A stretch of DNA of 35,274 nucleotides from Thiovulum sp. ES (lineage in GTDB: Bacteria; Campylobacterota; Campylobacteria; Campylobacterales; Thiovulaceae), in contig AKKQ01000015.1 of the NCBI GenBank assembly GCA_000276965.1, forward strand, positions 1 to 35,274, read 5' to 3'. How positions within the stretch are numbered: the first letter of the stretch is position 1; each line of letters begins with the position of its first letter. A program made the position numbers and the translations under genes. The notes beneath the pieces are model-generated. The model made no database searches and was not told the DNA's origin. It worked only from the letters and a program-made list of their open reading frames with translations. Below, one piece after another: positions 1 to 35,274 of the stretch.

Positions 1-44
1 TACCTATTGGTTTAAAACAAAACTATCTTAGCAGACATTGGTTC

Positions 45-320
45 TTATTTGGAGATCATTAAGTCTAATTCCAAAGAACGAACTTTTGACTCCAAAGAAC
101 GAACTTTTGATTCTAAAGAACTAACTTTTGATTCTAAAGAACTAACTTTATCAGCCTTTTTACATACCTCATATATTTTCTTCTCTAATTTACATGTTTC
201 TGATTTATCTAAACTAAACATGCAATCTGGCATAGAACAATAAGCACCAAGTTGAGAAAAGCTTGTTCCGAGAATTGCAAAACCGAGAAAAACTTTTTTG
301 AAATTGTTTTGTATTTCCAT
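45..320 (-). CDS. small secreted protein with C-terminal heptad (coiled-coil) repeat
   Basis: A 91-residue product whose start is the ATG at 320, preceded by AAAGGG; the frame stays open upstream but has no ribosome site there. Residues 1-27 look like a Sec signal peptide (basic start, hydrophobic core, then GAYC). The mature part has four cysteines (YC, DC, TC, VC) in the first half, suggesting an oxidised periplasmic or secreted fold. It ends in four consecutive seven-residue units of the type SSLESKV/RSLESKV, a textbook a/d-position coiled coil. The repeat is also nearly exact at DNA level (21-bp units), so copy number can change without frameshift. It is divergent from the HTH gene. Function is unknown; I recognise no family. 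Confidence 0.6.
   Translation of the reverse strand: MEIQNNFKKVFLGFAILGTSFSQLGAYCSMPDCMFSLDKSETCKLEKKIYEVCKKADKVSSLESKVSSLESKVRSLESKVRSLELDLMISK
70..153 (-). repeat. four tandem 21-bp units encoding coiled-coil heptads
   Basis: Units lie at 70-90, 91-111, 112-132 and 133-153. The first three differ from each other by only a few bases; the fourth diverges at its end. Twenty-one bases is seven codons, so gain or loss of a unit keeps the frame of the small secreted gene and lengthens its coiled coil by one heptad. Confidence 0.85.
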
Positions 321-345
321 TAAAAACCCTTTTTTTGTAGTTTTA

Positions 346-359
346 CTCAAAATTTTGAG
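346..359. promoter_or_regulatory. perfect 14-bp palindrome in a divergent intergenic gap
   Basis: The sequence CTCAAAATTTTGAG is its own reverse complement. It lies in the gap between the minus-strand secreted gene and the plus-strand HTH gene, about 26 bp before the ATG of the former. Its position fits an operator, possibly for the adjacent HTH protein; that link is inference. Confidence 0.4.
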
Positions 360-387
360 CTTCCCAATTGTAAAAAAAAACAATAAT

Positions 388-414
388 TTGTCAAGTCGGA
401 AAAAGCGATAAAAT
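388..414 (+). promoter_or_regulatory. candidate promoter of the first HTH gene
   Basis: TTGTCA at 388-393 and TAAAAT at 409-414, spaced 15 bp. The TAAAAT and the 12 bases after it are identical upstream of the paralogous HTH gene at 28.6 kb, whereas sequence further upstream is not. This suggests the -10 and leader were duplicated with the gene. The implied transcript starts within about 20 bases of the coding region. Confidence 0.4.
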
Positions 415-525
415 TTCAAAAAGTGCATGGAGGATTTTTTGGAACAAAAAGAGGCAAAAAATGAAGAGAACCTTGTAAAAAAAACTTGCCGAGAACTTGG
501 AATAACTCAAAAGGAGTTGGCTGAA
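409..525 (+). repeat. inverted repeat copy 1 (HTH leader and 5' half of gene)
   Basis: This segment matches the reverse complement of 28582-28698 with only a few mismatches, mostly at silent positions. Homology begins at the -10-like TAAAAT and fades after the codons for KELAE. Together with the 1297-1494 / 28100-28297 match it marks a duplicated two-gene module in inverted orientation about 27 kb apart. Confidence 0.85.
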
Positions 526-666
526 TATTTTGGTGTTACACCAAAAGCAGTTTCAAACTGGGCAACACAAAAACATAAATTACCCACAAATTTCTACTTT
601 CTAATTGATTTAATAAAAACACAAAGAAAATATAATTCTTTAATGAATGCAATTAACAATCATTAA
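439..666 (+). CDS. small helix-turn-helix (XRE/Cro-type) regulator, copy 1
   Basis: About 75 residues. The helix-turn-helix reads ITQKELAEYFGVTPKAVSNW, which matches the Cro/C1-type pattern (Q in helix 2, turn glycine, KAVSNW recognition helix). The TTG at 439 is preferred because GGAGG ends 5 bases before it; the in-frame ATG at 427 has no ribosome site but would add MEDF. The N-terminal half is nearly identical to the HTH gene at 28435-28668, after which the two diverge, including in the recognition helix (TPKAVSN versus SEKSITN), so they probably bind different DNA. It is followed by the BRO-like gene, the usual pairing of a repressor with an antirepressor in prophage remnants. Likely DNA-binding regulator; target unknown. 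Confidence 0.75.
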   Translation: MEQKEAKNEENLVKKTCRELGITQKELAEYFGVTPKAVSNWATQKHKLPTNFYFLIDLIKTQRKYNSLMNAINNH

Positions 667-669
667 AAC

Positions 670-698
670 TTGACTTATTAACGAAACTTCTATAAAAT
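670..698 (+). promoter_or_regulatory. candidate sigma70 promoter of the BRO-like gene
   Basis: TTGACT at 670-675 and TAAAAT at 693-698 with a 17-bp spacer (an overlapping TATAAA at 691 gives a 15-bp spacer). It sits just after the HTH stop codon and about 60 bases before the TTG start of the next gene, so that gene can be expressed separately from the HTH gene. Confidence 0.45.
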
Positions 699-705
699 TC
701 TTAAA

Positions 706-737
706 TCAAAGAGAAATCCTTAACCTTTCCTCTTTGA
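706..737 (+). promoter_or_regulatory. inverted repeat in the leader of the BRO-like gene
   Basis: TCAAAGAG at 706-713 pairs with CTCTTTGA at 730-737 around a 16-base loop. It lies between the candidate promoter and the start codon, so it could be an operator for the HTH protein or an RNA hairpin in the leader. Nothing in the sequence decides between these. Confidence 0.35.
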
Positions 738-759
738 AATAAATGAACAAGGTTTAATT

Positions 760-1494
760 TTGAACCTAATCACAAAAAATTTTAACACAACAGATATAAG
801 AATTCTATTAATTGATGGTAGAGAATATTTTGTTGCAAAAGACACAGCTCTTTTATTAGGCTACTCAAATACTAACGATGCAATTTCTCGACATTGTAAA
901 AAAGCAAAATCTGTAAGAGATTTTTTAAGGGATCAAAGAACACTACCCCTTGATTTAAATGGGGTCGGGAATTTAGATATTCAGACAAAATTAATTCCAG
1001 AGTCCGATGTTTGGCGATTAGTTATCAAATCAAAACTTCCAGAAACTGAAAAGATTGAAGAGTGGATCATGGAAGAAGTTTTACCATCAATCCGAAAAAC
1101 GGGATCGTATTCTTTGCAAAAAAGTGAAACAAATCTTGTTGAAGAAATTTCACTTTCTGAAATTGTCGAACAGACTGAAAAAGCTGTTGAAGTGATGAAA
1201 CTTTTGGAAAATAGAAATGCTTTTGAACTTTTCCAAATTGACCAAATCGCAGGAAAATTTTCACCAACAAAACTTCTAAACATTGATTTTTCTCAAACAT
1301 ATTTTTTGCCGACTGAAATTGGAAAAATTTTAGGAATTTCTGGAGCAGAAGTGAATTTGATTTTGGAAAAGAGAGGCTTTCAATTTCGAGATGAAAATGG
1401 AATTTGGCGACCGACCTCATCGGGAAAAGAGTTCTGCTTAGAAATTGGAAATCAATTCAATCAACTCAAATGGAGAATTTCCACAATTCTTTAA
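760..1494 (+). CDS. BRO-N / phage antirepressor-like protein
   Basis: A 244-residue protein. Residues about 8-117 form a BRO-N domain: FVAKDTALLLGYSN, then the long DNA-contacting segment, the conserved ESDVWRLVIKSK region and EEVLPSIRKTGSY, the signature end of the domain. Residues 178-244 are a second small domain (PTEIGKILGISG...NLILEKRGFQ) resembling the antirepressor C-terminal (ANT/KilAC-type) winged helix. TTG at 760 is used because the nearby ATG at 743 hits a stop after four codons; AAGG precedes the TTG. Such genes are typical of phages and islands and act as DNA-binding antirepressors. The C-terminal domain recurs as a relic at 28100-28297. A copy of the dispersed GACCTCATCG word lies at 1413-1422. 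Confidence 0.8.
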   Translation: MNLITKNFNTTDIRILLIDGREYFVAKDTALLLGYSNTNDAISRHCKKAKSVRDFLRDQRTLPLDLNGVGNLDIQTKLIPESDVWRLVIKSKLPETEKIEEWIMEEVLPSIRKTGSYSLQKSETNLVEEISLSEIVEQTEKAVEVMKLLENRNAFELFQIDQIAGKFSPTKLLNIDFSQTYFLPTEIGKILGISGAEVNLILEKRGFQFRDENGIWRPTSSGKEFCLEIGNQFNQLKWRISTIL

Positions 1495-1502
1495 TTCTCA
1501 AG

Positions 1503-1525
1503 TTTGTCGGGGTTTTCCCGACAAA
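1503..1525. terminator. hairpin between convergent BRO-like gene and acs
   Basis: TTTGTCGGG at 1503-1511 pairs perfectly with CCCGACAAA at 1517-1525 around a GTTTT loop. It lies between two convergent stop codons and could serve both strands. There is no clean U-tract, a feature shared by most gene-end hairpins in this window. Confidence 0.6.
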
Positions 1526-1533
1526 AAAGAGTT

Positions 1534-3474
1534 TTAGAATTTAGCTTGAATTTTTCCAACAACACTTGGGTCTTCAAGAGTTGAAGTATCTTGAGTGATT
1601 TCCTCACCTTTTACAATCGACCGTAGAATTCTTCTCATGATTTTTCCGCTTCGTGTTTTTGGCAGTCCCGGAACAATCACAATTTCATCACATTTTGCAA
1701 TCGGGCCAATCTCTTTTACGATAATTTTGTTGAGTTCTTTGAGAAGTTCAACATCTTCACCAAGAGTATCTTCCGACTTGATTACGATGTAAGCAAAAAC
1801 AGCATCACCTTTTACAGGATGAGGTTTTCCAACAACAGCAACTTCTGCTACATTTTCGTGATGACCAATTGCTGATTCAATTTCCGCAGTTCCCATTCTG
1901 TGTCCAGAAACATTAATTACATCGTCAGTTCGACCTGTGATAACGATGTATCCGTTTTCGTCATACATTGCACCATCACCTGAAAAATAGACTGGTTTTC
2001 CATCTTTTTTCGCATCGCCAAAGTATGATTTTTTGAATCTCTCTGGATCATTCCAAATTGTTCGGATCATTGAAGGCCATGGTTTTGTAATACAAAGAAG
2101 ACCTTTTTCACCCTCTGGCATTTTTTCACCGTTTTCATCAATAATTTCAGCCGTGATTCCTGGAAGTGGATTTGTCGCCGACCCTGGTTTAATTGGAGTT
2201 GCAAAAGGAAGTGGAGAAACCATATGTCCGCCTGTTTCTGTTTGCCACCAAGTATCCACGATTGGACATTTTCCGCCACCAATTTCATTGTAATACCAAA
2301 GCCAAGCATCTGGATTAATTGGCTCACCAACTGTTCCAAGAACTCGAAGTGATGATAAATCATATTTTGCTGGTTCGTCCGCACCTTGTTTGTGAAGAAG
2401 TCGAATTGCTGTTGGTGCTGTGTAGAACTGATTTACTTGATATTCCTCAATCATTTTCCACCATCGACCCGCATCTGGATAGAGTGGCACACCCTCAAAC
2501 ATAACAGTTGTCGCACCCATTGCAAGTGGTCCATAAACAATATATGTGTGTCCAGTAATCCAACCAACATCAGCAGTACACCAATATGTGTCGTTTTCCC
2601 GAACATCAAATACATTTTCCATTGTTGTTTGTGCATGTAAAATATATCCAGCTTGAGAATGCTGAACACCTTTCGGTTTTCCTGTTGATCCTGAAGTGTA
2701 AAGTAGGAAAAGTGGGTCTTCAGAATCCATGATTTCAGGTTCGCAAATTGGAGACTCATCTTTTACAAGCTCTTGATACGAGAAATCTCGACCAGCTTCC
2801 CAATGAATTTCTTCGCCGTTTCTCTCAACAACTAGAACTTTTTTAACACTTTCACAACCAGTTGAAAGAGCTTCATCAACAACAGGTTTTAGAAGATACG
2901 GTTTTCCTCTTCTGTATGCTCCGTCAGTCGTTACAACAAGTTTTGCTTCTGCATCAATAATTCGGTCTCGGAGTGCATCAGCAGAGAAACCACCAAATAC
3001 AACAGAGTGAATTGCCCCAATTCTTGCAACTGCTAACATCATCACAGCAGTTTCAGGAATCATCGGCATATAAATTACGACTCGGTCGCCTTTTTGAATT
3101 CCAAATTTATTTTTTAATAGGTTTGCAGTTTTATTTACTTCGTAGTAGAGTTCTCGATATGTAATAACTTTTTGATCTCCGAGTTCTCCCTCGAAAATAA
3201 TTGCAGCTTTATTTTTTCTTGTCTCTAAGTGTCGGTCAATACACTGATAGGAAACATTTAATTTTCCGTTTTTGAACCATTTATAAAACGGTGCATCGCC
3301 TTCATCAAGAACCTCATCGAACGGTTCAAACCAAGTGATTTTTTCTTTAGCTAAATCACCCCAAAATTTTTCATAATCATTATTTGCATCTGCGACCATG
3401 TTTTCATATTCACAGATATTTTTAACCCTAGCTTTTTTTGCCTCGTCTCTGTTCGGTTGATACAGCTTTTCCAT
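1534..3474 (-). CDS. acs: acetyl-CoA synthetase (AMP-forming)
   Basis: A 646-residue cytoplasmic ligase that makes acetyl-CoA from acetate, ATP and CoA through an acetyl-adenylate. Full length for the Acs family. The adenylate-forming P-loop [11 protein letters not shown] lies near residues 258-270, the hinge/CoA region shows [16 protein letters not shown], and the regulatory acetylation lysine is in TRSGKIMRR near residue 606. The active-site TWWQTETGG motif is intact. The ATG at 3474 is chosen because AGGA stands 9 bases upstream; an in-frame TTG two codons earlier is too close to it. It allows growth on, or overflow recovery of, acetate. It converges on the BRO-like gene and is followed upstream by the ankyrin gene on the same strand. 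Confidence 0.97.
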
Positions 3475-3559
3475 TTTCAAAGTTCCTAATAATTTAGTTA
3501 CAAGCGAAATATATCATTTTTTTCACTCTTAAAAAAATAGACTTTGCTAATGAGTTTCA

Positions 3560-4069
3560 TTATTTTAAATAATCTGCAATTCCCAAATTTCCCCGTGATA
3601 GAGCAATATCAAAAGCTGTTAAATTATGTTTTGTTTTTGCATTTTTATCCGCTCCAATATTCAGTAAAAATTTCACGATTTCTAAATTATTTGAGAAAGA
3701 TGCTTGATGAAGTGGAGTAACTCCTTCACTATTTTCATGTTCAAAATCTGCACCATTTAAAAGCAATAACTTGGCAATTTTGTTTCTTTTTTGAGAAATC
3801 GCATAAGTTAAAGGTGTTCGATCTCGATTATCTTCACAATCAACTTCAGCCCCCCGTTTCACTAAAAATTCGACAAGTTCCAAATTTCTCATTTTTACCG
3901 CAAGATGCAATGGTGTTAATCCTGCTTCTGTCGTCTCTTCAATTTTTGAAATATTATTTTCTAAAATTTGAGAAAGTGTTTCTCTGTTTTCTTCATAAAT
4001 TGCACGATGAATCTCTTTCCAATTTCCACCAGAAAGTAAAATTGGTAGGAGTATAAATAATATTTTCAT
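3560..4069 (-). CDS. secreted ankyrin-repeat protein
   Basis: A 169-residue protein with a short hydrophobic signal sequence (MKILFILLPILLSGG) followed by four to five ankyrin repeats of about 33 residues. These are recognisable from GLTPLHLAVKMRNLELVEFLVKRGA, DRTPLTYAI...KLLLLNGAD, GVTPLHQASFSNNLEIVKFLL and LTAFDIALSRGNLGIADYL; they are paraphrased here by consensus positions 50-169. The start ATG has AAGGC 8 bases upstream. Ankyrin repeats bind protein partners; an exported small ankyrin protein could be a periplasmic inhibitor or scaffold, as with the ankyrin proteins linked to periplasmic catalases in other Proteobacteria, but no partner is visible here. It is on the same strand as acs, 85 bp away, probably transcribed separately. 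Confidence 0.85.
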   Translation of the reverse strand: MKILFILLPILLSGGNWKEIHRAIYEENRETLSQILENNISKIEETTEAGLTPLHLAVKMRNLELVEFLVKRGAEVDCEDNRDRTPLTYAISQKRNKIAKLLLLNGADFEHENSEGVTPLHQASFSNNLEIVKFLLNIGADKNAKTKHNLTAFDIALSRGNLGIADYLK

Positions 4070-4271
4070 TTTTAGCCTTTTTCACAATATTATCGTTTCT
4101 AGGAAAAAAATGGAATTTTTATTTTAAAATCTCTATAAGCATTCTTAAAGTAGAATCTTTAAATTAAATGTAAAATATTTATTAATTTTAAATTTGTTCC
4201 GAATTGAAAATATTGGTTTTTGGGTTATGAATTAGCCTTTTTCCATTCTGTGAAGTTTAGAAAAATAAAAA

Positions 4272-4346
4272 GCCTTTCGAGTTCCGTAAGCATTTGCGAT
4301 AAGGTTAGTTAGGAAGCCTCCACTTTAAATCTAATCTAAGTGGTGG
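4272..4346 (+). ncRNA. candidate structured RNA upstream of the chemoreceptor gene
   Basis: The 334-bp gap at 4070-4403 contains no credible ORF. Within it two adjacent helices can form: GCCTT+TCG (4272-4279) with CGA+AAGGT (4297-4305, one bulged T), and CC-T-CCACTT (4317-4325) with AAGTGG-T-GG (4338-4346). A TTCC in the first loop (4282-4285) can pair with GGAA (4312-4315), a possible pseudoknot. G+C is locally higher than the AT-rich flanks. I do not recognise a known riboswitch class; it could be a leader element of the chemoreceptor mRNA or a free small RNA. Confidence 0.3.
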
Positions 4347-4403
4347 ATATTTCACGAGATAATACTAGGATTTTTTTCCAATCAAATTTATCTGGAGAGT
4401 TTT

Positions 4404-5762
4404 ATGACAATCGAAGAAAAAAAAATCACTGAACTTGAAGAAGAACTTAAGTTTTACAGAGAGGCTTTAGGGACTTATATTGGAAAGCCTTTTGCACTTT
4501 TCAAAAATTCTCAACTAGCCTATCTATCAGAAGAAGCTGAAGATAAAAGGCTTGACAAATATCAAAGTCTTATGCTTTCAGGGACTCAAGAAATTTTAGG
4601 CGATACTTTTACCGCTGTTGTTTCTGAAAAGAGAGTCAAAAGATCAGAAGGTTTCAAACTTTTTGAAGTAGATATTAAAAACGACGTCTATAATCAAGAA
4701 GAGGGTCCAATGAGTGACGAAGAGAGATTTAAAAGAATTAAAGATATTCGACAGGATATTATTTTTGAAGCTCTCTCAGATGCACAAAAACTTCTTGATA
4801 ATCTTCTTGGTGATATGCAATTCCTTGTTGAAGAATCTCAAGGAACTGCCGACAGCTCTGCTGAGGGAATGAAAAATATTGAAAGTATCTATAAAGATAC
4901 AGCACATCTTTCTGAAAATGTTAAAGAGAGTGTTGCTGTTATGGATAAATTAAATAATAGCAGTCTCTCTATTCAAGAAGTTCTTGCCCTTATTGATGAT
5001 GTTGCAGATCAGACAAATCTTCTTGCACTTAATGCTGCAATTGAAGCAGCTCGGGCTGGTGAGCATGGTCGAGGATTCTCTGTTGTTGCTGAGCAGATTC
5101 GAGGACTTGCCGAAAAAACACAAAAAGCAACTCAAGATATTGGTGATGTTATTGGTGTTATGACAATGGATATTGATAAATCTCGAAGAAAAACAAACTC
5201 TATTAATGATTTGGTTCAAACAATTCAACATGATGTTACAAATGTCAGAAACCTCATCATTCAATTTAAAGGGAACTCTTCGAGAACTTCTTTCAAAGTT
5301 AAAGATATTTCTTACAATATTTTCTCTGAACTTGCCAAGTTTGACCATGTTATTTTCAAAAATAATCTTTATACTTATTTTCTTAAAGAGTCTCAAGGAT
5401 TCTCAGCAGGAGATCACTTTAGTTGCCGACTTGGAAAATGGTACTACCATGGAACTGGTCGAGATACTTTTGTGGATACAGAATCATTCAAACATCTTGA
5501 ACTTCCACATGCTACTGTTCATAAAGAGGCACATACGGTTGTTGAACTTATGGAGAAAGATACAATTTCTCTTGATGAAGCTCTTATTCACTTTATGAAT
5601 ATTGAAGAAGCAAGTAAAGATGTTTTCAGAATTCTTGATGAAATCGTAAAAGAGAAATCAAGTATGACCGTTGGTGATGCCGTTGATATTCTTTTTTCAG
5701 TTGATACTGCTCCAAGAGTTAAAAAGAAAAAAGTTAAAAGCGGTGCGAAAGGTTTCGTATAG
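4404..5762 (+). CDS. soluble methyl-accepting chemotaxis protein with C-terminal CZB domain (TlpD-like)
   Basis: A 452-residue cytoplasmic chemoreceptor with no transmembrane segment. Residues 1-20 are a short coiled coil, and about 20-110 an unassigned sensory region. The signalling hairpin tip lies near 197-238 ([20 protein letters not shown], then [16 protein letters not shown]), which binds CheA and CheW. Residues about 312-390 are a CZB zinc-binding domain with the expected His-Cys-His-His pattern ([30 protein letters not shown]). This architecture and length match Helicobacter TlpD, which senses oxidants/energy state through CZB. The tail after residue 430 is lysine-rich. GGAGAG stands 6 bases before the ATG. 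The standalone receiver gene follows after an 79-bp gap with a hairpin, suggesting linked function. Confidence 0.92.
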
Positions 5763-5794
5763 AATCAAGCTTATGCTAAAATAGTTTAAGCAAA

Positions 5795-5818
5795 TTTGTG
5801 AGAAAAATTTCTCACAAA
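5795..5818 (+). terminator. hairpin between chemoreceptor and receiver genes
   Basis: TTTGTGAGAAA at 5795-5805 is perfectly complementary to TTTCTCACAAA at 5808-5818, with a realistic loop of about eight A/T bases. It is 33 bases after the chemoreceptor stop and 24 before the next start, so it may terminate or attenuate read-through into the receiver gene. There is no U-tract after it. Confidence 0.5.
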
Positions 5819-5841
5819 AAAATAGAATTAAAAGGATTTTT

Positions 5842-6204
5842 TTGAAAAAAGTTGCAATTGTTGATGATGAATTAGAAATACTTAATATGTTAGAGAGACT
5901 CTTGAATAGAGAAAAAAATATCGAAGTTAGAGTTTTTAGTAATCCTGAAAATGCAATCGAAGAAGTTAAAGATGGTATTTTTGACTTGGTAATGCTCGAT
6001 ATTATGATGCCTCAAATGAATGGAATTGAATTTTTAAAAGCTATGAGAACGAAAAATCATAAAACAAAAGTTATTATGATGACTGCTCACTCTACACTTG
6101 ATAGGGTTTTAAACTCTCACCAGAGCGGAGCAGATGACTATATTTTAAAACCTTTTAAAAGTCTTCCAAAAATTCTTGACAAAGTTAGAGAAACTCTAGC
6201 TTAA
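5842..6204 (+). CDS. single-domain response regulator (CheY-like receiver)
   Basis: A 120-residue protein that is only a receiver domain. The acidic pair is D8-D9 (VDDE), the phosphoacceptor D53 (VMLDIMMP), the switch threonine T81 (MMTAHS) and the conserved lysine K103 (LKPF). There is no output domain, so it must act by protein binding, as CheY does on the flagellar motor or as a phosphate sink. TTG at 5842 is the start, with AAAGGA 6 bases upstream. It directly follows the chemoreceptor, so a chemotaxis role is likely, but it could instead serve a histidine kinase elsewhere. The IMMPQMNGIEFLK segment looks more like two-component receivers than canonical CheY. Confidence 0.88.
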   Translation: MKKVAIVDDELEILNMLERLLNREKNIEVRVFSNPENAIEEVKDGIFDLVMLDIMMPQMNGIEFLKAMRTKNHKTKVIMMTAHSTLDRVLNSHQSGADDYILKPFKSLPKILDKVRETLA

Positions 6205-6215
6205 CATCAAACTTA

Positions 6216-6237
6216 AAACCAGTTAGAAAACTGGTTT
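6216..6237. terminator. terminator hairpin between convergent genes
   Basis: AAACCAGTT at 6216-6224 pairs with AACTGGTTT at 6229-6237 around an AGAA tetraloop. It separates the receiver stop from the convergent glycosyltransferase stop and probably works in both directions. Confidence 0.65.
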
Positions 6238-6241
6238 CCCA

Positions 6242-7378
6242 CTAATTTTTCAGAGAACAGCTCTTGTGAAAAAAATCTAAAAAACTATCTTTTATACTCA
6301 TATTTTGAATATTTTGATGCCCAACTTCAGAAAACTCTTTTCTCAATTTCTCATTTTCAATAAGTTCGGAAATTTTTTCGATCCACATATCTTTTTCAAT
6401 TGGCAAAACAAAGGCACTTTGCCCATTTTTAACAACAGTTTTTGGACCTCCGATGTTTGAAACAATTGCAGGTAATCCAGAGGACTGAGCCTCCATAACA
6501 CTTTGTCCAAGTGTGTCGTTAATAGATGGAAAAAGAAAGAAATCGGAAGATGCATAAATTTTAGAAAGTTCTTCGCCACCACGATAGCCTAAAAAGTGAA
6601 TTCCAAATTCCGACAAATCTCCAAATTTCTCTTTTCCATCACCAACAACAATTAGCGATGAGGTTTTGTCTCCGCTTCTTTTTTTAAACTCTTTCCAAAT
6701 TTCTAAGAGAAAAGGGAAATTCTTTTCTGGAGTGAGACGACCAACATAAAGAGCTTTGATAGAATTTTTTTGAATTTGTAATCTTTTCCAAATGACCTCA
6801 TCGGCAAATTTTGTGTGAAAAGAGTTTGTGTCAATTCCAGCTTTTAAAACATAAATTTTCTCTTTTGAAACTCCAATACTTTCAGAAATATGCGGAATAT
6901 AACTTTCAGAACGAGAAAAAACTGCGGTGAAATCTTTGTAGAAATTTTTTAAAACTTTTTTAGTAATCCACCGAAGCAGAGAACTTTTTGTATTGTCGTA
7001 AATAAATTCTGGAAAATCGGTATGATAGACTCCCGCCATTGGAATTCCAAATTTTTTTGCAATTTTCCGACCAGAAAATCCAACTAATCCAGGTGTTGAA
7101 ATGTGGATGAGGTCGGGCTTAAATTCCCGAACTATTTTTTCAAACTCTTTTTTTCTCGGAATTACTAAATCAAGTTCTTTGTAAAAAGGCATCTCTATTT
7201 TAAATAGTGGTTTTGTGTTGAAAAATAGAGAGTCGTCGCATCGAGTTTTTGTTGTTGATGTTACAACTCGAAAATCTACTTTTAAGTCTTTTGAGAGTTG
7301 TGAATAGTTTTGGAGAAATCTCGAGACTCCATTTGCATCACAAACCGTGTCCGAAAAAAGTAGAATGCGACAATTCAC
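6242..7378 (-). CDS. GT4-family glycosyltransferase
   Basis: A 378-residue GT-B-fold glycosyltransferase. The N-terminal acceptor domain carries the GT4 opening motif (DTVCDANGVSRF, a variant of the usual D-x-NGV pattern), DLIHISTPGLVGFSGRKIAKK and the YHTDFPEF histidine. The C-terminal donor domain shows the hinge YVGRLTPEKNFPFLLEIW and the nucleotide-sugar motif FPSINDTLGQSVMEAQSSG. It most resembles the GDP-mannose-dependent alpha-mannosyltransferase subgroup, acting on a lipid or polysaccharide at the inner membrane; the sugar is not determinable from sequence. The GTG start overlaps the stop of the pseudouridine synthase gene by one base (TAGTG), showing translational coupling. It is the last gene of the ferredoxin-led run and ends at a shared terminator. 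Confidence 0.87.
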   Translation of the reverse strand: MNCRILLFSDTVCDANGVSRFLQNYSQLSKDLKVDFRVVTSTTKTRCDDSLFFNTKPLFKIEMPFYKELDLVIPRKKEFEKIVREFKPDLIHISTPGLVGFSGRKIAKKFGIPMAGVYHTDFPEFIYDNTKSSLLRWITKKVLKNFYKDFTAVFSRSESYIPHISESIGVSKEKIYVLKAGIDTNSFHTKFADEVIWKRLQIQKNSIKALYVGRLTPEKNFPFLLEIWKEFKKRSGDKTSSLIVVGDGKEKFGDLSEFGIHFLGYRGGEELSKIYASSDFFLFPSINDTLGQSVMEAQSSGLPAIVSNIGGPKTVVKNGQSAFVLPIEKDMWIEKISELIENEKLRKEFSEVGHQNIQNMSIKDSFLDFFHKSCSLKN

Positions 7379-8115
7379 TAATCAAGTCTCATGACAAAAC
7401 TTTTTGGCTCTTTCGCCTCAAATGAGTATCCTAAAAGTTCGGTTTTTTTTGAGTGCAACATAAGTCTTTCATACTCTTTTCCGCCGTAAATTCTATCCCC
7501 TAAAATTGGGTATCCCGCAGATTGTAAATGGACACGAATCTGATGAGTCCGTCCAGTCTCAATTAGAACTTTTACTTTGCTGTATTTTCCGTGAATTGAA
7601 ATTGGTTCAACTTTTGTAATTGCCTCTTCTCCATTTTTAGAAACAGAAACAACGGCACGACCGCCTCGACGATCTTTTTTTAATCGCTTATCAATTTCAA
7701 AAGGCTCGGCGATTCGACCAGAAACTACCGCAACATACTCTTTATAAACATCTCGTTTTTTAAAAGTCTCAATCACTTTTTTCTGATACTCTTTGTTTCG
7801 ACTAAGTAAAAGAATTCCGCTTGTGTCTCGATCAAGTCGATTTAGTAAAAAAGCATCTTTTACTTTTTTTTCCGCCTCTTCTGATTCCATAAAAACGGGT
7901 TTATTTACCGCAATTATGTTTTCGTCTTCAAAAATAAATTGTAATTTCTCAACTCGTTGCACCTTAAAACGGCTAGTTTTTGGAACTTCTGCTCTTGCAA
8001 TTGCAACTCGTCGCCCTTGTAAAAAGACAACTCCATTGTCAATCAATTTTTTTGCTTCGTTATTTGATATTTTTTCTTGTTCTGCTAAAACTTTATATGC
8101 TTTTTCATTTGCCAT
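7378..8115 (-). CDS. RluA-family pseudouridine synthase
   Basis: A 245-residue enzyme that isomerises uridine to pseudouridine in RNA, probably 23S rRNA. Residues 1-60 form a short S4-like RNA-binding region (KISNNEAKKLIDNGVVFLQGRRV). The catalytic domain has NRLDRDTSGILLL, in which the aspartate after LDR is the catalytic residue, and the later ETGRTHQIRVHLQSAGYPILGD motif typical of RluA/RluC/RluD. It is shorter than E. coli RluC/RluD (about 320 residues), as is common in Campylobacterota; I cannot assign the target uridine. The ATG at 8115 follows directly on the stop of the lipoprotein gene and the end overlaps the glycosyltransferase start. Confidence 0.93.
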   Translation of the reverse strand: MANEKAYKVLAEQEKISNNEAKKLIDNGVVFLQGRRVAIARAEVPKTSRFKVQRVEKLQFIFEDENIIAVNKPVFMESEEAEKKVKDAFLLNRLDRDTSGILLLSRNKEYQKKVIETFKKRDVYKEYVAVVSGRIAEPFEIDKRLKKDRRGGRAVVSVSKNGEEAITKVEPISIHGKYSKVKVLIETGRTHQIRVHLQSAGYPILGDRIYGGKEYERLMLHSKKTELLGYSFEAKEPKSFVMRLD

Positions 8116-8931
8116 CTATTCGCTACATTCTTCCATTGGGTTTAAAATTTGTGTTCCGTCGAAAATTCTCGTTTCGATTCCGTATGCTTTTGAGTATAAG
8201 CAGATTTGATTTAAATCGATGTTTGTACCGTCTGGCACATATTCCAAATTTAAGACTGCTCCAATTTTTGAAAAATCTTCATATTTAATGCAATTTTCAT
8301 CTTGATAACAGTTATTTGAAAAAATCAAATCCGCAAAAAGTGTGTGAGAGTAGATTTGATCTTCAACATCGCTAAAACCCGCAAACACATTATTTTCGTG
8401 TGCTTTTCCGCTTAAAAATCTATTATACGAAATTTGATCATCTTCAGTGATTTCAAATCCAGTATCATCTTTCCAAGATGAGACTTCAGTAAAAAGGACT
8501 CCGTCGCAACCAATATTTGAGGCAATTTTTATTCTTTCTCTCATAATAATTTGCACCTCATCGGAGTTTATATCAACCCAATAAGTTCTATTATCGTCTC
8601 GGATTTTTCCAACTGCGATTTCTGGATATGGGTGATCCTCAATTTGAAAATTTCTCTCAATTTCAACATCATAAGCACCAGCCGACATTTTGCAAATAAC
8701 TTTTGTCTCATCAGAACCTATTTTTTCAACTCGACTTTCTGGATTTGTTAAAAAAAGCTCAACAACATAGAGTTCTACATTTTTTGAAGTTGGTGAATAA
8801 CTGCTGTCAATATGCCAAGAAGAACGGCTTTTTGGTTCATACCAAACACCGCCATTAGATTTATCTTCAATGTCTAGCATGTCTTTGTTACAGCCAAACA
8901 GGAGTAGTGATAAGAAAAAGTATTTTAACAA
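8116..8931 (-). CDS. GH114-like (polygalactosaminidase/TM1410 family) lipoprotein
   Basis: A 271-residue protein starting at TTG 8931, with GGAG 8 bases upstream. The signal ends in a lipobox (LLLFGC), so it is a lipoprotein. The body follows the GH114 (endo-alpha-1,4-polygalactosaminidase, former DUF297) order: VELYVVELFLTNPE, KVICKMSAGAYD, the WVDINSDEVQIIMRERIKIA helix, GCDGVLFTEVSSW, ISYNRFLSGKAHENNVF and a late NCYQDENC. In family members the GCDGV segment is followed by acidic active-site residues (typically E-D-N-V-D); here it reads LFTEVSSW, so activity may be altered. GH114 enzymes cleave galactosamine-containing exopolysaccharide. Sitting in a run with a glycosyltransferase fits envelope or biofilm glycan work. 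Confidence 0.72.
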   Translation of the reverse strand: MLKYFFLSLLLFGCNKDMLDIEDKSNGGVWYEPKSRSSWHIDSSYSPTSKNVELYVVELFLTNPESRVEKIGSDETKVICKMSAGAYDVEIERNFQIEDHPYPEIAVGKIRDDNRTYWVDINSDEVQIIMRERIKIASNIGCDGVLFTEVSSWKDDTGFEITEDDQISYNRFLSGKAHENNVFAGFSDVEDQIYSHTLFADLIFSNNCYQDENCIKYEDFSKIGAVLNLEYVPDGTNIDLNQICLYSKAYGIETRIFDGTQILNPMEECSE

Positions 8932-8951
8932 AACGGAAGCTCCGAAATTTT

Positions 8952-10439
8952 TTAAGATTCTAGCAAATTTGTCGGAACTAACCTTATTCGTAGAATATCT
9001 AAATCTTTTATTTTTTCTTGAATCATGTAAAAAAGAGAATTGTTTTTAATGTAAATGAAAAATTCACCATTATTCATCTCAAAATCAATCTCGGGATTTT
9101 TTGAGTAGTCAAGTGTTAAGACTTTTGTCAAATAAATTATCGAGTGTAGTTGTGAAACTGTTTTGTAATCTGGCAGTAAATCATTTCTAAATTCACTATA
9201 TATTTTTCTTGAGACTGAACTCTTTTTACTGTATCGAATAAGAGTCGCAATAAGAAGAGCATCTTTGTGTGTAATTTGGTAAATAAAACTGTTTAGGATG
9301 AGGTGAAAACCACTTTTTGTATTTCCATAAAAATCAACTTTAATACCAATTTCAATCAATTTTGCCGTGTATAAAATTATCTCTTTAAATTCGCTATCCA
9401 GTTGAAAAAAATCTTTTGTTTTTTCAAAAATCTTTTCAGATAAATTAAAACGAGTCTTCATAATTTGAATATTTGAAGTGTGAAATTCATCAAGAATATT
9501 TCTCAAGCTAGGATTAAAGTTTGATGGAAAAGAACCGCGACTATTTCGTAAAATATCACTAAGAAAAATTCCTTCTCGAATTCCAACACCACTTGTTAAA
9601 ATCTCTTTTGCTGAAAACAGACTTGCTGTTTCAATAAAAATAAGGAGTCCCCACCGAATTACATCGAGTCTCTCTTTTTTAAATCCAACTTCTTCTAATT
9701 CCCAATTCTCTTTTTTAAGAAGTGTATTTATAAAGTTTTGTTCAATCTCATACTCATAGCTGTAATTGTGAATTCTTTGAAGTGGATAATTTTCCCGAAT
9801 CATGATAACTTTTGCTAAAGCCCGAAGAGTTCCACCAATTCCAATCATCACTTTTTCATGAAAATGAGTAGGAATTTTTTTCAATTCACTCTGGATATAT
9901 TTTCGACCGCCTTCAAAATCGCTATTCTCTTCAAATAGCTCTTTTAGTCGAACTGTTCCTAAATTTAGTGAGAGTGTCTCAAGAACTTTTCGATTTTCAA
10001 CAAGTGCAAATTCCGTAGAACCCCCACCAATATCGATTGTTACACCACGGTCAAATTTAAGCAAGTTCGCACAGGCAATTCCACCAAGTAGAGCCTCTTT
10101 TTTTCCATCAATAATTTTTATATTTATTCCAAGCTCTTTTTGAACTCGCTGAGTAAAAACTTTTTTGTTTGGTGCATCTCGCAATGCAGATGTTGCAATA
10201 GCCAGAATTTTTGAGACTTTGTAAGCTTTTATTACACTCAAAAATCCTGAAAGGGAGAGAAAAGCTCTCTCCATAGGTTTCTCTTGAAGAACTCCCGCCT
10301 TTGCATATGCTCCCTCGCCAATCCGCACTCGGCTTTTTGACTCATGAACAATTTTAAATCCAAATCGTGAAGTTCTTTCAAAAATGACAAGCCGAACAGA
10401 ATTCGACCCAAAATCAATAACAGCTGTTAGCTTCGCCAA
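8952..10439 (-). CDS. ppx: Ppx/GppA family exopolyphosphatase / pppGpp phosphohydrolase
   Basis: A 495-residue ASKHA-fold phosphatase. The first phosphate motif is AVIDFGSNSVRLVIF near the N terminus and the second is VTIDIGGGSTEFALVE near residue 145; ATSALRD and the GTVRLKELF segment are also characteristic. The C-terminal half (about 310-495) is the helical HD-like portion. It releases phosphate from polyphosphate and/or converts pppGpp to ppGpp; sequence alone does not say which dominates. The TTG start at 10439 is two bases after the ferredoxin stop, so the two are cotranscribed. The ferredoxin-Ppx/GppA pair is seen in Campylobacterota such as Helicobacter, which supports the taxonomic placement. 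Confidence 0.92.
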   Translation of the reverse strand: MAKLTAVIDFGSNSVRLVIFERTSRFGFKIVHESKSRVRIGEGAYAKAGVLQEKPMERAFLSLSGFLSVIKAYKVSKILAIATSALRDAPNKKVFTQRVQKELGINIKIIDGKKEALLGGIACANLLKFDRGVTIDIGGGSTEFALVENRKVLETLSLNLGTVRLKELFEENSDFEGGRKYIQSELKKIPTHFHEKVMIGIGGTLRALAKVIMIRENYPLQRIHNYSYEYEIEQNFINTLLKKENWELEEVGFKKERLDVIRWGLLIFIETASLFSAKEILTSGVGIREGIFLSDILRNSRGSFPSNFNPSLRNILDEFHTSNIQIMKTRFNLSEKIFEKTKDFFQLDSEFKEIILYTAKLIEIGIKVDFYGNTKSGFHLILNSFIYQITHKDALLIATLIRYSKKSSVSRKIYSEFRNDLLPDYKTVSQLHSIIYLTKVLTLDYSKNPEIDFEMNNGEFFIYIKNNSLFYMIQEKIKDLDILRIRLVPTNLLES

Positions 10440-10441
10440 TT

Positions 10442-10693
10442 CTACTCTTCGTTCTGAATTTTTTCGTATTTGAATTTTAGTTCAGCAACACTTTCAACAT
10501 TGTCAGGGTCTGGCTCAAAACAATCAACTGGACAAACTGAAATACAGATTGGCTCATCATAGTCATTAACACACTCTGTGCATCTATCTGGATCAACAAT
10601 ATAAATTGGATCTCCCTCTTCGATTGCTTCAGTTGGACACTCTTCTCGACATGCATCACATGCGATACACTCATCATTAATAAGTAAAGCCAT
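10442..10693 (-). CDS. 2[4Fe-4S] ferredoxin (YfhL-like)
   Basis: An 83-residue bacterial-type ferredoxin. The first cluster motif is CIACDACREECP and the second is CTECVNDYDEPICISVCP, where the insertion between the second and third cysteine of the second motif is the feature of the YfhL / Allochromatium-type subgroup. A short acidic and helical C-terminal extension follows, also usual there. Such ferredoxins have very low potential and carry electrons in the cytoplasm. It is the first gene of a five-gene minus-strand run and overlaps nothing upstream; a 67-bp gap separates it from the HNH gene of the accessory island. This gap is therefore the left junction of the island. Confidence 0.95.
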   Translation of the reverse strand: MALLINDECIACDACREECPTEAIEEGDPIYIVDPDRCTECVNDYDEPICISVCPVDCFEPDPDNVESVAELKFKYEKIQNEE

Positions 10694-10760
10694 TTTATCT
10701 CTTTAAAAAATTTTCGACCTTTTACCAAATTCAAATTGAAATCTAGCTGAAAATCAATTT

Positions 10761-11735
10761 TTATTTGATTTTTAAAAAATCTTTGTATGGTTGTTTCTCT
10801 TTTAAAGTTGGGTGATTATTGTAATGACATTCCATGCAAAGAACTTTCAAATTAGAACTTAAATTATTTCCCTTGTTTTTATCCATGTGGTGAGTGTGAA
10901 TATATTTTTTCTCATTTGCATTTCTTGGTTTCCAATTACACTCTTGACAAGTATAATTTTGTGCTTTTTTTCTCTCAATTGAAATTTTTCTCCACTCTTT
11001 TCTGTATTCATTTGAGACTTCTTGATAGTCCATATCCATACCAGAAACATCAAGACCATCAAAAACAAGTTTCGGAGAGTCTCCATCAATAACAGTTTCA
11101 GGTCGAGTTTGAAAATGTTTTTTTAAACTAAAGTAAGAGACATTTAAAGTATTTCTATATTCACCTTTATAAAATTTTCTTTCATCAGAAACTCCCATTT
11201 CCTTATAATTTGGATAGAGTTCTTTTACACAAGTTTTACAAACATGTAATTTCTGATCTGAAATAAACTTATCACCAAAAGAGAAATGAAAAGTTCCATC
11301 TTGAGAAAGTGAAACTCGATATTTTTCTAAGTTTCCATTATTCTTTTGCATTTCAAGAGCTTTACAATAGTGCAAATGATATTTTGGTAAATTATCTGGA
11401 GAATTTTTTTTAACTGAAGTTCTTTGTGCAATGTGAAGAAGAACACGACGACCTTTGTAAAAAAGTCCGTTGTCTGTTCGTATCAAATCTTCAGAATATA
11501 AGGCACAACCATTTTCATTTGTAAATTCAATTTCAACACCACTTTTTTCAAGAATTCTGACCTCATCGGCACTCAAATTTTTTGAAAGTGCATTAGCAAT
11601 AACTTGATTCTCTTCTTGTGATCCTCCAAGCTTAATTCGTTTTTCACCATTTGCCGTTTTTATGGTAATTCTCTCAATAATCTCAATTCCAGAATCCTGA
11701 ACTAACTTTTTAAAACTACTACCAAAATTAAGCAT
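10761..11735 (-). CDS. HNH endonuclease, ZorE-like candidate
   Basis: A 324-residue protein with a C-terminal HNH nuclease: CQEC zinc knuckle near residue 250, the HTHHMD catalytic histidines, then NLSSNLKVLCMECHYNNHP, which supplies the N, the second CxxC and final H. A second Cys cluster in the middle (HYCKAL and HVCKTC, residues about 125-175) may hold another zinc. The N-terminal third has no family I recognise. The gene starts 18 bp after the ZorA-like gene with AGGA upstream, so they are one transcript. In type II Zorya the third component ZorE is an HNH-type nuclease; that parallel is the basis for the name, not a sequence comparison. A GACCTCATCG word lies at 11559-11568. Confidence 0.75.
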   Translation of the reverse strand: MLNFGSSFKKLVQDSGIEIIERITIKTANGEKRIKLGGSQEENQVIANALSKNLSADEVRILEKSGVEIEFTNENGCALYSEDLIRTDNGLFYKGRRVLLHIAQRTSVKKNSPDNLPKYHLHYCKALEMQKNNGNLEKYRVSLSQDGTFHFSFGDKFISDQKLHVCKTCVKELYPNYKEMGVSDERKFYKGEYRNTLNVSYFSLKKHFQTRPETVIDGDSPKLVFDGLDVSGMDMDYQEVSNEYRKEWRKISIERKKAQNYTCQECNWKPRNANEKKYIHTHHMDKNKGNNLSSNLKVLCMECHYNNHPTLKEKQPYKDFLKIK

Positions 11736-11753
11736 TTTTAAGATTATCCTTTT

Positions 11754-13289
11754 TTATTTCATCAACTTTTTAGCATTCTCTAAGAACATGTTGTAGTCTT
11801 TTGTGAATTCGCCAGTTATCGCAGAAATTCCATCTCCAAAATCTTGTAATTGTGTTGGTAACTCATTTGAGATTTTGATAATTGTTTCAGAGTGCTGTTG
11901 TAAAGTTTCAGAAATTTGAGTTTTCTGATTTTCAAATTCAGTAGAAACAGTATTTAAAGTATTTGTGATTTTTTCACCGTTTTGAGTGATTGCGGAATCA
12001 ATATCAGTTATTAAAGTTCCCAAGTCCGTTTGTATCGATGAGGTTGCCATTTGGAAATTTGAACCAACATCTTTAATACTTTTCTCAATATTTGGGAAAA
12101 CCTCTTTTGCTTTTTCAGAAAGTTCAGCATAAGTTGTTAAGTGTCGATTGACCTCATCGATTTGGAATTTATAAGTTTCGATTGTCTCTTTTAATTTGTC
12201 GTAAGTCTCAACAACTTCTCCATTTCGAGCTGAAATAGTTTCAAGTGAAGTTTTTGATTTTTCCATTGAATCCATTGAAGTTTTTAGATTACTCTCCATT
12301 GCCTCAACAGAACTTTTGTAGTTTTCTTGCCAAGTAACTAAATCAAAAACAGCCTTATTTAACTCTTTGAAATTTTCTCCAAACTGTGTAGTTAATTCGT
12401 CATTGAAATCTTGAATAACTTGTTGAAGAGCCTCGATAATATCTTTTGAAGCACCTTCTGAAATTTTTTGGAAAGTCTTATCTAAAAGCAAATTCATATC
12501 TTCAAAATTCTTTCCAAAACTCTCAATTAAAGTTTTGTTTTGCTCATTTTGATTTGTTTTTAAATCTGTAATTGCATTTGTGATTTCTGGAAGCTTTGCA
12601 AGAGCTTCATTGCTAGTTTCTAACTTTGTATTTAAAGTTTCCAAATTATCCAATTTACTTAAATTATGAAGAGAATCTAGTTTTGTAAGTTTTGTAGAAA
12701 TATCTGAATTTGATTTTTCAAGTTTTTCAAGAGAATCTAGTTTTTTTACAATTGAATTATTTGATTTTTCAAGATTTTGTAATTTATCAAGTTCTTCTAG
12801 TTTTCCTAATTGATTTGCTAAATCTTTTAAACCGTAAAGTTTTTCGCCAAGTTCTTTCAGAGAATCAAGCTTTTTAGAATCTTTTGCAATTTCTGAAAGT
12901 TTATTTTCAGTATTTTCAACACGACCATTTAAATTTTTCAATTCTTCACGAATATCTGAAAGAATATCAACAAAATTTTCACTATTCGTAGATGGCTTTT
13001 CTCTCCATTTTTCAATAATTGTTAAAAATAGAAATGCAACCATTCCTGCAACAGAAGTCAAAAATGCTGTTGTCAATCCACCTAAAAGAGTTGGCAAAGA
13101 TTTTTCAACATTTACATAATCAAAGCCCCAAAGTCCTATAACAATTCCGATAAAAGTTCCAAGAACCCCAACAATTGTTACGGTAGATTTAATGCTTGTG
13201 TTTCTTTTGTAAAAATATAAAATTTCTGCAAAAAATAGAATTACAATAATTCCTATAATTATTGTAGTTAATAAATCTGTAGTATTCAT
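11754..13289 (-). CDS. ZorA-like MotA/TolQ/ExbB-family channel with long coiled-coil tail
   Basis: A 511-residue inner-membrane protein. Three membrane segments lie at about 4-26, 33-55 and 67-92; the second carries VGVLGTFIGIVIGLWGF and the third GLTTAFLTSVAGMVAFLF, the MotA/ExbB-type channel helices in the form typical of ZorA. From about residue 105 to the end it is almost entirely coiled coil. The stretch 140-230 is built of repeated LDSLEKLEKSN-like units, followed by long amphipathic helices with many S/T/Q residues. Zorya ZorA likewise has a MotA-like head and a long cytoplasmic tail thought to transmit a signal to effectors. Its ATG overlaps the stop of the BRO gene by four bases (ATGA), and the HNH gene follows. 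The matching MotB-like partner is encoded at 15038-15775 on the other strand. Confidence 0.78.
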   Translation of the reverse strand: MNTTDLLTTIIIGIIVILFFAEILYFYKRNTSIKSTVTIVGVLGTFIGIVIGLWGFDYVNVEKSLPTLLGGLTTAFLTSVAGMVAFLFLTIIEKWREKPSTNSENFVDILSDIREELKNLNGRVENTENKLSEIAKDSKKLDSLKELGEKLYGLKDLANQLGKLEELDKLQNLEKSNNSIVKKLDSLEKLEKSNSDISTKLTKLDSLHNLSKLDNLETLNTKLETSNEALAKLPEITNAITDLKTNQNEQNKTLIESFGKNFEDMNLLLDKTFQKISEGASKDIIEALQQVIQDFNDELTTQFGENFKELNKAVFDLVTWQENYKSSVEAMESNLKTSMDSMEKSKTSLETISARNGEVVETYDKLKETIETYKFQIDEVNRHLTTYAELSEKAKEVFPNIEKSIKDVGSNFQMATSSIQTDLGTLITDIDSAITQNGEKITNTLNTVSTEFENQKTQISETLQQHSETIIKISNELPTQLQDFGDGISAITGEFTKDYNMFLENAKKLMK

Positions 13290-14293
13290 GCTTCTTCTTT
13301 CTTTAAGTTGTGATAAGTGATTCTGATTGTTTCCATCAATTCAAAAATTTCAATTTCATCACCACCTTTTAAAATCAAATCTAGTAAAATTTTGACTTCT
13401 GCTCGGAGTGGTCGAGGAAAACGAGAAATATTATAATCTGTCATTTCGAGAGCTTTAATTTCTGAATATCGATTGATTCTTTCAGCAAGAGAACTTAGTG
13501 AGACTTTTGTGTGTGGAGATTCAATATATTGCACCAAATCCGTGATTACAGAATTCAGATAACTTTTAAATCTTTTCAATTCATCATCAGAATAATAATT
13601 TATTGCAATTAACAAATCAGCTTTTAACTCTTTTCGATAATTTCTCAATTGATTAAAACTTTTAATCGATAGCTTTTTTTGTTGCTCTTTCATTTCGTCA
13701 AAAACAATTTGCCCAGCCGTTTTTTGAACTGTTGCAATATGAAGATTTTGAAACATTCTTGAAAACATTCCACTAATCTGCTTTTGAGTTGCACCAAATT
13801 TTAACAATTCTCCATAAATTACACTTTTTAATCTTTTGTGTTCCAAATCAAAAAGTTTTCTCTCTTCATAAATTGAATTTGCTTTTTCAACCAAATCGGA
13901 AACTTGACTATCAGAAATCTCTTTTGAGATATAAAAACCATTTTTTCTAATTGACGGCAAAACTTCTTTTGTCAGCCATTGCTTAAAGTCTTTTGCCTCA
14001 ACTTTTTTTGAACCAATAATTGCTGTGTATATACCACTTTCATTTATAAGAGACATTTTTTGAATTCCTCCGAGGGTACGGATTTTTTCCGTCCCCTTAT
14101 CTTCTACTTCAATTCTTTTGAGCATATTGTTTGTATCAACTTTGCCGTTACTTCGTTGATAACCTAAAATATTTGCCACATCTTTCGCTACAAACCAAAG
14201 TTCTTGAATATCCAAATCAACAAAAGTTCTAATCTCTTTTCCCTGAAAAAATTTGAAATTTTCAGGCATTTTTTCTAATTTCTTTAAATTCAT
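13286..14293 (-). CDS. BRO-N domain protein inside the Zorya-like island
   Basis: About 335 residues. Residues 10-120 are a BRO-N domain (LWFVAKDVANILGYQRS, then INESGIYTAIIGSKK, and WLTKEVLPSIRKNGFY). The remainder (about 125-335) is helical, rich in K/E, with no family I recognise; it is different from the C-terminal domain of the BRO gene at 760. The ATG at 14293 is chosen because AGAAG precedes it by four bases; an ATG four codons upstream (14305) has no ribosome site. It is the first gene of the leftward operon and is coupled to the ZorA-like gene (ATGA overlap). As a predicted DNA-binding protein at the head of the operon it may autoregulate the divergent promoter or control induction of the system. 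Confidence 0.75.
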   Translation of the reverse strand: MNLKKLEKMPENFKFFQGKEIRTFVDLDIQELWFVAKDVANILGYQRSNGKVDTNNMLKRIEVEDKGTEKIRTLGGIQKMSLINESGIYTAIIGSKKVEAKDFKQWLTKEVLPSIRKNGFYISKEISDSQVSDLVEKANSIYEERKLFDLEHKRLKSVIYGELLKFGATQKQISGMFSRMFQNLHIATVQKTAGQIVFDEMKEQQKKLSIKSFNQLRNYRKELKADLLIAINYYSDDELKRFKSYLNSVITDLVQYIESPHTKVSLSSLAERINRYSEIKALEMTDYNISRFPRPLRAEVKILLDLILKGGDEIEIFELMETIRITYHNLKKEEA

Positions 14294-14305
14294 TTTACTT
14301 CTCAT

Positions 14306-14332
14306 TTATTTTGTTAAAATACTATCAAAAAA
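14306..14332. promoter_or_regulatory. compact divergent promoter region of the Zorya-like island
   Basis: Only 27 bases separate the outermost ATG codons of the BRO gene and the MNT gene (39 if the BRO gene starts at 14293). A plus-strand TAAAAT at 14315-14320 would start transcription a few bases before the MNT ATG, giving a nearly leaderless mRNA; a minus-strand TAGTAT-like -10 overlaps it. The two promoters must overlap, so one bound protein could control both halves of the island. Confidence 0.4.
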
Positions 14333-14617
14333 ATGAGACTCCAAAGATCTGAAATTTCAAACCTAAAAAACTCTATTTTCTTGTTTGACAAAAATGCAAA
14401 AATCTATCTTTTTGGCTCTCGAGTTGATGAACAAAAACGGGGTGGAGATATTGATATTCTCGTGATTTCAGATATTTTAAATGAAAAAAATAGACGAAAA
14501 ATAAGAAGAAACTTTTTTCAAGAATTTGGCGAACAAAAATTAGATATTATTATAGAAAATCAGAAAAAAATATCACTTTTTGGCAGAGAAATATTAGAAA
14601 AGGCAATAGAAATTTGA
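14333..14617 (+). CDS. MNT-domain nucleotidyltransferase antitoxin (MntA-like)
   Basis: A 94-residue minimal nucleotidyltransferase. The active-site motif is FGSRVDEQKRGGDIDILV, that is G28-S29 followed nine residues later by D39-x-D41, with a third acidic position in KLDIII. In HEPN/MNT toxin-antitoxin modules this enzyme AMPylates a tyrosine next to the HEPN active site and so silences the toxin. The stop overlaps the TTG start of the HEPN gene by four bases (TTGA), the usual tight order MNT then HEPN. It heads the rightward operon and has almost no leader. The functional link to the ZorB-like gene downstream is inferred only from overlap. Confidence 0.85.
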   Translation: MRLQRSEISNLKNSIFLFDKNAKIYLFGSRVDEQKRGGDIDILVISDILNEKNRRKIRRNFFQEFGEQKLDIIIENQKKISLFGREILEKAIEI

Positions 14618-15048
14618 AAAGAGAATTTTTTCAAGAATTGCATAAAAATTTAGAAAAACAGATTTTTTGGCTTTCGCATTCAATTGAAAAAAGCAAAAAC
14701 ATAGATTTGAAAAATTTAGAAGTTGATGATTTTGATATTTTTGAAACTCTCTCTTCTCGTTTTGCTAGGACAATTGATTTTCTTGTTCGGAAATATTGGA
14801 GAGCTTTGGATTCTGTGGAGTTTGAGACTCAAGGCACATTAATTGATGTTGTAAATCGTGCAGACAAAAGAGAGCTTTTTTCAGATATTGAAAGATTTCG
14901 TGAATTGAAAGATTTGAGAAATGAAATTGTTCATGAATATTTAGATGATAGTTTGGAAAAGTTTTTTGGAGAAATCCGAGTAGATTCTTTAGAACTCTTG
15001 GAAATTTGCCAAACAACTTTAAGCTATGGAGAAAAATATGCAAAATAG
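14614..15048 (+). CDS. HEPN-domain toxin (HepT-like ribonuclease)
   Basis: A 144-residue all-helical protein with the HEPN RNase motif RX4HXY exactly kept: R102-NEIV-H107-E-Y109. Y109 is the residue that MntA-type partners modify. The motif sits in the expected last third of the domain (LKDLRNEIVHEYLDDS). In known modules HepT cleaves RNA (for example tRNA ends) when not AMPylated. TTG at 14614 is used, with AAGG about 10 bases before it and overlap with the MNT gene. The end of the gene overlaps the ZorB-like start by 11 bases, so toxin and motor protein are translated from one message. That overlap is the most unusual feature of the locus. Confidence 0.85.
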   Translation: MKREFFQELHKNLEKQIFWLSHSIEKSKNIDLKNLEVDDFDIFETLSSRFARTIDFLVRKYWRALDSVEFETQGTLIDVVNRADKRELFSDIERFRELKDLRNEIVHEYLDDSLEKFFGEIRVDSLELLEICQTTLSYGEKYAK

Positions 15049-15775
15049 TGAAAATGAAAATGGTGAGGAGTGGCTCTCAATTTCAGATTTGATGTCTGGA
15101 TTAATGTTGATTTTTCTTCTTATTGCAATTACTTTTATGTATCAAGTGAATAAGCGACTTGAAACAACAATTGACTACAAAAAGAAACTTGAAGAGATTT
15201 CAAAAGAATATGCACTTGTTGAAGAGAATTTGTATCAGGCTTTGAGAGATGAATTTAGAAAAGAAGAGTTGGAAAAATGGAATGTAATTATATTACCAAA
15301 TAATACAATTCGTTTTAATTCTCCAGATGTTTTATTTGAAAGTGGGGAAGATTATGTTTCTGATGAATTTAAGGGAATTTTGGTAGATTTTTTTCCAAGA
15401 TATGTTGGTGTTTTGACAAGAGACGATTTTGTGAATTTTGTAGAAGAGGTTCGAGTCGAAGGACACACTTCCTCAATTTGGAACGGTTACACTGGAATTA
15501 ATGCTTATTTAAAAAATTTAGATTTATCTCAAAGACGAGCAAAAAATGTTCTCGATTTTGCAATTCGTATCGATAAGGTCTATCCAAAATTTGAGTGGTT
15601 GAAATTGAAATTTCGTGCAAACGGACTTTCGTCAGCAATTCCAATTCGAGATGAAAATGGAAATGAAGATACGGAAATGTCAAAAAGAGTTGAATTCCGA
15701 ATCACCACAAATGCTCGTGATGCTTTACAAAAATTGGAAACTTTGAGAAAAGAGATGGAATCAAAAGAGAAGTGA
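15038..15775 (+). CDS. ZorB-like OmpA/MotB-family stator protein
   Basis: About 245 residues. A single membrane helix follows a short acidic N terminus: WLSISDLMSGLMLIFLLIAI, in which D17 is in the position of the proton-accepting aspartate of MotB. Residues about 40-75 are a coiled-coil linker. The rest is an OmpA-like peptidoglycan-binding domain (VRVEGHTSS, NLDLSQRRAKNVLDFAI, FRANGLSSAIPI, MSKRVEFRI). ZorB has this same plan. The ATG at 15038 is preferred since GGAG stands 7 bases before it; the ATG at 15026 lacks a site. It overlaps the HEPN gene and its stop overlaps the next start (GTGA). It should pair with the ZorA-like protein encoded on the other strand to make a peptidoglycan-anchored proton-driven complex. 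Confidence 0.82.
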   Translation: MQNSENENGEEWLSISDLMSGLMLIFLLIAITFMYQVNKRLETTIDYKKKLEEISKEYALVEENLYQALRDEFRKEELEKWNVIILPNNTIRFNSPDVLFESGEDYVSDEFKGILVDFFPRYVGVLTRDDFVNFVEEVRVEGHTSSIWNGYTGINAYLKNLDLSQRRAKNVLDFAIRIDKVYPKFEWLKLKFRANGLSSAIPIRDENGNEDTEMSKRVEFRITTNARDALQKLETLRKEMESKEK

Positions 15776-16563
15776 AAATATTTCTTCTTATTTTGCCAAT
15801 CTTTTTAAATGCTTTTGTTGAAACTGGTGAAGGAACGGCAATGTCAAAAATTGAGGCTTATAAAATTGCTGTTTCCAATGCAAAAGCAAAAGCACAACTC
15901 CGTTTAAATACACAAGTAGAAACGGAATATCAGAGTGAAAAAAGTGTTGCTGATGGAAAAGTTTCGACCGATATTTCTTTTTCCTCAAAACAAAAATCTA
16001 TCGGAATTCTGAAATTAGTTCATGTTTTTGATGAAAAAACATAATTTGAACATTACAAACAATGGACTTTTTACACAAAAAAATTAAAAGCTGAATTTAA
16101 AATCATAAAAAAAGAACGAATTGAAAAACCTAAAATTGTTCAAAAAGTAGAACCCCCAAAACAAGAAATTGTAAAAAAAGTAGAAACTCCAAAAATCAAA
16201 AAACATATAAATAATTTTAAAATAAAAGTTGATTTTCAAATCAAAAATAAATATTGGAAAAGGCTAGACAAATATATTTTAATTATTCCAGAGAATGAGT
16301 TTGAGAAACTGAAATTTTCACAATTACGATTTTCAAAAAGTGGGAGTTTGTATAAAAAGATTTCAAAATATCTTTATAAAATAGGAGATACTTTTGAAAA
16401 AAAATTAAATCGAGGAAATTATAAATTCTCTTTTTTAATGGGGAGTAGATTTTTTTTAGTGGAAACTGATGGAGAAAATACAAACTTTAGAAATTTAGAA
16501 ATTGGAAATGACTTTTCAAAAAATTTCATAATTTCTGATTCAAATTTCAGAAGTTGGAATTAA
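15772..16563 (+). pseudogene. secreted LPP20-like protein gene split by an in-frame stop
   Basis: One continuous frame of about 263 codons runs from GTG 15772 to TAA 16561-16563, broken only by a single TAA at 16042-16044. Before the stop are a signal peptide (MKIFLLILPIFLNAF) and an LPP20-like segment (GEGTAMSKIEAYKIAVSNAKAKAQ). After it the frame continues sensibly with FEHYKQWTFYTKKL, a K/P-rich linker (about residues 110-145) and a basic C-terminal domain of about 110 residues. The GTG overlaps the ZorB-like stop by four bases, so it belongs to the operon. Either a recent nonsense mutation (one base from CAA, GAA or AAA), a sequencing error, or read-through; the remaining codons look undecayed. 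LPP20 resemblance is by pattern only. Confidence 0.65.
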
Positions 16564-16565
16564 AA

Positions 16566-16583
16566 TCCCGTAAAAGAACGGGA
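16566..16583. terminator. terminator hairpin at right end of the island
   Basis: TCCCGT at 16566-16571 pairs with ACGGGA at 16578-16583 around AAAAGA and is flanked by AAAA and TATTTT, which extend the stem weakly and supply U-rich tails in both directions. It separates the rightward island operon from convergent metX. Confidence 0.6.
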
Positions 16584-16589
16584 ATATTT

Positions 16590-17690
16590 TCAATTTAAAA
16601 AATCTTCGATGAGGTGCGAAAATTTCTCAAATTCGATTAAAAATGCATCATGTCCATAATCGCTTTCAATTTCATGATATTGACAATTTTTATCTAATTT
16701 TTTCATCTCTTTCCAAATTATTTCAGATTCTTCGGGGCGAAAAAGCATATCTCCGCGAAAAGAGATTAGTTGCAAATCTGCTTTAAAAAGTGAAAGAGCT
16801 TCGGAGAGAGAACCAAAATTATTTGATAAATCAAACATATTTACAGCTTTTGAGAGATAAAGATAGGAGAGCGGGTCAAAGTTCTTGCTAAATTTTGTTC
16901 CATTGTAATCAAGATAGCTATCAACTTGAAACCGACCATTTATGTCAAAAAGTCCATCATCGTTTAGGTATTTTCTGCCAAATTTCTCTTTCATGGAGTT
17001 GTGAGAAAGGTAGCTAATATGTCCCGCCATCCGTCCAACAGCTAAACCATTTAAGCCATTTTTTTTGACCTCATCGATATTGTAATTTCCGTCGCAAAAT
17101 TGGGGGTCTCTTTTAATTGCTTCCGACACAACTCTGTTAAAAGCGATAGCCCATGGCTGTGTCGCATGAGTTGAAGCAATTGTGATGATTTTTTCGGCAA
17201 AGTTTGGAAAATCGACACCAAATTGTAACCCCTGCATTCCACCCATAGAACCGCCAATAATCGCTTTTGCTTTTCGGATTCCAAGACTCTGAAATAGTAT
17301 GTGCTGTGCCTTTACCATATCTCGAACCGTTATAACTGGAAATTTAAAACGATACTCTCTTAAATCGTAAGATGAAATTTTTGAAGTTGGCGAAGTTGAA
17401 CCAAAAATACTACCAATTACATTTGTCGCAATTACAAAATATTTCTCCGTATCAATCGCTTTTCCATCGCCAATAAGTGAATCCCACCAACCACTATTAA
17501 AAAATCTATTCTTTTCACTTTTTACAGGTTCTTGATTTCCTGTAAGTGCATGAGTTATAACAATTACATTACTTTTGTCTGAATTAAGTTTTCCGTAAGT
17601 TGTGTAGGCAATTTCGTATGGTTCTAAAATTCGACCACTCTCAAGATAGAGAGGTTTTTTAAATACTTTTTTTCCAAACTCTATTTTCAA
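16590..17690 (-). CDS. metX: homoserine O-acetyltransferase
   Basis: An alpha/beta-hydrolase-fold enzyme that transfers an acetyl group from acetyl-CoA to homoserine, the first committed step of methionine synthesis in this lineage. The nucleophile elbow is GGSMGGMQ and the catalytic histidine lies in YGHDAFLIEF close to the C terminus; THALTGNQ and the N-terminal PLYLESGRILEPYEIAY are family hallmarks. The frame extends upstream to a GTG at 17723, but TTG at 17690 has AAGGA 10 bases before it and gives the usual MKIEFGKK-type N terminus, about 366 residues. A terminator lies between ilvH and metX, so it is probably transcribed alone. The GSTSPTS stretch departs slightly from the common GSTGP. 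Confidence 0.93.
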   Translation of the reverse strand: MKIEFGKKVFKKPLYLESGRILEPYEIAYTTYGKLNSDKSNVIVITHALTGNQEPVKSEKNRFFNSGWWDSLIGDGKAIDTEKYFVIATNVIGSIFGSTSPTSKISSYDLREYRFKFPVITVRDMVKAQHILFQSLGIRKAKAIIGGSMGGMQGLQFGVDFPNFAEKIITIASTHATQPWAIAFNRVVSEAIKRDPQFCDGNYNIDEVKKNGLNGLAVGRMAGHISYLSHNSMKEKFGRKYLNDDGLFDINGRFQVDSYLDYNGTKFSKNFDPLSYLYLSKAVNMFDLSNNFGSLSEALSLFKADLQLISFRGDMLFRPEESEIIWKEMKKLDKNCQYHEIESDYGHDAFLIEFEKFSHLIEDFLN

Positions 17691-17745
17691 AAAGTGGGAT
17701 TCCTTTTTCGCGAATTTTAACACATCGCTATTTTTCAGATAATTC

Positions 17746-17765
17746 CTCCATCTTTTTTGATGGAG
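17746..17765. terminator. terminator hairpin after ilvH
   Basis: CTCCATC at 17746-17752 pairs with GATGGAG at 17759-17765 around a TTTTTT loop. It is 12 bases past the ilvH stop in the sense of transcription and precedes metX. Confidence 0.6.
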
Positions 17766-17777
17766 AAATCTAGGAAG

Positions 17778-18254
17778 CTATCTTTCGAGTGCAACAACTC
17801 CGCTTCTGATAACTTCGATTGGATTAAATCGCTCAACAGCATTTAAAAAGTATGCAACTCTTTGAGGTTCGTCTGCAACCATGCAAATAATTGCACCATC
17901 ACCAACATTTACAATTTTTCCGTTGTAAGCTCGAGCAAGTGCATCAACATCAGAAAGGCTCTCTTCAATCGGAATTTTTACAAGTGCCATCTCTTTTTCA
18001 ACAAAGTCATCTCTCTCAACAACTTTCATAACTGGAATCAATTTGTTCAACTGCTTCTCAATTTGTGTTACGGTTTTACAATCTCCATAAGTTTCAATTG
18101 TGAGTCGAGAAAGATTATCTTTGTTTGGAATTGGTGCAACAGTCAAAGACTCAATATTGTATCCACGACCAGCAAAAAGTCCAGAAATACGAGCTAAAAC
18201 ACTTGACTCATTTACAACAATTACCGAAATTATGTGTCTGTCTTGTCGATTCAT
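17778..18254 (-). CDS. ilvH: acetolactate synthase small (regulatory) subunit
   Basis: A 158-residue IlvH/IlvN-type subunit. The N-terminal ACT domain opens with RHIISVIVVNESSVLARISGLFAGRGYNIESLTV, shown here by its parts: VNESSVLARISGLF and GRGYNIESL; these residues bind the feedback inhibitor valine in known enzymes. The C-terminal half (ERDDFVEKEMALVKI onwards) is the second ACT-like domain that contacts the catalytic subunit. It raises activity of IlvB and makes it sensitive to branched-chain amino acids. Length is normal. The ATG overlaps the ilvB stop by four bases (ATGA), so the subunits are made by coupled translation. Confidence 0.96.
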   Translation of the reverse strand: MNRQDRHIISVIVVNESSVLARISGLFAGRGYNIESLTVAPIPNKDNLSRLTIETYGDCKTVTQIEKQLNKLIPVMKVVERDDFVEKEMALVKIPIEESLSDVDALARAYNGKIVNVGDGAIICMVADEPQRVAYFLNAVERFNPIEVIRSGVVALER

Positions 18255-19948
18255 TTTGTACCTCCACTTTGTCGTAACATCATATTGAAAAGAGAACCAC
18301 CAGCAGGAACCATTGGCATAACATTTTCACGACGATCAACTTTTACATCAATAAGGGCAACAACATTTTTTTCAACAGCATCTTTTAAAGCTTTTTGGAA
18401 ATCTTCCATTGTGCTAACTCGATATCCAACTCCACCAAAACTCTCAACAAGTTTTACAAAATCTGGCTGAACACTCAAGTCTGTTTCAGAGAGTCTGTCA
18501 TCATAAAATAGTGTTTGCCACTGCCGAACCATTCCCAAGAAGTTGTTGTTCAAAATAACATTCACAACTGGTAATTTATATTCAACTGCTGTCATCAATT
18601 CCTGAATATTCATCAAAATTGAACCGTCGCCTGTAATATTGATTGAAACTTTGTCAGGAGTTCCAGCTTTTACACCAAGAGCAGCAGGAAAACCAAATCC
18701 CATTGTTCCTAATCCACCAGAAGTATTGAATTGTCGTGGTCGAGAAAATGGATAGAATTGAGCAGACCACATTTGGTGCTGACCAACATCTGTTGAAATA
18801 TTCGCATTATCTCCAAGGATTTTTCCGATTTCCTCAATTACTTCTTGCGGTTTTAGAACCTCATCGCCTTTTTCATAATCAAGTGGGTGAAGATTGTCAT
18901 TGTTTGTAATTGACTCTCTCCAATCCGCAAAATTTTCAGGTTTGATTTCAGTTAAAAGTGGCAGGATGTCTTTTAAAACAGAATGCAAATCTCCAATAAT
19001 TGGATAATCAACTTCTACAAGTTTATCAACTGAACTCGGATCAATATCAACATGAATGATTTTTGCATGTTTTGCAAACTCTGAAAGTTTTCCTGTAACA
19101 CGGTCGTCAAATCTTGGACCAAAAGAGATCAATAAATCAGCTTCACTCATTGCAATATTTGCCGCATAGCTACCGTGCATTCCAACCATCGAAATCAATA
19201 GTGGATTTTCCGCACCCATAACTCCACGAGCCATAAGAGTCTCTACCGCAGGAATTCCCGTTTTTTCCGCAATTTCCCGAACTAAATCCGCAGAATTTGA
19301 TTGAACAATTCCCCCACCTAAATATAGAAGTGGTCGTTTCGCCTCTTTGATTGCATTCACAGCACTTTTGATTTTCTCAATACTGCCTTTGTAAGCAGGA
19401 TTATAAGTTGGAATTTTCACCTCATCAGGATAGTGAAACTCTGCAATTTGTGCTGTAACATCTTTTGGAATGTCAATATGAACTGGTCCAGGTCTTCCTG
19501 TTTTTGCAATATGAAATGCCTCTTTGAAAATTCTCGGTAAATCTTTTGCATCTGTAACAAGATAATTGTGTTTCGTACAAGCCCGACTAATTCCAACAGC
19601 ATCAATTTCCTGAAATGCATCTGTCCCAATTAGAGTCATTGGAACTTGTCCAGAAATCACAACAATCGGCACAGAATCCATGTAAGCATCTGCCAAGCCT
19701 GTTACCGCATTTGTAAATCCAGGTCCGCTTGTTACAACAGCAACACCGACTTTTCCAGTAGCTTTTGCAAATCCTTCCGCTGCATGTATTGATGCCTGTT
19801 CATGTCTTGTCAAAACATGCTTAATATCATCTTGTTTATAGAACTCATCATAAACATTCATGATAGCTCCACCTGGGTAACCAAAGATTGTATCTACACC
19901 CTCTTTTCGGAGTGCTTCAACAACCATCTTTGAACCACTTATTTTCAC
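18251..19948 (-). CDS. ilvB: acetolactate synthase large (catalytic) subunit
   Basis: A 565-residue thiamine-diphosphate enzyme joining two pyruvates to acetolactate (valine/leucine), or pyruvate and 2-oxobutyrate for isoleucine. The catalytic glutamate is in TRHEQASIHAAEGFAKATG; the FAD/central domain follows (SFGPRFDDRVTGKL), and the ThDP motif begins GDGSILMNIQELMTAVEY and ends NNNFLGMVRQWQ. Length is normal. The GTG start at 19948 has AGGAGG 5-6 bases upstream; that Shine-Dalgarno lies inside the palindrome AGGAGCCTCCT (19949-19959). No leader peptide rich in branched-chain codons is visible, so classical attenuation is unlikely. ilvH follows with overlap. Confidence 0.97.
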   Translation of the reverse strand: MKISGSKMVVEALRKEGVDTIFGYPGGAIMNVYDEFYKQDDIKHVLTRHEQASIHAAEGFAKATGKVGVAVVTSGPGFTNAVTGLADAYMDSVPIVVISGQVPMTLIGTDAFQEIDAVGISRACTKHNYLVTDAKDLPRIFKEAFHIAKTGRPGPVHIDIPKDVTAQIAEFHYPDEVKIPTYNPAYKGSIEKIKSAVNAIKEAKRPLLYLGGGIVQSNSADLVREIAEKTGIPAVETLMARGVMGAENPLLISMVGMHGSYAANIAMSEADLLISFGPRFDDRVTGKLSEFAKHAKIIHVDIDPSSVDKLVEVDYPIIGDLHSVLKDILPLLTEIKPENFADWRESITNNDNLHPLDYEKGDEVLKPQEVIEEIGKILGDNANISTDVGQHQMWSAQFYPFSRPRQFNTSGGLGTMGFGFPAALGVKAGTPDKVSINITGDGSILMNIQELMTAVEYKLPVVNVILNNNFLGMVRQWQTLFYDDRLSETDLSVQPDFVKLVESFGGVGYRVSTMEDFQKALKDAVEKNVVALIDVKVDRRENVMPMVPAGGSLFNMMLRQSGGTK

Positions 19949-19991
19949 AGGAGCCTCCTATATAATTTTTTTTTCTACAAATAGTTTTGAA

Positions 19992-19997
19992 ATTATA
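19992..19997 (-). promoter_or_regulatory. candidate -10 box of the ilvBH promoter
   Basis: On the minus strand the hexamer is TATAAT (preceded by TAC), 44 bases before the ilvB GTG. The surrounding sequence is A/T-rich with no clear -35, as is normal for Campylobacterota promoters. Confidence 0.45.
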
Positions 19998-20095
19998 GTA
20001 AATAGAGTATCGACAAAAATTAATTTTCTCTCTTTGTGTAAAAATTTAATAAAAAACTATTTTGATAAACTTACTAGAAATTACGGAAAGGGTTC

Positions 20096-21133
20096 ATGGA
20101 AAATCAAGAAACACAATTAAATGACATGTTTAAAGAGAAACTTAACAACATGTCAATGCCCGAAAAAATTGCAATTCTTTTATTACAAGTAAATGATGAT
20201 TTGACCTCATCGGTATTAAAATCTATGAAGCTTGATACAGTTGCGGATATTTCAAAATTTATTGTTGGTTCAAAATCTATTGAAAAAGGTCTTGCGACGG
20301 CTGTGCTACAAGAGTTCATGGCGATATTTCAATCAAATCAATATATTAGTTCTGGTGGAATTGAGTATGCTTCGGAGCTTCTTCACAAAATTTTTGAGCC
20401 TGAAGATGCTAAATCTATTATTGATAAACTCTCGAAAACAATGAGTGGTAATCAGAACTTTAGCTACATCACTAAAATTAAACCACAACAACTTGCCGAC
20501 TTTATTATTAATGAGCATCCACAAACTATCGCCTTGATTCTCGCACACATGGACCCTGTTTCTGCTGCGGATACAATCTCTCTTTTCCCTGAAGATTTAA
20601 TGTCGGAGGTCTCAATGAGAATGGCAAATCTTGGTGATATTTCTCCATCAATTATCAAAAGAGTTTCTACTGTTCTTGAAACAAAACTCGAGTCTCTCGC
20701 TTCTTACAAAGTCGAGGTTGGTGGTCCAAGAGCTGTTGCTGACATCTTTAACCGACTTGGTCGAGCTTCTAAAACTACTCTTGCTCACATCGAATCTAAA
20801 GATGAAGACCTCGCTTCTTCTATTAAAGAGATGATGTTCACTTTCGAGGATGTTGTTACTCTTGATAACTTCTCAATCCGTGAAATTCTCAAAGAGATTG
20901 ATGAAGAGGACTTAAAACTCTCTTACAAAGGTGCGAACGACGAATTGAAAGAGAAAATTCTTGGAAATATGTCCACTCGACAAAGAGTATCATTTGAGGA
21001 AGAGATGACTTTTGTTGGTGCTGTTAAAGTAAAAGATGTTGAAAATGCTCAGCGAAAAATCGTTGATATTGTTCAAAGGCTTGTTGATACTGGTAAAATA
21101 CAACTTGCTGATAATGATGAAATGATTGATTAA
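20096..21133 (+). CDS. fliG: flagellar motor switch protein FliG
   Basis: A 345-residue rotor protein of the flagellar C-ring, on which the stator acts and which, with FliM and FliN, sets rotation direction. N-terminal domain residues 15-110 (MSMPEKIAILLLQVNDD) bind the MS ring. The middle domain has the EHPQTIALILAHMDP signature near residue 145 (EHPQ motif binding FliM). The C-terminal domain has the MFTFEDVV flexible loop and the charged torque helix (FSIREILKEIDEEDLKLSYKGA). AAAGGG precedes the ATG. Gene order around it is not a flagellar operon. A GACCTCATCG word lies at 20203-20212 encoding TSS. Confidence 0.97.
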   Translation: MENQETQLNDMFKEKLNNMSMPEKIAILLLQVNDDLTSSVLKSMKLDTVADISKFIVGSKSIEKGLATAVLQEFMAIFQSNQYISSGGIEYASELLHKIFEPEDAKSIIDKLSKTMSGNQNFSYITKIKPQQLADFIINEHPQTIALILAHMDPVSAADTISLFPEDLMSEVSMRMANLGDISPSIIKRVSTVLETKLESLASYKVEVGGPRAVADIFNRLGRASKTTLAHIESKDEDLASSIKEMMFTFEDVVTLDNFSIREILKEIDEEDLKLSYKGANDELKEKILGNMSTRQRVSFEEEMTFVGAVKVKDVENAQRKIVDIVQRLVDTGKIQLADNDEMID

Positions 21134-21138
21134 TTTCC

Positions 21139-21160
21139 TTGCTCTGAGTTTTCAGAGCAA
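21139..21160 (+). terminator. terminator hairpin after fliG
   Basis: TTGCTCTGA at 21139-21147 pairs perfectly with TCAGAGCAA at 21152-21160 around a GTTT loop, five bases beyond the fliG stop. The remaining 200 bases up to the next start are A/T-rich; a TATAAA at 21335-21340 close to the GTG is a possible -10, otherwise I see nothing there. Confidence 0.65.
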
Positions 21161-21357
21161 CCCCACAAAATCGAATTCCTACTGTTTCCAAAGTGTTATA
21201 CAAAAAGCATAGAATTTTTATATTAACAAGCTTTGTTTTGATTTATTTTTAAGTTTAGAAAAGCTTTTCTTAAGTATTCTTTTCTTATTCTATATCTAAA
21301 GCTATTCGCTTTTAACTTTGTCAAGCAAAGTAAATATAAATTTTTTAAGGTTTTTTT

Positions 21358-22905
21358 GTGAGTATTTTTAACTATAAACTTTCAAACACACTTGCAACAA
21401 TTATGTTTGGAACTGCTCTAACTTTTACAGGTTGTGGTTCTGACGATGACGATGATACAACTCCAACAACAGAAGTAGAAACTGGTGAAAATACAGAAGT
21501 AGAAACTGGTGAAAACACAGAAGTAGAAACTGGTGAAAACACAGAAGTAGAAACTGGTGAAAACACAGAAGTAGAAACTGGTGAAAATACAGAAGTAGAA
21601 ACTGGTGAAAACACAGAAGTAGAAACTGGTGAAAATACAGAAGTAGAAACTGGTGAAAATACAGAAGTAGAAACTGGTGAAAATACAGAAACAGAAACTG
21701 AAGTAGAAACTGGTGAAAATACAGAAACAGAAACTGAAATTTCTTCAAATGGATATGAATTTTCACAAACAGCTATTCAAAATGTTTCTGGAGAAATCAC
21801 AGAAGATACAACTTGGACAAATGATAAAGTTTGGCAACTTAGTGGTTCTGTAAATGTTATCGCTCCCGCTGTTCTTACAATTGAAGCTGGAACAGTCGTT
21901 ACAGGTGCAAATGGTGCTGACTATCTTGCAATTAATACTGGTGCAAAAATTCATGCTGAGGGAACAGCTGAATCCCCAATTATCTTTACATCTCTTCAAG
22001 ATTTAGCGGGTCAAGGTGCTGTTAGTCAATGGGGTGGATTGACAATTCTTGGAAATGCACAAAGTAATAAAGGAACTTCAGTTTATGAAGCTGGGACACA
22101 AAATTTTGCTAGTGAAAGTGCCGATGCAAACGGAGAGAGTAGCGGTGTTCTTAAATATGTTCAAATCAAATATACTGGTTTTGAAGTAGAGGCTGACAAA
22201 GAGTTAAACGGTCTCTCTCTTGCGGGTGTTGGTTCAGGCACAGAAATTGATCATATTGAAGTTTATGTTGGTGGAGATGATGGTATCGAACTTTGGGGCG
22301 GAACTGCAAATCTTTCTCATGTAGCTATTATTGGAGCTGGTGATGATTCACTTGATTGGACAGATGGTTGGACAGGAACAGCAGATCATGTTTATATCCA
22401 CCAAACTGAAAATGTTACTTCGGACGATCCAAGAGGAATCGAAGCAGATAGCAATGGAGACAATCCAACACTAGAGCCTATTTCAAATCCAACAATTTCA
22501 AATATGACAATTGTCGCTGATGATGAAAATGCTCAGCAGGGAATTCTTTTAAGAAGAGGAACAAGTGCTTCGATTTCAAACTCAATTGTTGTTGGAAGTA
22601 GAGAAAAATCTTGTCTTGAGTTTCGAGACTCGGCAACTTTAGATACACAACCAATTTTTGAAAATGTTGTTCTTGGTGGTGGTTGTTCTGCTCATTTTGG
22701 CGGAGATGATGGTGTAGAAGCTGATGGTGTTCAAAATCAATTTGAAGCTGGAACAAACAACTCTGTTTCCGATGAGGTCGATCCAATGGCAATTGCTCAA
22801 TCTTATGAAGGAGATGATTATATTGGTGCTTTCGATCCAAATGCTGAAAGCAAATGGACAGACGGCTGGACTCACGAATTTATTCAACCAAAATTCGTTC
22901 AATAA
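21358..22905 (+). CDS. repeat-bearing beta-helix surface lipoprotein
   Basis: A 515-residue protein beginning at GTG 21358 (AAGG upstream). The signal ends in a lipobox (LTFTGC at C26), followed by an Asp run and then ten copies of the octapeptide EVETGENT (residues 39-122), an acidic, probably extended stalk. From about residue 130 to the end is a right-handed parallel beta-helix-like domain with repeated short turns: APAVLTIEAGTVVTG, WGGLTILGNAQ, LKYVQIKYTG, IDHIEVYVGGDDGIELWGG and a matching later set. The C terminus (YIGAFDP...WTDGWTHEF) is a conserved end seen in outer-surface proteins of this sort. It lies directly before the TonB operon, so an outer-membrane uptake or surface role linked to it is plausible, but unproven. 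Confidence 0.75.
   Translation: MSIFNYKLSNTLATIMFGTALTFTGCGSDDDDDTTPTTEVETGENTEVETGENTEVETGENTEVETGENTEVETGENTEVETGENTEVETGENTEVETGENTEVETGENTETETEVETGENTETETEISSNGYEFSQTAIQNVSGEITEDTTWTNDKVWQLSGSVNVIAPAVLTIEAGTVVTGANGADYLAINTGAKIHAEGTAESPIIFTSLQDLAGQGAVSQWGGLTILGNAQSNKGTSVYEAGTQNFASESADANGESSGVLKYVQIKYTGFEVEADKELNGLSLAGVGSGTEIDHIEVYVGGDDGIELWGGTANLSHVAIIGAGDDSLDWTDGWTGTADHVYIHQTENVTSDDPRGIEADSNGDNPTLEPISNPTISNMTIVADDENAQQGILLRRGTSASISNSIVVGSREKSCLEFRDSATLDTQPIFENVVLGGGCSAHFGGDDGVEADGVQNQFEAGTNNSVSDEVDPMAIAQSYEGDDYIGAFDPNAESKWTDGWTHEFIQPKFVQ
21472..21723 (+). repeat. ten 24-bp in-frame tandem repeats (EVETGENT)
   Basis: Nine contiguous 24-bp units of GAAGTAGAAACTGGTGAAAA plus TACA or CACA, then a 12-bp ETET insertion and a tenth unit. 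Units differ essentially only by AAT versus AAC in the asparagine codon, so the array is recent and prone to copy-number change. Each change adds or removes eight residues without frameshift. Confidence 0.95.
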
Positions 22906-22920
22906 TTATAAAATTCTAAC

Positions 22921-22941
22921 TTGGGGGATATTTTCCCCCGA
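22921..22941 (+). terminator. hairpin between beta-helix lipoprotein and TonB operon
   Basis: GGGGGA at 22923-22928 pairs with TCCCCC at 22934-22939, extended by weak pairs on each side. It is 17 bases past the lipoprotein stop and 27 before the DUF3450 gene, so it may partly terminate or set relative expression of the operon. Confidence 0.55.
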
Positions 22942-22968
22942 AATCAAAAAATATTTTAAAGGTAATTA

Positions 22969-23724
22969 ATGTTTCATAGATTGTTTCTTTCCTCTGTTGT
23001 GGCTGGAACTCTTTCATTGTCGTTATCGGCAAGTTCTATCGAAAATCTTGCAGAAGAGCTTGTAAAGTTACGAGCTGAAGTGGAGAGACTTCACGAAGAT
23101 GTTGATACAGAAAAAGAGAGTTTTAAAATGAAATTTAAATCTCTGCAAATGCAAAAAACGGAATTAGAAGCTAATATCCGAAGAGAAGAGACAAGAATTC
23201 AAAATTTAAAACTCAATTTAGATAAAGCAAAAGAAGAGAACACAAAAAGAGTGGAAGATAGTCAAAATTTACAACCTCTTGCTCTTGAAACTATTGAGGA
23301 TTTAAAGGGAACTCTACGACAAACTTTACCTTTTAAAGTCAAAGAGAGAGAGAGTGCGATTAAAGATTTAGAGTCTTTAATTCTTTCAAATGCAATTGCT
23401 CCAGAGAGTGCATTAAATAAAATTTGGTCTTTTATCGAAGACGAAATTAGTCTTACAAAAACAAATACAATTCACAAACAGACTATTCATATTGATGGTG
23501 AAGATAAACTTGTTGATGTTGCAAAAATTGGAATGATGATGCTTTTCTTTAAAACAAATGAAGATAAAACAGGATACTTGAAACCAGATAGAAGTGGATA
23601 CTCATATGCTAAAAATGAAGATGAGGAAAAACTTATTTTGAATCTTTTCGATTCAATAAAAAAAGGTATCCGAACAGGATATTTTCAAATTCCAAACAAA
23701 CTTAATACTGGGAGAAATCACTAA
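22969..23724 (+). CDS. DUF3450 family periplasmic coiled-coil protein of a TonB system
   Basis: A 251-residue exported protein with a signal peptide (cleavage near LSASS) and a long coiled coil over about residues 25-100 (VKLRAEVERLHEDVDTEKES and following heptads), then a globular C-terminal half. DUF3450 proteins are typically encoded just ahead of an ExbB pair, ExbD and TonB, exactly the order here, and are thought to assist the TonB2-type energiser. Its stop overlaps the next ATG by one base (TAATG). Function within the complex is not established. Confidence 0.82.
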   Translation: MFHRLFLSSVVAGTLSLSLSASSIENLAEELVKLRAEVERLHEDVDTEKESFKMKFKSLQMQKTELEANIRREETRIQNLKLNLDKAKEENTKRVEDSQNLQPLALETIEDLKGTLRQTLPFKVKERESAIKDLESLILSNAIAPESALNKIWSFIEDEISLTKTNTIHKQTIHIDGEDKLVDVAKIGMMMLFFKTNEDKTGYLKPDRSGYSYAKNEDEEKLILNLFDSIKKGIRTGYFQIPNKLNTGRNH

Positions 23725-25058
23725 TGAGATTAGCATTATTAACAATTTTCTTTTCAGCACTTCTTTTTTCAGCTGAAAATAAGAGCGATCTTGAATTAGC
23801 TTATGAACAAGAGTTTGCATTTCTTGAATTGCAAAAACAGGAATTACAAAAAAGATTAAAGCAGATTAGAAAGAAAAATGCGGGAATGCTTTGGAGTGCA
23901 GAGCGAGAAGTTAAAAAACTTCAAGATATTTATGTTGGTCGGCAAGAGGAGGCTGAAAATATCTCAAACACTGCTCAAAGATTAATACTAGAAACTGAAG
24001 AGTTGAGTTTTAACAAAGATATTCTTGGAAACACAATTATGCAATCCGAGAATACTCTCCAACAATATAATCCAGATTTCTCAAATGATTCAACTCATCC
24101 TGAATCTTCCCAGTTGAAAAAAGCTTTTATTTTAGGACAAAAAACAATTCTTGATTTGCAATCAATCCGAAAAGAGAAAGGGTCTTTTTTTCTTGCTGAT
24201 GGAAAAAGTGTAGATGGAACAATTGTAAAAATTGGAAATATCGCTTCTTACGGAATTACTGGAGAAATTCAGGGAATGCTTGCACCTGCTGGTGGAGATA
24301 GATTAAAAATTTGGAATGCTCCTGCTTCTGAAACTGCAAACAAATTGAACAGTGGCGGACAAATCCCAATTCTTGATATTTTTCTTTACGAATCATTGAT
24401 GAAAGAGATTTCTGAAAGAAAAGAGAAAACTCCACTTGAAGTTATTAATAGTGGTGGTTTAATTGGTTGGGTTATTGTTGGACTTGGTATTTTTGCACTT
24501 TTCCTTGTGCTTCTTCGTGCATTGTTCCTGCAAAGTGCAAGTGGAAATACAGATAAACTCTATTCTCAAATAAAAGATGATGTTGAAAATGGTCGAATTA
24601 AAGATGCTCTTGAAACAAGTCATAATAGTAGAACTTCAATTGCAAATGTTATGAATGCGACTCTGCGAAATATTGATCGAGAGCGACAACATCTTGATGA
24701 TATTATTAGTGAGGCAATTCTCCATGAAAGCGGACGACTTGATAAATTCAATATCTTAATTATGGTTATCGCAGCAGTTGCACCACTTCTTGGTCTTCTT
24801 GGAACTGTTACGGGAATGATTACAACTTTCGACCTCATCACAGAATTTGGAACGGGTGATCCAAAAATGCTTTCAGGTGGTATTTCTGAAGCTCTTGTTA
24901 CAACTGAACTTGGTCTAATTGTTGCTATTCCAGGTCTTATTTTTGGAAATCTTCTCTCTGGTTGGGCTGAAACTATCAAAGATAATATGGAGCATGTTGC
25001 TCTTAAAGTTTCAAACAAATATGCTATTTATTTAGAGTCTCGAAACTCTGAAATCTAA
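23724..25058 (+). CDS. long ExbB-family protein with periplasmic coiled-coil extension (TtpC-like)
   Basis: A 444-residue protein. It has a signal peptide (residues 1-17) and a periplasmic coiled-coil region to about 230. Then comes a membrane helix (GGLIGWVIVGLGIFALFLVL) and the MotA/TolQ/ExbB domain: NILIMVIAAVAPLLGLLGTVTGMITTF and the helix ALVTTELGLIVAIPGLIFGN, given here in parts. This extended ExbB form is the TtpC component of Vibrio/Shewanella TonB2 systems, which transmits proton-motive force to TonB together with a short ExbB. Coupled by overlap to the DUF3450 gene and 9 bp from the short exbB. One GACCTCATC word lies at 24831 encoding DLI. Confidence 0.88.
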   Translation: MRLALLTIFFSALLFSAENKSDLELAYEQEFAFLELQKQELQKRLKQIRKKNAGMLWSAEREVKKLQDIYVGRQEEAENISNTAQRLILETEELSFNKDILGNTIMQSENTLQQYNPDFSNDSTHPESSQLKKAFILGQKTILDLQSIRKEKGSFFLADGKSVDGTIVKIGNIASYGITGEIQGMLAPAGGDRLKIWNAPASETANKLNSGGQIPILDIFLYESLMKEISERKEKTPLEVINSGGLIGWVIVGLGIFALFLVLLRALFLQSASGNTDKLYSQIKDDVENGRIKDALETSHNSRTSIANVMNATLRNIDRERQHLDDIISEAILHESGRLDKFNILIMVIAAVAPLLGLLGTVTGMITTFDLITEFGTGDPKMLSGGISEALVTTELGLIVAIPGLIFGNLLSGWAETIKDNMEHVALKVSNKYAIYLESRNSEI

Positions 25059-25067
25059 GAGATTATC

Positions 25068-25691
25068 ATGTTAGAGGCTCTACTCTTTTTCTGGGAGTAT
25101 GCTCAAAATGGTGGGATAATTATTATTATTCTCACACTTTTGACAATCTTCCTTTGGTATGGTCTCGGATTTAGATACCACCTTCTCAAGCGAGGAGATG
25201 GTAGAAATCTCCGACGACTTTTTGAAAAATATCAGTCTGGTAAATTTCAGAATCGACAACCAAAAGGCATTGTTGATCGTGCAATTATTGAAGCCATTCA
25301 AATTAAAAACGAACGAAAAAACAACTTACGAGAACATCTTGATGAAGCTTTCTACAAATATATTATGGAGATGAGGTCTTTTTCTGGATTAGTTCAAATT
25401 ATTGTTATTGTTGCTCCACTTCTTGGACTTCTTGGAACTGTTACGGGAATGATTGAAACTTTTGACTCACTTGCTGATATGGCTCTCTTTTCTCAAAGTG
25501 GTGGTATTGCTGGTGGTATTGCACAGGCTCTTTTTACAACTCAAATGGGTCTCATTGTTTCTGTTCCTGGACTTATCATCGGAAATATGCTTCTTCGTAA
25601 GCAAGAAAAAATCGAAACAGAATTAAATCAAATAAAAGATTTAATAACAAGTTTTGACGAATCATCAAAAATTAACTTAAGCAAGGAATAA
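25068..25691 (+). CDS. exbB: ExbB-type proton channel subunit (short)
   Basis: A 207-residue inner-membrane protein with three membrane segments: IIIIILTLLTIFLWYGLGF near the N terminus, then VQIIVIVAPLLGLLGTVTGM and ALFTTQMGLIVSVPGLIIGN. The latter two are the MotA/TolQ/ExbB channel helices, with the threonine and glycine residues that line the proton path. Length is close to E. coli ExbB (244) though shorter. It should form the pentamer around ExbD that powers TonB. Next to the long ExbB and ExbD in one operon. Confidence 0.93.
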   Translation: MLEALLFFWEYAQNGGIIIIILTLLTIFLWYGLGFRYHLLKRGDGRNLRRLFEKYQSGKFQNRQPKGIVDRAIIEAIQIKNERKNNLREHLDEAFYKYIMEMRSFSGLVQIIVIVAPLLGLLGTVTGMIETFDSLADMALFSQSGGIAGGIAQALFTTQMGLIVSVPGLIIGNMLLRKQEKIETELNQIKDLITSFDESSKINLSKE

Positions 25692-25692
25692 C

Positions 25693-26091
25693 ATGAGATG
25701 TAGAAAGAAAAAGGGTCAAACTGATATTGATATTTCTCCACTTATCGATATGGTTTTTATTCTGCTAATCTTTTTTATGGTTAGCACAACATTCGTTAAA
25801 GATATGAAACTTGACATCAATAGACCAAATGCCTCTAGTTCAAGTTCAGCTTCAACAAAATCTATTCGTGTCTATATTGATAAAAGTGGTGAAGTATATT
25901 TCCAAAATCAACTTGTCAAAATTTGGGTTTTGCAAGGTCGAATTCGAGACTTATTAAAATCAACTGGACAATCGTCTGTTCTTGTCATTACAGATAGCGG
26001 AGTTCGTGCGGACAAACTTGTAGAAGTTGTTGATCAGTGCAAACTTGCTGGTGCTAAAGATGTAGGTGTATCTACTGAAAAAGAGATGTAG
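25693..26091 (+). CDS. exbD: ExbD-type biopolymer transport protein
   Basis: A 132-residue single-helix membrane protein. The proton-carrying aspartate is D19 in ISPLIDMVFILLIFFMVST, the standard ExbD/TolR motif. The periplasmic domain (about 55-132) has the KSIRVYIDKSGEVYFQNQ strand pair typical of the family and ends ...STEKEM. Length is normal. It starts one base after the exbB stop and ends three bases before tonB. Confidence 0.94.
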   Translation: MRCRKKKGQTDIDISPLIDMVFILLIFFMVSTTFVKDMKLDINRPNASSSSSASTKSIRVYIDKSGEVYFQNQLVKIWVLQGRIRDLLKSTGQSSVLVITDSGVRADKLVEVVDQCKLAGAKDVGVSTEKEM

Positions 26092-26094
26092 TCC

Positions 26095-26739
26095 ATGGAA
26101 GAGTTAGCAAAAAAAGCTAGATTTAAAGCTATCTTTTGGATGTTTGGAGGATTTGCTTTTATTGTTTCAACAATCTTTTTTATGAATGCAAATAATTTGC
26201 CAAAACTTCCTGAAAAGAAAGAAAAAAAGATAGCATTTGAAGCAAAAAAGACTCCACCAAAACAGAAGAAAAAACCGAAACCTAAACCGAAGCCGAAGCC
26301 AAAACCGAAACCAAAATCAGCACCAAAACCTGCAATGCCAAATTTAGGTTCTTCGATTTCTGGAGTCTCATTTGGAATGGGAAGTTTTGGAATTGATAGC
26401 GGAATTGGAAATGTTGGTGATAATGTTCTTGGAGACATGAAAGATGTTGTTATGACGGGAGACTCGGTAGATGTTCCACCAGAAGCAACAGAGAGGTCTC
26501 CATTAGAATATCCACCAAAAGCAAGAGCAAGAGGAATCGAAGGTTATGTTCTTGTAAATATTCTAATAAATGAGGCTGGTTCAATCGAAAAAGTTAAAGT
26601 TTTAGAATCTGATCCCGCAGGAACTTTTGATGATGTCGCAGTCGCAAATATAAAAACTTGGCGGTTTTCTCCTGCAATGTATAAAGGAAAAGCTGTCAAA
26701 GTTTGGGCAAAACAGAAAATCAAATTTGCTCTAAAATAG
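26095..26739 (+). CDS. tonB: TonB energy-transducing protein
   Basis: A 214-residue protein with one N-terminal membrane anchor (FKAIFWMFGGFAFIVSTIFF), a rigid periplasmic stalk of Lys-Pro dipeptides (residues about 55-80, seven or more KP units), a Gly/Ser-rich linker, and the TonB C-terminal domain from about 130. The latter shows SPLEYPPKARARGIEGYVLV, NEAGSIEKVKVLESDP and WRFSPAMYKGKAVKVW. It spans the periplasm and opens TonB-dependent outer-membrane receptors. No receptor gene is present in the window. It is the last gene of the operon, followed by a terminator. Confidence 0.94.
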   Translation: MEELAKKARFKAIFWMFGGFAFIVSTIFFMNANNLPKLPEKKEKKIAFEAKKTPPKQKKKPKPKPKPKPKPKPKSAPKPAMPNLGSSISGVSFGMGSFGIDSGIGNVGDNVLGDMKDVVMTGDSVDVPPEATERSPLEYPPKARARGIEGYVLVNILINEAGSIEKVKVLESDPAGTFDDVAVANIKTWRFSPAMYKGKAVKVWAKQKIKFALK

Positions 26740-26747
26740 TTTCTCTC

Positions 26748-26770
26748 TTATCGGGTTTTGTACCCGATAA
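26748..26770 (+). terminator. terminator hairpin after tonB
   Basis: TTATCGGG at 26748-26755 pairs perfectly with CCCGATAA at 26763-26770 around TTTTGTA, eight bases past the tonB stop. Confidence 0.7.
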
Positions 26771-26830
26771 TTCAAAAATCAAAAATAAATTCCACTCTCA
26801 AAACAAATTTTTTCCAAAAGTTTTTTGTGT

Positions 26831-26836
26831 TATAGT
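26831..26836 (+). promoter_or_regulatory. candidate -10 box of the aminotransferase gene
   Basis: TATAGT preceded by TGTGT (extended -10 like), 34 bases before the ATG, after a T-rich stretch. Consistent with a Campylobacterota sigma70 promoter. Confidence 0.45.
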
Positions 26837-26869
26837 TTTAAGCAATAGAAAAATAAAGGTTTGCTTTTA

Positions 26870-28039
26870 ATGGCTACATCAAAAAGAGTAGATATTCTTT
26901 CAGAATCTATCACAATGGCTATCACTTCTCTGGCAAGAGATTTAAAAAGAGAGGGTAAAGATGTTCTCGGTTTTTCAGCAGGAGAACCAGACTTTGATAC
27001 TCCGCAAATTATCAAAGATGAAGCAATAAAAGCTTTAAATGAGGGTTTCACAAAATATACAGCAGTTGCGGGAATTCCTGAACTGAAAGATGCAATTGTT
27101 CATAAACTCAAAAGAGACAACAATCTAACTTATTCGCCAGACCAAATTATTATTAGCAATGGTGCGAAACACTCTCTTTTCAATATTTTTCAGGCTGTTT
27201 TAGAAAGTAGCGATGAGGTCATTATTCCTGCTCCATATTGGGTAACTTATCCAGAACTTGTAAAATATTCTGATGGTGTTCCTGTTTATATTGAGACAGA
27301 TGAAAAAACTGATTTTAAAATCTCTGCGGAACAACTCAAAAGTGCAATTACTGAAAAGACAAAAATGTTGATTTTGACAACTCCATCAAACCCGACTGGT
27401 TCTATTTATACAAAATCAGAATTAGAGGAAATCGCTGAAGTTTTAAAAGATACTGAAATTCTTGTGATTGCTGATGAAATGTATGAAAAATTGAGTTACG
27501 ACGGAGATTTTACGGCAGTTGCTTCAATTAGTAGTGATATGTTTGAACGAACTGTAACGATTAACGGACTTTCAAAAAGTGTTGCGATGACTGGATGGAG
27601 AGTTGGATATTTGGCGACTCCGAAAAAAGACCTCATCAGTGCTATGGCAAAACTACAAGGTCAATCAACTTCAAACATCAATTCAATTGCACAAAAAGCT
27701 TCAGTTGTCGCTCTTTCTGATGAGGTCGAACCTGAAATCGAAAAAATGAGAATTGCTTTTGTTGAGAGACGAGATTTTGCTGTTGAAAAAATCAATGCAA
27801 TTGAAGGACTCTCTGTTTATAAACCTGCTGGTGCTTTCTATCTTTTTGTAAATATTTCTGAAGTTGAAAAAGACTCAATGAAATTTTCAAAAGAGCTTTT
27901 AGAAACTGAAGGTGTGGCACTTGTTCCGGGAATTGGTTTTGGTCTTGACGGATATGTAAGAATGAGTTTTGCAACTGATTTGGACACAATCGCTGAAGGA
28001 ATTAAACGAATTGAGAAATTTGTAAAAAATAAAAAATAA
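26870..28039 (+). CDS. aspC: pyridoxal-phosphate aspartate-type aminotransferase
   Basis: A 389-residue class I aminotransferase of the AspB/aminotransferase Ib subgroup. GFSAGEPDFDTP marks the N terminus, NGAKHSLFNIFQA the PLP phosphate site, TPSNPTGSIY and DEMYEKLSYDG the cofactor-contacting N, D and Y, NGLSKSVAMTGWRVGY holds the Schiff-base lysine near residue 233, and VRMSFA the C-terminal substrate-carboxylate arginine. It likely interconverts aspartate and oxaloacetate; related enzymes also use prephenate. ATG at 26870 is preferred, with AAAGG 10 bases upstream, over a TTG three codons earlier. Three GACCTCATC words occur inside (27212, 27629, 27719). Confidence 0.93.
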   Translation: MATSKRVDILSESITMAITSLARDLKREGKDVLGFSAGEPDFDTPQIIKDEAIKALNEGFTKYTAVAGIPELKDAIVHKLKRDNNLTYSPDQIIISNGAKHSLFNIFQAVLESSDEVIIPAPYWVTYPELVKYSDGVPVYIETDEKTDFKISAEQLKSAITEKTKMLILTTPSNPTGSIYTKSELEEIAEVLKDTEILVIADEMYEKLSYDGDFTAVASISSDMFERTVTINGLSKSVAMTGWRVGYLATPKKDLISAMAKLQGQSTSNINSIAQKASVVALSDEVEPEIEKMRIAFVERRDFAVEKINAIEGLSVYKPAGAFYLFVNISEVEKDSMKFSKELLETEGVALVPGIGFGLDGYVRMSFATDLDTIAEGIKRIEKFVKNKK

Positions 28040-28048
28040 ATTCTTTAG

Positions 28049-28068
28049 ATTCCTGCTTTCGCAGGAAT
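28049..28068 (+). terminator. terminator hairpin after the aminotransferase
   Basis: ATTCCTGC at 28049-28056 pairs perfectly with GCAGGAAT at 28061-28068 around a TTTC tetraloop, ten bases past the stop codon. Confidence 0.7.
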
Positions 28069-28099
28069 TGGATACGGGACAATTTTCTGATTACAAGAT

Positions 28100-28341
28100 T
28101 TAGTGAATTGCGGACATTGTCCATTTGAGTTGATTGAATTTATTTCCAATTTCTAAACAGAAATCATTTGCTGATGAGGTCGGTCGCCAAACTCCATTTT
28201 CATCTCGCTTCTGAAAGCCTCTTTTTTCCAAAATCAAATTCACTTCTGCTCCAGAAATTCCCAAAATTTTTCCAAGTTCCGTCGGTAAAAAATATGTTTT
28301 AGCACACGTGCTTAAATTTTCATGTTAGAATCAGAGTTCAT
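28100..28341 (-). pseudogene. relic of a BRO/antirepressor-like gene
   Basis: Read on the minus strand, codons from 28297 to the TAA at 28102-28100 encode a 65-residue segment that matches residues 180-244 of the BRO-like protein at 760 almost position for position (PTELGKILGISGAEVNLILE, then RPTSS and FCLEIGNKFNQLKW). No start codon serves this frame. Just upstream an ATG at 28341 with GGAG before it opens a nine-codon frame (MNSDSNMKI, stop) in a different phase. The simplest reading is an internal deletion that removed the BRO-N domain and left the first codons and the last domain. The 93 bases between it and the HTH stop (28342-28434) hold nothing I recognise. Confidence 0.8.
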
Positions 28342-28434
28342 TTAGGTTTCTCCAATTAAGATTTTCAAATAGAAGTTCCAGTTTCTACTTGATTGGAGGA
28401 ATTATATAGAATATATTCCATTTTTACAAGAACA

Positions 28435-28668
28435 TTAACCTTTTAAAATTGTTAAACTTTTTTTTAGGACACTTAATTCTTCTGCTTGTTTTAATAATTC
28501 AACTGTTTTAAAGAAACTTTTTGGAGGTTTATTTTTGTTGTTTGCCCAATTTGTTATTGATTTTTCACTAACACCAACTTTTTCAGCCAACTCCTTTTGA
28601 GTGATTCCAAGTTCTCGGCAAGTTTTTTTAACTAAATTTTCTTCATTTTTTGCCTCTTTTTTTTCCAA
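28435..28668 (-). CDS. small helix-turn-helix (XRE/Cro-type) regulator, copy 2
   Basis: About 77 residues. The helix-turn-helix is ITQKELAEKVGVSEKSITNW. The first 29 residues match copy 1 at 439 almost exactly and the rest diverges, including the recognition helix. TTG at 28668 is preferred for the same reason as in copy 1: GGAGG stands 5 bases before it, and the ATG at 28680 has no site. Downstream on the same strand is the BRO relic, so the original order HTH then BRO is preserved. The HTH frame is intact, unlike its partner, so it may still be functional. It is divergent from the giant PKD lipoprotein gene with about 95 bp between them and may regulate it. Confidence 0.75.
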   Translation of the reverse strand: MEKKEAKNEENLVKKTCRELGITQKELAEKVGVSEKSITNWANNKNKPPKSFFKTVELLKQAEELSVLKKSLTILKG

Positions 28669-28698
28669 AAAATCCTCCATGCACTTTTTGAAATTTTA
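28582..28698 (-). repeat. inverted repeat copy 2 (HTH leader and 5' half of gene)
   Basis: Reverse-complement counterpart of 409-525, including the -10-like TAAAAT, the identical leader AAAATTTCAAAAAGTGC and the ribosome site. With the BRO tail match (28100-28297 against 1297-1494) it forms two inverted blocks flanking about 27 kb of mostly core genes. Confidence 0.85.
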
Positions 28699-28774
28699 CC
28701 TATTTTAATTTATTAAGAATTTATTGTTATATCTTTTGTTAAAATTATATTTACTTTATAAAAAAAGGAGTCCA

Positions 28775-31700
28775 ATGTATTTTCCAATATTTACATTAAC
28801 GGCTATGCTATTTCTTTCATCCTGTGGTAGTGAAAGTAGTAATTCTTCACAATTAAACAATTCATCCTCTTCAGAAGAAATAACTTCTGAAACGAATTCA
28901 GAAATAACTTCTGGATTAAGTAGAGTTTCTCCATCTTCAATTAATAAAGATTATTGGGGAGAGTGGCAAGAAGTTGGAACAAGAACAACAAAAAGACTTT
29001 ACATAACATCAAAAACAGAACTTGAAAATATGATTATTCATGAAAATGATATTGTTGAAATAGATAATCAGTTCTTCATTCGAACTGGAGTAAATAATGT
29101 TAATTTAGAGGGTAAGGTCTACGGAGAAACAAACTTAAAAACAACCTCATCGATAAGATCTACAAAAGCAACTGGTTTTGTAAATATGGCAAATATTGAA
29201 ATTTATCTTCAAAATATGGAAGATCAAGCAATAAATGTAACAACAGAAACAGATGAAAACGGAACTTTTTCGAACAACACACTTCCTGCTGGTGATTATT
29301 ATTTAGAAGGAACAGATGATGGGAAAATTGTTTTAGAAGCTAATGTAACTCTCTCTTTTAAAGATGAAGATTTGGGGCAATTTAAAATTGTTGGTAGTGA
29401 AAATTCAAATTTTCGAGTTGTTCTTGGTCAAGACACTGAAAATATATATGCAAATGGAGAAATCTACGAAACAACTTTAAGAGTTAGAAACATTGGAACA
29501 AAACCTGGTTATGGTTTAAATTATGATATTGAAGTTCTTGGTGCAAATAGTTTTGAAGTAGAAAATAATATTGGAACAATCTTACCTGGTGCATTCACAG
29601 ATATTAAAATTTCTATGAGTTTTTCACAGCAATACGAGAATGTCAAAGAATATCCAATAACAATTAAGATTAATGATGCAAATGGAAATCAATGGTACGA
29701 AGAGGTTGTTTTAAATGTTTATAAAGGTTATTTTACATTTAATTTTCAAGCTCAAAGTTCTTTGTCTGGTGTTTTGATTTATCCAAATGGAAAATCTGAA
29801 GAATTTAATGTTCAAAACAAAACAGATTTAAATCTTCCGTTAATTAGAGAAAATGAGAGTTATGCTTTTGTCTTGACAAATTACGGTGATTTAAATGCGG
29901 AAGCAATTTACGGAATTGGAATAGATACAAGTGTAAATATTTTAGCATTTTCAGATTTTAAAGATACTTCAGCATTTGAACCAAACAATGCTTTAAATAC
30001 TGCTGAAATCCTTGAGGAAAAAAGTCAAATCACTTCTTATTTACATTTTAATGACATTGATTATTGGAAAATTATTACTGAAGAAGATAGTTCTAAAAAT
30101 ATGGAAGAGTTAAATAATTTAGAACCAAATGCTCGATTAAGTAAATCTTGGAATGATGAAAATTTAACTTTAAGTGCAGAAACAAGCACAGACGACGAAG
30201 GAGTTGTAAAATATATTTTTACAAGTTCAGTTGACGGTCTTCTTTATCAAGGAAATTTAAACTCAGTTAGTTCAAATGAGTTATCTGAAACTTCACATGA
30301 AATTAATTTAACTGTTGTTGATAAATGGGGTGAAACTGATACAACATCACAAATTATTGATATTTTTAAAAGAAATACTCCTCCGATTGCTAAATTAAAA
30401 TCAAATTTAAATTCAATTAAAGAGGGAGAAACTGTAACTTTTGACATGTCAGATTCAAGTGATAATGTTGGGATAGAAAAATATATTTTAACAAGTGATC
30501 TTGATGGTGAAATTTACAATGGAACAAATTCAAATTTTTCAACTACGGATTTATCTGCAGGAAATCATACAATTTCTTTAAAAGCTATTGATGAAAAAGG
30601 ATTAGAAAACAGTGAAAAGGTCAGTGTTCAGATTCTTGTAATTGGAGAAAAACCTGTTGCCGTTTTAAGTTTGTGCGATTCTGAAAATGTTGATTATGCT
30701 TTTCAAGAACTTTCTCCAAATATAGAAATTTGTATAACTGGTTCAAATTCAAGAAGTGTTGTTAGTACAATTTCAAAATATGTTTTTGAAAGTTCAATTG
30801 ATGGTGTTTTATCAGAAAATTTAGATTCTTCAGTTTCTAAAAAACTTTCTGCCGGAAATCATGAAATTACACTTTTTGTTACTTCTAAGAATGGATTAAG
30901 TAGTGAAATTGTTTCTATGAATTTAATTGTAAAAACAAGTTCGCCAACAGCAATGATTTCGACTCAAAAAGAGGCTTATGGAAAAAATGAAAATGTTTAT
31001 ATCTCTGGAGAAGATTCTATTGATCCTGATGGAGATATTTCAACTTATACTTTTACAAGTTCAATTGATGGTGAATTATATTCTGGTGAAAATAATTTTG
31101 TAAATAAGATTTTATCTTTTGGAAAACATAAAATAACTCTTGTTGTAGAAGATTCAACTGGAGAAACTGATTCCCTTTCTAAAGAAATTGAAATTAAAAA
31201 CCTGAAACCAACTGCTAATTTGTATGTTTCAAAAACTGAATTTAAGAAAGATGAAGAAATTATCTTAAATGGTTCTAGCTCTTTTGATTCAGATGGAGAG
31301 ATTAAAAAATATATTTTTACAAGTTCTTTAAATGGAACACTTTACACAGGCGAAAGATCCAGTTTCACAGCAACAAGCTTAAAAGCTGGAGAACATGAAA
31401 TTACTTTAACCGTAGAAGATGATAATGGTGAAAAAAATTCTACTGAAACAAAATTTACAATTTTAAATGAACTTCCGAGTGCAACTTTAGATATTGATGG
31501 TAGAAGTTTTTCACAACATGCAAAAGTTCAAATTGATGGTTCAGCTTCAAGTGATTCAGATGGAGAAATTGTTAAATATATTTTTAAGAGTAATCAAGAT
31601 GGAATTATTTACAACGGTTCTCAAAGTATTGTTGAAATATCAACACTTTCTCCAGCTGAACACATAATTGAATTAGAAGTTGTAGATGACAGCGGAGCAT

Positions 31701-33910
31701 CTGCTTATTCATCAAATTATAGAAGAATTACAATTATTGAAAATGGAAAACCTATTCCAGTTTTAGAAATTGAGGATAAAGAGTATCTTTTAGATGATGT
31801 TGTTTATTTAAATGGTTTATCTAGTAGTGATGAAGATGGGATCGATGATATTGTTTCTTACACATTTACATCATCAAGAGATGGAGAATTATATTCAGGA
31901 ACAACAAATTATTTCCATGCTAGAAATCTTTCAATTGGTGATCACGAAATTTCTCTAACAGTTACTGATAAATTGGGACTAAGTTTTTCGGATATAAAAA
32001 ATTTAACAATTACGAATAAAGACCCAGAAGCAAGTCTTGAAATTTCAGGAACTGAATATTATGCTGGTGAAATTGTTTATATGTCAGCAAAGAGATCAAG
32101 TGATGAAGATGGTGAAATTAAAAACTACACTTTTTCAAGTTCGTTAGATGGAGTTCTCTCAACAAACAGCGATAAGTTTTCAACAACAAATTTATCTGTT
32201 GGAACTCACACAATTACTCTGAGTATTGAAGATTACAATGGAGGAATTACTACAAAAACAGCAAGTTTAACAATTTTACAAAACTTAGCACCTGTTACAG
32301 TTTTAGAGATTGAAAATAGTAGTTATAAAAATAGCGAAATAGTTTTAATGTCGGGTGCTAATTCAGTAGATTCTGAAGGTTCAATTGTGAATTACAAATT
32401 CAGTAGTTCTCTTGATGGAATCTTATACACAGGTGTAAATAATAGTTTTCCAAAAAAAGGTTTTTCTGTTGGTGTTCATACAATGAAATTAGAAACAACT
32501 GATAATCTTGGATTGACAAGCGAATCTACAAAAATAATTACAATTGAAAACAGTTTGCCAACTGCGATTATTTCTCCTTTTGAAGAGAGTTATCTTTCAG
32601 GTGAAGAAATTAGTTTTTCAGGAGCAAGTTCTTCAGACATTGACAACTCAATTGAAAAATATAAATGGGTTAGTTCAATTGATGGTGAAATTGGGGGAGG
32701 AAAAAGCAGTTTTTACTATTCAGCTCTCTCAATTGGAACTCACACAATTACTTTAACTGTTACAGATGAAAATGGTGGAATTAATTCGACCTCATCAACA
32801 ATTAAAATTGTTCAAAACAATGCACCCGTTTCTCTTTTAAAAATAACAGATAGTTCAGATATTGAAACAGCAAATTTCACAAAAGGTGAAACAATTAAAT
32901 TTGATTTTAGTGGCTCTTCTGATTTAGAAGATACAGTTGCTTCTAAATTTGTTTTAACAAGTTCTCTTGACGATGAGGTATATAATGGGACAAGTTCAAA
33001 TTTTACAAAAAGTAATCTTTCTGTTGGAACTCATGTTTTAACTCTAACTGTTTCTGACAGACTTGGTGTAACAAACTCAACTTCAAAAACAATCCAAATT
33101 TCAAATAAACTTCCGACTGCTGTTTTGACGATTGCAAAAGAGAGTTATACAACTGAAGAATCTGTAATTATCGATTCTCGTTCTTCAACTGATCCAGATG
33201 GAAATATTGCAGAATTTATAATCAAAAGTTCGCTTGATGGTGAAATTGGAACTACTTCTTATTTTTCTTTAAATGATTTGTCAATCGGAACTCATGTTAT
33301 TCAATTAACTGTTGTTGATGATGATGATGGTGAAAATACTGTTTCTAACACAATTGAGATTAAAAGCTTAAAACCTGTGGCTATGCTAAATAGTGAATAT
33401 TCAAGTTATTTAACTGGAACAACAATTAGTTTTGAATTTAACGGATCAATGGATAGCGATGGTGAAATTACCAATTATAAATTACTAAGCTCAATTGATG
33501 GTGAAATTTTTTCTGGATTACTTGCTGAAGATAAAATTGGAATTGAAGAAAATTCCCTTTCTGAAGGAATTCATAAAATAACTTTAACTGTTACAGATGA
33601 CGATAGCGAACAAGCTGAAGACGAAATTGAACTTACAATTAAAGATGTCAATGAAAAACCAATTGCTGATTTATCTATTAATCAAGTTGATAGAACTGTA
33701 ACTATTTTTGGACATAATTCAACCGATCCAGATGGTTTTATCACTCGATACAGATACAAAAGTAATATTGATGGAATTTTCCATGAAGATACAGATGGAA
33801 AAAGTTTTGATTATTCAAATTTTAGTACTGGTGAGCATATCATTATTTTAGAAGTTGAAGATGATACTGGAGAAATTAATACAATATTTAAAACCCTAAC
33901 AATTGAATAG
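28775..33910 (+). CDS. giant PKD-like-repeat surface lipoprotein
   Basis: About 1711 residues from ATG 28775 (AAGGAG 5 bases upstream). The lipobox is LFLSSC, followed by a Ser/Asn/Glu-rich linker. Then come a carboxypeptidase-regulatory-like beta-sandwich (about 120-190), a CARDB-like segment (about 215-300, TLRVRNIGTKPG), and a pre-peptidase C-terminal-like stretch (EPNN... NDIDYWKI, about 410-440). From about residue 455 to the end are fourteen PKD-like repeats of 75-95 residues, with consensus features SSDSDGEI, then Y-FTSSLDG-LY-G and LS-G-H-ITLTV-D--G. The stop overlaps the next gene by eight bases. Such chains make long surface or adhesin-like fibres; ligand unknown. Acid-rich repeats suggest calcium binding. 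Confidence 0.85.
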   Translation: MYFPIFTLTAMLFLSSCGSESSNSSQLNNSSSSEEITSETNSEITSGLSRVSPSSINKDYWGEWQEVGTRTTKRLYITSKTELENMIIHENDIVEIDNQFFIRTGVNNVNLEGKVYGETNLKTTSSIRSTKATGFVNMANIEIYLQNMEDQAINVTTETDENGTFSNNTLPAGDYYLEGTDDGKIVLEANVTLSFKDEDLGQFKIVGSENSNFRVVLGQDTENIYANGEIYETTLRVRNIGTKPGYGLNYDIEVLGANSFEVENNIGTILPGAFTDIKISMSFSQQYENVKEYPITIKINDANGNQWYEEVVLNVYKGYFTFNFQAQSSLSGVLIYPNGKSEEFNVQNKTDLNLPLIRENESYAFVLTNYGDLNAEAIYGIGIDTSVNILAFSDFKDTSAFEPNNALNTAEILEEKSQITSYLHFNDIDYWKIITEEDSSKNMEELNNLEPNARLSKSWNDENLTLSAETSTDDEGVVKYIFTSSVDGLLYQGNLNSVSSNELSETSHEINLTVVDKWGETDTTSQIIDIFKRNTPPIAKLKSNLNSIKEGETVTFDMSDSSDNVGIEKYILTSDLDGEIYNGTNSNFSTTDLSAGNHTISLKAIDEKGLENSEKVSVQILVIGEKPVAVLSLCDSENVDYAFQELSPNIEICITGSNSRSVVSTISKYVFESSIDGVLSENLDSSVSKKLSAGNHEITLFVTSKNGLSSEIVSMNLIVKTSSPTAMISTQKEAYGKNENVYISGEDSIDPDGDISTYTFTSSIDGELYSGENNFVNKILSFGKHKITLVVEDSTGETDSLSKEIEIKNLKPTANLYVSKTEFKKDEEIILNGSSSFDSDGEIKKYIFTSSLNGTLYTGERSSFTATSLKAGEHEITLTVEDDNGEKNSTETKFTILNELPSATLDIDGRSFSQHAKVQIDGSASSDSDGEIVKYIFKSNQDGIIYNGSQSIVEISTLSPAEHIIELEVVDDSGASAYSSNYRRITIIENGKPIPVLEIEDKEYLLDDVVYLNGLSSSDEDGIDDIVSYTFTSSRDGELYSGTTNYFHARNLSIGDHEISLTVTDKLGLSFSDIKNLTITNKDPEASLEISGTEYYAGEIVYMSAKRSSDEDGEIKNYTFSSSLDGVLSTNSDKFSTTNLSVGTHTITLSIEDYNGGITTKTASLTILQNLAPVTVLEIENSSYKNSEIVLMSGANSVDSEGSIVNYKFSSSLDGILYTGVNNSFPKKGFSVGVHTMKLETTDNLGLTSESTKIITIENSLPTAIISPFEESYLSGEEISFSGASSSDIDNSIEKYKWVSSIDGEIGGGKSSFYYSALSIGTHTITLTVTDENGGINSTSSTIKIVQNNAPVSLLKITDSSDIETANFTKGETIKFDFSGSSDLEDTVASKFVLTSSLDDEVYNGTSSNFTKSNLSVGTHVLTLTVSDRLGVTNSTSKTIQISNKLPTAVLTIAKESYTTEESVIIDSRSSTDPDGNIAEFIIKSSLDGEIGTTSYFSLNDLSIGTHVIQLTVVDDDDGENTVSNTIEIKSLKPVAMLNSEYSSYLTGTTISFEFNGSMDSDGEITNYKLLSSIDGEIFSGLLAEDKIGIEENSLSEGIHKITLTVTDDDSEQAEDEIELTIKDVNEKPIADLSINQVDRTVTIFGHNSTDPDGFITRYRYKSNIDGIFHEDTDGKSFDYSNFSTGEHIIILEVEDDTGEINTIFKTLTIE
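30160..33905 (+). repeat. fourteen tandem PKD-like repeats
   Basis: Repeats begin at roughly every 75-95 codons. The best conserved DNA core encodes FTSSxDGxLY and is about 30 bp, but the copies have diverged (for example FTSSIDGEL, FSSSLDGVL, VSSIDGEI), so the array is old, unlike the EVETGENT array. Repeats 1, 3 and 11 have irregular lengths. Confidence 0.8.
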
Positions 33911-34793
33911 ATTTTTAAAACTTGTTTTCTTTTTTATAATTACTCTTTTTTCTCCTCTTTTTGGAGAGGAATCAGAGAGTTTTTATTCTGGTTTTTCACT
34001 TGAAAAAAGTGGAAATAGCGATACTTTTTCTCCAAATTTCTATTTTCCTATTGATTTCAACAAAAATTACTTCATGGGTTTGGGTTACTCATCAAAAACC
34101 TATTCAGAAAAAAACAGGCAAGATTTAAAAGTTAAAAACAATAAAATCACTACTGAAGAGCAATTTAAAATAAATTTTTTGTCATATAAAAATAAAAGTC
34201 TATTTTTTGGAATTAATGGTGAATATATAAATATGAACAATAGCGAAGTTGGTTTTAAAAATGATATAGAATTTACAACTTTTGAAAATAGCATCAATTT
34301 AGATATTTTACGAACAAGTTTTTACCTAAATTTTCAAAGAAATTACTTACAGAAAGATTTGTTTTTACGAGCCTATTTCGAAAATTTCTTTTTTTCAAAA
34401 GTTTCTATGAAGCAAAACACACATATTTTTAAAGATAAAAAAACTTTTATAGAGACTCATAATGCGAACAATTCTCAAGATATGAACTATTTTTTACTAT
34501 TTGAACTATTTTACAAATTATCAAATCTATTTTCTATTGGGCTTCAATACAGTTATGATTTTTTTCCATTAAGATATGAAATGAGAGTTTCAAATAACAT
34601 TATTCAAGTTCAAAATGAGCTTGTTACCCAAAAACTAATTTCAAAAATAATTTTTAATTCTAATCTTTTTAGTAGTTTTAAGCCAACTATTGGATTTGGA
34701 TTCCAATTTAAAAAAGATAAAAACCTTATAGATAAAACGAGCAAAAATAGCAAAGAAAATGTTTTTTCAATTGGACTTGAAAGGAGATTTTAG
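33903..34793 (+). CDS. predicted outer-membrane beta-barrel protein
   Basis: A 296-residue protein with a signal peptide (FLKLVFFFIITLFSPLFG, cleavage near GEES). After it come alternating short amphipathic strands rich in aromatic residues (FYSGFSL, NYFMGLGYS, SLFFGINGEYI, SFYLNFQRNYL, FSIGLQYSYDFFP, PTIGFGFQF). It ends in FSIGLERRF, the C-terminal Phe signature recognised by the Bam machinery. The TTG start lies inside the end of the PKD gene (8-base overlap), with no clear ribosome site, so translation is probably coupled. Pairing with the giant lipoprotein suggests it anchors or exports it, but no known secretion family is recognisable. It could instead be a simple porin-like protein. Confidence 0.7.
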   Translation: MNRFLKLVFFFIITLFSPLFGEESESFYSGFSLEKSGNSDTFSPNFYFPIDFNKNYFMGLGYSSKTYSEKNRQDLKVKNNKITTEEQFKINFLSYKNKSLFFGINGEYINMNNSEVGFKNDIEFTTFENSINLDILRTSFYLNFQRNYLQKDLFLRAYFENFFFSKVSMKQNTHIFKDKKTFIETHNANNSQDMNYFLLFELFYKLSNLFSIGLQYSYDFFPLRYEMRVSNNIIQVQNELVTQKLISKIIFNSNLFSSFKPTIGFGFQFKKDKNLIDKTSKNSKENVFSIGLERRF

Positions 34794-34810
34794 GGAGAAA
34801 CTCCCCCCTA
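34791..34810 (+). terminator. terminator-like hairpin after the barrel gene
   Basis: TAGGGAG at 34791-34797, which includes the stop codon, can pair with CTCCC...CTA within 34801-34810 around AAA, with two unpaired C bases. Weak but correctly placed. Confidence 0.45.
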
Positions 34811-34820
34811 TTAAAAAATT

Positions 34821-35274
34821 GGGACTGACCTAATAGCTCCTAGTAAAAGTTTTTATTATGGAACAAATGTGATAATCTAAAATCTAACCATTCAAAACTT
34901 TTTGCATGTTTATCGCTCTTTCTTGTAAGATACGAAATTTTGCTTCTTAAACTAGAATTAAGGCTTTCTACAAGGTTTGTAAATACAGATTTTTTCATTG
35001 TTGCTTTATCTCCAAAAACAGAGTTATAACTAACATTTTCATCACAAAAAACTATCTCTACATTTGGCAATTTTTCTTTAAATTCTAACAGAGCTTTATT
35101 ATCTTTTTTTTCTGATAAATGATAAAAGTAATGCTGGTTTCCCTCGATATCTACGGCAATAGCAGACCAAACATAAGCCTTCTGTGATTTCTTTTTATAA
35201 AAAGTGTAAAGCTCATCAATAATTAAATAAGCAAAGAAAGTTCTTCCTTTTATTGACGACATAAATTCTTCGAA
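34821..35274 (-). mobile_element. IS1-family insertion sequence, right part (continues past the window)
   Basis: The transposase reads in from the right edge. The sequence at 34821, GGGACTGACCTAATAGCTCC, lies just beyond the transposase stop and begins with the GG typical of IS1-family ends, so I place the element end there. The other end and any target duplication are outside the window, so the boundary is provisional. Confidence 0.6.
34840..35274 (-). CDS. IS1-family transposase, 5' end cut by the window edge
   Basis: At least 144 codons are visible, and the frame is open to the edge, so the true start is outside. DDE catalytic residues fit the IS1 pattern: IDELYTFYKKK (first D and the E of the DE pair), VEIVFCDENVSY (second D), and VESLNSSLRSKI (E, then the N and LR typical of this family). 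KAYVWSAIAVDIEGN is another IS1-family stretch. The C terminus is complete. IS1-family elements sometimes need frameshifting to make the full protein; whether that is so here cannot be seen. Confidence 0.85.
   Translation of the reverse strand, partial: FEEFMSSIKGRTFFAYLIIDELYTFYKKKSQKAYVWSAIAVDIEGNQHYFYHLSEKKDNKALLEFKEKLPNVEIVFCDENVSYNSVFGDKATMKKSVFTNLVESLNSSLRSKISYLTRKSDKHAKSFEWLDFRLSHLFHNKNFY

Follow-up and report, generated by a model that had tools for sequence, protein, structure and literature searches.

Thiovulum is a giant sulfur bacterium. The DNA analysed here, a stretch of 35,274 nucleotides from Thiovulum sp. ES (hereafter ES) that we refer to as the window, carries a divergent locus of seven genes (Table 1). 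Its leftward arm encodes ZorE, ZorA, and a BRO-N protein, and its rightward arm encodes a nucleotidyltransferase (MNT), a HEPN toxin, ZorB, and a small secreted protein. An earlier note on this DNA had placed seven reading frames here, with zorA and zorB on opposite strands, and we found all of them at the positions and on the strands claimed. The tight junctions it described also hold: zorE and zorA are 18 bp apart, 4-nt overlaps join zorA to the BRO gene, MNT to HEPN, and zorB to the secreted gene, and HEPN overlaps zorB by 11 nt if translation starts at the ATG at 15038, or by 23 nt from the ATG at 15026. We prefer 15038 as the zorB start because it is supported by the sister species Ca. 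T. imperiosus. What did not stand is the unbroken run of the secreted gene to 16563, since an in-frame TAA ends its open reading frame after 90 aa. An Rfam scan of the window found no RNA, and seven window genes tested for defence function included no further defence gene. The window also encodes, at 28724-33910 on the forward strand, a 1,728-aa protein with repeated PKD domains.

Table 1. Genes and intergenic features of the divergent locus in Thiovulum sp. ES, in window positions.
Feature	Position	Strand	Evidence
zorE, HNH nickase-type effector, Zorya II, 324 aa	10761..11735	-	PADLOC ZorE2 1.4e-40; NCBIfam ZorE 1e-20 (below its cut-off); HNH and zinc-ribbon residues
zorA, MotA-like channel subunit with long coiled-coil tail, 511 aa	11754..13289	-	PADLOC ZorA2 5.4e-64; 8VVI ZorA 1.2e-25
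BRO-N/RhuM protein	13286..14305	-	Pfam Bro-N 5e-20, RhuM 1e-8; PADLOC PDC-S05 1e-9
Divergent gap between start codons, 27 bp	14306..14332		Palindrome 14309-14330 within
MNT nucleotidyltransferase antitoxin, 94 aa, GSX9DXD	14333..14617	+	Pfam Polbeta, NTP_transf_2; NCBIfam MntA 3e-4 (below cut-off)
HEPN toxin, 144 aa, TTG start, R102/H107/Y109	14614..15048	+	Weak Pfam HepT; structure model; invariant motif
zorB, MotB/OmpA-like subunit (ATG 15026 alternative)	15038..15775	+	PADLOC ZorB2 8.6e-81; 8VVI ZorB 1.3e-42
Small secreted gene, first part	15772..16044	+	In-frame TAA 16042-16044; intact homologue in imperiosus
Secreted-gene frame past the stop	16045..16563	+	Homologous to C-terminal part of intact relatives

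By its predicted components, the ES locus is a Zorya type II system. Zorya identity had been proposed earlier and is borne out: HMM profiles and the structure PDB 8VVI match all core components and place them specifically in type II. A better match of the MotA-like and OmpA-like proteins to another family was looked for, and ZorAB remained the best. The closest solved relative by sequence is 8VVI, the type II ZorA5B2 complex of Sulfuricurvum kujiense (PMC11890865), a member of the same order, Campylobacterales. The ZorA alignment to 8VVI spans the channel and the tail and keeps the type II tail signature; the NCBIfam ZorA2 profile is matched at 8e-49, below its equivalog cut-off. In ZorB, the membrane aspartate of the ion path (D21, numbered from the ATG at 15026) and the GHTSS motif align with 8VVI, and the peptidoglycan-binding domain is present; the aspartate of type II ZorB is reported under the same number, D21 (PMC11890865). 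The HNH and zinc-ribbon residues are conserved in ES ZorE. A single-sequence ZorB scan of the genome contigs gave no match. Published work supports a ZorAB complex that is powered by ions, is bound to peptidoglycan, and requires its tail for defence; it likewise supports ZorE as a nickase (PMC11890865; PMC13192584).

The HEPN gene runs in the same direction as zorB and overlaps it, and its predicted assignment as a toxin held up. The RX4HXY motif, which is that of HepT toxins (PMC7641770), is intact and invariant in six relatives. The structure model (pLDDT 90.8) has a HEPN-toxin fold: its best Foldseek matches are HEPN toxins of HEPN-MNT pairs and the top seventeen are all HEPN-type, with TM-scores of about 0.55-0.70 in the top ten and weak E-values (0.009 and above). 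The neighbouring MNT exceeds the cut-offs of both Pfam families. Its motif has one residue fewer in the spacer than the published GSX10DXD, the aspartates still align, and G28, S29, D39, D41, and D71 are invariant. No relatives of this HEPN turned up in a scan of viral contigs, so a phage origin is unsupported. Three MNT genes were found in ES, one beside Zorya, one beside cas6, and one after a putative type IIG restriction-modification gene (a label read from sequence); these neighbourhoods fit a guard role and ordinary clustering of defence genes alike. The cas6-associated genes are of another MNT/HEPN lineage and also adjoin an NYN-domain gene (L072, G000:C12:16500-35500, 8938-11739).

The small secreted gene is broken in ES, and its frame is open again from 16045 to 16563 after the stop. 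The Ca. T. imperiosus homologue is open over 293 aa that align on both sides of the ES stop; either the ES gene has recently become a pseudogene or the draft assembly is in error there. The label "LPP20-like" given to it earlier has to be dropped: the gene has no Pfam match, its intact relatives have no convincing Pfam or NCBIfam match, and the curated LPP20 profiles of both databases match neither. The AlphaFold model of the protein is poor (pLDDT 37). A profile of the gene matches four of 349 genomes, all Thiovulaceae and always at the Zorya locus, with an extra borderline N-terminal match in imperiosus (E 9.5e-4). Because it is present solely at Zorya loci, we consider it a candidate accessory component; the protein is probably a Zorya accessory of Thiovulaceae and perhaps works with the periplasmic part of ZorB.

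The start codons of the BRO and MNT genes are 35 bp apart in imperiosus, compared with 27 bp in ES, and both gaps contain a 22-bp palindrome (TTTTGTTAAAATnCTAwCAAAA). The exact palindrome occurs once per genome in the two species, both times in the divergent gap, and was not seen upstream of other Thiovulaceae MNT genes. Support for the site comes from its being common to both gaps and not from a generic palindrome score, for which the ES gap is no better than shuffles (146 of 300) and the imperiosus gap is better (1 of 300). When the gap was scanned for consensus promoters, scores rose little above those of shuffled sequences. The palindrome may serve as a shared operator of both arms. The BRO-N protein, with Pfam Bro-N and RhuM matches both above cut-off, is a possible DNA-binding regulator.

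The MNT, HEPN, ZorB, secreted-protein arm recurs in imperiosus with identical overlaps (4 nt with a TTG start, 11 nt, and 4 nt). Since this order and these overlaps are common to a second species in which MNT, HEPN, and ZorB share 62-78% protein identity with those of ES, the arrangement is more than chance. Gene order around the neighbouring marker metX differs in every relative. In the imperiosus locus (L033), one arm reads secreted gene, ZorB, HEPN, and MNT. The divergent arm has BRO, then a TnpB element, then only the C-terminal 73 residues of ZorA, and finally ZorE; at 11500-14014, a TnpB-type gene occupies the place of the BRO end and most of zorA, and a short ZorA-like gene lies at the opposite end. 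The seven-gene order would be ancestral to both species, with the zorA body later lost there from imperiosus. Between the two, dN/dS is lowest for HEPN (0.08), followed by ZorB (0.13), BRO (0.29), MNT (0.30), ZorE (0.34), and the secreted gene (0.32-0.39), all rough values at a dS of about 1 to 1.8.

The other family members vary. In the Tui Malila strain, ZorB, MNT, and HEPN are colinear in that order, and a separate contig carries a second, distinct HEPN/MNT lineage between the secreted gene and zorA. In Ca. T. stygium, ZorE-ZorA is divergent from secreted-ZorB with no HEPN/MNT within, and the same-family HEPN/MNT lies unlinked about 66 kb from this split Zorya II. In Ca. T. karukerense, ZorB-ZorA and ZorA-ZorE fragments fall on two contigs, and linkage to HEPN/MNT was not seen. 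HEPN/MNT thus stands at Zorya in three of five Thiovulaceae genomes; whether other genomes link it with ZorB had been left as a check, and two further ones do. Trees group the ZorB proteins encoded at the Zorya loci of ES, imperiosus, Tui Malila, and stygium in one clade (100/98), and the HEPNs from these four genomes likewise (100/100); ES and imperiosus are sisters. These single clades indicate that both proteins were probably inherited within the family while their linkage rearranged.

Orphan ZorAB genes elsewhere in Thiovulaceae (the pyrB/ispE region and others) fall outside the Zorya-locus clade. A second chromosomal ZorA/ZorB-like pair is present in all five genomes (L039, L195, L038, L037, L041, L048). 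In ES its zorB lies between pyrB-like and ispE-like genes (L039 9980-10666), and its zorA is found elsewhere, adjoining a dynamin-family GTPase (L195 8612-10051); in imperiosus, the gene after this pair's zorB encodes a ZorE-like protein lacking the HNH part (L038 8749-9956). Such HNH-less ZorE-like proteins, about 175 aa long, are found in other Thiovulaceae, and S. kujiense has one immediately downstream of ZorAB (L212 317-847, L213 8658-9194, L214 8828-9355, L211 9453-9971). A further ES ZorB-like gene has a start resembling a BRO-N protein (L040, G000:C25:13000-24884, 5994-9626), and its neighbours are a ZorA-like fragment, a frame ending in an Lcl_C (DUF1566-type) domain, and a nearby BRO gene.

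Outside the family, the HEPN family is present in many Campylobacterales genomes. None of 37 HEPN/MNT loci outside Thiovulaceae has a confident ZorA, ZorB, or ZorE within the surroundings searched (up to 9 kb per side, shorter at contig ends); one has a weak 40-bit ZorB match 8.7 kb away. Zorya II was also examined at seven loci of the order that lie outside Thiovulaceae: all have the colinear order A, B, E, and neither HEPN/MNT nor the secreted gene was among their BLAST matches. ZorE is split into two frames at one of the seven, and the S. kujiense ZorE lacks the HNH part. The divergent Zorya II arrangement was seen solely in Thiovulaceae.

Compared with known type II systems (E. coli ATCC 8739; S. 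kujiense 8VVI), the ES locus has all three components, the ZorB aspartate, the ZorA tail signature, and an HNH ZorE, but departs from the usual, though not strictly defining, colinear zorA-zorB-zorE order in that zorEA and zorB are divergent, and it holds extra genes for BRO-N, MNT, HEPN, and secreted proteins inside. ZorAB can pair with other partner genes, as in Zorya type III (PMC8565338); the partners there differ, and ZorF/ZorG (DUF3348/DUF2894) are absent in ES. The HEPN/MNT pair resembles type VII systems (HepT/MntA; Shewanella, Legionella) in its RX4HXY motif, HEPN-toxin fold, adjacent DXD-bearing MNT, and overlapping genes, and differs from them in the shorter GSX9DXD spacing and in lying upstream of, and overlapping, zorB. 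The nearest functional precedent, by functional analogy only, is CreTA, a toxin-antitoxin inside a CRISPR-Cas defence locus that penalises its loss (PMC12737573); unlike the ES pair, CreTA is RNA-based and repressed by Cascade, and there is no sign that Zorya represses HEPN. In the open literature, with subscription journals mostly outside coverage, we found no described Zorya with HEPN/MNT. The locus is a Zorya variant new in layout and gene content.

We judge it somewhat more probable than otherwise that this is a divergent Zorya II whose zorB operon has taken in a type VII-like HEPN/MNT pair, either as a guard or addiction module or as an independent last-resort RNase. Following published Zorya work, ZorA5B2 would respond to phage entry at the envelope and, via its tail, lead to DNA nicking by ZorE. 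The MNT would keep the HEPN RNase modified and inactive, by putative AMPylation, and the coupling to zorB would make loss or shut-off of the operon harmful; alternatively, the pair may be a last-resort RNase of its own. Either way HEPN/MNT could act on its own terms, and the evidence does not require a signal from ZorAB to HEPN. The type II core, the order and overlaps repeated in imperiosus, the colinear ZorB, MNT, and HEPN of Tui Malila, the second MNT/HEPN lineage there beside zorA and the secreted gene, the strongest constraint at the locus falling on HEPN, and the restriction of the secreted gene to Zorya loci all argue for recruitment. Autonomy of HEPN/MNT at the 37 loci and in stygium argues for a recruited toxin-antitoxin over a new Zorya effector, and conserved coupling together with recurrence disfavours pure chance. 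Against it stand the linkage missing in stygium and not seen in karukerense, the intact HEPN/MNT beside a broken zorA in imperiosus, which hitchhiking fits too, and the covalent modification of the toxin by type VII antitoxins, which makes it hard to see how active HEPN would be freed when the operon is lost.

Hitchhiking is unlikely, though it keeps some weight. On this view HEPN/MNT pairs tend to gather near defence genes of all kinds, and the present pair came to lie in the zorB operon with no functional link. Hitchhiking accommodates the ES pair at cas6, the MNT gene after the putative restriction-modification gene, and a position relative to zorB that varies between genera and is lost in stygium. 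It explains less well why overlapping junctions were kept in two species despite their protein divergence, why two HEPN/MNT lineages stand at Tui Malila Zorya genes, and why no other defence gene appeared among the seven window genes tested; a single chance insertion in ES comes to 0.7% (a rough figure from ~2,190 genes, 3 MNT genes, and 5 slots, before clustering).

The earlier note had cast HEPN as a second effector under the envelope sensor, and this part fared badly, given the stand-alone pair at 37 loci and the split Zorya II of stygium without HEPN/MNT. On that account, ZorAB activation would both license DNA nicking by ZorE and de-repress RNA cutting by HEPN, which we regard as improbable. 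Conserved translational coupling of HEPN to ZorB, the strongest constraint falling on HEPN, and the association of HEPN/MNT with Zorya in three of the five Thiovulaceae genomes, one of which has two such lineages, speak for it; the many genomes that have the HEPN/MNT family and no Zorya, stygium, and the seven other Zorya II loci of the order speak against. We are equally doubtful of a Zorya subtype particular to Thiovulaceae, with the ZorAB motor, aided by a dedicated secreted ZorB partner, controlling both the ZorE nickase and the zorB-coupled HEPN, and with one operator in the 27-bp gap switching both arms; a single sensor that would govern DNA as well as RNA cutting is the less probable interpretation. 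Decay of a formerly working Zorya is the least probable and can go with any of the other explanations: the ES stop in the secreted gene and, in imperiosus, the TnpB element and missing zorA middle fit it, but ES zorA, zorB, and zorE run their full length and keep the conserved residues, dN/dS of ZorB and ZorE indicates constraint, and a sequencing error in the draft assembly could account for the stop.

The most promising new lead is the secreted gene, which provides a specific candidate for the protein that ZorB would partner with in the periplasm. The locus bears on two questions about Zorya: how infection is sensed in the periplasmic space, and whether its motor is able to power more than one kind of effector. 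With its reading frames tied to that of zorB, the toxin-antitoxin would also offer a testable link between a defence system and an addiction module outside CRISPR-Cas.
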